From Thraustochytrium sp. TN22 (Eukaryota; Sar; Bigyra; Thraustochytrida; Thraustochytriidae): a stretch of 64,000 nt of DNA. The stretch's first letter is position 1; the number at the start of each line of letters is the position of its first letter. Of the stretch, positions 1-64,000 are shown in pieces. The stretch covers positions 1 through 64,000 of the forward strand of contig JABLUY010000076.1 of the NCBI GenBank assembly GCA_013306675.1. The letters are read 5' to 3'. The notes under the pieces are model-generated. The model was given only the letters and a program-made list of their open reading frames with translations. It made no database searches and was not told the DNA's origin. The translations under genes and the position numbers were made by a program.

Positions 1-2321
1 GCCTTCCCGCGCCGCCGCCGCCGAGCGGGCGCGCGCGGGCTGCCTGCTGCCTGCCGCCGCGCCGCCGCGCCGCCGCTCGTGCAGTGGCCGCCGTGGCCTG
101 CGCCGCAGCGCGGTGCAGCGCCGGAGGCCATGGATGGGACGAGGAAACCTCCGCGGCCTGGGGTGTGCGCGGTCACTGGGATGGCGCGCAGCGGTGCCCT
201 GGTTAGGAGCAGCGGGGGCAAGTGACCGTGCACCGGGGATGCCAGTTGGGGGCCCTTGGGGAGGGAGCCTGATGACTGTGAGGGAGGGGGGAAAGAGCTC
301 ATGCTGACTCGAATCGTGACAGCGTCTCGTGTGAAGAATGCGAAGAATGCGAGGCGAGTCTCTGGCTTGTCTGTGCTTCACCACTGCTCGCGAGCAGGCG
401 CCTCCCGGGCCGTAGAGGCGATGAGAGCCTGCCAGTGAGCGGTTCGGACTCCGGAGCCTCGCCTCTGCCAGTGCCAGTGCTGATGCCTGACAGTGACAGC
501 TGAGCTGAGAGGAGCCAACGGGCTCCAACTCGTTGTGGAGCCTCCCTGCTTGTGTGGTACTTTCTCCAAGGTCGGGTGAAGCGCTGGGCTCTGGGCGTGC
601 CAGCCAGGCGCGCGTGCTGCACTCGCAGGATTTCCGAGGAAACGTGCGAGTCACACACACTCACGTCTTGATACAGTCAGCTCAAGTTGGATCGCTTGAA
701 CCGCCAGCTGGCACCGTCAAGAACCGAGGAGAGGACTTGGCGGCAGCTGGCAGCTTCGCTAGCTAAGTAATCTAACTGTAAGGTAGGCCCTAGCTCTAGC
801 TAGCTAGAGGGTGGCGCCTCTGAGGCCAGCGCCAGACGCAGGGGTCTCAACGCCGCCGTGAATGCGCTCTTGGGTTCTGCACCTACTTTACTGATATTGC
901 CACGGAAATGCGAAGGGCTCCGCCGTCTAGAAGCTGCGGATGTTGTTGTTGCCCGAGTCGGCGATTCACCACGTGAAAGAGAGACTCAGGCTGTACGCGC
1001 CGATTAGGTGCGGCACGCGCAGATGAAGTGCGGCACGGCGGCGTGCGCAGCCCCAACAAACTTCTCTGGTCTCTGGGGCGGACAGGGTCGATATTTTGCG
1101 CCGGACCATGTCCAAGACTGGGCAAAAGTCGAGTGCGCAAGTGGCGGTGTTGTCAATGCCGCCGGTAACGAGCATGAGGAGCTCGCGCGGTTGTGCAACG
1201 CCTGTCCACACCCTACCACATTGTCTCGGCGGCGAGCGCTTTGGCATCACCTTCGAAAGCGCAGTGAAGTCCTTCAAACTTGAAGTGTTGTGCAGAAAGA
1301 CCTTGCAAGGCGTTGCAGGCTTGCTTCTGGCGAGTGAGACTTGGCGGAAGGAAAGAAGCTCGCTTCAAGAAGAAGAAGAAGACAAGTTGGACGTCTGATG
1401 GTCCGAAAGCAGAAAGGCGCCATGAGGCTTGGCCCCGCCCCTCAGTTTCGCTGCGCAACATCAAGCGTGGGCCCTCGCCCACCACACCACGGCCCGTAGC
1501 GCCACACAATCTCACGCATCGCTTGCTCATGAGTCAGTGAGGCAATTCTGATCTGACAGTGTCGTCTCCAAAGTCAGTAGACTTACGGCAGTCGTTGGCG
1601 CTCTCGGACTGTTCGTGGGACGCTCTTGAGCTGTTCCTGTGTGCGCGTGTGAGCGTCGGTCGGCGTATTCGAGCGTAGCGTGTAAGTATCGTGACGAGCC
1701 GGGCTCGCCGTCATTGGGGCCTTGCAGTGTGGGCGTTTTAGCGTGCGTATCTGCGCGCGTACATGCCAAGAAGACAGACCCAGCTCTTGGAGGCTACAAG
1801 CTGCCATTGATTGACCCCAACTGGGTCGCGAACGAGTTCAACTCGGAAGGCTCGGCGGAGGCTCGGGTGCTTCTCCTGTGCTTGCGCAGCCAGCGGCTTG
1901 CGCAGCGTCAGCGGCTTGAGCAGCGTCAGCGGCTTGAGCAGCGTCAGCGGCTTGAGCAGCGTCAGCGGCTTGCGCAGCGTCAGCGGCTTGCGCAGCGTCA
2001 GCGGCTTGCGCAGCGTCAACGGCTTGCGCAGCGTCTGCGCAGCATCAGCGGCTTGCGCCGCAGCGCCAGCCGCTTGCGCGCAGCGTCAGAACAGCGTCAG
2101 AACACCACAAACGAGAGAGATACTATTCATTGATGTTCGTACGGCTGTGTGAGGTGTTCTCATCGTCGTTGTTGCCGGGAAATTATGTGGTCACGGTGAC
2201 TGACGCCCGCCCGCCCTGCCAGTGAGAAAGGTCATCGTCAACATCGTCATGGCATGCGCGTGCGGGGTGGGTTGTGCTTGGTGCGGTGCTGCTTGGTGCT
2301 TGCAAGGCCTTGCAAAAGGCT
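1..2321. other. Gene-poor left end
   Basis: I recognise no gene here. The first 130 bases are very GC-rich and could be the upstream region of a gene lying off the left edge. The frames that are open are short, rich in Arg, Ser and Ala, and match no family I know. The only clear structure is the 18-bp minisatellite listed separately. A stretch just before it (about 1770-1870, plus strand) reads like ordinary protein, but I cannot assign it. Confidence 0.5.
1891..2080. repeat. 18-bp minisatellite
   Basis: Eight near-identical copies of an 18-bp unit (cagcggcttgcgcagcgt, with g/a change at one site) run from 1891 to 2034, followed by degenerate copies to about 2080. The unit is a multiple of three, so the array stays open on both strands and reads QRLAQR- or LRKPLT-like repeats. 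That openness is not evidence of a gene. Confidence 0.9.
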
Positions 2322-4076
2322 TTACTTGCGGTAGGAGATGCGGATGGAGCGGCGGGGGGCAAGCTTGGCGAGCTGCTTCTTGGACATGCCCTTCTTCTGC
2401 TCCTCGAGCTGGCGGTCGAGGAACCAGAGGTTGCCCTTGTTGGAGTTGGCGAAGAGGACCTTGACCTTGTCGAGGGCCTGCTTGGCCTCCTTGAAGGCGG
2501 CGACGGAGGAATCGACGGCCTCGTCGGCGGCCTTGCGCGAGGCCTCGGCCTCGGCGCGGGCCTGCTCCGCGGCCTCGGCGGCGGCAGTGGCGGTCTCGGC
2601 GTCGGCCTCGCTCTTGGCGCGGGCCTCCTCGGCGGCGGCGCGGTTCTCGGTGGCGGCCTCGGCCTCGCGCTCAGCCTTGGCGCGCGCGGCCTCGGCGGCG
2701 TTGCGGGCCTTCTCGTCGCGCTCGCGCGCGGCGGTGGCGGCCTTGCGGGCCTTGGCGGCGGCGGCGTGCTGCTCGTCGGCGGCCTTGCGCGCGGCCTGGG
2801 CCTCCTTGCGGGCGGCCTCGGCCTCGGCGAGCGCGACGGCGGCGGCCTCGGCGGCCTCGTCAGCCTCCTTGCGGGCCTGCTCGGCGGCGACGCGGGCCTC
2901 CTCGAAGGGCTTGCGCACGCGCTGCGCCTCGGCGCGCGCGGCCGAGGCGGCGAGCGTGAACTTCTCCTGCTTGCGCACGGCGGCCTCCTGCTTGAGCTTG
3001 GCGGCCTGGAGCGGGCCCGGGTCGGTGGCGCGGAGCTGGAAGAGCTCGTTCTTGGCCTTGCCCTGCTTGACGATGCCGATCGAGGGGTCCTCGGCGAGCT
3101 GCGAGAGGCGCTCCATCTCGTCGGCGTAGGCCTGCTCCTCGGAGCGGATCTCCTCGAGCACCTTCTCGAGCTCGGCCTGGGCGGCGAGCTCGGCATCCTC
3201 GGCCTCGCGGGCCTTGGCCTCGGCGGCGGCCGACTCCTTCTCCTTCTCCTTGGCGTCGGCCTCGGCCACCTTGGCCTCGGCGGCCTCGGTCTTGGCCACG
3301 GCCTTGGCCTCCTTGGCGGCGGCCTCGGCGTCCAGGCTGATCTGCTCGGCCTCGGCGGCGGCCTCGGCGCCGGCGCGCGCCGTGTCCTCGGTCGCCACGG
3401 CCTCGGTCTCGGCGGCCACGGCGCTCTCGTGGTGCTCCGTCGCCACGCGCTCGGCCTCCACGGCCTTGGCCTCCGACTTGCGCGCCGCCTCCTCGGACTT
3501 CTTGGCGGCGGCCTCCTTGGTCTTGGCGTCCGCGGCGGCGGCCTTGGCGGCGGCCTTGGCCTCCTTGGCCTCCTTCTCGGCCGTGACGGCGGCCGCCTCC
3601 TCCTCCTTGGCCACCTCGGCCTTGTTCTGGCAGTCGGCCAGCTGGCGCTGCGCCTCGTCCAGGAGCGCCGAGGCCTCGGTCAGCTCCTTGCCGCCGTCGC
3701 CCTGCTCCGTGAGCGAGTTGACCAGCTCGCGCCAGTCCACCTCGAACTTGTACACGAGGAACTCGCTCAGGCTCACGAACTTGTTAAAGTCCACGTCGAT
3801 CTCGCGCATGACCTCGCGCATCTCGCGCACCGTCAGCGTCGAGCCGTGCTTCTCCAGCAGCCGGTGCGCCTCCACCTCGTTCAGCTCGTTGCCCTCCTCG
3901 CCCTTGGGGTCGATCTCCACGCACGTCTTGTACCACGTCCACGCCTCCTCGGCCTGCGCCTTGTTCTCGCCAAACATCACGCCCTTGGCCCAGTACGCGT
4001 TCAGGAACCAGATGCACTGCTCCTTGTACGTGCGCTCGTTCAGCTCCTTGAACCGCTCCATGTCGGCGTCCGCCAT
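2322..4076 (-). CDS. EF-hand protein with long alanine-rich coiled coil
   Basis: The protein is 584 residues long and starts MADADMERF. Residues 1-135 form a compact head. It ends in one EF-hand-like loop (D-V-D-F-N-K-F-V-S-L-S-E), which has acids or Asn at positions 1, 3 and 5 and the closing Glu, but Lys replaces the usual Gly at position 6. Residues about 150-550 are a nearly unbroken Ala/Glu/Lys/Arg helix of the KEAxAAAKAAAE type, interrupted near 320-350 by a short mixed segment. The tail is basic (PRRSIRISYRK). Likely a calcium-responsive structural or cytoskeletal rod; no enzyme motif is visible. Helical composition and third-position GC make the opposite strand look open for over 800 codons, but that frame is a Leu/Gly-rich shadow. 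I do not know a named orthologue. Confidence 0.85.
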   Translation of the reverse strand: MADADMERFKELNERTYKEQCIWFLNAYWAKGVMFGENKAQAEEAWTWYKTCVEIDPKGEEGNELNEVEAHRLLEKHGSTLTVREMREVMREIDVDFNKFVSLSEFLVYKFEVDWRELVNSLTEQGDGGKELTEASALLDEAQRQLADCQNKAEVAKEEEAAAVTAEKEAKEAKAAAKAAAADAKTKEAAAKKSEEAARKSEAKAVEAERVATEHHESAVAAETEAVATEDTARAGAEAAAEAEQISLDAEAAAKEAKAVAKTEAAEAKVAEADAKEKEKESAAAEAKAREAEDAELAAQAELEKVLEEIRSEEQAYADEMERLSQLAEDPSIGIVKQGKAKNELFQLRATDPGPLQAAKLKQEAAVRKQEKFTLAASAARAEAQRVRKPFEEARVAAEQARKEADEAAEAAAVALAEAEAARKEAQAARKAADEQHAAAAKARKAATAARERDEKARNAAEAARAKAEREAEAATENRAAAEEARAKSEADAETATAAAEAAEQARAEAEASRKAADEAVDSSVAAFKEAKQALDKVKVLFANSNKGNLWFLDRQLEEQKKGMSKKQLAKLAPRRSIRISYRK

Positions 4077-7000
4077 CTTGCCTGCCGCCGCGTGCCGCCT
4101 GCCTGCGCCTGCTGCTGCTCCTCGCCTCTCCTTCTTCTTCTTCGAGCTTGGTTTCGGGTTTGTTTCTTCGCCCGCGGCCGCCGCGCCCTTGCGCCGCCGC
4201 GCCTCCGCTCACGCGCCCTTGCGCCGCCGCCGCCGCCACTTGCGCGGGCCGCCGCCCACTTGCAGGCGACGCGAGCCCCACTGCCGCGCGCGCGAGCCAC
4301 CCATTGGCGCGCGCGTGCCGCGCGCGCGCCGCCGAGCCCCGCACTGCGCCACTGGCGGCCGCAAAACCGCGCGCAGGCCTCGCAAGGCGGCGCAAGCGCC
4401 GGAAAACAGTCGAGAATCCGGCTCGCAAGTGGGCTCGCCGCCGCCGCCACTCGGCCCCACTCCCTCGCCTCCCCCCACCCACTGGGGGAGTCTCTCCCCT
4501 CCCGCCCTCTGGGCCCTCTGGCGGCGCCGCGCGTGCCGCCGGTGTGCACGCCGCTGCGCACACCCGGCGAGCGGCCCGCAGCGCGCCCGCAGCGCGCCCG
4601 CAGCGGCAGCGGTGCCCCGCAGCCCCCCGGCGGCGCGCGGCGCGCGCCCCGCAGCGCCCGCAGCAGGGCGCCTCGCGCCGTGAACCGCGCGGCTTGGCCG
4701 GCGCGCGCCGCGCAGCTCGCACAACTTGCTTGACAGAAGCGGCGGCGCAGCTCGCGCTCGCTCACGTCAACTCGCTCGAGCCTCGAGCCGAGCCGCCGGC
4801 CGCGTTGCGCGCGAGCCAAGCCGGCCCGGCCCGCCCGGACGCCTTGGTCTCGAAGCGGGGCGGAGCGTGCGTAGCTGGGCCGGCAGCGGGGAACGGCGGC
4901 ACCTCGACGGCGGATCTCGCGAACACCACCAGATAGATAGAAGGATGCCTCAGATCAGCCTGGCCTGGCCATGGTTGGTGCGGGCCGCTTGATGCCGATG
5001 CCTGCGCAGGCGATGGTGGCGAGCGAGCGGGCGAGCGAGCTGCCCGAGCAGAGCAGAGCAGGCTTGCCTGCCTCCGCGCGCCGCAGCCTTCGCTTCGCTT
5101 CACAATCGGGTGTCGAGCAGCTACCTTCCTCTCGTGGGCACAACTTGAAGCCTGAGCTGAGAGCTCTCGCGAGTTTCAGGCCGTCCTGGCTGAGCGCGAA
5201 CGAGCGAGCGAGCGAGCGAGCATCGACAACAAATCATCGAGCGAGCCTCCTTGGGCTGGCTGGTGCTCAGGCTGGCCGGCTGCTGGATTAGCGAAAGCTT
5301 GGCCGCAAGCATGACGACGAAGTCAAAACAGATCCGCGCCGCCGCTCGGCCAGCCTCGAGATGTTTTGCGAGCTTCGAAATGCTTGTTGATCGCGCACGC
5401 GGCGCGCCGCCACGAGCAAGCGATGGCGAGCCGGGCGAGCGAGGGAGGAGGGGGGAAAAATCGCCGTGCCGCCAGCCGCCGCCACCCAAACCGGTCGGCC
5501 CGCCCACGCGATCGAAACTTCGCCTGCAACCACCCACCCGCACGCCGGCACGGCACGGCACGGCACGCTGCGGCGGGCCGCGGGCGGCCGGCCCGTGGCT
5601 GCGGCCAGAGCTGGCGATCCACGGGCGGACGTCTTCGATGCTTCGTTAGCTCTCATTGTTATGTTAGTTCAAGGCAGCTTGCGTGCACCATCAGCCCACT
5701 GTCTGCCCTGATCAGCCAGGCCGCGGCGTCTGGCAGTGAGTCGTGGTCGGCGCAGTGCCGCACAGCCGCAGCGCGCAGCCCAGCTCGGGCCCCAGCGGCC
5801 CAGGAGGCGGCCGGCCGGGCGCCGTGGTGCCAGACTCGCCTCCAAGTCGGCCTCGGCCCACGGCGGCGCGCGTCGCCGCGACCAGGCCCGCGCCGCAGCC
5901 TGGCAGTGCAGTGCTTTGCGCCGCAGTGCTTTGCAGTGCTTTGCAGTGCTGCTAACTCTTCAAGTCGCTGCGTGGCGTGCTGTGCTCGGCCCGGCCCGGG
6001 ACCACGGCGAGGTGCAGCTGCAGCAGTGCAGCAGCAGTCCCAGGCTTGGAGCTTCGTCGGAATCGGCCTCGCGATCGATCGCTCGGGCTCCAGCCCTTGT
6101 TCACGTCACGTAAGCTTCCTGCAACAAGCTTCGGCCTCGGGTTGCCCAGCCTGCCAGGTGTGCGTGCGCGTCGAGCAGGAAGGCGAACTTCTTCCGCGCC
6201 GCGCGCGCCGCCCCCGTCGCGTGCAGTGCGCGCGTGCAGGCAGCGCTGCGCCGCGAGGCCGCTTGAGGCGGACACGCCGCCGCATTAACCTGCCAAGCTT
6301 TTACGCCCGCGCTGCGCAGCGCAGCTGGTTGCAGCTGCAGCCCAGCCTGAGCGTAAGTTCGTGGGCGCCGGCCAGCGCTGCGCAGGCTGCGTTGACCAGG
6401 CCCAGACCAGCCAGCCACTGGCAGCCAGGTCTTCTCGCGCGTGCAGGCGGCTCGCATCTGCCTGGCTGCCTCGGCCTGCCAGGCCTGGCTGCCATGGGCT
6501 GGGCTGGGCGGGGCCGCTGGGCTGCCTCGACTGGCCAGCGAATCGAATCGAATCAGGATCAGAGCGATGATGACTTCGCCGCGGCACGTGCACGGGACCG
6601 CCGGCGACCGTCCCAAAACACTGGCTGCAGGCAGTGCAGTGGCTGGCTGGCCAGCAGTGGCCGTGCAGAGGTGGGTCTTGGTCGTCGCCGGCGCAGCGCG
6701 ATTTAGCGGCCGCGCGGCCGCGCGGCTGCCTGTCGCAAGCCGCGCGCGTCCGAGTCGCGGCTTGCGACCTGGTTGGAGCAGCCTGCGCGCGTCGCCGGTG
6801 CAGTGTCGTCTCGGAGCGCGGTCCGCGGCCGAGCTTGCTTGCGTCGCGCGCGTGTCTCTTCCCTCGCTCGCTCGGCTTGTGCATGGTTTTGCAACGCGCT
6901 TGCGCTTCGAGTAGCGCGCGGACGTTTCTGAGTCTCGCCGCTTCCGGACGGAGGACAATCGAACTGCTGTCGCAACTTGAAGCGAAAAGCTGCTGCTCTG

Positions 7001-7616
7001 TGACTGACTCAACTGCAGAGCTCTACAATCTTACTAATTAGAGATCCGCAGATCGCGCGCTTCTGCAGCAGCCCAGCTCGCCCCGTGTGAACCGTCCGGC
7101 GCCCCAACGTGCGGCTGGTCTCAGGCTGTCAGCTCCGCAGCCTGCTCAGGCTGTAAAAACTGATTCGCCGCCTTGACAGAATCTCTCGTCCCAGCGCGGC
7201 GGCCGGGCCGCGCGGCTCCCGGGCTGTCACGGTCACTGCAGCTGGCAGGCAGGACGGTCGCGGCCTGGCTGAGTGTCAGTGAGTGAGTCATCATCACTGG
7301 CCCAAGATGACTTGGCAAGACGTATCAGCGCAGGCCCCCTGGCCACCCCCCCTGCCGGCGCGGCCCTCTTGCGCGCGCAGACCCCAGCGCGTGTGCGATC
7401 CGCGCGGGAAGAGGCGCGCGCGCCAGGAGCCCCCCCCCCAGCCGCGTCGAGAACTCATGTCCACGTTGAGGACTCGGACTCGGAGACGCGGCGAGAAAAG
7501 TCCTGACTGTGACCATGAATCATTCACAGTCAAGTTGATGGGCCAGGGAGGCTCGCACTGGCAGAGGTAGAATCAGGCTTGGGATCGCCTTCCACCACGC
7601 GCTCGCCCTCGCCGAG
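4077..7616. other. Long GC-rich stretch without a recognised gene
   Basis: The first part (to about 4900) is extremely GC-rich and is probably the upstream and 5' leader region of the EF-hand gene that reads leftwards. From 4.9 to 7.6 kb there are short direct repeats such as tgctttgcag around 5910-5955 and gagc runs near 5205. Many open frames overlap, as expected at this GC content, but none shows a domain or a plausible composition. A non-coding RNA cannot be excluded by eye. Confidence 0.5.
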
Positions 7617-8306
7617 ATGGCGTGGCGGTGCTCGGGCGCGAGCCAGGCAGAGCTCGTGGCCAACCTGCAGCGCAACGGACTGTGCAAGGCGGACGCCGTG
7701 CGCCAGGCGCTGCTCGCCACGGACCGCGCCGTGTACGCGCCCACGGCGCCCTACGAGGACGCGCCGCAGTACCTGGGCCACAAGGCAACCATATCGGCGC
7801 CGCACATGCACGCCTGGATGCTCGAGCTCCTGGCACCCGTGCTGGCCAAGCCCGCCGCGCGCGTGCTCGACGTCGGATGCGGCTCTGGCTTCCTCACCGC
7901 CTGCATGCACCGCATGGTGCATGCAGGCGGCGGCTCCGTCGTCGGCGTCGACTACCTGCCCGAGCTCGTGCAGTTGAGCGCTGACAACATCCGCCGTGAC
8001 GACCCGGCGCTCGCCGACGCCATCACGCTGCGTGTGCTCGACGGCTGGCAAGGCAGCCCCGCCGACGCGCCCTTCGACGCCATTCACGTCGGCGCCGCCG
8101 CCGAGGCCATGCCATCTGCGCTCCTCGACCAACTTCGTCCCGGTGGCCGCATGGTTGTCCCCGTCGGCCCTCAAGGCAGCGACCAGCAGCTCCTTCAGGT
8201 AGACAAGGACGCCGCGACGGGTGAGATTACCTCCAAGGTCATTACAGGCGTCATTTTTGTTCCTCTCGTACGAGCCAGCACGAGCACCAGCGACCGACCA
8301 AGATGA
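7617..8306 (+). CDS. PCMT1: Protein-L-isoaspartate O-methyltransferase
   Basis: This repair enzyme uses S-adenosylmethionine to methylate isoaspartyl residues in damaged proteins, so that they can reset to aspartate. The 229-residue length fits the cytosolic eukaryotic enzyme (about 227). The family signature GHKATISAPHMHA lies at about 54-66, where Ser-60 matches the catalytic region. The AdoMet loop VLDVGCGSGFLTA is at 83-95, VVGVDYLPELV follows, and the LRPGGRMVVPVG strand comes later. The C-terminal VIFVPLV matches the family's closing strand. The start at MAWRCSG gives the usual 15-20 residue lead before the first helix. Single exon, read towards the gene on the other strand that ends at 8733. 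Confidence 0.95.
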   Translation: MAWRCSGASQAELVANLQRNGLCKADAVRQALLATDRAVYAPTAPYEDAPQYLGHKATISAPHMHAWMLELLAPVLAKPAARVLDVGCGSGFLTACMHRMVHAGGGSVVGVDYLPELVQLSADNIRRDDPALADAITLRVLDGWQGSPADAPFDAIHVGAAAEAMPSALLDQLRPGGRMVVPVGPQGSDQQLLQVDKDAATGEITSKVITGVIFVPLVRASTSTSDRPR

Positions 8307-8436
8307 GCGAGGCGAGTCTCGATCGCTCCTGCCACTTCAGGTGGTCGGGCCGCCCGTGCCCATCATTCGCTTCACCGGCATTGCGACTCCAAGGTGCGCG
8401 CTGCAGTCGCCGTTCAACAAAACCATGGCGCCCTTC

Positions 8437-8783
8437 GCGCTCATGCTCTCCATCGAGAGAACAAACAACAGCACAAGCCCGCCATCTGCTCCCAAAATGC
8501 GTCTTGGTTCGAGTTTACTCGTGCACGAGGCGCATTCATGCACTCGCTCTTCCAAGCTGCGCACGAGAGCGCGTCTCTACTCGGGGACCGGCTCGAGCAT
8601 GGTAAGGTCGCTCGTGCTCTCCACTGACGAAAAGAGAACGAGCAGCAGGACGAGGCTCGGCGCCCGCGATCAAAAGAACGCGCCTTTGTCCGCGGGTCCT
8701 CGTGTGCGCTTATGCACTCGCTCACAGCACCTCTACAGGATGAGCTGCGCACGAGAGCGCGTCTGCTCCGAGAGCGGCTCGAG
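8437..8783. repeat. Diverged tandem duplication at a gene 3' end
   Basis: Two diverged copies of a roughly 170-bp segment lie side by side (about 8437-8600 and 8610-8783). Shared blocks include gctcrtgctctcca, atgcactcgctc, gctgcgcacgagagcgcgtct and cggctcgagc. The right copy contains the last codons and stop of the minus-strand P-loop gene (stop at 8733). The left copy is a non-coding echo. The space between the two convergent genes (8307-8732) is therefore mostly this repeat. Confidence 0.8.
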
Positions 8784-10874
8784 CGCGGCGAGGAAAAATA
8801 CTAGGTGCCGCTTGGAAACGCTGAAGCGGTGCGTGCGCGAGCGCTCGCCCATCTCAAGAAGCTCGCGAAGCATGAACTGACCCACCTGAGTCACAGAGGC
8901 GAGCACGGCGGCAACCCGTACGGGCCGCCTCTGGCGCTCCCCGCGCGGCTTCTCGTCCTGCGCAGCGGCGCTGCAGACTTGGCCCGGCCCGCAGACGGCA
9001 CAGTCGCCTGGCTCGCGCTGCACCGGCACATTCGGGTTGGTGGTGTCGTCAATGAACTGGAAGAGGCCGCCTCTGATCTCACTCGCATCGCCGTAGATCT
9101 TGTCCTTGTCCGACTCGTCCGCCAGGACGCCCAGGTCGCACACGCGCACGTGCACGGGCTCCTGCGCCTCGCGCGCCTCGCGCACAAGCGCCTCGCGGAG
9201 CTCAGCTAGCTTTGCCGCAGCCTGTGCCTCAGCCCCGGCCCCGGACCTGCTCAGGTCCACCACAACCACGCCCGGCGTCGCAAATCCGCCAAGCGCCATG
9301 GCCAGCACCGCCTGGAGCGGCGTGCTGCCCTCGGGGCAGTAAAAGAAACCATCCGCACTCGAGAGCACGAAGCCGGGGCCCGCGTTGTCGTCTTCGTCTT
9401 CGTCTTCGTCTTCTTCGCCGTCGTCTTTACCATTGCCAACCACTTGCAGCCGCACGCGGTGCCCTTCGCCACCCACGTGCGTCACTCGCAGCACATCTCG
9501 CAGCGGCTGCTGCTGCTGGAGGAGTAGACGTGAGCCAAAAAAGCCCAAGGACCGCCACCAGCTGTTCAACGGGCGCATGTCCGTGCAAGCCGGCGCATGC
9601 ACCGCCGGGTCCACTTGGACGCGCACGTGGCGCTCGCGACCTGGGCCTAGCGAGTCAGCGAGCATCTCGGCGGCCCAGCGGCGCTGATCCGCAGCGCCAG
9701 GCGCTGACACGCGCAAGGTGGCGCGCGCGCGTGCCGCAATGGACGCGCAGGGCGCGTAGTTGGACGTCCACAGAAAGATGATGTGCCCACGCCGCTCCGG
9801 ATACTTGCTCACCAGATGGTCGACCATGTCTTGCACGAGGCGGAAGAGCTGCTCCTGCGCCGCCGCGTCCTCCGGGTTCTCCTCCAAGTGCAAGATAGCC
9901 AGGTGCTCCTTGGCGATGCTTTGCTCCACCATGCGCTCCACGGACCAGTCCGAGATGCCCTGGATGCGAAGCACATGTACGAGCTGCTCGGCGCGCATCG
10001 CGTTCAACGGCACCTTGACGACGCGGACCTGCAGGTCCGGATTCACGCGGGCACGCAGCGCGCCCTGCAGCGCCGAGCCCAGCAGCGCCACCAGCGTAGA
10101 CTTGCCCACACCCGCCGTACCGTGCAGGTAGAACGCGGCGCTCTGCGCCGGCAGCGCCGACGGCGTAAACGCCTCGCTCGGGCCCAACACGCCGCCCGCC
10201 ACAAAGGTCTCCAGCGCCGGCGCCAAGCCGGCACGCACGCCCTCGTCCACAACGTAATGCGCCGCCGCCACGCCGCGCCACACCCGCTCGCACACCTCCT
10301 CCGCTACGGCGCGGCCCTCCTCGCCCAGGAACCGCCGTCCGCCGTCGCCTTCTCCATCCACGCCCTTGGAGAAGAACCGCGCGTAGCTCGGCGAGTACCG
10401 CCACAGGTTCTTGCCCGACAGACGGTCCTTCACCACGACCGCCGCGCACAGCACCGTGCGCACCGCCTGCGACCGCGCGTTCCACTGCACGTGGCACAGC
10501 GCCACGCCTGTACGCTGCGCAAAGCCCTCAATCACCGCGTTCACCTCGCTGGCTGCCGCTAGCTCGCCCGCCGTCCTTGCCAGCATGACGCGCAGCGCGC
10601 GCGCGACCGCCGCTGTCCGCGGCTCGCGCTCGCCCTCGCCAGGCGTTCTCACAGGCTCGGGCTTCTTGGCCGTCATCGACACGAAGCTGGTCCCTGCGTT
10701 GAGCCCCACGCTCACGCGCGCATACCCGCACTGCAGCAGCGCGCCGCGTAGCACTTGCACGGCCTCCACGGCCAGCAGCTGCTCCAGGCTCTGCGCCTTT
10801 TCCACCTCGCCCCACTCCAGCGCCGGCAGCGCCTGCACGACCTCCTCGGCCATCATCCTCCCCTCTCGCGTCAC
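8733..10874 (-). CDS. AAA-like P-loop NTPase of unknown role
   Basis: A protein of 713 residues from MTREGRMM (a start six or seven codons later is equally possible). The central third has a complete AAA-type ATPase layout. Walker A HGTAGVGKST is at 251-260. A Walker B-like strand AILHLEEN is near 326-333, with Glu where Asp is usual. A sensor-1-like strand IIFLWTSN is at 365-372, ending in the expected polar Asn. The first 230 residues are a separate alpha/beta-looking region without a known signature. After about 460 there is an acidic run (DEDEDEDD) and then a region with VVVVDLS-type strands that looks like a second alpha/beta domain. I recognise no family name. The upstream region is shared with the Nudix gene reading the other way. 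Confidence 0.8.
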   Translation of the reverse strand: MTREGRMMAEEVVQALPALEWGEVEKAQSLEQLLAVEAVQVLRGALLQCGYARVSVGLNAGTSFVSMTAKKPEPVRTPGEGEREPRTAAVARALRVMLARTAGELAAASEVNAVIEGFAQRTGVALCHVQWNARSQAVRTVLCAAVVVKDRLSGKNLWRYSPSYARFFSKGVDGEGDGGRRFLGEEGRAVAEEVCERVWRGVAAAHYVVDEGVRAGLAPALETFVAGGVLGPSEAFTPSALPAQSAAFYLHGTAGVGKSTLVALLGSALQGALRARVNPDLQVRVVKVPLNAMRAEQLVHVLRIQGISDWSVERMVEQSIAKEHLAILHLEENPEDAAAQEQLFRLVQDMVDHLVSKYPERRGHIIFLWTSNYAPCASIAARARATLRVSAPGAADQRRWAAEMLADSLGPGRERHVRVQVDPAVHAPACTDMRPLNSWWRSLGFFGSRLLLQQQQPLRDVLRVTHVGGEGHRVRLQVVGNGKDDGEEDEDEDEDDNAGPGFVLSSADGFFYCPEGSTPLQAVLAMALGGFATPGVVVVDLSRSGAGAEAQAAAKLAELREALVREAREAQEPVHVRVCDLGVLADESDKDKIYGDASEIRGGLFQFIDDTTNPNVPVQREPGDCAVCGPGQVCSAAAQDEKPRGERQRRPVRVAAVLASVTQVGQFMLRELLEMGERSRTHRFSVSKRHLVFFLAALEPLSEQTRSRAQLIL

Positions 10875-11296
10875 TATGCTGTGCTACGTTCCTCAGGTCC
10901 GCTCCACGCGCGCTTGGCCGCGCCGTGGCGCTCCCTGAACACCTGCAGCCCACTGCAGTAGGACCTCCTCGCGCGCTGAGGCCCGACCTGCTCCGGCCGC
11001 TGCGGCTGGAGCTGCGCGTCGAGCACGACGAATTTGGAGGGCCGCCCGCTCGCGCAGTCGCGCAGCTGCTGCGCCGCGCCGAGTCGCCCGCGGGCTCCAG
11101 GTCGCCGTCGACGGCGTGGACCTCCTCCTGGTGGTCGTCGCCGTCGCCGTGGCCGTCGCCGCGCCGCAGTCGCAGTCGCCGTTGCTCGCGCGCGCGGCCG
11201 AGCGGCGTGCCGGCGGGCGGCGGCGGCGGAGCCCGGTGGCGCGGTCGCGGCGCGCCCGAGCGCTGCGCTGCGCTGCGCGGCCGCGCAGGCGGCGGG
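10875..11296. promoter_or_regulatory. Shared upstream region of two divergent genes
   Basis: This 422-bp gap separates the starts of the P-loop gene (minus) and the Nudix gene (plus), so it should hold both promoters. The Nudix frame stays open leftwards to 10925, but that extension is Arg/Pro/Ser-rich and unlike the protein that follows. I see no TATA box or other defined element. Confidence 0.4.
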
Positions 11297-12043
11297 ATGG
11301 AGGTCTGCGGCTCGTGGTGCTCGCGGCTCGGCGCCATGCTGGGCCTCGGCCAGGCGGCCGGCGCCGGCGAGGGCGGCGCTGGCGCCAGTGAGGGCCTGCG
11401 CCGCCCCGCCGAGCGCGACGCGCTGCTCGCCGGCCACGTTGAGAGCTACGGCGGCAGTAACGCAAGCAACCGTGGCAACGGCGGCCTGGTGGTCAAGACG
11501 CACCAGGACGAGGGCCAAGACGACGCGGACCACGACGCGGACGACGAGAGCGGGAACGAGGGGTTTAGCGGCAACAGCTCGCCGGCGCCCAGCCCGAGGG
11601 CCAAGAAGGCCTTCATCATTGCGCACCACGACTACCTGGGCTACCTCGTGCTCAAGGCCTTCAAGAAGCGCAAGGGAGTGCACGGCCAGCTGCCCGGCGG
11701 CAACTTGGACAGCACTGACCCCAGCGCTGCCTTCGGCGCCGGCCGCGAGCTCTTTGAGGAGACCGGCATGGACCTGCGCACGCGCCTGGACCGCCTCGAG
11801 CTCGCGCGCTTCCCGGACGGCTCCGTGCAGTTGCACGGCCGCCAGTTCTTCCGTCTGCGCCTCACGGATGCAGACGCCGTCGGCACGCGGTACCCAGACG
11901 ATGGCAGCCACTTTCGCCTGCGTCTCTCGGACGAGCACCTTGGCTTTAGCTTCGAGAAGGACCCGGCGCGCCTCGCCGAACAGATCGCGCTCCACTCGGG
12001 CGGCCACTGCGGCGAGGCCGTGCGCATCTTGGAATGCAACTGA
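11297..12043 (+). CDS. Nudix hydrolase-like protein
   Basis: The chosen start MEVCGSWCSRLG gives 248 residues. A longer start at 10925 would add 124 low-quality residues. Residues about 35-100 are acidic and polar (HQDEGQDDADHDADDES) and probably disordered. The Nudix fold begins at AFIIAHHDYLGYLVLKAF. The Nudix box reads GGNLDS...FGAGRELFEETGM. The metal-binding RELFEETG core is intact, but the upstream Glu of the consensus is replaced and spacing is off by one. These enzymes cleave nucleoside diphosphates linked to another group. The substrate cannot be told from this sequence. The diverged box means activity is likely but not assured. Confidence 0.8.
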   Translation: MEVCGSWCSRLGAMLGLGQAAGAGEGGAGASEGLRRPAERDALLAGHVESYGGSNASNRGNGGLVVKTHQDEGQDDADHDADDESGNEGFSGNSSPAPSPRAKKAFIIAHHDYLGYLVLKAFKKRKGVHGQLPGGNLDSTDPSAAFGAGRELFEETGMDLRTRLDRLELARFPDGSVQLHGRQFFRLRLTDADAVGTRYPDDGSHFRLRLSDEHLGFSFEKDPARLAEQIALHSGGHCGEAVRILECN

Positions 12044-12143
12044 CCGCTATCGAGGCCGGTGGCTACGTAGCTGGCATCCGATGTTTGCTTGACCAAAGCA
12101 AGCAAGCAAGCAGGCAGGCAGGCACAGACACCCAACACAAAGT

Positions 12144-12476
12144 CATGGCTATGTAAAATCCATCGCGGCGCGAACAAAAGTCAAACAATTTTGAAGGGCA
12201 AGGCAAAATCGACCGGCGCACTAAGAAGACTGTCAGCGGGCGCGCCCCACACACAAAGACGTGAATGGAGCCGTGCACGTCGGCAGAGACCAGATGGCAA
12301 CTGAAGCAAAAGCAGTGGCCCCGACACAGGCCAGACCAAGTTACACTGCATGACTCTGTAGAAAAACATCGCGGCGCGAACAAAGGGCATGGTACAATCA
12401 ACTCACTACTGTCAGCGGGCACGGTTCTCAAAGACGTGGATGTGGCCGTGCACGTCAGCAGAGACCAAAATGCAAC
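12144..12476. repeat. Tandem copy of the WD40 gene's 3' end
   Basis: The segment at about 12350-12476 holds the last codons of the WDR44-like gene (stop at 12412) and its flank. A diverged copy lies at about 12144-12301. Shared blocks are catcgcggcgcgaacaaa, ctgtcagcgggc, aaagacgtg and gccgtgcacgtc. On the minus strand both read SADVHG(S/H)IHVF. The left copy is thus a dead duplicate of the final beta-strand of the propeller. It fills most of the gap 12044-12411. A short aagc/ggca run sits at 12094-12123. Confidence 0.85.
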
Positions 12477-13944
12477 CGCGCAAGGAGTCGTAGCTGGCCG
12501 AGGAGGCGCGCGGCGGCAGGCGCTTGCGCGCCACGCGCAGCGTGCGGTCCGGCGCAAAGTCGGCGTGCGCCACCATGACAGAGTGGCCCTGGAAGCTTTC
12601 CCAGGTGCTGCACTTCTTGACGACGGCGCCCAGTAGCTTCTTGGAGGAGGCAATGGCCGAAGCCGACGCCGAGTCCGCCTCCGACTCCAACAGGTTCCAC
12701 ACGTAGATGCACTTGTCCTCGGACGCCGCAATCACGTGCGAGCCGGAGGCGCGCATGCGCGCCTTGATGTTGAGTGTCGTGCTGGTGGCGCCCTTGAACT
12801 TGCACATGCAGGCAAAGGAGTCCGACGAGCAGAGCCGAATGCGCGAGTCCTTGGTGGACACCAGCACGGCGTCCTGTACGCCGCGACGCGCGTCGCCCTT
12901 GCCGCTGGCGTGCGCGCGCAGCACGCACGGCTGCAGACCGGCCACCGGCTTACCCTTGCGCTGAATGCCGCGGCGGTTGCGGCACTCGATCAGCGTGAAG
13001 AACTCTAGCGCTGAGGTCTCGTCCACGCGCAGAAACTGCACCTCGCCGTCGTCTGTGCCGACCAGCAGCATGTTGGCGTCGCGCGAGAAGGATAGCGTCT
13101 GCACGCCCATCGCGAACTTGGTCCAGTGGTCCACCTTGCCATTCTCAATGTTCCACATGCGCACGATGCGGTCCTCGGCGCTCGACGCGAAGATCAGGTC
13201 GCTGCGCGGACTGAAGCTCACGCTCGTCACCGGGCTCAGGTGCCTGAACAGGTACAGGCACTGGTTGCGCTGCACGTGCCACAGCCGCACCGTCGCGTCC
13301 GCCGACCCGGACAGGAGAAACTGGCTGCGCGACCACGCCAGGCTCGTGATCTCTTTCGTGTGTTGCCGCAGCACCTGCCACGGGTCGCTCGAGAACAGCT
13401 TCGGCCCCTGCGGCACGCCCGACGTGCTGCCTGCGCCCTCGCACACGCCCTGCGGCTCCGTCTGCTCGTACTGCTCCTTGTCGTGCTGTAGCACGCGCCA
13501 GATGAGCACGGCCGCGTCCTTGCCGCCCGTCGCCAAGAACATGCCCTCCGGGCTAAACTCCATCGCCGTGATGGCCTCGCGGTGGCCCTCGCGCAGGCAC
13601 TGCACGAACACCAGCTCGTCCAGCTCCACCTTGCGCGCGCGCTGCGAGCAGTTCACGCGCACCAGCTCCTCGTCCTCGCCGCTGGCCTCGTCCGTCTCGC
13701 CGTTCCCACTGCTGACCACGTGCTCGGACTTGGCGGTGGGCGGCGGCGGCGGTCGCCGCGCCTCGCCGCCCATCGCCGGCTCGCTCTGCGCGTGCAGCGG
13801 CGCGCCGCCAAGTGCGGCGGAGTTCGTCGCGCCCGCCGCGCCGCCGCCGCCATCCGCGCCCTGCCACAGGCCCCAGAGCTTCTTGCGTCCGCCGCGCGAG
13901 GCCGGGCTGCTGCTCGACGACGCCGACCCCTGCGGCGACGACAT
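12412..13944 (-). CDS. WD40-repeat protein of the WDR44 family
   Basis: 510 residues. The first 105 are Ser/Gly/Pro-rich and likely disordered. From REGHREAITAMEFSPEGMFLATGG there is a beta-propeller with repeats such as HTKEITSLAWSRSQFLLSGS, DATVRLWHV, PVTSVSFSP and RIVRMWNIE. The order and the non-canonical blades (DGEVQFLRVDET, STKDSRIRLC, ASEDKCIYVWNL, a long insert before the last HSVMVAHADFAP blade) match the human WDR44 propeller blade for blade. Human WDR44 binds Rab11 and acts in recycling-endosome and tubule traffic. The Rab-binding region of WDR44 lies N-terminal to its propeller and is not evident here, so the membrane partner may differ. Single exon. Confidence 0.9.
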   Translation of the reverse strand: MSSPQGSASSSSSPASRGGRKKLWGLWQGADGGGGAAGATNSAALGGAPLHAQSEPAMGGEARRPPPPPTAKSEHVVSSGNGETDEASGEDEELVRVNCSQRARKVELDELVFVQCLREGHREAITAMEFSPEGMFLATGGKDAAVLIWRVLQHDKEQYEQTEPQGVCEGAGSTSGVPQGPKLFSSDPWQVLRQHTKEITSLAWSRSQFLLSGSADATVRLWHVQRNQCLYLFRHLSPVTSVSFSPRSDLIFASSAEDRIVRMWNIENGKVDHWTKFAMGVQTLSFSRDANMLLVGTDDGEVQFLRVDETSALEFFTLIECRNRRGIQRKGKPVAGLQPCVLRAHASGKGDARRGVQDAVLVSTKDSRIRLCSSDSFACMCKFKGATSTTLNIKARMRASGSHVIAASEDKCIYVWNLLESEADSASASAIASSKKLLGAVVKKCSTWESFQGHSVMVAHADFAPDRTLRVARKRLPPRASSASYDSLRGCILVSADVHGHIHVFENRAR

Positions 13945-14643
13945 CGCCCCGCCGCCGCGCGCGCCGCAGCGCCACGCGGGACGCGGGGCGCTACCAAGGA
14001 TCGGGCTCTGCCGCCGCCTCAGCCTGAGCAGGCTGGGGGTGCCAAGTGCTCAACGTGCTTAACGTGCTCGGCCGGTACGAGGCGGCGCCGCCGGGCTCCC
14101 TTGGCCCGCAGCTCTACGAGAAAGAGAGGCAACAAAAGACAAGACAAGGCGAAAGGCAACGCAATACGCAACGCGACGCAACGCAGCACGACACACTAGC
14201 TAGGCAGCTCAAGGCAACGCAAGGCAACGCAAGGCAACTGGAAGCCGACCGCAAGGCCAAAGCGAGGCAAGCCAAGAAGGAGCATCAACCGCTTCAGGCA
14301 CGAGTGAACGTCACGAACGTCTGACTTTTTCCCCCTGCCGAAAGGTTACGAGGGCAGACGACCCTTGGACGCGGCCTGCCGCACTGCACGGCCCCCTTCG
14401 CGTCAAAGTGAACGCAAGAAGTGGACGCAAGAGGCAAATCGATCAACATTCGGTGGTTTGGGGAATGCTTGACGCAAGAGGCAAATCAATCAACATTCGG
14501 TGGTTTGGGGAACGCTTGACGCAAGAGGGCAAATCGTTCAACATTCGGTGTTTTGTGAAATGCTTGCCGCATCAGCATTCGGTGTTTTGGGGAATGCTTG
14601 AGCTGACTTGGTCACGCATTGTCACGGTGCAGGCAGGCAGGCC
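13945..14643. other. Intergenic region with A/C/G-rich runs
   Basis: No gene is recognised. Bases 14120-14290 are strongly biased (aggcaacgcaa-type runs). The right part is the 47-bp minisatellite described separately. The left end should hold the promoter of the WD40 gene. Confidence 0.5.
14424..14599. repeat. 47-bp minisatellite after the GMC gene
   Basis: Three full copies start at 14424, 14471 and 14518, and a shortened fourth lies at about 14566-14599. The core is gcaagaggcaaatc followed by caacattcggtggtttgggg and aatgctt. It lies 45 bp beyond the stop codon of the minus-strand GMC oxidoreductase, so it may be in its 3' untranslated region. Confidence 0.9.
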
Positions 14644-16509
14644 TCAGACGCGGCCAAGGACAAGAGCTGCGCCAGCAAAGACGGCTGCTGTGGTGACAAG
14701 GTTGTAGGTAAGCGAGGTTTGGGGCTTGGGATTCGGGCCGCGGGTGATGACGTCGTTGCGCATCTTGTGGTCCTCCTTGATCATGTCGCTGGCCTTCTCG
14801 CCGATCATGATGGTCGGCACGTTGGTGTTACCAGAGATGACCTGGGGCATGACCGAGGCGTCCACGACGCGCAGGTTGGCCACGCCCATGACCCGGAGGC
14901 TGGGGTCGACGACCTTACCGATGGCGCAGGTCGAGGTCGGGTGGTAGAGCGTCATGGCATAGTGTCTCACGTACTCGGACCAGAACTCGTCGCTGTCGGA
15001 ATTGCCGCCGCAAGCCTTGATGAGCTCGGGCGGGAGGATGGGATCGAGGACAACGTCTTTGAGCGAGGGAGCGTGGCAAATATCCAGGTGCGTGCGCAAC
15101 GCGGAGACGAGCGTGCGCACGTCCCGCTCATCGTGGAGAAACCTCGTCTCGATGCGTGGCCGCACGGCCGGGTCCTTGCTGCGCAGCTCGACCACGCCCG
15201 TCGTGCGCGGATGCAGGAGCGTGCAGAGCAGCGTGACGCCCTCGCAGTCGGGCTCGTACGTGCCCTTGAGGAAGCTGTTCGGGCCGTAGGCCAGGTTGCG
15301 CTCCATGGAGTCCGTGTCGCCCGGGGCGGCGCAGATGCCCAGCTGAACATCCGGCCCGCACCCGGGGGCCTCCTCGGCCCACTCCGGCGTGGTGTAAAAG
15401 GAGGTGCCGTCGTAGGCGCCGGTGCTGAGCATGCCGGTGCCATAGATGAGCCACTCCGCGAGGGTGGACAGCTTCTCAGCGGAGGTGGTGTTGACGACCG
15501 GGACGTCGCGCGTCCGGAGGTGAAGGTAAATGTTGACGTGGTCCTCGAGGTTGCGGCCGACGTCGGGCAGGTCTACCTCACAGTCGATCCCAACCTTGTT
15601 GAGGTCCTCACGCGCGCCAATCCCCGAGAGCAGGAGCAGCTTGGGCGACTCGTAGGCGCCGCCGCACACGATGACCTCGCGCTTGGCGCGGTAGCGGCGC
15701 TCCGGGACGATCTTCGAGTCATGCATCGTCCCGACCTCGACGCCCACGCAGCGCTTCTCGCCATCCGCGCCCTCCAGGATGAGCCGGGTTGCGTACGCCT
15801 TGGTCAGGATGGTGAGGTTGGACCGCGCCGACGCCGGCTGCAGGTACGCCGTGCTCGTGTCGCAGCGGGCGCCGTCGCGCGTCGTGTGCTGCAGCAGACT
15901 GGCCACCTTCTCCATGCTGCGGCCGTTGTAGTCAGCATGCTTGAAGCCCTTCTCCGTGTGCGCCGTCACCCAGCGCTGGACGAGCTCGTTCGCAGGCGCC
16001 TTGACGGTCGTCGTGAGCGGCCCCCCGCGACCGTGGAACTCGGGCTCCACCGGGGCCGCCGTGTTGTCCAGCGAGCGGCAGTCCTCCGCCTTGATGAAGT
16101 ACGGCAGCACATCCGCGTACGACCAGCCCGTGGCGCCCATGCTCTCCCACGTGTCGAAGTCCTTCCTGGAGCCACGCACACTCGCCATGTAGTTCGTGAT
16201 GCTCGAACCGCCGAGGTTCTTGCCTCTGGGCAGCGGCGTCCGCTTGCCCACGAGGCCCTTGAAAGCCTTTTCGCCGTCCGGCTCCGCCTCGTAGATCCAG
16301 TCGCGCTTGCTGTGCTGGATCTTGGCCGCGCCCGCCGGCATCTTGGCCTCCAGCTCCGTGGCTTCCTCTCCTGCCTCCACCAGCAGCACCGACACGGACG
16401 AGTCCTCGCTGAGCCGCGCCGCCACCACGGCGCCGGCGGACCCGCCGCCCACGATCACGAAGTCGAACTCCTTGTCATCGGGGCACGTAGCGATGCTCGC
16501 GGTCTTCAT
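14644..16509 (-). CDS. GMC-family FAD oxidoreductase with C-terminal membrane segment
   Basis: The start MKTASIATCP gives 621 residues; the frame is open further upstream but only as low-quality sequence. The FAD dinucleotide loop FDFVIVGGGSAGAVVAARL is at 16-34. The GMC signature region GGSSITNYMASVRG and the second signature GAYESPKLLLLSGIG are both present. The active-site His is in HPTSTCAIG (His about 523), and GNTNVPTIMIGEKASDMI closes the FAD domain, as in choline dehydrogenases. The family oxidises alcohols or choline; the substrate is not decided by these motifs. The last 20 residues (NLVTTAAVFAGAALVLGRV) are hydrophobic and look like a tail anchor, which bacterial choline dehydrogenases lack. 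No signal peptide is visible. Confidence 0.92.
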   Translation of the reverse strand: MKTASIATCPDDKEFDFVIVGGGSAGAVVAARLSEDSSVSVLLVEAGEEATELEAKMPAGAAKIQHSKRDWIYEAEPDGEKAFKGLVGKRTPLPRGKNLGGSSITNYMASVRGSRKDFDTWESMGATGWSYADVLPYFIKAEDCRSLDNTAAPVEPEFHGRGGPLTTTVKAPANELVQRWVTAHTEKGFKHADYNGRSMEKVASLLQHTTRDGARCDTSTAYLQPASARSNLTILTKAYATRLILEGADGEKRCVGVEVGTMHDSKIVPERRYRAKREVIVCGGAYESPKLLLLSGIGAREDLNKVGIDCEVDLPDVGRNLEDHVNIYLHLRTRDVPVVNTTSAEKLSTLAEWLIYGTGMLSTGAYDGTSFYTTPEWAEEAPGCGPDVQLGICAAPGDTDSMERNLAYGPNSFLKGTYEPDCEGVTLLCTLLHPRTTGVVELRSKDPAVRPRIETRFLHDERDVRTLVSALRTHLDICHAPSLKDVVLDPILPPELIKACGGNSDSDEFWSEYVRHYAMTLYHPTSTCAIGKVVDPSLRVMGVANLRVVDASVMPQVISGNTNVPTIMIGEKASDMIKEDHKMRNDVITRGPNPKPQTSLTYNLVTTAAVFAGAALVLGRV

Positions 16510-18973
16510 CCTCGCCTCGGTGCGCGGTCTCCAAGCTCCAAGCTCCAGGCGCTCCGCGATGGCGTTTTGCAGCCGCGCCGCCGCGCCGCCTCCGAGTCCG
16601 AGTCGCCCGCGGACTTGGACTTCAACTTGCACGGCGGGCGCATTCGCCGCCGCGGACCAGCGCAGCGCCGGCGCGCCCTCCGCGCCGGGGTAGGACGCCG
16701 CCGGTTCGGATCGCAGCTCGGACGGCGCGCGGGCCGCGGGCACCGGGTGCGCGCGACCCGGCTGCAGCAGTGATGGTGATCATGACAGCAGCCGCCGCAC
16801 TCCGAGTCGGCGCGGCGCGGCCACGGCGCCGTGCGGCGCTGCCGCCGGGCCTCCGCGCGCCGTCGAAACCCGTCGGTCCGGCGGCGCGCTGCACGGACGT
16901 CGAACCTTGGTCCTGCGAACGCAACTTCAAGTTGTGCTTGATCTTGAAACCGGCCGGCAAGTTTGCGAACCCGCAGGACTTGGACGCCACCACGAGGGCC
17001 ACGCGGCGTGAGCGGCAAGCTGCTGGCGCTAGCTGGCTGGCTGGCCTTGGCGCTGGGGAGAGCTGGAGCCCTGAAAAGTCATCCTTGCGGCGAGGGCCGC
17101 GAGGCGCCGCGAGGCCACCTTTCTCTCTTCGCTGGCGGCGCTCGAGCGTGCGCAGGATCTTACGAACAGCCTGAAGCGGGGTCGACGGGCCGGGCTCTCC
17201 GAGAGCGGAGTGGCGCTGGACTGACGGTGAGCTAGGATCGAACCGAGCCCTGAACGGGCTGAACGGTAGTAGCCTCGGGTGCCTTGGCGAGAACACGGGC
17301 CCTGCGCCGTATCAACGACGTTGGACCGACTCGGACGGCCGGCAAGCTCGCCGTCGTTCGGCAGGGACGCTTGCTCGCGCGTGGATTGGTTTCGTGCGCT
17401 CGTGCGGGCGTGGCAGGGAGGGGCCGCGCTGGAGGGCGGTGCAAGTCGGCGCGTGGTGGTGCGAGGCCGCGCTGGTGCGCGTGTCGAGGCTTCACGGCTT
17501 CAAGGCCGCGCTGAAGGCGGCGGCGAACCGAGACTGGGCGGGCTCAGCGCCTTCTTTGAGTCTTCGAGTACTTCGTGCACAGGAGTGAGGGCTTCGGGTT
17601 CGTATTGAGGTTGATCTAGCCAGCTAGTTAGGGCTTCTGTACATCACCCTCGACGCCTCGCCACTACCAGAAGTTGGCGAGACCTCGATCTTGATGATCC
17701 TCGTGGTGCTCTCTTGAGCTCGCACGCTCTCTGGTCCCCCGCCACGGCTGGGAGGGTGGTTGGAGGCTCGTAAGATTCGTGCGCGCTAGCTTCTGAGACG
17801 CCTCGACGGCTTCGGCAGAGGAGCTCGAAAAAAGGCCGCAAAAGGGCACCTCGTTGGTGTCCCCCTCAGTTTCGATGTCCACCTCAGTTTCGATGTCCAC
17901 CTCAGTTTCGCCACAGGCTCTGATTGGTCGCAAAGACCTGTAAATCAGGTGGACCTATACCTGAACGTTCACCAAAGCGGATTCTAGGCTCTGAGCCGGC
18001 TCGCAAAATTCATCAGAGGTTAAGTTTGTACACATGCAACATAGCATCACCAAAATCAGTCCGCCCGTTGCATATCTCATCATTTGAAAGATAGCGAGTG
18101 CTCAAGCTGGCTCTTGACAGTGATCTGAAGTGGCCCGTGCCTTGGATGGATGGCGTGGCTTCTAGCTGCTGATGCGTGGCACAGTCAGTGGACTCGCTCT
18201 ACCTACAGCGCGCACGGCCCAGTGCCCTCTCGGATGTGCATGATGTCATCACTGCGAATCAGGCGTAAATTACCCATTTCATCTGCGATCACTGGGCACC
18301 CGACCTGGCCGCGTCCGTCCTCTCCTCTTCTCTCCCTCGCTCTGCGTGGCCGGGGGTGGCTAGGGGTGGGGCAGCGGCGCGTATGACTGGAATCCGAAGC
18401 AGAAACCGGTTTCTAAACACATTTGCGTTCATACGGCTCTTCCTAAGTACGGTGATTAATCGTCATCTCCCGCCGCCGCCGCTGCCGCTGCTGCCGCCGC
18501 CGCCGCCGCCGACTCGATGCCCTCTCCTTCATGTTGACGTACTCAGCCCGCCTGCACTTGCGGGTGCCGCTGCGAAAGTAGGCTGCTACTGGTGCTGACT
18601 GCCGCTGCTGGAGGCTGCTATGCTGTTGTGACGCGAGCCACGTCAGTCTCTCGCTCTTTCCTCTCCTCCCATTCATGTCTTCTTGCGCGCACGCGGCCCA
18701 AACACGGTACGATCAGATGCCGAACGACTGCCCTGGCTAAAGAACAATCTGGCCTTCTTGGTTCAAATCAATGCCGATCATACGGGGAAAGAAGGATAAT
18801 ATATGTCTCTTCATCTCGCCCGTGTTTGGTCGCGCCCCGCACTCCTCCTCATGCCCCATCCGCTCCAAACCGCGCACGTACCAGTCACACACACAGTCAC
18901 AGTCACAGCCCAAGCCACGAGTGTCGTCGCCGTTGCCGCGCGTCGCCACAGCAACGTTATGGCGCTGGGCCCT
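16510..18973. other. Gene-poor stretch
   Basis: No gene is recognised over 2.4 kb. The left end should be the upstream region of the GMC gene. An 18-bp unit (cctcagtttcgatgtcca) repeats about 2.7 times at 17863-17911. The part from 17.6 to 18.9 kb is less GC-rich than the coding parts. A B-box-like ggttcgatcc on the minus strand near 17235 is not accompanied by a tRNA fold. Confidence 0.5.
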
Positions 18974-19327
18974 TCAGGCCTCTGGCTGGACGGCGTTGTC
19001 CGCGTCCTGCATGGCGTTGTCCGCGTCCTGCACGACCTCTTCATCGGCGTCGCCGAGCATGGCTCCCACCATCTCCTCGAAGGTGGCCTGCTCCAGGTGC
19101 ACGCGGAGCGTCCGCACCTGATCGAGCTCGACAACGCCCTTGCGCTGCAGCAGCAGGCGGTCCTGCCGGCCCGAAACGGCCAGCAGCTCGTCCTGCTCGG
19201 CCTCGGCGGCGCCCTCCACGAGCACCTCCGCGCGCACGGCCGACTCGCGCTGCGCAGCGGCGTGAGCCCAGACCTGGACGCACCGCTCGCGCCGCGCGCC
19301 CGCAGGCAACACGCTGCCCTCAGCCAT
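18974..19327 (-). CDS. Small hypothetical acidic protein
   Basis: 117 residues from MAEGSVLPAGARRERCVQVW. It is Glu/Ala/Val/Leu-rich with heptad-like hydrophobic spacing (LDQVRTLRVHLEQATFEEMVG), so probably helical. Upstream in the same frame, VQQIEQQIKIAEGR also looks protein-like. An earlier start or an upstream exon is therefore possible. The last 20 residues contain a seven-residue tandem repeat (VVQDADNAMQDADNAVQ), which comes from a 21-bp duplication at 18992-19033. I do not recognise the family. Support is composition and the typical Leu-rich look of the opposite strand, so this is a moderate call. Confidence 0.5.
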   Translation of the reverse strand: MAEGSVLPAGARRERCVQVWAHAAAQRESAVRAEVLVEGAAEAEQDELLAVSGRQDRLLLQRKGVVELDQVRTLRVHLEQATFEEMVGAMLGDADEEVVQDADNAMQDADNAVQPEA

Positions 19328-19904
19328 CGTCGCAGGCGGCCATGGTTTGCGGCCCTCCGCGATCTTGATTTGCTGCTCGATCTGCTGCACTGCCGCCGCC
19401 CGCGATGGATGGCCAGGTGCGCTGCGCAGGCCAGTGGATGGTGGGTGGCGCCGCTTCTGCCGCCACAGCAAGAATGGGTGGCGGCGCGCGCGTGCCCCTG
19501 ATTCCCTGGCGCGCACCTTAAGTGTGTGCGGGGACCCCGTGCGCGGCGCGATCTCCGAGCCACCCGGCAGTCCCCGGAAGGGTTTGGAGTGGCTTGGAAT
19601 GGCTTGGAATGGAATGGCTTGGAATGGGAGGGCAGGCGAGGGCAGCTGGGCAGCTCGCCAGTCAGTCAGGCACTGGCAGGCAGGCTGAGGTCTGGTTTTC
19701 TCTCTGTGGGGTGGGGACCGACATGAATGAGCAAAAAAGCGCAGGCCTGGGCTCTTCTCGGCCGGGGATTGCCTCCGCGTCGCTGCGTGCGCGATCGTCG
19801 TGGCGGCGCGGCCTTTTTTTCGCTCTGACAGTGAAGCCGCGCGTGAAGACGCCGTCCTTCACTCTGGCCTGCGCGACCGACCCCTGCGTGCGTTCGCGCA
19901 AATC
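19328..19904. other. Intergenic region with short ggaatgg repeats
   Basis: No gene seen. At about 19585-19632 the unit ggcttggaatgg (with shorter ggaatgg) repeats four to five times. The stretch lies between the starts and ends of two minus-strand genes, downstream of the MFS gene and upstream of the small hypothetical gene. Confidence 0.6.
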
Positions 19905-21434
19905 CTAAGAGAGGCGGGCGATCGGCGGGGTATCGGCAAGAAAGCAGGAGACGGCGTAAAAGATGACGGCGGCACCGAGGTAGGAGATGGCAATGCAAAT
20001 GGCGAGCTCGTTGCGGAGGGTGACCCAGGTGCCGTCGTCGAGGGCGCCGAGCACAGAGGGCGCGACGCTGCCAACGAGGCTGGTGACGAAGAGGAAGATG
20101 GAGATGGAGGTGCCGCGGACGCTGGGCGGCAGGCGGCCCTGAAAGATGGAGATCGCGGGCCCAAAGTAGCTCTCGGCAAGAAGGTACTCGACGCCGAGGC
20201 AAACCATGGCCAAGTAGAACTCCGGCGCGAACATGACGCCGAGAAAGGGGAGGAAGCCGGCCAGACAGGAGAGCGCCGGGACCCAGGCGACGCCGCGCTC
20301 GTCGACACGGCGCCAGCGGTCCGACACCATGCCGCCCAGGTACGCGCTGGAAGCGCCGGCGGTGCTGAGCACAACGGCGTTGAGCGTGCTGTACGCCTCG
20401 TTGTAGTCGGGAAAGCGCCGGTTGAAGTACTCGGGCAGAAAGGCGCCAATGGCGAAGCCGCCGAGGAGGCGGACGGGCGCCGCCGCGAAGAGGAGCAAGC
20501 TGGCGCGGTCGCTGCCTATGATGCGGAGCGCGTCGGCGAAGCTGGTGGTGCGCCGCGCTGGCGGCGAGGATGCGGCTGGCGCCGCCACGGGCACGACGGC
20601 GCCGCGAGTGTCGCCGGCGTCGCTCTCGTCCGAGCTCGGCATCAGCAGCGGCGCATGGAGGCGCGCCCCGTCGCCGCCCTCGCCGCCGTCGCTCGCCACG
20701 CTGGCGACGCTGCCGTCGTCGCCGGCCTTGGGGTCCTCGACCAGCACGGCGAGGAGGAGGCCAGAGATGAGGGAGCAAAAGGCGATCACGTAGGAGGCGG
20801 CCCGCCAGCCGACGGCCTGCGACATGGCGAGGCTGAGCGAGCTGAGTCCGCCGCCGAGGAAGATGCCAAAGGTGAAGATCCCGTTGGCCCTGGCGCGTTC
20901 TTCGGGCGGGAAGAGGTCGGCGATCATGCTGAGCGAGGCGGGCGACGAGAAGGCCTGCGTGAGCGCCATCCCGGCCCGCGCCAGCAGCATCGTGCCAAAG
21001 TCCTCCGCCATGGCCTGCGTGGCGGTGGCAAAGGCCCATCCGAGCGCAGCCAGCACCACCACCTTCTTGCGGTCGTACAGGTCCGAGGCGCGGCCGGCGG
21101 CGAGGCCTGCGAAGCAAAAGACGATCATGTATCCAATGCCCGTCAGCAGCCCGAACTGCGAGCTGTCCAGGCACGTCGCATACTTGAGATTGCGGCCGGC
21201 CGCGCCGTGCGCGTCCAGGCACTGCTGACACGCCAGGCACGCCTCCGTCGAGCACTGAAAGCTCTCGCACAGCGGCTGCTCGCCGACGTAGCAGATATCG
21301 CCCGGCCCGCGCGCCGGGCACGCCTTGGTCGCCACGCCGCCCAGGAACGCGATCGAGTACCGGCTCCACTGGTTGCACGTGTACACCGCTAGCAGCAGCG
21401 CCAGCCCCACGCGCTGCGTCCGCGCCGCCGCCAT
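19905..21434 (-). CDS. Major facilitator superfamily transporter
   Basis: 509 residues with about 12 predicted membrane segments. Loop 2-3 carries the MFS motif A-like GRASDLYDRKKV, and TM4-5 contains LLARAGMALTQAFSSPASLSMIADLFPPEERARANGIFTFG, typical of spinster-like and organic-anion MFS members. Loop 1-2 is unusually large (residues about 35-85) and holds eight or more Cys in patterns such as CESFQC and CLACQQC, which suggests a disulfide-stabilised extracellular or lumenal cap. The central loop (about 240-300) is acidic and Ser-rich. Substrate unknown. Divergent from the bZIP gene with 318 bp between starts. Confidence 0.88.
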   Translation of the reverse strand: MAAARTQRVGLALLLAVYTCNQWSRYSIAFLGGVATKACPARGPGDICYVGEQPLCESFQCSTEACLACQQCLDAHGAAGRNLKYATCLDSSQFGLLTGIGYMIVFCFAGLAAGRASDLYDRKKVVVLAALGWAFATATQAMAEDFGTMLLARAGMALTQAFSSPASLSMIADLFPPEERARANGIFTFGIFLGGGLSSLSLAMSQAVGWRAASYVIAFCSLISGLLLAVLVEDPKAGDDGSVASVASDGGEGGDGARLHAPLLMPSSDESDAGDTRGAVVPVAAPAASSPPARRTTSFADALRIIGSDRASLLLFAAAPVRLLGGFAIGAFLPEYFNRRFPDYNEAYSTLNAVVLSTAGASSAYLGGMVSDRWRRVDERGVAWVPALSCLAGFLPFLGVMFAPEFYLAMVCLGVEYLLAESYFGPAISIFQGRLPPSVRGTSISIFLFVTSLVGSVAPSVLGALDDGTWVTLRNELAICIAISYLGAAVIFYAVSCFLADTPPIARLS

Positions 21435-21752
21435 CCTCCTCGTGCGCGCAAGCGCGCGCGAGCGGTCTGCATGTCCATCTTCACCATCTTCATCAGTACA
21501 TCACGATGCACCAGCGCCAACTTCGCCGGCCCCGACGCGCACGGCCAGTTCCCAAAGCCGCGCGACGCCTCGCGCGGGCCAGACCGGCGGGCGGGCGGGC
21601 GGGCCGGCCTTTCACGCGTCCTCGTGTCGGCCGCGGGCGCCAGACAGAGCAGCGCGGCGACGAGCTCCTGCCCTGCGTGTGCACGTGCGAGACGTGGCGG
21701 TACTTGGAGAAGTCCAGCAGGAACCGGCGCACGAGTGCCGCACCCCGCGAGA
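21435..21752. promoter_or_regulatory. Shared upstream region, MFS and bZIP genes
   Basis: This 318-bp gap separates the two divergent start codons and should carry both promoters. The bZIP frame is open back to 21471, but that part lacks the composition of the protein and the better start is at 21753. No defined element recognised. Confidence 0.4.
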
Positions 21753-23243
21753 ATGGAGACCACGCTCGACGGCGCAGCGCTGGCGTGGGACGAGGTGGAC
21801 GAGGCTGAGGCCGACGCGCTCTCGCTCTTTGACCCGGCGCAGGACGCCCTGGATCTCGGGCTCGAGCTGGACCTGGACGTGGTGGACCGGCCCCGCGACG
21901 CAGCGGCGGCCGAGACGACCAAGGCAGCGACGACGACCACGACCACGACCACGACGACGACGGGGTCGACCGCATCGGTCTCGGCCTCGGCCTCGTCGCC
22001 GCGAGCCAGCGCAGCGTCGAGCGAGGGCGAGGACGCGGGAAACAACGGGAGCACGCGAAAGGCCGGCGAGCGCAACGCCGCGCACTGCCGCAAATTCCGC
22101 GAGAAGCGCAAGCGCACGGCGCAGGAGCTCAAGGAGCGCCACGAGGCGCTGCTGGCGGAGAAGGCAGAGTTTGAGCGGCGCATCGCCGAGCTGCAACACG
22201 AGGCTGAACTGCTGCGCTGCGCCGGTGGCGCTGCTCTGGACCTCTCGCTGGAGAACGAGCTGCTGCGCATGGAGGTCAAGCGGCATCGCGCCTTCGTGGC
22301 TAACATCGTACGCGCCGGAATGCAGAACAGACCGCCCGATGTCTCGCCCGAGGAGAGCTACCGCGCGCTGCGCGCCGGCGTCGACTCGGGCGCCGGCCTC
22401 CTGCACGGCCTGCTCTACACGAGCGTATCGGACCCGTCCTGGAACGACGGCATGCCGCTGCCGATGGAGGAAGGGTCCACCTTGCGCGTGCGCTACCAAT
22501 ACCTGCCCATGGGCGCCTCCCCCGAGAGCGCGCGCCGCCTCAACCTGCGCATCGACATTCCCGTCCTCGAGTCCAATGTGGAGCAGGTCTTCAAAGCCAT
22601 GCGCCGCCCCTACGTCGTGCCCGAGTACATGATGCACGCTCGCTTCGGTACGCTCGACAGCATTCTGCCACCGGATGTCGCCGCTCTCGCCGACTCGCTC
22701 AACGACCCTATCCGCCTCTATCAGTACCGCGAGGCCGGCAGCGAGTCTGACCTTGTGCTCATGACATCCACGCGCCAGCGCACGGTCTTTGCCACCGGTC
22801 TGCGCGCCGAGGACCGCGCCGACCTCGAGCCCGGCCACGTCTTTGACGATGCGCGCGTCATCATTCAGTGCTCCACGCCCTCCTCCTGCCTCAGCAAGGC
22901 CGACTTGCGCGACGCCGACAAGCGCCACGACGAGCCTGCCCCTTCTGCGCGTCTCGTCGAAGCACCCCTGCTCTTCGGCGCGGTCTTCCTCCCCATCAGC
23001 GAAAATGCCACGCGTCTCATCCTCATCGAGTCCTATCCTCTCAAGGACGCTGGCTTTTCTGCGCTGCGCAAGTTCATCTTCCCCCGCATTGACCCCAACA
23101 GCAAGAAAATCAACGACGCCTACATCGAGGACCTGATCAACATTGCCACCCGCTTTGCGTACGAGCTCTGCCACTCCAACGACCGCCCATTGCCCTACCC
23201 GCTTGATCGACATGAGTTTCCAGACCCTCCGCCCGAGGACTGA
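21753..23243 (+). CDS. bZIP transcription factor with a large C-terminal domain
   Basis: The start METTLDGAAL gives 496 residues. Residues 1-100 are acidic with an eleven-Thr tract near 60-70 and then Ser-rich sequence, a likely activation region. The basic region holds the invariant N-x7-R (Asn-108 to Arg-116, NAAHCRKFR). The first zipper Leu is ten residues later (126), followed by positions 133, 140 (Phe), 147 and 154, so the zipper is short but regular. Residues about 190-490 form a folded alpha/beta domain (LRIDIPVLESNVEQVFKAM, LVLMTSTRQRTVFATG, LLFGAVFLPISENATRL). It resembles START/SRPBCC-type ligand-binding domains in strand-helix order, but I cannot confirm this. Nuclear DNA-binding dimer expected. 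Confidence 0.88.
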   Translation: METTLDGAALAWDEVDEAEADALSLFDPAQDALDLGLELDLDVVDRPRDAAAAETTKAATTTTTTTTTTTGSTASVSASASSPRASAASSEGEDAGNNGSTRKAGERNAAHCRKFREKRKRTAQELKERHEALLAEKAEFERRIAELQHEAELLRCAGGAALDLSLENELLRMEVKRHRAFVANIVRAGMQNRPPDVSPEESYRALRAGVDSGAGLLHGLLYTSVSDPSWNDGMPLPMEEGSTLRVRYQYLPMGASPESARRLNLRIDIPVLESNVEQVFKAMRRPYVVPEYMMHARFGTLDSILPPDVAALADSLNDPIRLYQYREAGSESDLVLMTSTRQRTVFATGLRAEDRADLEPGHVFDDARVIIQCSTPSSCLSKADLRDADKRHDEPAPSARLVEAPLLFGAVFLPISENATRLILIESYPLKDAGFSALRKFIFPRIDPNSKKINDAYIEDLINIATRFAYELCHSNDRPLPYPLDRHEFPDPPPED

Positions 23244-23652
23244 CGGCCACAAGAAGCTGCAGGACCGAAGACCGGCCAGCGCGAGCAGCCCGAGTCTGCA
23301 GGACGCCCGAGCCCGGGCCCTCTTGTTGTTGTTGTTGTGGTTCTTCCCTTTCCCCACGCGGCCGCTTCCTCGGAAACTGGCAATGAGTTTGAAAGCCAAC
23401 GATTCGAGGGCTGCTCTTGGTATAACTTACTCATTGGAAACCTCAGGTTGTTTGCTTTGTTCACAGGCTTGCACTGTGGCCACTCACTGCATCATGACTC
23501 GAATCGCCATCGGCTACGGATGATGATCATGAAACTTCAACCGGATCCTTGATAACCGAGGATTTTACCGCCCGAAACGGCATACTTTTCCGAGTCACGG
23601 TCCGAAGGCCGAGTCCGAAGTCTCAGGCTGATGTAACCAAGTCAGGCTCTTC
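23244..23652. other. Intergenic gap
   Basis: No gene seen between two genes on the same strand. It contains a ttgttgttgttg run near 23323-23337 and a less GC-rich stretch at 23.38-23.57 kb that probably serves as 3' flank of the bZIP gene and promoter of the next. Confidence 0.5.
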
Positions 23653-24882
23653 GTGCTCACCTTCGTCAGGCCACGCGGCAACTTGCAGGACGACGACGAG
23701 CTCAGGCCCGTCGCCAACGTAGCCTCCTCGCACGCCAAGGCGCGCACCGCCGACGCGGAGGCGCCGCGCCAGACCCTCGCGCGCAGCTCGGGGGCAGCGC
23801 GCACAGCAGGGGCGATGCTGGCTGGCAGCGGACACGCCACGGGGCAAGGCGCCAAAAAGGAGGGCGAGCAGGAGCAGGAGGAGGAGGACCCGCTGACGAG
23901 GCACTACAGGTACAAGAAGGTGGCGAGTGTGTTCGACCGGTTGGACGTGGGCGGGAACGGATGCATCTCGTTCGCGGAGTTTCTGACGCAGGTGGAGAAG
24001 CTGGAGACGGACGAGATCGAGGCGGCGCGCCAGGCCTTTGAGCTGCTCAAGCCGGACAAAGATGGCAATGTGAAGAGGCGAAAGTACATCAAGATGCAGA
24101 TCGATGCCTTTGAGGACGTGCTGGACGCCGAGTTCGACCGCTGGGTGCTCATCATGACAAAGGGCTCCGTGGTGCACGCGCACAAGCGCAAGGAGCTCGA
24201 GGAGGCCGGCATCGAGGTGCCCGAGGACTACATCGACCCGCCCACCTTTAGCATCATTCGTCTCGGGTGGCGATTGCTGCTCAAGCTGGCGCTCAAGACG
24301 CACGCATACCTGTTCGCGAGCGCGCTGCGGCGCCGCGACGCCGCCTTCAAGGCCTCCGCAGACGCCCGCAGCGCTCACATCCGCCGCATTCGCAAGCTCA
24401 AGTACCGCCTGGACACCCACGACAAGGCCTTGCTGGACGTGGACCACGCGCGCGCCATCGAGGCGCTCCAGGAAAAGGCCAAGCTGCGCGGCACACAGGT
24501 GCCGCCGCTGGAGCCGCCACGCCGCAAACAGGCGCCCGAGGCGCGCAAGAACCAGCGCGCCCGCCGCGCGGCGCAGGCGCGAAGCTTTCACAGCTCCATG
24601 CGCGAGGAGAAGTCCGTCGAGGAGTCGCAGGTTCGCGGCCGCAAGCTTGGCAACGAGCGCCCGCCGCTCTTCGTAGAATCCTCCAACGTCCGCCTCGAGC
24701 GCGCGCGCATGGCCGCGCGCGCCGCCATGGAGCGCCGCATCCTCGAAGGCCTGCAGCGCGAGGACGACCACAACTTTGCGGACGACCTCATGCACGCCGA
24801 CACCCTCTCGCGCACTGACTCCGCCATGCTCTCGCGCACCGACACCTTCCAGTCGCTCTACGACTCCACCTTCACGGAATGA
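23653..24882 (+). CDS. EF-hand calcium-binding protein
   Basis: 409 residues from MLTFVRPRG; a start at MLAGSGHATG (about residue 55) is also reasonable, because the first 55 residues look unstructured. A first EF-hand (FDRLDVGGNGCISFAEFL) has acceptable ligands at positions 1, 5, 9 and 12. A second (FELLKPDKDGNVKRRKYI) keeps D-K-D-G-N but lacks the closing Glu. A possible membrane-associated stretch IIRLGWRLLLKLALKTHAYLF follows at about 200-220. The rest is basic and helical. The tail carries a twofold SRTD repeat (LSRTDSAMLSRTDTF), a plausible phosphorylation cluster. Role unknown. Confidence 0.8.
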   Translation: MLTFVRPRGNLQDDDELRPVANVASSHAKARTADAEAPRQTLARSSGAARTAGAMLAGSGHATGQGAKKEGEQEQEEEDPLTRHYRYKKVASVFDRLDVGGNGCISFAEFLTQVEKLETDEIEAARQAFELLKPDKDGNVKRRKYIKMQIDAFEDVLDAEFDRWVLIMTKGSVVHAHKRKELEEAGIEVPEDYIDPPTFSIIRLGWRLLLKLALKTHAYLFASALRRRDAAFKASADARSAHIRRIRKLKYRLDTHDKALLDVDHARAIEALQEKAKLRGTQVPPLEPPRRKQAPEARKNQRARRAAQARSFHSSMREEKSVEESQVRGRKLGNERPPLFVESSNVRLERARMAARAAMERRILEGLQREDDHNFADDLMHADTLSRTDSAMLSRTDTFQSLYDSTFTE

Positions 24883-25930
24883 CTTTTTCAGCGTCTGTGC
24901 CCGTGCCCGCGGGCAGCATCGTGCGCTCTTCTCCGTGAGGATGAGGCAGCGCGTGAGCACACGGCGACGGAAGTGGTGCTCTTGCTCGCAGACCTGCGCG
25001 TGGACCGCCGTTTTGACGAGCTTGCTCTCCTGGCTGCACAGAGCATCTATTACGCGAGCGTCAGCCATTTTCTCCTCTTTCCTGCCCTCTCTCAAGTCCC
25101 TCCCCGCCCCCATGATCAAAAATTGTCGCCGCGAGCGAGCAGGACGCGGCGCTGTCGGCGCACGCGCCTCGCCCGCCGCTGCGTGTATCTTTTGGCATCT
25201 CTTTGAACGCTCGGGCGGATCTCGAAGCGACAGGGCCCGAGCGCAAGAACTGTGCCGTGGTCTCCCCCGCCATGCGCCCGCCACTGCACGCACCATCATC
25301 ACCGTCGCGCCGGGACCTCGCCGGCGTCTGCGCTGCGCGACTGCCGCCTGCCTCCAGTGGCCCACTGGCAGGCCACCAAGCTCTCCACGAGCCACGAGTT
25401 GCCTCGCAGGCGCCTCAAGCGCGCGGCCGCGGCGCCTCGGATCTTGGGCCGCTTTGTCGGCAACCGGCGGGCGGCTACAGCTGCCAGCCTGAGCAGGCAC
25501 TGCAAGCAAGCTGCGGCGGCGGGCCAGCGTGCCTGGGGGCCATGAGTTTGAGAGCGTTGATTGCGTTGTAACATTGTATCGTTCTTCATCAAGGTTTGTT
25601 TTGGACTTGGGGCGCCCGTGGTGTGAATGTGGGTGCGTCGAGCAAGTAAACACGTGCGTGTCTGAGTGCGTGTCTGAGTGCGTGCCAGTGCGTGCCAGTG
25701 CGTGCGTGCGTAAAAGCGTGGCGCTCTTTGCTGCTTTTGCTGCACTTGCAGCTTTTTGCTGCTCTTACTGCTCTTGCGGCTTCTGTTGCTCCTGCGGCTC
25801 TTGCTGCTCTTGCTGCTCTCGTTGCTCTTGATGCTCTCGATGCCTTTGCTCTTGATGCCCTTGATCTCGCTCCCTGATGCTGCATCTGCTACGACTACAG
25901 TGCTGCGTCAGGCTGAAGAGCTGGGGGATC
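24883..25930. other. Convergent intergenic region with cysteine/glutamine-type repeats
   Basis: No gene recognised. From about 25660 to 25870 there is low-complexity DNA: tgagtgcgtg/ccagtgcgtg units, then tgctcttgc-type 9-mers. These directly precede the stop of the minus-strand coiled-coil gene (25931), so on that strand they are its 3' flank. A frame through them reads HQEQREQQEQQEP and is a by-product of the repeat. Confidence 0.6.
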
Positions 25931-28549
25931 TCAGGCAGCAATGCACGTGCGGCGCTTCTTGGAGGGAGAGCCGCCAGCGTTGTCGTCGTCATCAGCGTCA
26001 GCGTCCAGATGCCGCTTCGGTTGGCGGCGCGATACGCGTTGCTGCGAGACACCAGAGCGCGCATCGTTGTGGTGATGGTGGTCGTCATCATCCTCGTTGT
26101 CGTACGGCAGGTCCGCCTCGCGCCGGTGCATCTGCTGTTGCACCTGCTCGCCGAGCTGCGCGCGCAGAACGCAAAGAAAGGCGTCCTTCTTCGTGAGCGA
26201 TTTGGTATAGAAGGCGCGCTCCTTGGCGAGGCACGCATACTCCTCCGTCAGGTGCTGCTGCAGCCCCTCGACCAGGCGCTGCCGCTGCTCCTCCGCCTGC
26301 AGCAGTAAGTTGGCCTCCTTCGCGTTGGCCGCGTCGAGCTTCTTTTGGGCCTCGGCAACAGCGGCGGCAGCGACGTCTTTGAGCTGCTTAATGGCCTCCT
26401 CTTGAGCCTGCTTGGCCGCCGCCTCACGAGCCATATCATCGTGAGCCTGCTTGGCCGCCTTTCCGAGAGCCTCTTCGACCTCCTTGGTCTTTTGCTCCTG
26501 AAGTTCCTTGACGACCTGTGACTTCCACTCGTTCATCTGCAGCTCCAGCTCCTCCGTGTGGACAGAGGGCTTTTGCAGAGATAGGACGGCTGCCCGCTGG
26601 GTATCCTCGAGCGCTGATCGTTGCTGAGCGAGCTCGCGCGCCTGGTGCTGGAGTGCCTCCTCGGAGCGCGCCACGGCGCCGCGCTGCTCCAGAAGTTTCT
26701 GCGCTTCCGCTGCCTGGCGCTCGCTCGTCTGCCGCAGCTGGGCGGCGAGCTCGTCGAGTGAGGAGCGCTGCTGCACAAGCTCATTCGCCTGGATCTCGCG
26801 CTCCTTCTGGAGCTTCAGCGCTCCCGCTGCCTGGCACTCGCTCGTCTGCCGCAGCTGGGCGGCGAGCTCGTCGAGTGAGGAGCGCTGCTGCGCAAGCTCG
26901 CTCGCCTGGTGCTCGAGGTCTCGCTTGGAACGCGCCTGGACGTCACGCTCCTCCTGGAGCTTCAGCGCTTCCGCTGCCTGACGCTCGCTCGTGTGCCGCA
27001 GCATGGCAGCGAGCTCGTCGAGTGAGGAGCGCTGCTGCGCAAGCTCACTCGCCTGGACCTCGCGCTCCTCCCGGAGCTTCTGCGCTTCCGCTGCCTGGCG
27101 CTCGCTCGTCTGCCGCAGCTGGGCAGCGAGCTCGTCGAGTGAGGAGCGCTGCTGCGCAAGCTCACTCGCCTGGACCTCGCGCTCCTCCCGGAGCTTCTGC
27201 GCTTCCGCTGCCTGGCGCTCGCTCATCAAGGCAAGCTCGTTCGCTCGATGCTCGAGGTCCCGCTGGGAGCGCGCCTGGACGTCGCGCTGCTCGCAGAGTT
27301 TTCTCGCCTCCGCTGCCTGGCGCTCGTCCTCCCGCAGCCGCTCGGCGGCAGCCCCGTCGAGGACCTTGCGCAGCCGCGCAAGCTCGTGTGCCCGGCGCTC
27401 GAGGTCTTGTCCGGAGCCCACCTGGGCGCTTTGCTGCTTCTGGAGCTCCTGCGCCGCTGCTGCCTGGCGCGCGTCCACTTGCTGCCGCTCAGCGGCGGCC
27501 TTGTCGAGCGCCTCACGTTCTTGTGCGAGCTCACGGGCCATTTGCGCGAGCTCCCGTTCGGAACGGATCATGGCCTCGCGGTGCTTCTCGAGGTCCTGCC
27601 ACGCCTCCTCCAACTTCTGGTCTTTGGCGTCCAGCTGGGCCTTGTGGATCACTTTGCCCTCCTCGAAGGCCCTGTCGAGGGTTTTGTATCGGGTCGTGAG
27701 CACGCCGAGGCTGAACTTGGCCTTGTCTTCCTCGTCTTTCGCCATCTCCAGGTCCCTCCTCAGGAGCCTGGCCGTTTCCACCTCCTGATGGAAGTAGCTC
27801 TCCAGCCGCTCCTTGGATTGGGTCAAGGTGGCGATCTCCTCATCCTTCTTCTTGAACTTGTCCTGAGTCGCCTTGTGGAGCATATCCTGGTACTCGGAGG
27901 CTTCCTGGTACCTCATCTCGCCGACCTCGAGCGCCTCGGACTGGTAGGCCCGGCAGTACCCGCCGACCGCGGTGAGCTCCTTCTTGAGCGCCTCGTTCTC
28001 CGCAAAGCCCTCGTCCCAGTAGGCCTTGAGCTCGCAGTTCCCGTAGAACTCGAGTCTCCGCTTCTCCTCCGCCAGCTCATCGTTGAGCTTCACCAGCTCC
28101 TCCTTGGCCTTCTCATAGCCCACGAGGTTGATCTCGCAATCCTCCACGCGCTGCTTCAGCTTGCCATTCTCCGTCACGAGCGAGTAGTTTTCCTGCATGG
28201 TCGCCGTGTGCACCAGGGTCGCCTTGTAGGACTGGACCATGGCATCTCCCAGCGACTTCTCGTGGATCCGAAGCTCTTTCGTGAGCTCCTTGATCCGAAG
28301 GTTCTTCACTTCGATTCGCTCCCTGAGGTCATCCTCCGTGTCCAGCAGTTCGCTGACGGCCCGCTTAAACCTCGCGGTGACCTTCTTCTGGTTACGCCGG
28401 GAACGCTTCAGCGCATTGAAGCGCCTGATCGCATGTCGGTCCACGACCACGCGCCTGGCATTGCTCTGTAACTTGACCTCGGTCCTTTCCTTGGGCGTCT
28501 GGTACCATACCCAGGCTTGCTGGGGAAGCTTGCGCGTGAACTTTCCCAT
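25931..28549 (-). CDS. Repeat-built nuclear coiled-coil protein
   Basis: The start MGKFTRKLPQQAWVWYQ gives 872 residues. The frame is open 62 codons further, but that part is Pro/Arg-rich. Residues 1-70 form a basic head (RRVVVDRHAIRRFNALKRSRRNQKK). Coiled coil runs through most of the rest. The middle is built from tandem units of 39 residues (SERQAAEAQKLREEREVQASELAQQRSSLDELAAQLRQT in essence), with some of 47 residues. In DNA the spacings are 117, 141, 117 and 117 bp between 26718 and 27210. The C-terminus is acidic with a His run and ends near a nuclear signal (SPSKKRRT). No motor or enzyme domain. Probably a structural or scaffold protein of the nucleus or centrosome-like body. Confidence 0.85.
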   Translation of the reverse strand: MGKFTRKLPQQAWVWYQTPKERTEVKLQSNARRVVVDRHAIRRFNALKRSRRNQKKVTARFKRAVSELLDTEDDLRERIEVKNLRIKELTKELRIHEKSLGDAMVQSYKATLVHTATMQENYSLVTENGKLKQRVEDCEINLVGYEKAKEELVKLNDELAEEKRRLEFYGNCELKAYWDEGFAENEALKKELTAVGGYCRAYQSEALEVGEMRYQEASEYQDMLHKATQDKFKKKDEEIATLTQSKERLESYFHQEVETARLLRRDLEMAKDEEDKAKFSLGVLTTRYKTLDRAFEEGKVIHKAQLDAKDQKLEEAWQDLEKHREAMIRSERELAQMARELAQEREALDKAAAERQQVDARQAAAAQELQKQQSAQVGSGQDLERRAHELARLRKVLDGAAAERLREDERQAAEARKLCEQRDVQARSQRDLEHRANELALMSERQAAEAQKLREEREVQASELAQQRSSLDELAAQLRQTSERQAAEAQKLREEREVQASELAQQRSSLDELAAMLRHTSERQAAEALKLQEERDVQARSKRDLEHQASELAQQRSSLDELAAQLRQTSECQAAGALKLQKEREIQANELVQQRSSLDELAAQLRQTSERQAAEAQKLLEQRGAVARSEEALQHQARELAQQRSALEDTQRAAVLSLQKPSVHTEELELQMNEWKSQVVKELQEQKTKEVEEALGKAAKQAHDDMAREAAAKQAQEEAIKQLKDVAAAAVAEAQKKLDAANAKEANLLLQAEEQRQRLVEGLQQHLTEEYACLAKERAFYTKSLTKKDAFLCVLRAQLGEQVQQQMHRREADLPYDNEDDDDHHHHNDARSGVSQQRVSRRQPKRHLDADADDDDNAGGSPSKKRRTCIAA

Positions 28550-31484
28550 CGCGCACGCAGGTTCGAAGAGCACAGGGTAGAGGCGACAACGAGCAGGGAG
28601 GGCGATAGGAGGCTTGAGCGGCGGCGCCTGCTTGACTTGTGCAGCAGGCCCAACTCGTTGAGTCTTCGGAGGCGCGCCTCGACGCGCCAAGCGAGGCCGC
28701 CGGGAGCCACGAGCCGAGGCAGGAGTGGTGGCCACGCGCTGCTTGTGAGCAGTGCAGATGGGCGCGGTCGCCGAGCGCAGTCAAGCACGCTTAGAGCACC
28801 AGAGCTACGCCAAACAATGCGCCTGCGGCGACAAATGCGTTGAACCGAGACGCGAGCGGAGCGACGCCGCCACCGCGACGCCGCCACCGGTGCTACGAGC
28901 ACCAGCGCCGCCACGCAGACCAAGCAACAGCGGCAGCAGCAGCAGCACGCCAAGCACGCGTGCTGCAGCGAGAGCTGCAGTTCGTCCGTCGCGATCTGCG
29001 CTGGTCGGTTGGCAGTCTGCATGCCAGCGTGCGCCCCGCGACAGCCCCACGGGGGGAAGCGCAGTAACGCTGCGACTGAGGCACGCGGCAACGCTGCGTC
29101 GACTTTTCACCCTTGCTCACTCGGGCTGACAACATGTCCGTGCCAGCGGAATGCGTTGAGTTTGCTCGCTCTGCAATCACCGCTCGCGCGCGATCGCTTA
29201 GCATCGGGCACCACCTTCGCCGCGGCAGCGCAGAAGAATCGATCGGTCGCTGCTCTTATCCGCTCTTCGCTCAGGCTCCGAACCTCCACGCGACGTGACA
29301 CTTGCCAAGACCTTGGCTCGCGCAAGCGAAGGACCCTCACGGCGCTGGAATCGAAGCACAGGGACAAGGCTGGCACAGCTCGCGATCCTCGTAGCCCAGC
29401 CCTGCGATTCGCCGCCAGCCAAGGCCAACGCAGCGCAGCGCAGGGCCAGCGCAGCGCATCACGCGACGGCCAGGCGGCCCGACCCTTGCGCTGGGGGCAT
29501 AGTCTCGTCACCTAGAGCGCGCGCCGCCGGACTCCAGGCCAGACGCAGAGCCGCGCGCCGGGTGGGGGGTCCCAGGCTGCCCTGGTCCCCTCTGGCGGCC
29601 TGCCCAGGTCCCGACTTGGGCGAGCGACCAGACGCAGCGTCCAATGGAGCCGAGGAGCTCTCGCCCCAGCCACACCTTGCGCAGGCCGGCTAGCCAGGCA
29701 ACTCACGCACTCGCTTTGTCGGCGTCGCGTGCTGGGCCCTCGCTCGCCTCCTGCCCGGTCGCGGCGCTGGGCAGCGTGCCATGACACTCGCGGCAAGCCC
29801 CGGACATCCGCGCATTCTCCATCCTTGCTCGTGCGATGCCGCGAAACGTCCGCGGCCTCCCTTCGCAACGCTCGGGCCGTCTCCAGGTGCTCCTTGCGAC
29901 TTGCATGCATCGAGCTCTTTGCAGCCTTGCCGGTTGGCCTGTGTACGCATGACTCAACCTTTCTCCATCCGGCGGCGACATGCAACATGTGCCCCTGCGG
30001 CCGGCCAGCGTCTTCCGAGGCTGGCTTGGATGCAATGCTTGCATGCGAGCAACGTATTTCAGCTGCCATCGCAACGAATCGGAACCCGGCAGCCCTCGCT
30101 ACGCGCGGGCCGCCTGTCGCGCCCCGGCGTAGGGGGGCTGCCGCCGTTAGCCCCGCTAGCGAGCTGCGCCCGCGGCTCCGAGGCATGTTTCGCACGCGCC
30201 GAGCGGCCCCGGCAGCGCAAGCGCAGCGCAGCGCGGGCGTCCCGGGCGTCGGGCCCTCGTGCCCCTGCCCAGGCGCCACGCGGTGGCGGCAGCGCGCCGC
30301 GCGCGCGGCAGATGGTGGCGAAGGTTTGGCGAAGGTTTGGTAGCCGAGTGACCCTGCCAGCTTGCCTCTTTGGCGTCGAACACCGCCCCTTTGAATTCAA
30401 ACCATTGCGAGGGCGATGGCCAGCGCGGGGGCGGTGAACCATCGGAGGAGAGACGTGCAGCGTTGCGGAGGCAGGCCGCGTAGCGAAGCGAGCTCCGGCG
30501 CAAGCCAGTGCTCGGGACGGATTCACTTGCGGAACAGCAGCAGCGTTGAGGCCGTTGCAGCAAACCCACGCACGAGAGCTTTCCCGCGCGCCGCTGGCGC
30601 CCCTTTTCGCAGACCAGTCAGGATTGTGCAGCCTAAAGAGCAATAGATGTTGAGCTTTTAACGTGTCTTGCGCTTGCTAGGCCATTTTGAACGAGCTCGA
30701 CGCGCGGAATGGTTCGCTTGCAATCGCAGAAATGCCGTCGCCTGCACAAGGGCTCTTTGAAAGTCAGAACTCTCGCTCGCAGCACTCCTCGCGGCTCCTT
30801 GGCTTGCCCGTTGGCGGGTCGCTCGTCGCTCGTCCTCCTTGTTGGGGCGGCTTCGCCCCACCTTGTTCGCTAGTTCGCCGGAGCGCTTGCTCCTCTCGCC
30901 CGCATGCCCGAAATCCACATTTTGCCCCTGCGCTGAGTCGTCAGGACCCTCGTCCAGACGCCGTCGCGCCCGGCGCCGCGCCCGCGCCCGCGTCCTCCTC
31001 CACGCGCGCCGTCGTGTCGTGTCCGGGTCGGCTCCGGGTCACCTCGCGCCGCCCTCCTCGTGGCCCGACCCGTTGAAGGCCGACATCCCCTGGGCGCCAC
31101 GGCGCCGCAGCCGCTGTGTGCGCTCCGTGGAGCCCGGCCTGGGCGCCGCGCCCGCGCCGCCACCGCGCCGCCGCCGCCGCGCGCCGTGCCCGCGCCGGCC
31201 GCCGCGAGATCCAGGTTTGCCGTGCGCCGGCCACGTCGGTTGATGAGCCAGGGAGGGACAGCCTCGGCGGATACGAACTGCAACTGTGGTGCTTGTTGGT
31301 ACCACCGACCGCGGTACTGGCGCTGGAGAACGCCGTGGGACCTGCGCTGCGGCTCGCCTCGAGAGTGGAGCCTCGCGCTCGGGGGCCCGCGCGCAAGGCG
31401 CCCGCCCGCCTGCTGCACGAATCGATTTCGATCGCGGTGGCCACTCACGTTGACAGCGAGTTCGGTTTAGATAGGTGGACTACG
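28550..31484. other. Three-kilobase gene-poor stretch
   Basis: I see no convincing gene. The left end should hold the upstream region of the coiled-coil gene. Open frames here are Arg/Ala-rich on both strands and no domain appears. No tRNA or rRNA signature was found by eye. A small direct repeat (gcgaaggtttg) occurs at 30317-30340. The stretch is the largest apparently empty block of the window along with 51-54 kb. Confidence 0.5.
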
Positions 31485-31660
31485 ACTACTCGCGCGAGAC
31501 GTACGCGGGCAGCGGCGCAAGCGCGAGACCACGCCTACTAGAGGGTCTCGCGCGCGAAATGTCCTCGGGCAGAGGCGCCAGCGCGAGACTACGAGCACTA
31601 GAGGGTCTCGCGCGAGATGTCCTCGGGCAGCGGCGCCAGCGCGAGCTGCAGCTCGTGCGG
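31485..31660. repeat. About 60-bp tandem repeat over the 3' end of the NEL gene
   Basis: Three copies of a unit containing gagggtctcgcgcg, atgtcctcgggcag, ggcgccagcgcgag and ending near cacta lie in a row. The rightmost copy is the coding end of the minus-strand NEL/U-box gene (residues ...LPEDISRETL, stop at 31598). The two copies to the left are non-coding echoes. Confidence 0.85.
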
Positions 31661-34240
31661 CGCGGCGCGGCGGATGCTGCTGCTGCGGCGGCTGCTGCGG
31701 CTGCTGCTGCGATTGCTCCGCTCGCTGGAGCGCCGCGAGGAGCGCCCCGCGTTAGCGGCGACGCGCTCGCGACTGCGACGCGAGAGGCGGCGTCCCTTGG
31801 CCACCTCGTGAGGCGACTCCGGCTGGGAGGGCCTGGTGTCGAGCAAGCGGAAGATGCTCGCGCGCACGTCAGCGACGGAGCGCGGCACGTTGGAAAAGTC
31901 CATGCCGGTGGCCACCCAGCGCTCGCAGACGTCCGCGTAGGACCATACGGTGGCGCGATCTGGAAGGAAATACACGGGATCGACCAGCGGCTCGCCCTTG
32001 AGGTCCGCAAGGTCCGCAAGGTCCTCCTCTAGGTCGCCGCCATGGCGCGGGAGGGCCAGGTAGTCCACGACGGCCTCGAAACGGTCCTGGCGCTGCCACT
32101 CGGGCCACGCGCGGAGCCATTCGTCCAGGTCCTCATCGCTGATGGCGAGCGCCTCCGTCTTGGCTGCGGCGAGGTCCACGCTGCCCTCGACGGCGCGGTT
32201 GGTGAACAACAGGCGCGCTGACGACACTGGAAGGTCCAACGCGTCGCGGAGGCGAATTTCAAACTCCAAAAAGACCGAGACGTCGTCGTGGCCGCCGGCC
32301 GTCGCAAAGCGGGCCGCGTGCTTGTGCACCACGTCGAGGCGCATGATGCGCAGACCGAGCGCACGCAGCTTGGCGCGGTCGCCGCGCGCATGCGCAATGG
32401 CCGCCACGATCTCGGCCTGCCCCAGTGCCCACACTGGCTTGTCGTCGCACGCGTTGATGGAGTCCACAAGGCGCAGCACGATCTCCACGCTGGCGACGCG
32501 GTCTGTCATGATGGAGTGCATCACCGTACTGACGCGCGCGCAAAGCGGGCCGCGCGTTTCCTCGCTCTGAAATTCGGCCGAGGCCAGCAGCTTGGTGAGA
32601 AAGACCATGACCTCATGCACATAGGCCGGATCCACGTGGGCGCGCAGACTTCGCAAGGTCACGCCAAAGACGTCGCGAACCTCTTTGGGCGAGATGACGG
32701 CGTCACTCTGGCTCGTGCGGACGGCAAAGGCGGCGGGACCGCGCCCGAGCGCCTCGCGCAGCATCGCGATGTCCTCGGGTGACATCCCGACGTCCCCGAC
32801 GAAGAGAGCTCGATCGAGGTCCGTCACGGAGGCGGCGTCATCGTCGAGATCCACATCGTCGCCGCGGAATGGCTCGACCGGAAGCGAGACAAGGGCAGGG
32901 CAGTGGCGAAAGCTCACGATCGGGCCGTAGACTGAGAATGTGGATGGCACGTCAGCGAACCGCGCGCAGGCTGTCACGTAAAAGCCGCCTTTGGCCACGA
33001 AGCCCGCTGGAATGCCCGTCAACGCATTGCACGATACGATATGCACATCGTTACCCACGATGAGGTCCGGGATCGAGACAAGCGCGCTGCATTGGCGAAT
33101 ATCCAGCGTTCCCTCGACGTTGACCAGAGTCTCGGGCAGAGACTCAAGCGCCGGGCAAGTCGACACCTTGAGACCGGCGACCGCGGTCCATGCCGGAAGA
33201 TCACGGAGCGCCCAGGCGTGGAAGATGCTAACAGGCCCCTCGGTGAAGAGCCCAGCGGGCAGGCTCTCGATAAGCCCTGCGCGATCGTTCACCCTAAGCG
33301 CCCCTACCGTGGCTCGCGGTGACGGCAGCCCTGCCGACGCGCTCACGCCCACTTCGCGCAGCCAGAGGCAGCCGCCCACTTCGAGACCGTCCGGAAGCGA
33401 GAAGACACCACTCCCTGTGACAACCATGTCCCCGTCCACGCGCGTGCCGGCGGCCAGCTCGTCGCGTGACTCGAGTCGGAAAAGGACAAGAAGATCACTG
33501 TCCACCAGGTGCAGGCGCGGCAGTCCGCTCTGCATCACGATGACCAACGGCTTGCCAGGTCTCATGCGAATCTTTAACGTGCCGCTTTCGTAGATAACCC
33601 ACTGCACGTCCGCGTTCCTTGCGACCTCCTCGCAGAATCCATGGTCTGCGGGGGCGCCGGCCATGAGGCGAAGGTGTCTCCGGCGAATCGCCGCGCGCGC
33701 ACATGGCATGGCCCTCCAAACATCCCCTGCGCAGCCCGAGGCCTCTGTGCAAATCGTGCCACGCTCCTCTGCACCACTGCAGAGGCATCGAAGGGCCGTC
33801 ACGCCGACTAGTACTGCGAGTGCCATCGGCAGCCAGGCGAAGAGCACGGAGACCGCATAGCTATAGGACACGCACAGTTCGCAGCACGCGGGGCAGCACC
33901 TCTGCGAGGAGCAACGAGTCAGCGGCCGCTCCCCGGACTCGATTGTGCGTTCGGCGCAGCGCAAGCAGGTGGCTGGCCCTCTTGCGTTCTCACGAAGCGG
34001 CCCGCTCGGCAGGCAACACCTGCACACCAGGCACCCGACGAACTCCCAGCCGTCCGGCACGGGCTCGGGGGAGCAGGGCAGGCAGCACAAGCCGTCCAGA
34101 TGCAGGGCCTCCACGCAGCTGAACGAGGTCTTGTTCACGCTCAGCGCCGCCAAGAGCCCTTCGCTCACCTGCGCTTCTGAGGCCACGTGCACCATGCCCG
34201 CCTGCCGCCCGCCCGCTGTCCGCTGCGACTCGTCCGCCAT
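31598..34240 (-). CDS. Membrane protein with LRRs, NEL ubiquitin-ligase domain and U-box-like tail
   Basis: The start MADESQRTAGG gives 880 residues (open 62 codons further). Residues about 40-125 are Cys-rich with several CxxC pairs. A membrane segment (VSVLFAWLPMALAVLVGV) is at about 130-147. Residues about 275-458 hold six irregular 20-22 residue leucine-rich units of the form LxVxxCxALxSLPxxL. Residues about 480-730 match the NEL domain of bacterial IpaH/SspH ligases: the catalytic Cys sits in SINACDDKPVW (Cys-598, codon 32447-32449), inside the family CxD motif, followed by LRALGLRIMRLDVV, DDVSVFLEFEIRLRDAL and EWLRAWPEWQ in family order. After it, LVDPVYF...YADVCERW (about 752-775) resembles a U-box. 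The tail is Arg/Ser-rich. Predicted role: transfer of ubiquitin through a Cys thioester at a membrane. NEL and U-box calls are from motif reading alone. Confidence 0.8.
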   Translation of the reverse strand: MADESQRTAGGRQAGMVHVASEAQVSEGLLAALSVNKTSFSCVEALHLDGLCCLPCSPEPVPDGWEFVGCLVCRCCLPSGPLRENARGPATCLRCAERTIESGERPLTRCSSQRCCPACCELCVSYSYAVSVLFAWLPMALAVLVGVTALRCLCSGAEERGTICTEASGCAGDVWRAMPCARAAIRRRHLRLMAGAPADHGFCEEVARNADVQWVIYESGTLKIRMRPGKPLVIVMQSGLPRLHLVDSDLLVLFRLESRDELAAGTRVDGDMVVTGSGVFSLPDGLEVGGCLWLREVGVSASAGLPSPRATVGALRVNDRAGLIESLPAGLFTEGPVSIFHAWALRDLPAWTAVAGLKVSTCPALESLPETLVNVEGTLDIRQCSALVSIPDLIVGNDVHIVSCNALTGIPAGFVAKGGFYVTACARFADVPSTFSVYGPIVSFRHCPALVSLPVEPFRGDDVDLDDDAASVTDLDRALFVGDVGMSPEDIAMLREALGRGPAAFAVRTSQSDAVISPKEVRDVFGVTLRSLRAHVDPAYVHEVMVFLTKLLASAEFQSEETRGPLCARVSTVMHSIMTDRVASVEIVLRLVDSINACDDKPVWALGQAEIVAAIAHARGDRAKLRALGLRIMRLDVVHKHAARFATAGGHDDVSVFLEFEIRLRDALDLPVSSARLLFTNRAVEGSVDLAAAKTEALAISDEDLDEWLRAWPEWQRQDRFEAVVDYLALPRHGGDLEEDLADLADLKGEPLVDPVYFLPDRATVWSYADVCERWVATGMDFSNVPRSVADVRASIFRLLDTRPSQPESPHEVAKGRRLSRRSRERVAANAGRSSRRSSERSNRSSSRSSRRSSSIRRAAPHELQLALAPLPEDISRETL

Positions 34241-34432
34241 CACGGCAGCAAGCCCGGCGGCAGCGCCCGCGCGCCGCGCGCCCGCCCGCTGCCGCCCTGC
34301 CCCCTCGCGATCGACCTGGCGGCCGCGTTCTTGATTGGGTTTTGTCTGTAGTAATGCGCGTGCCGCGCCGTGCACGCGCGGGTCCGACTCGGACGAGGGG
34401 GGGGGGGCAACAAGCAGCTCGAGCACAGCCGA

Positions 34433-34519
34433 AGCGCGGTTTTAGCTTGCGGATGTGGCGAAGCGCGGTTTTAGCTTGCGGATGTGGCGAAGCGCGGTTT
34501 TAGCTTGCGGATGTGGCGA
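34433..34519. repeat. 29-bp triplicated repeat upstream of the NEL gene
   Basis: Three perfect copies of agcgcggttttagcttgcgg plus atgtggcga lie head to tail at 34433, 34462 and 34491. Perfect identity points to a recent origin. They lie about 190 bp upstream of the chosen NEL start codon, in the expected promoter region. Confidence 0.95.
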
Positions 34520-35035
34520 ATGCAGGTCGGTACCAGCGTCTACCCGTGGCATCTTGTGATTTCAGAGTCTCCAGAAAAGCGAGCTTGTCGAGGTTCAAGC
34601 GCGCGAATGTCTTGGTGGAGAAGACGAGCGCGATTGAAAGCTGAGCATTGACGTTGGAGTCTTCTTGAACACTGTTGTCGTGCAAAGCTCTCTGAGTCAA
34701 GTGCAAGCGCAAGTTTGAGAATTCCAAGTTCGCGCAGAGGTCTGTTGCGGCTTGAAATCCGGCACGTCCGAGTCGTCGAAGATTGGGCTGCAGGGAGCGA
34801 CAGTTGTAGAGACCGCGTCAAGGCGATTTCAATCAGGCAATCTGACCTCGTGCAACGAGCCAGTCGGCGCCTCCCACCCACGCAGCCCCATCACGCACGG
34901 TCCGCACCGCCCAGAGCCCTCCGCACAGCAAGGCTACAGTGGGTGCTTCCTCTCTCCCGGCGCCCTTCGCGCCCAAACGCCCGCGCGCGGCTCGGCACGT
35001 ACGTCTAGCGGGCGAGCGCTGCTGCCGCTGCGGCC

Positions 35036-35089
35036 GTCGTCGTTTTCATCGCCGCCACCGCCGTCGTCGTTTTCATCGCCGCCACCGCC
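35036..35089. repeat. 27-bp duplicated repeat
   Basis: Two perfect copies of gtcgtcgttttcatcgccgc plus caccgcc at 35036-35062 and 35063-35089, in the gap between divergent genes. Confidence 0.9.
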
Positions 35090-35764
35090 GTCCATGGCCA
35101 TCGATTGCGCGGGCTGCTTCGCTTTGACTCTGGGGCCGGCCCGGGGTCGGTCCCAGCACCAACGGGAAAAAAACGAAAGACAACTTGAAGAAGGGCATGC
35201 GGCGGCGCCAGGGCTGCACGGCCAGGGCGGCGATCAGGGCGGAGACCGAGGCAACGGCTGGCCACGGTGCCTGTTCGCCTCGGATACCAGCTGCCGGCGG
35301 CGGGCGCCAAGCGAGCTCGTTGCAGTGCCAAGCCTCGACCTGGGACGCACGCAGAGTGGGGCGCTGGGGCGATGCGGCGACGTGGCATGGGCAGCAGGGC
35401 TTCAAGATAGCCACGCGTAGAGATGCAGCCACGTCACGTCACGCATGGCAAGGAAGCCAGGCGCCCTGTTTTGAGGCTAGGAGAATGCGTGCAACCTTGG
35501 CAGATGAGCACACGAAGGGGCCGTGTCGGCCAAGAGGGATCCACCCGCGGGCGGCCGTTGCACGCCCAACTTTCAAATTTTTGAAAACCGCCCCACGAGG
35601 AGAGTGCTAAGCTTTCACGGCGCGCCTCATCCCGCGCACTGTGGCCTGCTCGCGCAGGTCGCAGACCTGATCGAGGCGACGCGGCGACGCGGCGGCGCGG
35701 CGAGCGAGCAAGCAAGCGCGCTCGCGGCCAAGCGCGCCCGTGGCCAAGCGCGCACGCAGCGCGA

Positions 35765-38700
35765 ATGGAGACGGACGACAGCAAGGCGATGGAGATGGCG
35801 CAGGGGTCGGCAGCTTGCACGCGTGGGCGTGGTGAGGCGGCTGTGGAGGCGAACAGGCAGGAGGTGGAGTTGAAGATGTCGAACGACGAGCTCGACGACA
35901 TCGCGATGAGCTGCTACGTGACGAACCTACAGGCGATGAGCAAGGAGGAAGCGAGCGCTGCCCGTGGACACTTTGACGAGATGCTGCTTCGCCTTTGCAG
36001 GGTGCAGCGGCAACTCAGCATGGGGAACTTCGGTCAGCTCGTCTTTGACCTGGCCTCGTACCTTTTCGGAGTGAATGATGCTGAGCTCCGCATCCTCTAC
36101 TCCGGGTCTCCTGATGAGCTCCACACTCTCCAGATGAAGCACGTGGATGCTCTCTGGCGCTACTACGTCGCTCAGAGCAAGGCCAAGGCCGAAATGCTCA
36201 ACATCGATGACGATTCGGCCTTCTCGCAGTACGCAGAGGACCTGCTTCAGCAGTACTGCAGCTTCGTCGGCCACTCGTACGATGACGCGCAAGATGACGA
36301 GAAGCAGCACGCCGTGAAGCAGCGCGACCTGGATCAGCCCGGCGCGGAGCAGCGCGATCTTGCGCAGCTCAACGAGATGCGGCTCACTGAAGAGCAGCCC
36401 GGAATGGGGCAGCTCGACACCGAGCAGCGCTATTCGAAGCAGCCCAACCTGGTGCAGCTCCGTGCGGCGCAGCTCGACTCGAAGCAGCTCAACGTGGGAC
36501 AGCGAAATGAGGAGCACCCCGGCACGGAGCAGCGCAACGTGGAGCAGCGCAAACTTGCGCAGCTCAACAAGACGCCGCTTCATGAAGAGCAGCCCGACCT
36601 GGTGCAGCCCCGTGCGGCGCAGCTCAACTCGAAGCAGCCCAACGTGGGACAGCGCAACGTGGAGCAGCCCGACACGGAGCAGCGCAATGGGGAGCAGCGC
36701 GAACTTCTGCAGCTCAACGAGATGCGGCTTTATGAAGAGCAGCCCGGCATGGAGCAGCTCAGTGGGGAGCAGCCCGAAGCTGAGCTCCTTGACGAGGTGG
36801 ATGAGCCGGAGGACTACGAGTTGCAGGACAATGCCAGCGAGACGGCCACCCTGCCGAAGGTGGGGCACCCTGCCCCTGTTCGGTACATCACCACCAACAA
36901 CTACATCACCAACAACTACATCACCAACAACTGCAGTTGCCTTCAGCATTGCGAGCACGCCCGGTCTGCGAGCCGCTCAGTCGCACATGACAACAACGAG
37001 ACTCGCATCCAGCCAGATGAGCAGGCGAGCATGCACGCTGGCAACGACACTTTCAACATCGTCGCCAACAACCACGTCACCAACAACTACACGTGCGCTC
37101 GCTGCTGCGAGCGCGAGATGCAGCTCTCACGTACTGCCGGCACCGAGCTCACCGCGGTGGTATCTGCTGAAGCTACCACTGCGGCTTGCGCCGCGGCAGC
37201 CCTCCGGGCCGCCTATGCAGACATTGCCAGTCGGAATTCCGTGACTGACTGCGAATCGTCTGGCTACGACGCCGAGAGCGACCTTGATGACAGCGATGGC
37301 GAGACGTCCGATGCGAATTTCAACGCAGCTGTCGCCGACGTCCTCACCACGCACGGCCCGGACGGCGCCTTTCATTTTTATGTTGCCGAGGACCTCAGCT
37401 TCGAAGACGAAGTCCACCGTTTCGATGAGCGCTCCAGCAGGGCCACTTTCTGCAGCGAGGGCACCTCCTACAGCGAGGCCACTGCCTACAAGGAAGAGAG
37501 CTTCGACAGCGAGCCCGATTCTGACGGCGAGCCTTCCGACAGCAAGCTCCGCTCCAACAGCGACCTTTCCGACGCGGACGTGACTGGCCAGTCCTCCACC
37601 GAGGTGGCCGCAGCCGGCACAACCTCCTCCCAGGAAGCCGCCGAGAAGCACATGTTCGAAAGCAAGACCTCCACCGAGGAGGCCGCCGACGGCATGACCT
37701 TCGCCGAGGAGGCCACCTTCTGTGCGAACTCCTCCGAGGAGGCAACCTTTAGCGAGGAGGTCACCGAGGACCTCATCATCTTCACCGAGGAGGCCGCCGA
37801 TGACCTCCACGTTTTCGACGGCGAGACCTACCCCGAGGAGGCTGACGACAGCGCAAACTCTGACAATGAGGTCGCCGAGGATCTCATCATCTTCGACTGG
37901 GAAGCCTCCACGGAGGAGGTCGCCCACGGCGCGATCACCACCAAGACGACCGCCGACAGCGCGAATCCCGTCAGTGAGGCAGTCGAGGACTTCGACGGCG
38001 AGACCTCCCCCAAGGCTTTCGCCGAGGAGGCTGCCAGCGGCGAGGCCTCCGCGAAGGAAGCCGCCGACGGCGCGAACTCCCTCGCGGATGCCGTCGAGGA
38101 CCTCCTCATCTTCGACTACGAGACCTCCACCGAGGAGTCCGCCGATGATATTCTCCTCCTCCTCCTCCTCATTTTCGAGGGCGAGACCCCCACCGATGAG
38201 GCTGACGACCGCGCGAATCCCGCCACCGAGGTCGCCGAAGATCTCATAATCTTCGACTGCGAGACCTCCGCTGAGGAGGCCGCCCATGGCATGGTCTCCA
38301 CCAGGGCAGCTGCCGACGGCGTGAACCAAACCGAGAAGGTTGCCGATGGCCTCCTCATCTTCAACAGCGATACCTCCACCGAAGAGGCCGGCGAAGGCGA
38401 GGCGCTCACCTCGAGGACGGACCAGATCCTCGTCAACAATAGCGACGAGCTGTTGCATGTGGAACGCGAGGCCAACGCGAAGCTCGGCTGCGACAACGAC
38501 GCCAAGGCGACGCCGACGAGCGGATTCCAGCATGAGACGTCTCGCCTTGCGCAGGACGCTGCTTCGTTTGGACGGGAGTGCGATGACGACCCCTTCCTCG
38601 CCCTGGGCGGCCCGGGCGACAACGTCGACGATGCCTTCTTCGACACGCTCTTTGAGGGTCTCGACCCGCCCACAACGACGATCGGCACGAGCACGGAGGC

Positions 38701-39310
38701 AGCGCCGGCCTGCCCAGCCCCGGGCGCTTCGCCAAGCGACTCCACCGAGGTGGGCTCGGAGCTGGCTTCTGGCGTCATGTGCCCCTTCACACCGCACCGG
38801 ACCGCAGCACCGTCGCTCTGCGCCTCGCTGCGGGATCGCCTGGGCGAGCTCGCGTGGGCCTTCTTCGAGTTCACGCTCGCCCTGCTCATCTTCCTGATGC
38901 TTGTCATCACCAAGCGCACGAGCATTCCCTCCAAGGTCCGAGCTTTGGACCCGGAGGTGCCGCCAGTCAAGCAATCGCCGCTCACTGCAGTGCCTCTGAC
39001 GGTGCCCGACACGGAGGCGCAGATGGACGAAGTCTCCGGTGAAGATGCCAGCGCGGATCTCGCAGCAGGCATCGCTCACCTTCAGAAGCAACTTGCGCAG
39101 GAGCGTGATCTGGCGGAGAAGCTTACACGCCGAGCGGCGCAGCTGGCGCACGAGATTGAAGTTGAGACCACGCGCCAGCAGCACCAGCAGAAGCAGGAGC
39201 CCACGCGCGCACACCAGACCACCTTGGCGACTTTCGGGCAGGTTCCCGAGGAGCTCGACTCCTTCGACCCTTCCATGTTGCACATGGACTGGCTGAGGGC
39301 TGCTTTCTAA
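35765..39310 (+). CDS. Giant acidic single-pass protein with pentad repeats and SIM-like array
   Basis: 1181 residues from METDDSKAMEMA. Residues 30-180 are a helical head. Residues about 186-340 are some thirty five-residue units of the type x-Q-(L/R/P)-(N/D/G)-x (AQLDS, EQRNV, KQPNV). At 374-391 and 430-448 are two boxes of N-N-(Y/H)-(I/V)-T-N-N, each followed by a Cys cluster (NCSCLQHC; YTCARCC). Residues about 500-880 are acidic and contain repeated blocks built round E-D-L-I-I-F-D: near 668, 679, 705, 778, 825 and 861, each followed by ET-S-T-E-E-A. These look like SUMO-interacting motifs, a hydrophobic core flanked by acid. A membrane segment (LAWAFFEFTLALLIFLMLVIT) is at 1029-1049 and a coiled coil follows at about 1088-1140. 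No known family as a whole. It has no enzyme motif and should act as a scaffold or receptor-like protein. Confidence 0.85.
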   Translation: METDDSKAMEMAQGSAACTRGRGEAAVEANRQEVELKMSNDELDDIAMSCYVTNLQAMSKEEASAARGHFDEMLLRLCRVQRQLSMGNFGQLVFDLASYLFGVNDAELRILYSGSPDELHTLQMKHVDALWRYYVAQSKAKAEMLNIDDDSAFSQYAEDLLQQYCSFVGHSYDDAQDDEKQHAVKQRDLDQPGAEQRDLAQLNEMRLTEEQPGMGQLDTEQRYSKQPNLVQLRAAQLDSKQLNVGQRNEEHPGTEQRNVEQRKLAQLNKTPLHEEQPDLVQPRAAQLNSKQPNVGQRNVEQPDTEQRNGEQRELLQLNEMRLYEEQPGMEQLSGEQPEAELLDEVDEPEDYELQDNASETATLPKVGHPAPVRYITTNNYITNNYITNNCSCLQHCEHARSASRSVAHDNNETRIQPDEQASMHAGNDTFNIVANNHVTNNYTCARCCEREMQLSRTAGTELTAVVSAEATTAACAAAALRAAYADIASRNSVTDCESSGYDAESDLDDSDGETSDANFNAAVADVLTTHGPDGAFHFYVAEDLSFEDEVHRFDERSSRATFCSEGTSYSEATAYKEESFDSEPDSDGEPSDSKLRSNSDLSDADVTGQSSTEVAAAGTTSSQEAAEKHMFESKTSTEEAADGMTFAEEATFCANSSEEATFSEEVTEDLIIFTEEAADDLHVFDGETYPEEADDSANSDNEVAEDLIIFDWEASTEEVAHGAITTKTTADSANPVSEAVEDFDGETSPKAFAEEAASGEASAKEAADGANSLADAVEDLLIFDYETSTEESADDILLLLLLIFEGETPTDEADDRANPATEVAEDLIIFDCETSAEEAAHGMVSTRAAADGVNQTEKVADGLLIFNSDTSTEEAGEGEALTSRTDQILVNNSDELLHVEREANAKLGCDNDAKATPTSGFQHETSRLAQDAASFGRECDDDPFLALGGPGDNVDDAFFDTLFEGLDPPTTTIGTSTEAAPACPAPGASPSDSTEVGSELASGVMCPFTPHRTAAPSLCASLRDRLGELAWAFFEFTLALLIFLMLVITKRTSIPSKVRALDPEVPPVKQSPLTAVPLTVPDTEAQMDEVSGEDASADLAAGIAHLQKQLAQERDLAEKLTRRAAQLAHEIEVETTRQQHQQKQEPTRAHQTTLATFGQVPEELDSFDPSMLHMDWLRAAF
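36320..36790 (+). repeat. 15-bp coding repeat array
   Basis: About thirty diverged 15-bp units encode the pentads of the giant acidic protein. Larger blocks also repeat inside (gtgcagctccgtgcggcgca and gtgcagccccgtgcggcgca about 150 bp apart), showing growth by unequal exchange at two scales. Confidence 0.85.
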
Positions 39311-39556
39311 CACCAGTTCGCACCCGCGCCCCGCGCCCATGCACTTTGCACGAACGATGTAAATAATAAGCTTTGAAACAAGCCCAAAACGTTGCCTTCT
39401 CCGAGTCGAGCTCTCGCGCGCCCGCCGTCCCGTCCGCCTGCCAGGCCACTATTCCTCACATTTCACTCAGGTTGCGAGCCTGCGCTGCAAGGTGTCCAGC
39501 GTTCGCTTGTCGTCCTCGTCTTGGTCTTCCTCGCCCTTGACGTCCTCGTCCTCGGT

Positions 39557-39590
<34 letters not shown>

Positions 39591-39701
39591 TGGCTCTGCA
39601 ACGGCAGCAGACCACCAAGCCAAGACCACCGCTCGCTTGCTCGCCACGCTCGGTCGGTGTCGGCGGGCGGCAGCGGGGCGCGCGCGGGACAGGCGGCGAG
39701 C
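39311..39701. promoter_or_regulatory. Upstream region of the Pin1 gene
   Basis: This gap follows the stop of the giant acidic protein and precedes Pin1. A cctcgt-type run at about 39505-39595 is strongly strand-biased pyrimidine DNA. On the minus strand it reads as an acidic DEDEDED run. I take that as low complexity rather than a gene. Confidence 0.4.
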
Positions 39702-40273
39702 ATGGCGGACGAAGCGACCCTGCCCCCGGGCTGGGTGGCGCGCGAGAGCTCGTAGGTTTGTGGGATGGCGGAGAGTGGCCGCGGGCGGCCAAGCGGATGA
39801 AAAGCGTGGCGCGAGGACTCACGGGACGGCGGCGGCGCGCGCGCGCGAACAGGTCGACGCCGGGTGCAGTGTACTTCTTCAACGAGTTATCCCGCGTGTC
39901 GCGGTGGGAGAAGCCCGAGCCGACGCCGCGGCCGGCGGAGGTGCGGGCGTCGCATATCCTGCTCAAGCACGCGGGCTCGCGCAACCCGGTGAGCCGGCGC
40001 ACGAACGAGAAGATCTCGCGGACGGCGGAGGAGGCGATCGCGGGCCTGGAGGCCTTCCAGCGCACGCTGGACGAGGACCCGAAACAGTTCGCGGAGATCG
40101 CGAGCCGCGAGAGCGACTGCAGCAGCTTCAAGCGCGGCGGTGACCTGGGCAAGTTCGGGCCCGGCGCGATGCAAAAGGCCTTCGAGGACGCGGCCTTCAA
40201 TCTCGCCGTGGGCGAGATCAGTGGCATCATCCAGTCGGACAGCGGATTCCACCTGGTTCTGCGCACGGCGTAA
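39702..40273 (+). CDS. PIN1: Pin1-type peptidyl-prolyl isomerase, two exons
   Basis: The enzyme binds phospho-Ser/Thr-Pro sites and flips the prolyl bond. Exon 1 (39702-39751) encodes the start of the WW domain, MADEATLPPGWVARESS. Exon 2 (39853-40273) continues STPGAVYFFNELSRVSRWEKP, so the two WW tryptophans fall in different exons. The intron, 39752-39852 (101 bp), begins gtaggt and ends acag. Total 156 residues against 163 in human. The parvulin domain shows VRASHILLKHAGSR (basic phosphate-binding pocket Lys/Arg), ESDCSSFKRGGDLGKF (catalytic Cys), MQKAFEDAAF and SDSGFHLVLRTA, all at family positions. The linker between the domains is short (PEPTPRPAE). Convergent with the RBM28 gene, 127 bp between stops. 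Confidence 0.95.
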
Positions 40274-40400
40274 CGTTAGCAAGAACCACCTGACCAACGT
40301 AAAGGGAAAGACACGGAGGAAAAAAGCAAAAGGAATTTGCTACATCGTTCTCACTCTCTCATCAGGAAGGACAAAAAGGGGCAAGAGGGTGGCAGCGCGC

Positions 40401-43400
40401 TCAGACGTCGTCGAACCAGCGCTGCTGCTGCTGTTGCTTCTTGCCAGCGGCGCCCGGGGCCAGCGTAGCCTTGTACGAGTCGACCAGCTTGCGAAAGGCG
40501 GCCTTGTCGACGGTGGCGGCGGCGGCGGCGTTCTGCTTGGCGCCCTTGGGCTCGCGGCGCTGCTTCTTGTTTGGCGAGGCTTCCTGATGGTCCGCGGCGG
40601 GGCTGGGCCGCTTGTTGCGGGCGCTATTTCTGCCGTCGGCGTGACGCTTCTTCTTGTTCGGGTTGGCAGTCTTGCCGCGCACGGGCATGTGCTCCTGCTT
40701 GGGCGGCTGGTGCTCCGGCGCCGCGGCGGCGGCCCCAGCCCCCTTTCTGTCGCCGTTGTTGTTGTTGTTGCTGTTGTTGTTGTTGTTGTTGCGTTGGGGC
40801 TTCTTGTCCGGGCGCGCGTCCCTGTCCTTGCCAGCCTTGCGCTTGGATTGCTTGTCCTGCTTGGCGCTGCCACCAGCCGCGACAGCGGCAGCGAGCTCTG
40901 CGTTGGAGCGCATGTCGCGGGACTTGCGCTGCTTCTCGAGACGCGCCTCGCGCACCTTGAGCTTGGCGGCGTTCTCAACGGTGAACTCGACAATGAGGCG
41001 GGACCGGTCGGCCTCACGGACCGCCATGGAGCGCGGACCACCGGCGGCAATGTGCGCATAGGCCGGGTTGTTGTTGAGCATGCGCAGCGCCGCAAGCGCG
41101 TGCACGTGCTCAGCGAAGTCGACGAAGGCAAAGCCGGAGGAGCGGCCGAGCAACTTGCGCTTGCCGCGCGTGACCTTGCCCTCGGGCGCAGCGTCGGGGT
41201 CCTCGCCGTCCTCCTTGCTGGCGCCGAGGCGCTTGCTGTTGGAGATCTTGGCGTCGATCTCGGCAGACTCCACGAGCAAGGTCTCTTCGCGCATGATGCG
41301 TACATAGCGCACCTTGACAGGCTTGAGGTACTTGCGGTTGGGCCAGCCGCGCGGGAAGAGCGACTCGTCGCCATCGATGGTGTCCACGAGGCCGGCCTCA
41401 ATGCCCTTTTGGGCGGCGCGCGTGAACACCTTGGTGAGCTCCTTCTCGGTGGGCTCCGGGTGGGCGGCGTCGTCACCGAGGCCGCCGCGGAAGAGGTTGC
41501 GCACGGAGAGGCGCGTGGGCGACACGAAGAACATGGGGCTGCGCAGCTTGGTGCTCTTCTCGCGTTCCGCGCGCTGGCGCTTGGCCAAGTCCTGCGCCGG
41601 CACTTGGACGCCGTCGTCCGCGTGCACCTGGCCCTCACGCGCCAGGTAGAGGTGGCGCCGATCTGTCTTTTGCGTCTTGACCTTCTCGCGTTCCTCGACC
41701 ACCTGGCGCGCCTCGCCGCGGTCCAGTGCCGGCGTCACGAAGAGCGGGCGCCCGCCGCACATGATGCCGGACCCGCCCGCGGGCGTCAGCTCGGCCTGCG
41801 CCGCCTGCCGCTTGCGTTTGACCACCTTCTGCACCACCGGTACCTCGGCGGCCGCGGCCAAGGCGCGGTCCTTGGCGGCCGCGTTGTAAAAGTTCACGAA
41901 CGCTGTGCCGCGACTGCGTCCGTCCGGGCCCTTGACAATGCGCACGTACCGCACGCCGCCAAACTTCTTGAACGTCTCAAAGAGCTCCTCCTCGGTCGTC
42001 TCGAACAGAACGTTGCGTGCGAAGAGCGTATTCTCGCGCTCGCTCTGCGGGTCCATGGGCTTGCGCGCCGCATCCTCCTCCTTTGTCTCGTCCTCGTCCT
42101 CCTCGTCCATATCGTCCTCATCCAGTTCCTCGTCGTCCATGTCGTCCTCATCCTCGTCCTCGTCCTCATCCTCGTCCTCGTCCTCATCCTCATCCTCATC
42201 CTGCTCATCCTCATCACCGGCCTTGGCCTCAGGCTCGCCCTCGGCCTGGTCCTCGTCCTCAGCCTGGTCATCGCTCATCTCCACGTCGTCCTCGGGCTGC
42301 TCAAGCTGAGCACCAGACGCCTTGAGGCGCTTGTACTCGTCGTTGCCGAGCGCCCAATCCACGGCCACAACGCGTCCGCCGAGCTTGGTCCCGTTCAGAC
42401 TCTTGAGCGCGGCCTGGGCGTCACCACGACAGGCAAACTGAATGAAGGCATAGCCCTTGGACTTGATCTTGCCAGCGGCGTCGTCCGCGGCGGCGAGCAC
42501 GACGTCAAGGACCGGGCCGTACGCGGAGAAGCTGGCTCGGAGAGCAGCATTGGTGGTGGAGAAGTGGAGGTTGCGCACGATGAGGCGGCAGCGCGTGTTG
42601 CGGGCGCGGTCGTCGATGGCCACCTGCTTGATTCGGCGGCAGCGCATGGTGGAGGCCGCCTTGCCGTCAACGGCCCAAGCCTTGTTGTCGAGCTTGCGCA
42701 GCGCATTCGCGGCGCTGGTCTTCTTGGTGAAGACCACGAGCGCCTTATCGTTGCCCCCGCTGTCGCCCAGATTGAGCGACTTGAGAGGGAACTCTACCAT
42801 GTTCACCTTGCCGACCTTGCCGGCCTTGCGACGCACGTGCGCGACCGTCGCCCCAGCCGGCACCTCGAAGAGGATGACGGACGAGTCGCGCAGCAGCTCC
42901 TCGGTGCGCGTGATACGCGTCTCCTCGTCCTCGCCCTCCTCCTCCCCGTCCTCGCCCTCGTCGTCGTCGTCCTCGTCGTCGTCGTCCTCGTCGTCCTCCT
43001 TCTCGCCGCCCTTCTGCTTGGTGGACGTCTTGGGCGGCGCCGCGTCAATGACAGCGTCGCGGGCCAGAGTGCGGAAGAAGTTGTCCGGCACACGGCGCGG
43101 GCGCGGCGCCGGGCCGCGCCTGGCCGCCGGCTGGCGCGCCGAGGCGGCGCCCCTGGCCGGCTGGCCCTGGCGCGCGCTGCTGGCCAGCACGGAGGAGGCG
43201 GCGTCAGACCCGGTCTTGAACTTGAACCCCTTCTTCTCCGCGAGCGCGAGCCTCACGACGCTGTTGCCAACGGTGGCATTCTGCAGCTTCTCCACGGCGG
43301 CGGCCGCGTCCTCCGGCAGCGCGAACTGCACGAAGCCGAAGCCGCGGCTCTGGCCCTTGCGCGGGCCGTCCTTCTCCACCACCACGAAGGCCGACTTGAC

Positions 43401-43487
43401 CGGGCCCACCTCCGCGAAGGTCTCGTTCAGCTCGTCGTCGTGGATGCCCGGCTTCAGCCCGCGCACGAACACCGTGTCGGGCTCCAT
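40401..43487 (-). CDS. RBM28: Multi-RRM nucleolar RNA-binding protein (RBM28/Nop4 family)
   Basis: The start MEPDTVFVRGLKPG gives 1028 residues; human RBM28 has 759 and yeast Nop4 685. RRM1 has RNP2 VFVRGL and RNP1 SRGFGFVQF within the first 60 residues. A weak RRM2 (ILFEVPAGATVAHVRRKAG) follows an acidic linker. RRM3 has LIVRNLHF and SKGYAFIQF. A long Asp/Glu run precedes RRM4, with TLFARNVLF and SRGTAFVNF. Further C-terminal, VRYVRIMREE and SSGFAFVDF form the final RRM-like unit. The tail is basic with an Asn run (gttgtt repeats at 40757-40793) and ends QRWFDD, a motif shared by Nop4 relatives. Family role: assembly of the large ribosomal subunit in the nucleolus. Extra length is acidic and Lys-rich linkers. 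Starts 249 bp from PSMG1 on the other strand. Confidence 0.93.
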   Translation of the reverse strand: MEPDTVFVRGLKPGIHDDELNETFAEVGPVKSAFVVVEKDGPRKGQSRGFGFVQFALPEDAAAAVEKLQNATVGNSVVRLALAEKKGFKFKTGSDAASSVLASSARQGQPARGAASARQPAARRGPAPRPRRVPDNFFRTLARDAVIDAAPPKTSTKQKGGEKEDDEDDDDEDDDDEGEDGEEEGEDEETRITRTEELLRDSSVILFEVPAGATVAHVRRKAGKVGKVNMVEFPLKSLNLGDSGGNDKALVVFTKKTSAANALRKLDNKAWAVDGKAASTMRCRRIKQVAIDDRARNTRCRLIVRNLHFSTTNAALRASFSAYGPVLDVVLAAADDAAGKIKSKGYAFIQFACRGDAQAALKSLNGTKLGGRVVAVDWALGNDEYKRLKASGAQLEQPEDDVEMSDDQAEDEDQAEGEPEAKAGDEDEQDEDEDEDEDEDEDEDEDEDDMDDEELDEDDMDEEDEDETKEEDAARKPMDPQSERENTLFARNVLFETTEEELFETFKKFGGVRYVRIVKGPDGRSRGTAFVNFYNAAAKDRALAAAAEVPVVQKVVKRKRQAAQAELTPAGGSGIMCGGRPLFVTPALDRGEARQVVEEREKVKTQKTDRRHLYLAREGQVHADDGVQVPAQDLAKRQRAEREKSTKLRSPMFFVSPTRLSVRNLFRGGLGDDAAHPEPTEKELTKVFTRAAQKGIEAGLVDTIDGDESLFPRGWPNRKYLKPVKVRYVRIMREETLLVESAEIDAKISNSKRLGASKEDGEDPDAAPEGKVTRGKRKLLGRSSGFAFVDFAEHVHALAALRMLNNNPAYAHIAAGGPRSMAVREADRSRLIVEFTVENAAKLKVREARLEKQRKSRDMRSNAELAAAVAAGGSAKQDKQSKRKAGKDRDARPDKKPQRNNNNNNSNNNNNGDRKGAGAAAAAPEHQPPKQEHMPVRGKTANPNKKKRHADGRNSARNKRPSPAADHQEASPNKKQRREPKGAKQNAAAAATVDKAAFRKLVDSYKATLAPGAAGKKQQQQQRWFDDV

Positions 43488-43736
43488 CGCGCCCTCTGCT
43501 CCGCGCCGCGCCCTCCAGGCCGCGCCACCGATTCTGCTCTGCTCTGCCACTGCCCGCCCGCCGCCACGGCCACTGGCCCCGGGCCCCGGGTCCCCGCGCA
43601 CAACCTCCGCACACCCGGTGCGCGCGCAACCCTTTTCCCGCGGCGGCGCGGCGGCGAGCCTTCGGCGGCAATCAATCAAACATCGATCCGACTCCACCGG
43701 CCTCGCCGCGCCGCGCCGCGGGCGGTCGCGGGCAGC
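43488..43736. promoter_or_regulatory. Bidirectional promoter region, RBM28 and PSMG1
   Basis: Only 249 bp separate the start codons of two divergent genes, one for ribosome assembly and one for proteasome assembly. A shared promoter is likely from spacing alone. No TATA box is visible. Confidence 0.5.
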
Positions 43737-44744
43737 ATGGCGGGCTACGTGGAGGCCGTGACGGAGCGCGACGCGCCGCGGTCGCGCAACACGCTGGACG
43801 AGGAGGACGAGGCCCAGGCGCGCGAGGCGCGCCGCGCGACGGCCGCGCTCCAGCCCGAGCTCAAGGTACGTGCAGGGCGGCGGCGCGGCGCGGCGAGGGG
43901 AGGGGAGGGGAGGGGGGCGGGACGGGACGCGGCGTGGCGCTAGCAGACGCCTGGCGCTGCGCCTCGAGGTGACGCGATGTGCGGGCTGGCCGGCATGCGC
44001 GCGCGGACCGATGGACGAGGACGAAGGCGACTAACGACGATCCGCGCGGCTGGCGTCGACGCGACGCAGGTTGATGAGGGCAAGGAGGTGCCGCGGGGCG
44101 CGGCGCTCGCCCTGGTGAGCGTGGGCCCGCAAATGGGCAAGCTCGTGCAGGCGAGCGTGCGCGAGGGCGCCTTCGAGGACGTGGGTGGGCTCGTGGCCGG
44201 CGTCCGGCGCGCGCCGCTGCGCGTGGTGCGCAGCGGCGACTCGGTCGTGGCTTGGGTGGCGCTGGACCACGACGAGGCGCTCGAGGAGCGCGAGTTGTGG
44301 CCCTGGGCGCGCGCCGTCCTGGCGGCGCTGGGTGGCTGCGCGCGGGTCTGCGTGGTGGGCACGCTCTTCGCGCACAGCTACCTGCAGCGTGGCGAGCGCT
44401 GCGAGCCTCCTCTCGTGCGTGCTCTGGCGTCCTCTGCGTCTGCCAAGGAGGCCTGTGCTGCGATCGGCGTGGACCTTCTTGAGTCTGGCAACCTCGTCAC
44501 CGGGCTCTCTGCTGCGGTTCTCGGGGAGGCCTCCTTCGCCGCTCCTTCGGACGGCGCTCTGGCGCTCCTCAGTCTGCGCGAGTCGAGCTTTGGTTCTGAG
44601 ACGGCGTCTGCTCTGGTCGGTCCTCTCTTGGGCCTCCTGCAGCCTCTCGTCCCTGACGCTCTCCAGGACGAGGCCGCCGTGCGCGACGCATGCACGTCCA
44701 TTGCTGAGTACCGCGATGCCGACCGAGGCTTGCTGTACATGTAA
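43737..44744 (+). CDS. PSMG1: Proteasome assembly chaperone 1, two exons
   Basis: With PAC2, this chaperone guides assembly of the 20S proteasome alpha ring. Exon 1 (43737-43865) gives MAGYVEAVTERDAPRSRN and an acidic helix ending AALQPELK. Exon 2 (44070-44744) starts VDEGKEVPRG in phase 0. The intron (43866-44069, 204 bp) has donor gtacgt, a ctaac site about 35 bases before the acceptor, and acceptor cgcag. Total 267 residues against 288 in human PSMG1. The best match to the family is near the C-terminus: LESGNLVTGLSAAVLGEAS aligns with LEQPNIVHDLPAAVLSYCQ, and the last residues (YRDADRGLLYM) match the family tail that docks on the alpha ring (ending in a hydrophobic-Tyr-x form). Identity is low elsewhere. 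Confidence 0.8.
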
Positions 44745-45330
44745 GGCCTATCAAACAAGTTCCACTTACGGACGTGCCAAGTTGCAGCAGCCAGCAGGGC
44801 TGCGACAGTGCTATGAGCACTGCCATCTCCAGCGTGTGCACAGGCCGCCGTCACTGCGGCCACGGTCATGCCAGCCCTTGACAGTGTTGAGACCGCGGCT
44901 GGCGGACAGGTGGCAGGCCGCCTCAGGCTGCCACTGCACTGCACTGCCAGCCTGGGGTGGAAAAGAGGCTGCCTCAGCCTGCAGTGAGGCTGCCAGCGGG
45001 AAGGAAGTTCCATGGCAGGGGCCAAGTGGCAAGCGAGCATGGCCCGAATCGAGCCCGCGTCACCGCGTCACTGCAGGCCGGCGAATCAAGCCTCGATCGC
45101 GAGCCTCGGCTGCGCGAGGCTCGCCCTCACTGCTCGCCTGTCTGTCAGTCTGTCGAGCTCCGTCGTGCCCGCCCCGAGCAGGAGCAGGAGCTGGAGCCCG
45201 AGGCCGAGCGCCTCCGGCGACTCGCTCGTCCTCGCGGCGCGCTGGACCTGGCCGCCGCCGCGGTCACGGCGCCGGGCGTGCTCCCCCAAAAGGGCATCCT
45301 CCTGCGCCGCGCGAGCAGGCGCGGCGCGGC
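44745..45330. other. Intergenic gap
   Basis: No gene seen between two plus-strand genes. Repeated cactgcactgccag- and gccagc-type motifs near 44930-45000 are the only visible structure. The frame of the next gene is open back to 44185 but passes over PSMG1 and is not used. Confidence 0.5.
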
Positions 45331-48075
45331 ATGGCGCACGTGCGGCTGACGCGCGGCGCGCGGTACGAGGCCGCGCGCGGCGGCGGCGGCGGCGCGGGCG
45401 AGGGCGAGGGCGGCGGCGGCGGCGCGCTGGGCTGGGCGCTGCGCGCGCTGGGCGTGGCGGCGGCGCTGGCGGGCGCGGCGCTGGCGGCGAGGAGCGCGGC
45501 GCGGCGGCGCGCGGCGGCGGCGGCGGCGCGGCGGCGCGAGACGGCGGCGCAGGAGACGCGCGAGGCGAACGAGCGCGAGGCGCGCGAGGAGCAGCAGCTC
45601 GAGGAGAGGCAGGTGGCGCGGCGAGATGCAGGGCCCGGCCGCGGGCAGCCCCTGCTGCACGGGGTGCGCGTCGTGGAGCTGTCCACGCACGTGGCCGCGC
45701 CCGTGGCCACGCGCGTGCTGAGCGACCTGGGCGCAGAGGTGATCAAGGTGGAGGCGCTCGAGGGCGACTTCTTCCGCAAGACGCTGGTGGACTTCGAGCA
45801 GCCGCGCGCGTACGGCACCGCGTTCGAGGCAGCAAACCTGGGCAAGGCGTCCATCTGCCTGGACGCGCGCACCGAGGCGGGCGCGGCGCAGCTGGAGGCG
45901 CTTCTGCGCGAGGCGGACGTCTTCGTGACGAACGTGCGGCCCGGCGCGCTGGAGCGCGTCGGGCTGGACGCGCCAAGGCTGCTCAAGAAGTTCCCACATG
46001 TGGTGTACGCGCAGCTCTCGGCGTGGGGCGTCCTGGGCGAGGGCCGCGCGCAGCCGGGCTACGACGTCGGCGCGTTCTGGGCGGCGTCCGGCCTGACGCT
46101 GCTCATGCATGACCACGACGGCCTCTTCGCCGCCACGCCCGTCGGCATGGGCGACGTGACGGCGGCGCAGGCGCTCGTGACGGCCGTGGCCATGGCGCTC
46201 GTGCAGCGCCTCGAGACGGGCCGCGGTCAGTTCGTTGACGTCTCGCTGCTACACACGGGCGCCTGGTGCTCGGCGCCGTACGCCACGCAGACCGCGCCGG
46301 TGCTGGCCGCCGTGAACAAGGACCGTCTGCGGGACCCGTTGCGCCACGTCTACCGCACGGGCGACGGCGTGCAGCTGGCCGTCTGTGGCGTACGCGGCCG
46401 CAAGGCGTCGGACGCCGCCGCTGCCGCCACCGGCCGTGCTCACCTGCGCGCCGCGCTGGGCCTCGAGGCACCGGCCGCCACGGCCGAGTCGGACACCGAG
46501 GCCAACCTCGCGCTCCTACAGGCTGCACAGCGCCGCATCAGCTCGCTCACCGTGGCCCAGGTCCGCGACATGCTGGCGCGGGGCGACATTGCCTGTCAGG
46601 TCATGCGCTGCCAGAACACGGTGTGGGGCTGGGCCAAGGCCGCCGCGGCGGGCGACGGCGCGGATGGCGCGGGTCCCGGCTCCGGCCCGGGGTCCGCCGA
46701 CCGCGACGAGGAGGAGCGGGCCGCCTTTCTCGCCGCGCTGCGCCCGTTGTCCAAGCGCGTGTCAGACCTCCACTTCGGCGTGCGTCTCCCGTTCGAGTTT
46801 TCCTGCAGCGAGGCGCACGAGACCACGCTTTCCAAGGCGCCCAACAAGGGCGCGCACACCGAGGACGTCAGACAGCGCGGCTGGCTGGCCCGCGACCCGG
46901 CCACGCTGCTGCCGCGCGCCACGGCCGCCTTTGAGGGCTCGCTCGCGCCGCCGCTCGCCGGCTGCGTGGTCGTGGAGCTGGTCGACATGGACGCGCCGGA
47001 GCCCTCGGTATGCGTGCCGGCCGCCACGCGCATCCTCCTGGAGCGCGGCGCCACCGTGCTGCGCATCGAGCCACGCGGCGGCGGCGACCCGCTGCGCGCG
47101 CGCGACGCCAACCTTTACGAGCTCTACAACGCCGGCAAGGAGGTCGTCGCGCTCGGCAGCCTATCCATGGAGGGCAACGCCGAGCTGCAGCGCCTGCTCG
47201 AGACGCGCGCCTCCATTTTTGTCACGGACCTCCCGCAGGACCGCCTGCAGCAGCTGGACCTCGACGCCGCGTCCTTGTCGGACCGATGCGCCAACCTGGT
47301 CGTCGTGTGCCTGCACGAGTCGCGTGGCGCCCACACTGGCCGCGGCGCCTTTGGCGCGCTCTACGCCGCCTCGGCTCTCGGTCACCTCTTCGCAGGAGCC
47401 GCCCCGAGCACCTGCACGCCGCCGCCGCGCCACACCATGGAGCTCGTCGCCTCCCTCTCGCTCGCTGCGGCGCTCTCGCTGGCCTATTTCCACCTGCGCC
47501 GCACCAACGAAGGCCAGTTCGTGCGCGTCTACCTCGACGCCATTGGCATCTTCTCCATCCAGACCATCACCGGCATCACGCAGCGCGACCTCCACATGGG
47601 CCCGCTCATTTGCGGCACGGCCGCCGAGCTGCGCGTCGCCTTCGTCTTGCCTTGCTGCCGCGCCATCAGGCTCAAGGACGGCACCCTCGTGCAGCTGCTC
47701 GGTCTCGACACGGCGCGCCACCTCCCGCGCACGCTCCGCGCGCTTGCCGTCCCCCGCATCGTCTGGGCTCGCATCCTTGCCCTCGTCCTCACCGAGGTGC
47801 TCCCCAACCGCACCGCCAAGAACCTGCTCGAGCGAGCCCGCCCAGTCCTTGTTCTCCTCAACAAGGTCATTGAGGACGCCGCGGCGCAGCTCGACCTTGA
47901 GACCTTTTGCAAGAATGCCGCCGAGGCTGACCTATGGTACTCGCTCATGCTGCCTCCGCACGAGGTCGTCAACCACCCCCAGGCCCGGGCCAATGGCATC
48001 TTCCACGCCGCCAACTACGGCCACGGTTTGCGTGTCACCTCGCCGTGCAACATGCAGAGCCAGCGCATCATCTAG
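45331..48075 (+). CDS. Double-domain CoA-transferase family III protein, membrane-anchored
   Basis: 914 residues from MAHVRLTRGA. A membrane segment (LGWALRALGVAAALAGAALAA, about 31-51) is followed by a basic/acidic helix. Domain 1 (about 105-400) starts LLHGVRVVELSTHVAAPVATRVLSDLGAEVIKVE, the usual CaiB/BaiF opening. It keeps the active-site Asp in GQFVDVSLL. Domain 2 (about 540-880) repeats the opening (LAGCVVVELVDMD...ATRILLERGATVLRIEP) but has Arg in the Asp place (GQFVRVYL). This points to a duplicated fold in which only the first half could be catalytic. The family moves CoA between carboxylic acids. No substrate can be named. A Gly/Asp-rich linker near 450 sits inside domain 1's C-terminal part. 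Single exon. Confidence 0.85.
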   Translation: MAHVRLTRGARYEAARGGGGGAGEGEGGGGGALGWALRALGVAAALAGAALAARSAARRRAAAAAARRRETAAQETREANEREAREEQQLEERQVARRDAGPGRGQPLLHGVRVVELSTHVAAPVATRVLSDLGAEVIKVEALEGDFFRKTLVDFEQPRAYGTAFEAANLGKASICLDARTEAGAAQLEALLREADVFVTNVRPGALERVGLDAPRLLKKFPHVVYAQLSAWGVLGEGRAQPGYDVGAFWAASGLTLLMHDHDGLFAATPVGMGDVTAAQALVTAVAMALVQRLETGRGQFVDVSLLHTGAWCSAPYATQTAPVLAAVNKDRLRDPLRHVYRTGDGVQLAVCGVRGRKASDAAAAATGRAHLRAALGLEAPAATAESDTEANLALLQAAQRRISSLTVAQVRDMLARGDIACQVMRCQNTVWGWAKAAAAGDGADGAGPGSGPGSADRDEEERAAFLAALRPLSKRVSDLHFGVRLPFEFSCSEAHETTLSKAPNKGAHTEDVRQRGWLARDPATLLPRATAAFEGSLAPPLAGCVVVELVDMDAPEPSVCVPAATRILLERGATVLRIEPRGGGDPLRARDANLYELYNAGKEVVALGSLSMEGNAELQRLLETRASIFVTDLPQDRLQQLDLDAASLSDRCANLVVVCLHESRGAHTGRGAFGALYAASALGHLFAGAAPSTCTPPPRHTMELVASLSLAAALSLAYFHLRRTNEGQFVRVYLDAIGIFSIQTITGITQRDLHMGPLICGTAAELRVAFVLPCCRAIRLKDGTLVQLLGLDTARHLPRTLRALAVPRIVWARILALVLTEVLPNRTAKNLLERARPVLVLLNKVIEDAAAQLDLETFCKNAAEADLWYSLMLPPHEVVNHPQARANGIFHAANYGHGLRVTSPCNMQSQRII

Positions 48076-48854
48076 GCCAAAACGAAAAAACAATCATGTG
48101 GGCTGCGAAGGGCTGCGAAGAAGAAGACAGAACGGTTACGCGAGTGATGTTTGACACCACCAACCATGGCAAGCTTAAGCTAGGCCAAGGACGACGCCGC
48201 TAATGAAATTCCGGCGAATGCCCAACTTGAAACCCAGCTCCGAGCTGGTCACGGTCCTCCCCCTCGCGTGGGACCGTTTTGGAGCGGGACACCCTGGTCA
48301 AGTCCTGAAATGAAGGAAGCTCTCCTTCTGCGCGCGCTGGTTGGTCAGCTTGCCGCCTGCATGCACGAACATCGGCCACGGTCTGGCGGTTCGCGGACGG
48401 ACATTGCAGTGCAGCCAGCCCGAGCTGCCGGCCACGGACGGACAACGACTGGACATTGGAGCCGGCTTACAAGAAGTCGTCCCTCGCCCTCGTAGTAGAG
48501 CCCTAAGTAGTGCTACTTAGCTAACTTAGCTCTTCCAAGTCGAGTCCTCTGGGTGGGTTGCTGGTCGATTGTCCCCCTCGGCTGAAGCGACCCCTGCGCG
48601 CGGTGCGCGGCGGGAGGCGGGGCGTGCGGCCACGGGAGGCGCAAGGCGTCCAGCACAGCACTGACAGCAGCTATCACTAATGGCAGTTTGTCGTCCGGGC
48701 GGCCTTTGGAAGGAAAGGGCACCTCGCTCGGGACGGCCGGCCCGGGACATGGCAACCATACTGGCCGCTCGCTGCCTCCAGCTCCAGCTCCAGCAAACCT
48801 GCAATTCCGCGTAGATCCAGCAAAAGGACTCAGGGAGGTACGGCAAGGGCGAGG
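48076..48854. other. Intergenic gap with a small palindrome
   Basis: No gene seen. A near-perfect palindrome (ctaagtag, tg, ctacttag) is at 48503-48520. The rest is the 3' flank of the CoA-transferase gene and the promoter of the secreted-protein gene. Confidence 0.5.
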
Positions 48855-49634
48855 ATGATGATGAAGACCGGCATCGCGGCGCTGGCGCTCGCCTGCGTGG
48901 CGGCGCTGGCGGACGCGCGCGACGCGCGCCGCACGCTCGAAGAGACCCGCCAGGCCTCTCGCGCGCTCCAGCGCCACCTGCAGACCGAAGACGAGATGCA
49001 GGCTGCTGCGATGCAGTGCCTGGAGCACTATGGCCTGAACAACTGGATGAACTGCGAGGCGAATTTCAACTACACCTTCTCGTCCGTCGAGACGCTCATG
49101 AACTCGTACGTGATGACTCTCGCGGCCAACGGCGAGCTCTCCCAGGCGCTGTGTGCTGCCATCTTCGCGGGTGACAGCTCGCAGTGCGCCTTCTACATCA
49201 CCGCCGAAGGCCTCGTCAACTTCCTTGCGGGCGCTGCGACCGGCTTCGAGGGCGTCGAAGCCTGCGCTGCTGTCAGCGCCGCGCTGGATGCCACCGGCAT
49301 CACGGAGGAGTTTGACGCGTCCGTGCTTGGCAACATCACCGAGCTCACCGACTCGTTTGATGACCTGGCCGATTCCGCCAGCGCCAGCGACACCGAGATC
49401 GAGGACCGCCTCCGCGCCCGGAGGCTGGAGGACGCGTCCGACGAAGACTGTGCGGCCCTCGTGCAGTCCATGAACACCCTTCTCGGCGCGGTCGTCGACA
49501 ACTTCAACTCTGTCGCCAACCAGTGCGAGCAGAGCTACCCGGAGACCGTCACTCGTCCGAGCCCGGCCAACCTCTCGCTGCCTTCCACCGTGCTGGCGCT
49601 CACCGCCATGCTCGCTGCCATGTTCGCCCTCTAA
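48855..49634 (+). CDS. Secreted cysteine-containing protein with GPI-like tail
   Basis: 259 residues. MMMKTGIAALALACVAALADA is a clear signal peptide, with likely cleavage after ADA or nearby. The mature part is acidic and helical, with about ten Cys spread as pairs (CLEHYGLNNWMNC, LCAAIFAGDSSQC) and three N-glycosylation sequons (NYT, NIT, NLS). The last 20 residues (LPSTVLALTAMLAAMFAL) are hydrophobic after a Ser/Pro-rich spacer, the form of a GPI-attachment signal. A cell-surface or secreted protein is expected. A basic-site-like RLRARRLED lies before the last third. Family unknown. Confidence 0.85.
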   Translation: MMMKTGIAALALACVAALADARDARRTLEETRQASRALQRHLQTEDEMQAAAMQCLEHYGLNNWMNCEANFNYTFSSVETLMNSYVMTLAANGELSQALCAAIFAGDSSQCAFYITAEGLVNFLAGAATGFEGVEACAAVSAALDATGITEEFDASVLGNITELTDSFDDLADSASASDTEIEDRLRARRLEDASDEDCAALVQSMNTLLGAVVDNFNSVANQCEQSYPETVTRPSPANLSLPSTVLALTAMLAAMFAL

Positions 49635-49979
49635 CTAAGCAAGCATCTCAAATGGAAAGCCGGGGAGGTGTCTTCTCTCCTCCATCGGCTGGGCCAGGCA
49701 TTCTTATCTTTCCTCTCTGGTAACTAAATCAAACGGGACCCTTGTTTCTGTCAATCGTGCTTGCACGCCTGCGTACACCCACAGATACGCCTGCCCGCCC
49801 ACTCCCGCAGCCTTGAACGCCAAGAGTACAAACAGCCCGCTCTCCTCTACAACAAAGGAGCTCTAAGCTCGCTTCGAGCCGCGTCAGCAGGCAGCAGGAA
49901 GCAGGCAGAAGGCAGCAGGCAGCAGGCAGCAGGCAGCAGGCAGCAGGCAGCAGGCTCCAGAACGCAGAAACCAACAGCC
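49635..49979. other. Convergent gap with 7-bp repeat array
   Basis: Between the stops of the secreted-protein and RPAC1 genes. A gcaggca/cagcagg heptamer repeats about nine times at roughly 49885-49955, some 25 bp beyond the RPAC1 stop on the minus strand. Otherwise nothing recognised. Confidence 0.75.
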
Positions 49980-50921
49980 TCATGACCGCGACTCCGCGTG
50001 TAGCTTCTGCAAGTTGCGCTTCCATGTGCGCGCCTTGGCCTTGAGCACCATAATGGCGCGGCGCACGATCTCCAGCGGGGGCAGCGAGCCAACGCTCTCG
50101 ACGCTGAAGATAAAGTGCTCCGCCACGCGATACAGCTCCACGCAGCCCTTAAACTCGTCCAGGCGCACGCATTCGCGGCACATGGTACAGCGAAGCGGCC
50201 GCTCCGCCTTGAGGTAGCCGCCGTCCTCAATGTCGAAGACGTCGCGCGGGCACGCCTCCTTGATGGCCAGCGCCACATCGCCCTGCGCCAGCGTCGGGTG
50301 CACGTCGATGCGCGGCATGATGCGGTAAGTCGCTGTCGCCACAGGCGACCACTTGGCATGCGACGCACCCTTGCCGATCGTGCACGCCGCGCGCAGGTGG
50401 ATCGACTGGCCCGGCAGCAGCTTGGCCAGCAGAATGTTGTCGTGCACGGGGCGCGGGTCGAGCGGCGGCCAGTACTCCGACTGGCCCGGGAATTGCGCGT
50501 CCACGGCCTCGAATTTCAGGTCCCGCGAGTATACGTTCGCCGGCTTGCCCTGACACGCGAACGCGAGCTCAAAGTACAGCGTCTCGTTCGGCCGCATATC
50601 ACTCGGGTTCACCGCCAGCGGCACCATGGCGACGCGCTGCACCAGCACCTCATCCGGCAGAATGCTCGTGTTTTGCAGCAGGCCGATCTGGTCCACGGCT
50701 ACCGTCTCCACCTCGGCGATCATGATGCGCCGCAGCGCGTTCGCGATGGACGCGTCTGCGTTCTTGAGCTCGAACCGGATGCGCCGGTCCCGCTCCTCCT
50801 CGTCCACCGGCTCGCCATCGTCGTACGGCTCGATGAAGTTCACCTCGATCTCGTCCAGGCTCGTGAACTCCGACCCCGCAGAGAACAGCCTGTGCGGCGC
50901 GTCCGCGTCCACGCGAAACAT
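49980..50921 (-). CDS. POLR1C: RPAC1 (AC40) subunit of RNA polymerases I and III
   Basis: The start MFRVDADAPHRLF gives 313 residues; human RPAC1 has 346, so the head is about 30 shorter. The alpha-like core reads RFELKNADASIANALRRIMIAEVETVAV, then NTSILPDEVLVQRVAMVPL, then PVHDNILLAKLLPGQSIHL and IGKGASHAKWSPVATATYRIMP. The last two are specific to the RPAC1 branch rather than RPB3. Near the C-terminus, HFIFSVESVGSLPPLEIVRRAI is the conserved closing helix of the dimer domain. CTMCREC in the insert resembles a metal-binding pair that RPAC1 of animals lacks. The subunit pairs with RPAC2 to start polymerase assembly. Intronless; start chosen because the longer frame upstream is Arg/Pro noise. 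Confidence 0.93.
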   Translation of the reverse strand: MFRVDADAPHRLFSAGSEFTSLDEIEVNFIEPYDDGEPVDEEERDRRIRFELKNADASIANALRRIMIAEVETVAVDQIGLLQNTSILPDEVLVQRVAMVPLAVNPSDMRPNETLYFELAFACQGKPANVYSRDLKFEAVDAQFPGQSEYWPPLDPRPVHDNILLAKLLPGQSIHLRAACTIGKGASHAKWSPVATATYRIMPRIDVHPTLAQGDVALAIKEACPRDVFDIEDGGYLKAERPLRCTMCRECVRLDEFKGCVELYRVAEHFIFSVESVGSLPPLEIVRRAIMVLKAKARTWKRNLQKLHAESRS

Positions 50922-51732
50922 GACGGCCTGCTCTGCCCTGCCCTGCCCTGCCCTGCTGCGTGCCTGCGCTGGGCCGGGTCCCGGCTCCGATGCCGAGCCG
51001 CCCGAGCCGCGCTTTTCGCAGCGCCTGCGCCGCCGGGCCGCTGCCCGCTCCGACGCGCCGCAACGCCGCCCGCGCCGCCGCCCGCGCCCGCGCCCGCGCG
51101 CAAGCTCGAGGGAGTCCTGCGTCTGCGTCTCGGTCTCCGTCTGGTTGGTCTGCTGCGCCCTCGACTCGCCGCCACCCGCCTTGCGCAACCCGCGCCGCGG
51201 CGGGCGCAACGCAAACACGCGCCCAGGCAGGCCCGGCCGGCTGCACGCGCTGCGCGGCAAGCGGCTCTGCTCTGAGCCTTTGTCTGCGCTTGACCAAGGC
51301 GTGGGGAGCACGAAGCGGTCGGCGAAGAGGACTACCGCGTTGCAGCTGGCTGGATTAACTTTGCTGCTTTCGCGTTGGAGAAGCTGCGGACGAGGTTTAG
51401 GGGCGGCCTCTTCTCGTGCTTCTCATTCTTCTCGGGAGCGCTCCAAATGGCCGCGCAAGACCTTGCGCGAGACCGGCCACTGCGCAAGAAGGAAGCGACG
51501 CGAAGCCGCTTTGTAGGTTCTCAGTGAGGAAGGTGGCAGAGAGAAAGGGGCTCTGCGAGGGGAAAGCCTGAATCCAGTCGCGTGACAGACTAGAACTCAC
51601 CACTCATGGAGACGGTTGTATTGCGTCGCCGGACAAGCTGGCATCAGAGCAGGCTGCCAGCTGGCTTCATCTCAACACCTGCCTTGGGGTTGTTTGTCGA
51701 TTTCGGCTGGCCTGTGCCATCCGTCCATTCTC

Positions 51733-51912
51733 AAGCTGAAAGGAGCCTTTGACTTTTCCCAACTGAGCGCGAGTTCGTAATGACTCCAGCGCAAACGAAC
51801 TCCCTTTGTTTGTGTTCAATCTAAAGCTGGATAGAGCTTGTGACTTTCTCCAACTGACCGCGACCTCATGACGACTCCAGCACAGGCATACTCCCGTTGC
51901 TTGTGTCTAGGC
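51733..51912. repeat. 91-bp tandem duplicate
   Basis: Two diverged copies begin at 51733 and 51824. Both carry aagctg, tgacttt(tc)ccaactga, cgcga, atgactccagc or tgacgactccagc, and a closing ttgtgt. Non-coding as far as can be seen. Confidence 0.85.
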
Positions 51913-52502
51913 CTACTGCACAGCCGTGCGAAGCGCACGGATGCAATTTCCGTTCGATTTTAAGTGGGACCCATGCAGATTTCGTCCGCCTGGTTTACTC
52001 CTTGCGCATTTTCAGGACACGTTCGTCACGGGCGTAGCGCACAGTAAACACAGTAAAATAGTACAGGGCTTGGATGGCTGCGGCGATCGGAAGGCAAGTT
52101 TCCAAGCGCGAGCAGAACGGTCAGGCATTCGTCACGTTGCACGTTGCGTAGCTCGTCTCGCGCAACTCGCACCACTCAACGTTCTTTTGCAGTGCGGCAA
52201 GGAGGTGACGTGGCGTAGGCCGAAGAGAACCTTCTTTGCAGAGCGGAAAGGCGTGTCGGCATCGATGCCTCCCTTCCTGCATCAGCAATTTCTCCAACGT
52301 GGTGTTGCTTGACAGTTCGGATCAACAACTGAACGAAGCGAACTTGGCGGTTCTGTTAGGTGATCGAGTTGGGTGATACAAAATGGTGGCGATGCACACT
52401 ACCTGCGCCGCTGGCGCACAACAAATCGCGATATCTCAGAGTGCTCCGCCTCAGAAACTGGCGCGGTGCTTCGCGCGTCAACAATCTCTGCTACAAGAAC
52501 GA

Positions 52503-52667
52503 GCAGCGTCGGCCCCTTGAAGCCTCGAAATGGCATCAGGCGGCCTGCTTTGCAGGCGAAACAAATGGTGCGTGTGTATAAAAAGCAGCGTCGACCCCCT
52601 TGAAGCCTCGAAATGGCATCATGCGACCTGCTCTGCAGGGGAAAGAAATGATGCGTGTTCATAAAAA
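52503..52667. repeat. 82-bp tandem duplicate
   Basis: Two copies start at 52503 and 52585. Shared blocks are gcagcgtcg, ccttgaagcctcgaaatggc and gcgtgt followed by ataaaaagca. The copies are about 90 per cent alike by eye. Each ends in an ataaaaag box. Confidence 0.9.
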
Positions 52668-53879
52668 GCATCTCTCTGTTTGTGCTCTCCGTCACGTGCA
52701 GGACTACGTGCGCGCCATTACTCAGATTCAGACGCGCAAGCAGGGACAGAAAGCAGAAAAGGAGAGATAGAGGCACAGGGATGACCGCACCCCGGTCGCG
52801 TAGGTGGCAACCTCAGCAACCCCCACGCCTAGTTTAGTAAGTGGCACCAGAAGCTAGGGCCGCAGTGTAAGAACAGCTCCATCATTCTTACTTACTCTCT
52901 CTCATGCTAATACTTGCAGAGCAGGAGATATTGGGTAGGGCCGCCAAGGGCGAGCCCGGCCTCCCACCTCGAGACGATGTCGCTAAGCTCCACGAGGGCT
53001 GGCGTGTAAGCAAGGTGGCATCGGCCGGCGACACGGCGCAGGCTGAGGTCATCTCGGACAAAAGCGGCCTCGTTCTCGTCACATCGTGACGTAGATGAGC
53101 CTGTACCGCTCTTCTGTCCAGACGGGCTCAGAAGGCCGCCTTCGTGCATCCTTTGCAGGCACCCTTGGATTCATTCTGGGACCGCGCCGTCGCGCGAGAA
53201 GAGATGGCGAGGGATGGTGGCGTCCCGATCAGCCAGGATCAGAACCAGTGCCGGCGGACGGGATACCAGCCAGACTGGCGAGACGTCAGTCCTTTCCTGT
53301 CGCCAATGCGCCTCGTCATGCGGTTGTGCTGGCGGTGTTCCTCGGCTCCGCGACGACGCCGTCGGCACATTCCTGAGACCTTTGCCGAGCATCGCGAGAG
53401 GGCGCGCAAGGTTGTGTTGTGTGTCACATGCGTTGGCGTGCAAAGAGGCGCCGCGGGAGTGACGCTGGGGCAGCTCCCGGAGACGTGTGAACCGGCCATG
53501 GCGTACGAGCCGGCGCGTATGGCGGCATCCCAAGTTGGCGGGGCGCCGCTGCAGTTGCTGGATTTGGAGGTTGCCAGAGGGTCCCAAACGCCTCCCAACC
53601 AATGATTATAGGTGCTACGAAGCGTTTGCAGAGCTTGGACGAGCGGATTGCGGCGCACGATTGCTGCAAGCAGCTGAAAGAGGCGCCAAAATTGAAACCA
53701 TTCTAGAGGCCGCTCAAGAGGTTTTTTGTCAGACTGTATGCTCGGCGGGCTCGGGCTCGCCCACGGCGGCCCTACCCCGCGCCACCTGCTCGGCAAGTAC
53801 TAGCACGAGAGAGAGAAGATGGTTGAGCTAATCTTGGTCTGCCAGCTGGCCTAGCCTGCGGCGCTGGTCAAGGGGCTGG

Positions 53880-54500
53880 AGCCGGCGGCCAGTGACGACA
53901 TCGCCTGCCCGGCCGTGGTCGGCCAGGTGTACGATCGGGCGGTCATATGGCCAGTCCAGGCTGTCCCTTGGCCTGCGGCCTCGGCCAGGTCACGGTGCTG
54001 TAGTAGCTGGTGAGCACCTCGCCGGTCATGTCGTGCACGTTGCCGTCCTTGCCGCCGTACTTGACCTTGAGTGCCGGGACTTGCTGGCTGACATTTTTGA
54101 ATCCAGTACAGATTTATTTATATTTATTCAATTTCTCACTTTAAATAACAATATTATTTATTTTTAATTTTTGGGATATTCTGATTTCTAATTCAGCTTT
54201 TTAAAAACAATTTGACTTATTTGTGCAAAATTGTTAAAATTACTATTTTTAATTAAGAATCAAAATTCGAAGACTTCATGCAAAAGCCTGCAAGTCCCGG
54301 CACACTCAAGGTCAAGTGCGGCGGCAAGGACGGCATTGTGCACGAAACGACCGGTGAGGTGCTTACCAGCTACTATAGCACCGCAATATGGCTCTGGCTG
54401 CAGGGCAAGGGACCTACATGACCGGCGCTATGACCGCCTGACCGAACGGTACGCACGGCTGTGCCCGGCCGGCCAGGCGTCGTCACCACCGGCTGCCGAG
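53880..54500. repeat. Large inverted repeat around an AT-rich island
   Basis: The left arm (about 53880-54095) and right arm (about 54285-54500) are reverse complements with moderate divergence. Matching blocks include tagtagctggt(g/a)agcacctc, cgtccttgccgccg and acttgaccttgagtg near the inner ends, and gggcggtcat further out. The 190-bp centre is strongly AT-rich (atttatttatatttattc, tttttaatttttggg and the like), quite unlike any other part of the window. The right arm overlaps the 3' end of the decayed protease gene, so the left arm is an inverted copy of that end plus its flank. Confidence 0.9.
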
Positions 54501-55809
54501 GCCGAATCCTTGTGCACGCGCGCGACGCGGTCCGGCTGGCGGGCCTCGCCGCCCAGGTTCTCCAGCATGAGGACCGTGTCGACGGCGGCGTCGGCGGTGA
54601 TGTGCAGGTGCTTGGTGAAGGCGAGCGCGAGCAGCGAAGAGCGGCGTCGCGTAGCTGGTGCCCTCGACCGCGCGGAAGCTAACCGCCCCGGCCGGCGGAG
54701 ATGCAGAGCGGGCCGTGCGCGTAGGCGCCGAAGCAGTCGCCTCGGTAGCTGACCTTGGCCACGCGCGCTGTGCCGGCGTCGCGTTGGTGGCGGCCTCGAG
54801 CGCGCCAACGCGCACCAGGGGCTCGCCGCCCGACCGGTAGGTGCGCCTGTGGCCGAAGGTGGGCCACTCGTAGCAGCTGGAGGTCTTGCCAGCGCGGCGC
54901 GCGCTTGGACTCAAAGTCGAAGGCGCAGAGGTCCGCGCCGCGGTTGCCGGCGGCGTCCACGAAGACGAGCCGCGGGTACTCCTGGCGCAGCAGGCAGGCG
55001 CATGATCTCGGTCCACTGCTCCACGGCGCGCTGACAGGAGGCGCGCGAGGCCTTCCAGGCCGCCTCGTCGAAGTGCAGCACGAAGCTCATGGAGACCACG
55101 ATGGCCTTCTGCTCGGCCGCGGGGTTGGCGCGCTCGCGGCGCGCGAGCCGTGGCCGGTCCACGACCGGCAGCGAGGAGGCCACGTCCGCGTTGAGCGGCA
55201 GGAAGGCGAGCTCCGCGCCGGAGGCCCAGCCAAAGGTCGCGCCGCAGCACGTGGATGCGACGGCCGCCGCGTGGCTGTCCGCCAGCAGCGCCACGCGGCC
55301 CTTGATGTCCTTCGGCTTGACGGCTCCAAGGGCAGGGGCGCGCGCCGCCGCGCCGCTGCTCGCGCGCGTGCGGCAAGGGCACAACGAGGTCCACCACGCC
55401 CGGTGGCGGCGCGCGAGCGCGCGCGCGGCGGCCGGCGGGCCGCGCACAAGGAGGGTGTCCAAAAAGCGGCACGAGCGCTTCTCGCGCACGCTCAGGTTTG
55501 GGTTCTGATCCGCCATGGCCAGGGTCTGCTCCATGAGTCTGGCCACAGAAAAAGATGGCAACGCGCATCGCCACGCGGGGGCCAGCTTGCAAAGCTCTTA
55601 TGCCTCGGTGCGCCACCACTAGGGCACAACTCCATGGCCAGCGCCTTGCACTCGGCCACGTCCATGGGCACCTCCGGGCCCAGCTGCACGAGGAGGAGGC
55701 CGGTGCCCGGGCGTGCAGCGGCGAAGTCCAGGCTGTGGTGGCGCCAGGTGCGGAGCGGGATGCCGGCGTTGGCCTGGAAGCGCTGCTGGCGGCGGGCCGC
55801 GTCCGTCAT
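54490..55809 (-). pseudogene. Decayed subtilisin-like (S8) serine protease
   Basis: Pieces of one protease lie in order on the minus strand but in different frames, so the gene is broken at several places. The head (MTDAARRQQRFQANAGIPL, from 55809) is followed by a His-site region (LLADSHAAAVASTCCGATFG), an inner strand (VVSMSFVLHF), an oxyanion-hole Asn region (VFVDAAGNRGADLC), and finally the active Ser region VEGTSYATPLFAA near 54650, the family GTSxAxP motif. The His-site lacks the usual HGTHVA form, so the copy may already have been divergent. In life such enzymes cleave proteins in vacuoles or outside the cell. The 3' end overlaps the inverted repeat to its left. No competing intact gene is seen in the window. 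Confidence 0.7.
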
Positions 55810-56083
55810 CGCCGCCGCCTCGCCTTTCGCACAAGTGCCAGAGAAACATCTGGTGAGCAGATGCACACGCGGCCGCACGCGTGCGCGTATGGACGAGGAG
55901 TGACAACGATCTTCGCGTGCGCAAGTCCGCAGCCGGAGCGAGGAGGCCGTCCCACAGCTCCCGGGCTCCAAGCGCCTCGTCCTCGCGGCGCTCGCGCCCA
56001 AGCCCGCGGCAGAGAACCCCAGCTTGGGCGCGCGCCGCCTGCACGTCCTTACTTCAATTTTTCTAGCTCTAGCTTGCTCTAGC

Positions 56084-56123
56084 CTAGCTAGCTAGCTAGC
56101 TAGCTAGCTAGCTAGCTAGCTAG
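56084..56123. repeat. (CTAG)n microsatellite
   Basis: Ten copies of ctag without interruption, in a flank of imperfect ctag/ctct sequence (56060-56150). CTAG tracts are self-complementary at every register. Confidence 0.95.
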
Positions 56124-56491
56124 AGCTCTACTAGCCAGCTACTAGTAGCACAACGATTTCATGGAACGCCTCAACGAGGGCCGCTGCCGCCAGCTCGGCA
56201 AGACGTTATTCGCGCTCCGCGGCGTCTGCACAGATCCGGATCTCTTTGCCTGCTCCTTACGCACGCTGCTGAAGAACGGGTGAATGGCTGGCCAGCTGGC
56301 CAGCTGGCGGATGAGCAACCATCGTTTCGAATCGCTGGGCTCGCCGATGTTCGCTTTCCCGCGCACTTCCCGGCATGTAAAAGGCCTTATTCCGATAGAC
56401 TGCCGCGGCGGCGGCCCAGCCTGAGCAGAGCGACAACGCCAGCGCGGGCGCGGGCGGCGCGGCGGCGGCGGCGCGGGATGCGGCGCGGGCG

Positions 56492-59084
56492 GTGGGCGAG
56501 ATGGGGGCAAGGTCTTCGAAGCCCGCTCCCGGCGCCACGTCAGCGCGGGCGGCGTGGCCGAGCGCGCCGGCGAAAAGTTGGCACAACGGAGGAAGCACCG
56601 ACTTCGCCAAGACCCTCAGCGTCCGCGCCCTGAAGAAGCACGCGGACGAGCTCCACCCCTTTTCAGTCGCGCAGCTTGAAGCGATGCGCGAACGCGTGGA
56701 TGATCTGCGGGACGACCGCGCCATCGGGCGGGACACTGCAAAAGGCTTGCGTGATGCGCTGGACGACGCCATCAAGCAGCGTGCTCGCAAGGAGGGCTTG
56801 GCAGAGGCCGGCGGTCTTCACACCGTGGTCGAGTGGTTCGACACGGATCTCCGTGAGGACCACTTCATCTCGCGGAGCTCGCTGTTGCGGGAGGGCGCGT
56901 CCGAGGCGGGCGCATCCGATGCCTCGCCGGCCAAGAGCATCAAGGTCAGTGGCAAGGATCGCAGGCGGTCCGCGGACAGGCGCTTCGGCAAGTCGAGCAC
57001 CAAGGACTCCAAGAAGGATTTCGAGCACGGGACCACGTACGTGCCCTGGTTCTACCAGCCGGTCGAGGTCAAGGAGTGGAACCTCAAGGCAGCGGCCGGC
57101 GACCTCCTTGACCTTCCCATCTTTTCCCAGAAACTGTGCAACTCGGGCGACGCCTGTCCGAGCTCGGACATCGTTGCAATCGATCGCTCCTCGGGCCGCA
57201 AGAGGAGCCGCAAGTTCGCCTTTCACGAGGCGGACTGTGTGGAGCGGGTGTACCGGATCCTCCGCGACGTCCTCGGCAAGGGGATCAATCATCACATCAT
57301 CGATGTCTTCGAGGCGCTTGGGCTTCCCGAGGAGATGACGCACCCGCCCAGCGACAACCAGGGCGGCGTCCAAATCGATGGGCTCGCCTACAAGTCGGAG
57401 CTCAGGGTGCCCGTGGCGCCGTGCGAACCGCCGCGGATCGCAGACGCGGCCGTGGTGCTGGACTACGACAACGTGGCGCAGGGGATGTTGGGCGACTTTC
57501 GGGCGCCACTCACCGTGGCAGGGGCCCGCGGCCTCCGCGAAGAAGTTGCTGCGAACTTCACGCGCGACGTGTCCATCCTGGTCGGCGAGGTGAAGAAGCC
57601 TGTCACCCTGGGCCGGCAGGACACAGACTCCTGGCACTCCCCGGCCTACACGGTCCTCATGCCCCCCGACCTCCGCCTCGCACCCCGCGCGCTAACGCAG
57701 AGCGACGATGGAGGTCGCATGACCGTCGTCAATATGCTGAGGGCGGTTCAGGAGCGCGTCTCTGCGTGGCGCGACGTTCTCGGCCCCACGCGTGGGGCTG
57801 CGTCTGGCACCCCGAGGACTCAGGGGTCCTCTCTCCCCGCGTCCAGCCAGCAGAGCAGGCTCTCGAGCAGCCTGTCGAGCCAGCTTTCAGAGGGCGCCGG
57901 TGTGCAAGAAGTCGAGGTCGAACTCGGCGAAGGCGAGGAGGCCCCGGAGCCGACGCTCTTCGTCGTGGAATGCGCGCTGGCGCAGGCGTGCATGTACATG
58001 TCCTCGCTGGGGCGCAAGTACGGGATCCTCACAGACGGCGCGCGCTTCTTCTTCATCAGGCGCGAGACGCAGGCCCGCACCATCTCTGTCACGCCCGCGT
58101 TCTACGCGGACCCGAGCAAGCACACCAACGTCAACCAGAGCGGGCGGAACCCCGACAACATGAGGCTTCTGCACGCGCTCCTGGCCTTCGTCCTTCTTGC
58201 GCTCAAGGATTTCGGCGCCAGTGCGACCGCCGCGGAGCCCGACTTTGATTGGCTCAAGACCGACGATGCGAAGGAGGACGTGGACAGGTACACCTCGTCC
58301 GAGGTCCGAGGTCAACGCCACCCGGCAGCGCCCGACGCGCACCACCAGGCGCGGGGGCGGCGGCTCGTCTGCGCCCGCACCCGCGCCCGCGGTGCGCGGT
58401 GGCCGCGACACCCGCGGCGGGCGGGTGCACTGCAACGGCGGCGACTCGGCCCCGACGGCCAGCAGTGCCGTCTCCACCTGCGAGAGCGGCGGCCTGCCCG
58501 TCCTGCCGCTGCAGCGCCTCTCGCTCAACCTCGGCGCTGCGTTTGCAGCGAGGCAGTACATGCTGCTCATGGGCCAGGAGGGCTTCGGCTACCCGAAGAT
58601 GGAGATTGCCGGGCGGCTCTGCTTCCTGAAGCTCGCTCCGCGCCGTGCGCCGCGGGCGCAGCGCGAGCTACTCCGGGAGGGCGAGGCGTACGACGCACTG
58701 CTCGAGCTGCAGGGCACGGTGCTGCCACGCGTGGTCTTTGACGGCGAAGACACGAGCCGCGGCCTGCGGGTCTTCGCGATTACGGACGAGGGCGAGGGCC
58801 TGCACACGCGCGCCGGCCTGGACCTGGTGGCCGCCCAGCGGGGCGGTGTAGAGATCGTATGCAACGCGATGGAGGAGCTGCTCATGGCGGTCCACGTGCA
58901 AGGCTGGCGCCACCGCGACGTGGCCCTGCGCAACTTCGTGGTGCGCACTGACGGCCCCAAGCTCGTCGTGCGGCTGATCGACCTCGGCCACGCCGCGCCC
59001 GCCGAGCCGGGCCAGGACTTTTACCTCGACTTGAAGGGCCTTGATGAAGCACAGCGCGACCTCCGGGCTCGCATCCCCGCCTAG
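56492..59084 (+). pseudogene. Nuclease-fold plus kinase-fold gene of Crinkler/FunK1 type, split in two frames
   Basis: The left piece (from 56492) encodes a long region with a restriction-endonuclease-like core: SILVGEVKKPV (E-x-K motif, about 361-371), then a Gln-containing helix and strand (ALAQACMYMSSLGRKYGILTDG), usual for that fold. The right piece (to 59084) encodes a protein-kinase-like C-lobe: WRHRDVALRNFVV (catalytic-loop HRD-x4-N) and VVRLIDLGHA in the DFG place. Such nuclease-kinase pairs occur in Crinkler-type effectors and fungal FunK1 proteins, some of them transposon-linked. The two pieces are in different frames, with one apparent break between them. I treat the locus as a broken effector-like gene and give no repair. 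An intron or a read error is the alternative. A Gly-rich loop of a kinase N-lobe is not obvious. Confidence 0.65.
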
Positions 59085-59209
59085 AGGGAGGACAGCTCGC
59101 TCGCTCGCTCGCTCGTTCGCTCGATAAGAAGCATGAATTATTGTTTGTTGCTATTCTCGCAAAAGATCTCGCCCTTGTCGCCACGACGGCGCGGCTCCGA
59201 GGACGCGCG

Positions 59210-59479
59210 ATGGCGCCGGGCAAGCCGGAGGAGACGGACGAGCCCGAGTGGCTCCAGGAGGTCGACGCCAAGGCGGAGGAGGAGGAGGACCTCGGCGTCA
59301 AGTTGTACAAGTTGTACGACTATCGCTCCGTTCAGTCCCGCTTCTTCAGCAAGAACGAGTCCGCGCTCGTTCTCATGCAGTCCGTGCTGAGCAACATCGG
59401 CATCTCCATCTTCGCCGTTCTCGCGCTCCTACATGCGCTTGGAGCGCGGCGACTGCATCGCTTTTTCCACAAGTGGTAA
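59210..59479 (+). CDS. Small single-pass membrane protein
   Basis: The start MAPGKPEETDEPEWL gives 89 residues; the frame is open 23 codons further. An acidic head (EVDAKAEEEEDLG) is followed by KLYKLYDYRSVQSRFFSKNES, then a membrane segment (NIGISIFAVLALLHALGA, about 59-76) and a short basic tail RRLHRFFHKW. The layout (acidic N side, one helix, basic C end) fits a small organelle-membrane or ER tail-anchored protein. Family unknown. Real coding is supported by the contrast between head, helix and tail. Confidence 0.6.
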   Translation: MAPGKPEETDEPEWLQEVDAKAEEEEDLGVKLYKLYDYRSVQSRFFSKNESALVLMQSVLSNIGISIFAVLALLHALGARRLHRFFHKW

Positions 59480-60891
59480 GCAGCGATTACCTCAAGATCT
59501 CAGCTATGCCCAAAAGGAAACCGTCGTCACACCCCTTGCCTGACCTTGTGCTCCGATGAACTGGGCGTGGTCGCGGCGTGTGCGAGCGCGTGCCGGTGCT
59601 TGGCGCCTACTGGTTTGGACAGTGCGCCCGCTAGAATGTCGATTTGCACTGGCCCTCGAGGCAGTCCGAGTCACACGTGTGCATTCGCTTGCGACACCAG
59701 AACGCCTTGTGGCGCTAGCCCTGCCATACCCTTACATGGCGTTGGCACTCGGGGCCGTCGCCGAGCTCACAGAGGACCAGAACTCCGAGCTGGCCGAGGC
59801 CGGCAGATGGCACCGAAAAGAACCAGCCCAGTGGAACGGCGTGCGCAACATAGTACACCGGGGCCAAAGTACATCAAAGACTCGAGCCCTCGTTTGCCAC
59901 AAGCCTGCGTTTGCCACAAGTCTCGTTCCTCCCTGTCAGAAAAAGCCCTGTTTCCCCTCCCGGCAAAGGCATTCATTCGTCAATCGTCAGCACGGTTCAT
60001 TCATCAATCGTCACGACGGTCTACCCGTCCTAAACGAGCACAATGGCAACCGCGCTGCCAACGCTTGCAATCGCGGGCAGGGCATGAATTCAGCAAACGT
60101 GCCAGTTGGGCGCCAGCCACTCAATTCGCAGCACGCTTGGCTCAAGCTCTCCCTCTTTCCTAGGCCACTCACAGATCCTGCTCGGCGCGACTGAGCCTAC
60201 CTAGATCACCCTCGTCAGCGCCTCCAAGGCAATAAACCAGCCTCCATTGCTTCTCATTCCGCGTTCTCTGGCATCAGTCATCCTGCAACGAAGCTGTCGC
60301 TGCAAGTGACCCCACCTTAGGCCTCGGACTCGACTCGATATCCTTCGTCGCCTGTCTCCCTGCGGCTCGGTGACGAGACCCATTCCCCCTTGTTCTCCCT
60401 CGGCGTCCGGGCGCCGCAGCACAAGCTGCGCAACAGAGTCTCGCTGGACGACTTGCGCACGCCGCCTGCGTGCTGCGCCGTGCTGCGGATAACTAACTTA
60501 GTAAATCCCTGCCTCTGAGGCAGCTTCCAGGCGCCGCTAACCTCTTCCACAGCTCGAGTCCGAGTCCGAGATCGCGTCCGGCGAGCGCGGCGTTCCCGCA
60601 AAGCTGCGCAAAGTGCGCGAAGCCGCGCGCGTGCCACGGCCTGCGCTGCAGTGCAGTGCGCTGCGCCTGCGCCGCCACCCGCGACGACCCGGAGCGCCTG
60701 TCAGTGAGGGTGATGATCCACGGCAGGCACGAGGCGGCAGACCCGGATCAGGCGAGCCGAGGCAGGCAGCGCGAGCGCGAGCGCGGCGGCGGGCGGCGGC
60801 GAGCGAGCGCGCGCGCGCGGGCAGGCGGCAGGCAGGCAGGCAGGCGCGAGGCGGCCGGCGGCGGCGCGAGGCGGCCGGCGGCGGCGCGGAG
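59480..60891. other. Intergenic region upstream of the fusion gene
   Basis: No gene recognised over 1.4 kb. The part nearest 60.7-60.89 kb is very GC-rich (gcggccggcg repeats at 60851-60890) and should hold the promoter and leader of the fusion gene. An attcat(t/c)cgtcaatcgtca pair occurs near 59972-60015. Confidence 0.5.
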
Positions 60892-62885
60892 ATGGGGCCG
60901 CGCGTGGCGTACCAGGGCGAGCCGGGCGCGTACAGCGAGCAGGCGGCGCTGGAGCTGCTGGGCAGCTCGATCCAGACCAAGGGCCTGGCGTCGTTCGACG
61001 CGGTGTTCGAGGCGGTGTCGAACGGGGAGGTGGACTACGCGCTGGTGCCGATCGAGAACAGCCTGGGCGGGAGCATTCACGCGAACTATGACCTGCAGCT
61101 GCGGCATAAGTTCTTCACGGTGGCGGAGCACAACTTCCGTGTGCGGCACTCGCTCATGGTGCTGCCGGGCGTGAAGCTGGAGGACGTGCGGCGCGTGCTG
61201 AGCCACCCGCAGGCGCTGGCGCAGTGCGACGGCTTTCTGCGGCGCAACGGGCTGCAGGGCGAGGTCTCGTACGACACGGCGGGCAGCGCGAAGAAGATCG
61301 CGGAGCAGGGCCTGCGCGACTGCGCCGCGATCGCGTCGTCGCTGGCGGCGGAGCACTACGGGCTGGAGCTGCTGGACTCGGGCATCGAGGACGCGGAGCG
61401 CAACTTCACGCGCTTCCTGCTGCTGTCCAAGCGGTGGCTGCCGCTGCAGAGCTGGCCGGCGCGCAGCGAGCAGCGCGCGCCCACGCCGGAGCCCGGCGTG
61501 GCGCCGGCTGGCCCGCAGTCCGAGGGCAAGGGGTGGAAGACGTCCATGGTGTTCTCGCTGCTGGACTACACGGGCGTGCTGGTGCGGGCGCTGTCGGCCT
61601 TTAGCTTCCGCGAGGTGAGCATGACCAAGCTGGAGTCGCGCCCGGACAAGCTGCGGCTGCAGGGCCTGGAGATCGTGGCGGAGGGCAAGGCGGAGGAGCA
61701 GCTCATCCCGAGCGAGGACCGTGAGCTGCTGAGCCTGCTGCGGTCGGCGGCGGACGAGGCGGCGCTGGCGACGGCGCTCGACGCGTCGCCCGCGCGAGGC
61801 GCGGGCGACGGCGACGCGAGCGAGGAGGATGGCGAGGACAAGTTCCAGTTCATCTTTTACGTGGATGTGCTGGGCTCGCTGGCGGACCGGCGCGTGGTGA
61901 ACGCGATCCGGCACCTGGCGGAGATGTCGCGGTACCTGCGCATCTTGGGCTGCTACCCGAAGGACGCCGTGCTGACGGACTTCGTGGCGGAGTCGGTGGG
62001 CGTGCCGACCGGATCGGTCATGCGCATCCTGTCGCGCAGCACGTCGGGCCTTACCCGGGACGCGGCGGCGGCCGCCATCGCGGCGCAGGCGCGGCGGCTC
62101 AAGATTGGCATCGTCGGCTTTGGCAACTTTGGCCAGTTCCTGGCCAAGACCTTCGCGCGCACCCACGAGGTCTTTGCCTGCTCGCGCGGCGACTACACGG
62201 CCGAGGCCGAGGCGCTGGGCGTGCACTACTCGCGCAGCGTGGAGGAGATGTTCGCGGCGGCCAGCGGCCTGGACTGCTTGGTCATCTCGACGTCCATCCT
62301 CTCGTTTGAGAAGGTGGTGCGCGCCATCCCGCGCGACCTGCTGCACAACGTGCTGGTGGTGGATGTCCTCTCGGTCAAGATGCTGCCCAAGAACACGCTG
62401 CAGATCCTACTGCCCGCGGACGCTGACATCCTCTGCACGCACCCGATGTTCGGCCCGGAGTCGGGCAAGTTCTCCTGGCGCGGCCTCCCGTGCGTGTACG
62501 AGAAGGTGCGTGTGGGCGCGGGCGGCTTGGTGCAGGCGGACCGGCGGTGCGAGCTCTTCCTGGACATCTTCCGCAAGGCCGGCTGCCGCATGGTGGACAT
62601 GTCGTGCGAGGTGCACGACGAGGCGGCCGCTGGCAGCCAGTTCGTGACGCACTTTACGGGCCGTATGCTTGCGCAGCTGCAGCTGCGGTCCACGCCCATC
62701 AACACCAAGGGCTTTGAGACGTTGCTGGCGCTCGTGGACAACACCTGCAAGGACTCCTTCGACCTCTTCTACGCGCTTTACAAATGCAACCCGAACTCGT
62801 CGCAGCAGCTCGAGGCGCTCGAGGCTGCCATGCATCGCATAACGGACCAGCTGCGCGAGCCGATGGAGGGTGGCATGCCCTCGGC

Positions 62886-62940
<55 letters not shown>

Positions 62941-64000
62941 ACGCGCCTCAGCGAGTTCGTCGGGCGCGTCCAGCCGTCCAAGACCTCGGAGACGCACGCG
63001 CTCGCGCTCGAGCTGCAGCGCCAGGGCCGCGACATTGTCACGACGCTCACGGTGGGCGAGCCCGACTTCGACCCGCCGCAGCCCGTGCTGGACGCCGTCA
63101 TCGACGCCGCGCGCACCGGCAAGACGCGCTACACGCCCGTGGGCGGCGTCTTCGACCTCAAGGCTGCCATCTGCGAAGACTACAAGCGCCGCAAGGGCGT
63201 CGAGTGGACGCCGCAGAAGAACGTGCTCATCACGCACGGCGGCAAGCAGGCCCTCTTCTGCGCCATCATGGCGCTCTGCAATGCCGGCGACGAGGTCATC
63301 GTTCCGGCCCCCTACTGGGTCTCGTACCCGGAGATCGTGCGCCTCAGCGGCGCCACTCCCATCATCGTCGACCGCCGCCCCGAGGACGACTACATCCTCA
63401 CGCCCGAGGCGCTGCGCGCCGCGCTCTCGCCGCGCACTCGCATCTTTATCCTCTGCAACCCGTGCAACCCGTCCGGCTGCACGTACTCGGCCGACCAGCT
63501 CGAGGCCCTGGCCGCCGTCCTGCGCGAGCCCGAGTTCCAGCACGTCATTGTGCTCAGTGACGAGATCTATGAGCGCCTCACCTACGACGGCCTCGAGCAC
63601 GTCTGTTTCGCCTCTCTCCCGGACATGTACGAGCGCACGCTCATCGTCAACGGCTTCTCCAAGGCCTACGCCATGACCGGCTTCCGCCTCGCCTACCTGG
63701 CCGGCGCCGACACCGCGGTCGTCGACGCAGCGCTCAAGCTCCAGTCGCAGCTCAACTCCTGCCCCTGCTCCATCTCGCAGCACGCCGGCATCGCCGCGCT
63801 GCGCAGCGTCACGGATGACATGCTTGACCCGCTCTACGCGCAGCTGCAGGTCAAGCGCGATGCCATCGTCGCGGCGCTCAGCGCCATTCCCAACGTGCGT
63901 TGCCCGGTCCCGCGCGGCGCCTTTTATGCCTTCCCCGACGTGTCCTACTACCTAGGCAAGGGCTTCGTCTCGCGCAGTGGCCGCGTCATCAACACCGCTA
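60892..64000 (+). CDS. Arogenate-route fusion: dehydratase, dehydrogenase and aminotransferase (partial)
   Basis: One frame is open from MGPRVAYQGEPG to the window edge (1036 codons, no stop), so the 3' end is missing. Domain 1 is prephenate/arogenate dehydratase: AYQGEPGAYSEQAAL at the start and the catalytic TRF in NFTRF (171-175), then an ACT domain with ESRP (248-251) for Phe binding and an acidic insert. Domain 2 is a plant-type arogenate/prephenate dehydrogenase: IVGFGNFGQFLA (NAD loop G409-G414) and THPMFGPESGK. A (Ser-Gly)9 linker (62887-62940) joins domain 3, a class I aminotransferase with GEPDF, NPCNPSG and the cofactor Lys in SKAYAMTG (Lys-924). Together these would convert prephenate to arogenate and then to Phe or Tyr. 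No transit peptide is evident. Confidence 0.93.
62887..62940. repeat. In-frame (tccggc)9 coding a Ser-Gly linker
   Basis: Nine copies of the hexamer tccggc run in frame between the dehydrogenase and aminotransferase domains. They code a flexible Ser-Gly linker like those used by protein engineers. Hexamer arrays expand and shrink easily, so linker length may vary between strains. Confidence 0.95.

Follow-up and report, generated by a model that had tools for sequence, protein, structure and literature searches.

A NEL-type gene family of the thraustochytrid Thraustochytrium sp. TN22 with a predicted U-box-like tail at the position of the helical thumb

The closest described systems to the locus considered here are the NEL enzymes IpaH, SspH and SlrP of Shigella and Salmonella (PF14496), which carry a NEL catalytic lobe with a CxD cysteine behind leucine-rich repeats (LRR). 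In the Shigella ipaH genes, a constant enzyme part is combined with a variable LRR part. Two other types of E3 ligase are relevant to the comparison. U-boxes contact the E2 through a hydrophobic residue in loop 1, an aromatic residue in the helix and a proline in loop 2, and RBR ligases, with their zinc-binding RING1 and RING2, keep the E2-docking module separate from the module that bears the catalytic cysteine. In SspH1, according to the accessible part of PMC12506513, a helical thumb that binds E2-Ub lies behind the catalytic lobe. Among the literature matches listed, including PMC9320238 and PMC6557245, the available portions describe no eukaryotic NEL family and no NEL with a U-box-like end; the accessible text of PMC7145615 places NEL among the bacteria-like domains of algal NLR genes, and that of PMC7029713 merely lists a NEL profile.

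The window analysed in this work is a stretch of 64,000 nucleotides from Thraustochytrium sp. TN22. It contains a single-exon open reading frame of 880 amino acids on the reverse strand (31598..34240; all parts of the gene given below lie on this strand), beginning with an ATG at 34240 in the context GCCGTGATGGCG. The sole Pfam domain in the protein is NEL (PF14496), which matches residues 543-717 (32090..32614) with 57.9 bits against a cut-off of 24 (E 1.2e-15). The same part is matched weakly by the NCBIfam profiles of SlrP, SspH2 and IpaH (E 0.01-0.03) and, at E of about 0.001, by the SspH1 and SlrP chains. The catalytic motif Cys598-Asp599-Asp600 (32441..32449) is followed by LRALGLRIMRLDVV, DDVSVFLEF and EWLRAWPEWQ, and Cys598 aligns with C492 of SspH1 when the alignment offset is combined with the numbering in the accessible part of PMC12506513. 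The predicted lobe is all-helical, as is the IpaH/SspH catalytic lobe, and the predicted model matches SspH2 structurally. The original prediction had placed a NEL domain in a eukaryotic protein, with these motifs in this order, which is confirmed; it had also proposed a predicted structure as a check, and the predicted fold agrees. Profile, catalytic motif and predicted fold thus support the assignment of the protein as a NEL enzyme, and a ubiquitin ligase activity like that of the NEL family would be expected from the sequence.

The leucine-rich repeats, of the IpaH/XopL style, occupy residues of about 280-457 (32870..33403) and are recognised by phmmer and by units visible in the sequence. 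The LPxxL units that had been proposed are indeed present, but as an LRR domain the region is weak: there is no Pfam LRR match in the protein, and residues 260-416 match the solved LRR protein 8z5u with a phmmer E of 4.7e-4. In front of the repeats, the translation shows a Cys-rich head (residues of about 42-125, 33866..34117), followed by a TM-like hydrophobic segment (residues 129-147, 33800..33856) with a Kyte-Doolittle mean of 2.34 over 19 residues. Behind the enzyme part, the translation ends in a Ser/Arg-rich, low-complexity C-terminus (31598..31798), the last residues of which are LAPLPEDISRETL. A 60-bp tandem repeat (2.7 copies, 31489-31645) runs from the end of the gene past the stop codon and corresponds to repeated coding of the C-terminal peptide LALAPLPEDISR. 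About 190 bp upstream of the ATG, approximately three perfect copies of a 29-bp unit (34430-34520) are possibly part of a promoter or 5' UTR. Farther upstream, an ORF of 1181 amino acids on the forward strand (35765-39310) contains 150-bp and 15-bp tandem repeats and ITNNY repeats, and has no Pfam match. Three of ten neighbouring ORFs scanned gave a match: WD40 repeats, CoA-transferase family III and a sub-cut-off AAA_16.

A profile search of the whole genome (37.9 Mb, 453 contigs) found NEL matches at 25 places, all of which exceed the cut-off and are free of stop codons; the open frames range from 471 to 3511 codons, and the contigs reach 432 kb. The same search yielded no match in any of 14 control genomes. 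Three contigs contain several copies (four in C335, three in C158 and four in C453). In an alignment of the 25 NEL cores, the C and D of CxD, the ARG motif and both Trp of WxxW are invariant, and the cores outside the subfamily of the window protein share 32-48% of their residues with the window core. The NEL and tail part has a GC content of 0.63-0.72 (GC3 0.80-0.93), as compared with 0.59-0.73 in 2-kb bins of the window. The 14.5-kb contig C335 is filled by four tandem copies, two of which are 100% identical in their 5' parts over roughly the most distant 550 nt of the comparison, so that the copy number may be under-assembled.

The front ends of the copies vary. Among the 15 of 24 paralogues that were scanned against Pfam, two have SPRY (E 5e-15 and 1.3e-13), one Arm (4e-6) and one SAM (4.5e-5), and LRR matches with E < 0.001 occur in four. 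These variable front ends suggest a repertoire for substrate recognition; a role against intruders would be a guess. In a simple hydropathy scan, 12 of the 25 ORFs show TM-like peaks, those of C348 and C53 being judged to lie inside repeat domains, and Cys-rich heads are also found in the C335, C158 and C453 copies. The Cys-rich head of the original prediction and a hydrophobic stretch matching its membrane segment are both present in the window protein, but they are confined to one subfamily. Since its subfamily has this head and hydrophobic segment, the window copy probably works at a membrane, as far as can be read from sequence. Several membrane-type members (the C335 and C158 copies, C453:250625 and P0002) share an APxPExxFxR-like C-terminal end, perhaps a docking or sorting peptide.

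Pairwise comparison of seven paralogue pairs gave dN/dS values of 0.07-0.39 for the NEL, 0.10-0.65 for the tail and 0.33-0.84 for the LRR part. Both dN and the ratio are higher in the LRR part than in the NEL in all seven pairs; positive selection on the LRR part was considered and is not borne out, all pairwise ratios being below 1. In two of four recent pairs (C453 and C158), the DNA is nearly identical from the start of the NEL onward. In the C453 pair, identity per 150-nt bin is 95-99% from the NEL start, compared with 65-94% upstream. In the C158 pair it is 95-100% (83% in the last bin), compared with 42-82% upstream, and the jump to 100% falls in the bin immediately preceding the NEL. 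A constant NEL with a variable upstream part is not clearly seen in the two C335 pairs. The near-constant NEL and tail half of the C453 and C158 pairs suggests that the enzyme half has been spread by exchange or gene conversion.

The tail (residues of about 745-800, 31841..32008) follows the catalytic lobe. The alignment offset to SspH1 puts the end of the lobe near residue 722, and the structural match of the predicted model to SspH2 stops at model residue 218, i.e., protein residue 723; the tail thus sits in the place of the thumb. In the predicted model, this position is taken up by strands and by two short helices of 11 and 12 residues, and the two long antiparallel helices of the IpaH/SspH-type thumb are absent from it; therefore, we place the window protein in a class of its own that has a NEL lobe, rather than among the IpaH/SspH enzymes. 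The tail can be aligned in all 25 copies, with three invariant columns. A tail query recovers 20 of the 25 NEL copies (missed are C332, C44, C288, C188 and C156) and finds 21 places in the genome, of which 20 lie behind a NEL and one at a contig end (C358:2-211).

Relatives were collected from other sequence data. A search with P0010 gave 34 proteins, P0010 included, among 8000 scored candidates. Class B (P0008-P0029, n = 22), from JGI, ENA and NCBI contigs of up to 181 kb, comprises presumably bacterial proteins with LRR, NEL and a tail of the form C-x-[LIF]-T ... Y-x-[FYL] ... W ... G-x-[HD]-P; equal lengths of their contigs suggest that a contig carries several of the genes. A related tail stands in the same place in all 22. 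In a joint alignment of 27 sequences (the window protein, five other eukaryotic proteins and 21 of the 22 class B proteins), the tails align, with gaps. Class A (P0030-P0041, n = 12; named members are from Enterobacter asburiae and Bradyrhizobium) has instead a charged, helical-looking sequence behind the lobe and no class B-type tail (P0041 is cut short). In hhalign, a class A thumb profile of ten rows matches the eukaryotic tails at 0.06% and the class B tails at 0.13%.

Two proteins of the thraustochytrid Hondaea fermentalgiana, P0004 and P0005, are 44 and 40% identical over the window region, and P0004 matches the XopL profile at 1.3e-11. A Hondaea entry is already named NEL domain-containing protein in the databases, and thus the presence of NEL in a eukaryote has been annotated before. 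P0003 (1462 aa, named a PRP6 homologue by NCBI) has TPR-type repeats followed by LRR, NEL and tail, and may be either a genuine fusion or an artefact of merged gene models. Among GTDB genomes and viral contigs, no locus of class B relatives was confirmed. The best plasmid rows among the matches listed are NEL proteins below 30% identity or LRR-only matches. In the phage collection, a single match of the LRR type turned up, shared by two Edwardsiella phage records. LRRs on Acetobacter and Deinococcus plasmids (H26-H28, H32, H33), some of which sit under DUF6745 proteins, share 38-43% identity with the P0029 LRR part; this LRR type is therefore wider than the NEL proteins.

Whether the tail is U-box-like was examined by profile comparison. 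A profile of seven U-boxes (five from the same genome and two from plants) matches 13 class B tails at 88.8% with a score of 33.4; the reversed profile scores 9.6, and column shuffles score 10.1 +/- 2.4 with a maximum of 20.5, so that none of 200 is as high. With a mixed set of 27 tails the match is 78.3% (0 of 200 shuffles as high), and with the eukaryotic tails alone it is 11% (1 of 200). When only the five U-boxes from the same genome are used, with realignment on, the values are 28.5% for class B and 3.7% for the eukaryotic tails. Note that eukaryotic and class B tail profiles match each other at only 17.3% (realignment on); the link between them therefore depends chiefly on their shared place behind the same lobe and on the alignment of both sets together.

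As a locational test, we asked where a U-box HMM places its best domain. Among 18 class B rows, the tail is the site in 15 (2.5 expected), and among the 22 eukaryotic rows reported, in 10 (2.2 expected); in class A, it falls in the same region in four of nine rows (1.0 expected), these four being near-identical. No domain was reported for 14 of the 63 rows, including that of the window protein. Scores lie around zero or lower, the exception being the P0029 tail (9.7, i-E 0.0032). The tail model has the element order of a U-box (hairpin-helix), with pLDDT of 55-83 over the tail blocks. Loop-1 hydrophobic and helix Trp, compared by eye, are kept in most tails, and the loop-2 Pro is kept in class B and lost in the eukaryotic copies; on these grounds, E2 docking by the tail is plausible.

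These results have to be set against an alternative in which the tail has no relation to U-boxes and is a separate kind of module that shows the hairpin-helix order by chance; the thumb would then have been lost, and the E2 would bind either directly to the NEL lobe or, in a novel manner, to the tail. Taken singly, none of the 25 eukaryotic and none of the 13 class B tails is matched by the Pfam U-box (PF04564), whose seven matches in the genome all lie outside NEL tails. Nothing significant was obtained from PDB sequences either, with individual tails or with profiles of them as queries; the Prp19 U-box appeared at E 1 among 18 rows. Together with the weak match of the eukaryotic tails alone and the near-zero similarity of tails to class A thumbs, this speaks for such a module. 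The U-box claim accordingly rests on the profile comparison, the locational test and the predicted topology, and it is the class B comparison, unequalled by any shuffle, the P0029 tail and the predicted element order that make an unrelated module unlikely, though it is the most serious competitor. Other Pfam matches are sparse. Phage_Nu1, the best among class B tails (2 of 13, best E 0.0046), is taken as chance; NleG (PF06416) matches one of 13 class B tails at E 0.058 and none of the 25 eukaryotic tails, and the latter show MDHAR3-like_C and CCAP in one of 25 each (E 0.09 and 0.24). The structure search with the predicted model lists no U-box, its list being filled by the NEL lobe; rows 2-7 except SspH2 extend into the tail at an rmsd of 4.4-9.6, and the search therefore barely tests the tail. 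In sum, the U-box-like tail of the original prediction is supported through predicted topology and through profile comparison by way of relatives, weakly for the eukaryotic tails alone, and no single tail passes as a Pfam U-box.

The reading that we prefer, with a probability of roughly 0.55, is a native eukaryotic family of Cys-dependent E3 enzymes in which a U-box-like module behind the NEL lobe replaces the helical E2-Ub thumb. The U-box-like module would dock E2~Ub in the thumb's stead, probably doing the thumb's job; ubiquitin would move from the E2 to Cys598 as a thioester, and from there to a substrate bound by the variable N-terminal part (LRR here; SPRY with LRR, Arm or SAM in other copies). 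A more elaborate form of this proposal, which we advance tentatively and hold at somewhat less than even odds, is a hybrid relay E3, in which a U-box-type E2 dock feeds the NEL cysteine. It would have reached an RBR-like division of labour independently, within a diversified, partly membrane-bound receptor-E3 repertoire that is native to the eukaryote, with variable recognition halves and an enzyme half homogenised in some arrays.

The origin of the family was examined in an unrooted tree of 63 NEL domains. A branch (100/99) separates all 30 eukaryotic rows from the rest, another (99/97) does so for class A, and class B forms one group (21 rows, 96/91) except for the long-branched P0029. When seven long-branch rows are removed, the three groups each split off with SH-aLRT of 98, 94 and 100. 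Gain of the NEL from bacteria, as originally proposed, is likely, with the reservation that the trees with bacterial NEL domains have no root. The reverse direction, in which the NEL lobe or the form with a U-box-like tail was born in eukaryotes and taken up by bacteria, would also suit an unrooted tree and the deep divergence of the eukaryotic paralogues (32-48% as above); NELs are present in many named bacteria, however, and Hondaea is the only named eukaryote among the matches listed, which leaves this direction with a small share of the probability. The proposal that the tail had been added in the eukaryote probably does not hold, since all 22 class B proteins have a related tail in the same place; the combination was therefore probably inherited rather than assembled in the eukaryote, and we infer that the NEL-tail fusion was already complete in the bacterium from which it came.

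The original prediction also saw the tail as a second type of E3 attached to the NEL. Taken strictly, the tail would be a true U-box acting as an independent RING-type E3, with two separate E3s in one chain, as the U-box-like profile and the tail dN/dS would allow. A tail in the thumb's place would leave such a NEL without a thumb, and of the 21 tails located in the genome, all except the one at a contig end lie behind a NEL; an exchange of the E2-Ub-binding module thus fits better, and we regard two independent ligases as improbable. Recent bacterial contamination or a pseudogene, to which only the description of NEL enzymes solely from bacteria in the accessible parts of the literature found would point, is rejected in view of the 25 stop-free copies on contigs of up to 432 kb, the window-like GC, the fusions with SPRY, Arm and SAM, the related proteins in Hondaea and the single group of eukaryotic rows.

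If the preferred reading is true, a native eukaryotic NEL family with a different E2-docking end would mean that NEL chemistry is open to domestication and that the part which binds the E2 can be exchanged. Such a family would offer a natural chimera for testing how NELs receive ubiquitin from the E2, and possibly an LRR/SPRY-E3 recognition repertoire in a protist.

Compared with IpaH, SspH and SlrP, the family has the same lobe, cysteine motif and preceding LRR, and resembles the ipaH genes in the near-constant enzyme half and variable LRR half of two of the four recent pairs. It differs in being encoded by a eukaryote, in having a U-box-like tail where a helical thumb is not predicted, and in the membrane, SPRY, Arm or SAM front ends of some copies. 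The class B proteins share the order of LRR, NEL and U-box-like tail and the CxD motif; unlike the eukaryotic family, they are 471-822 aa long, have no SPRY or Arm among their precomputed domains, and keep the tail loops C-x-x-T and G-[TSL]-[HD]-P, which are lost in the eukaryotic tails. The Hondaea proteins P0004 and P0005 belong to the same family, with the same kind of tail, and differ in being known from database annotation, one of them as Disease resistance protein TAO1. With U-box E3s and NleG, the tail shares the predicted hairpin-helix order and, in most copies as judged by eye, the loop-1 hydrophobic and the helix Trp, whereas it stands behind a NEL, has no Pfam U-box score and, in eukaryotes, has lost the loop-2 Pro. 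Finally, the RBR ligases provide a working analogy, in which E2 dock and catalytic cysteine would likewise lie on separate modules; the window family lacks zinc-binding RING1 and RING2, and the likeness is one of layout, with no claim of sequence relation.
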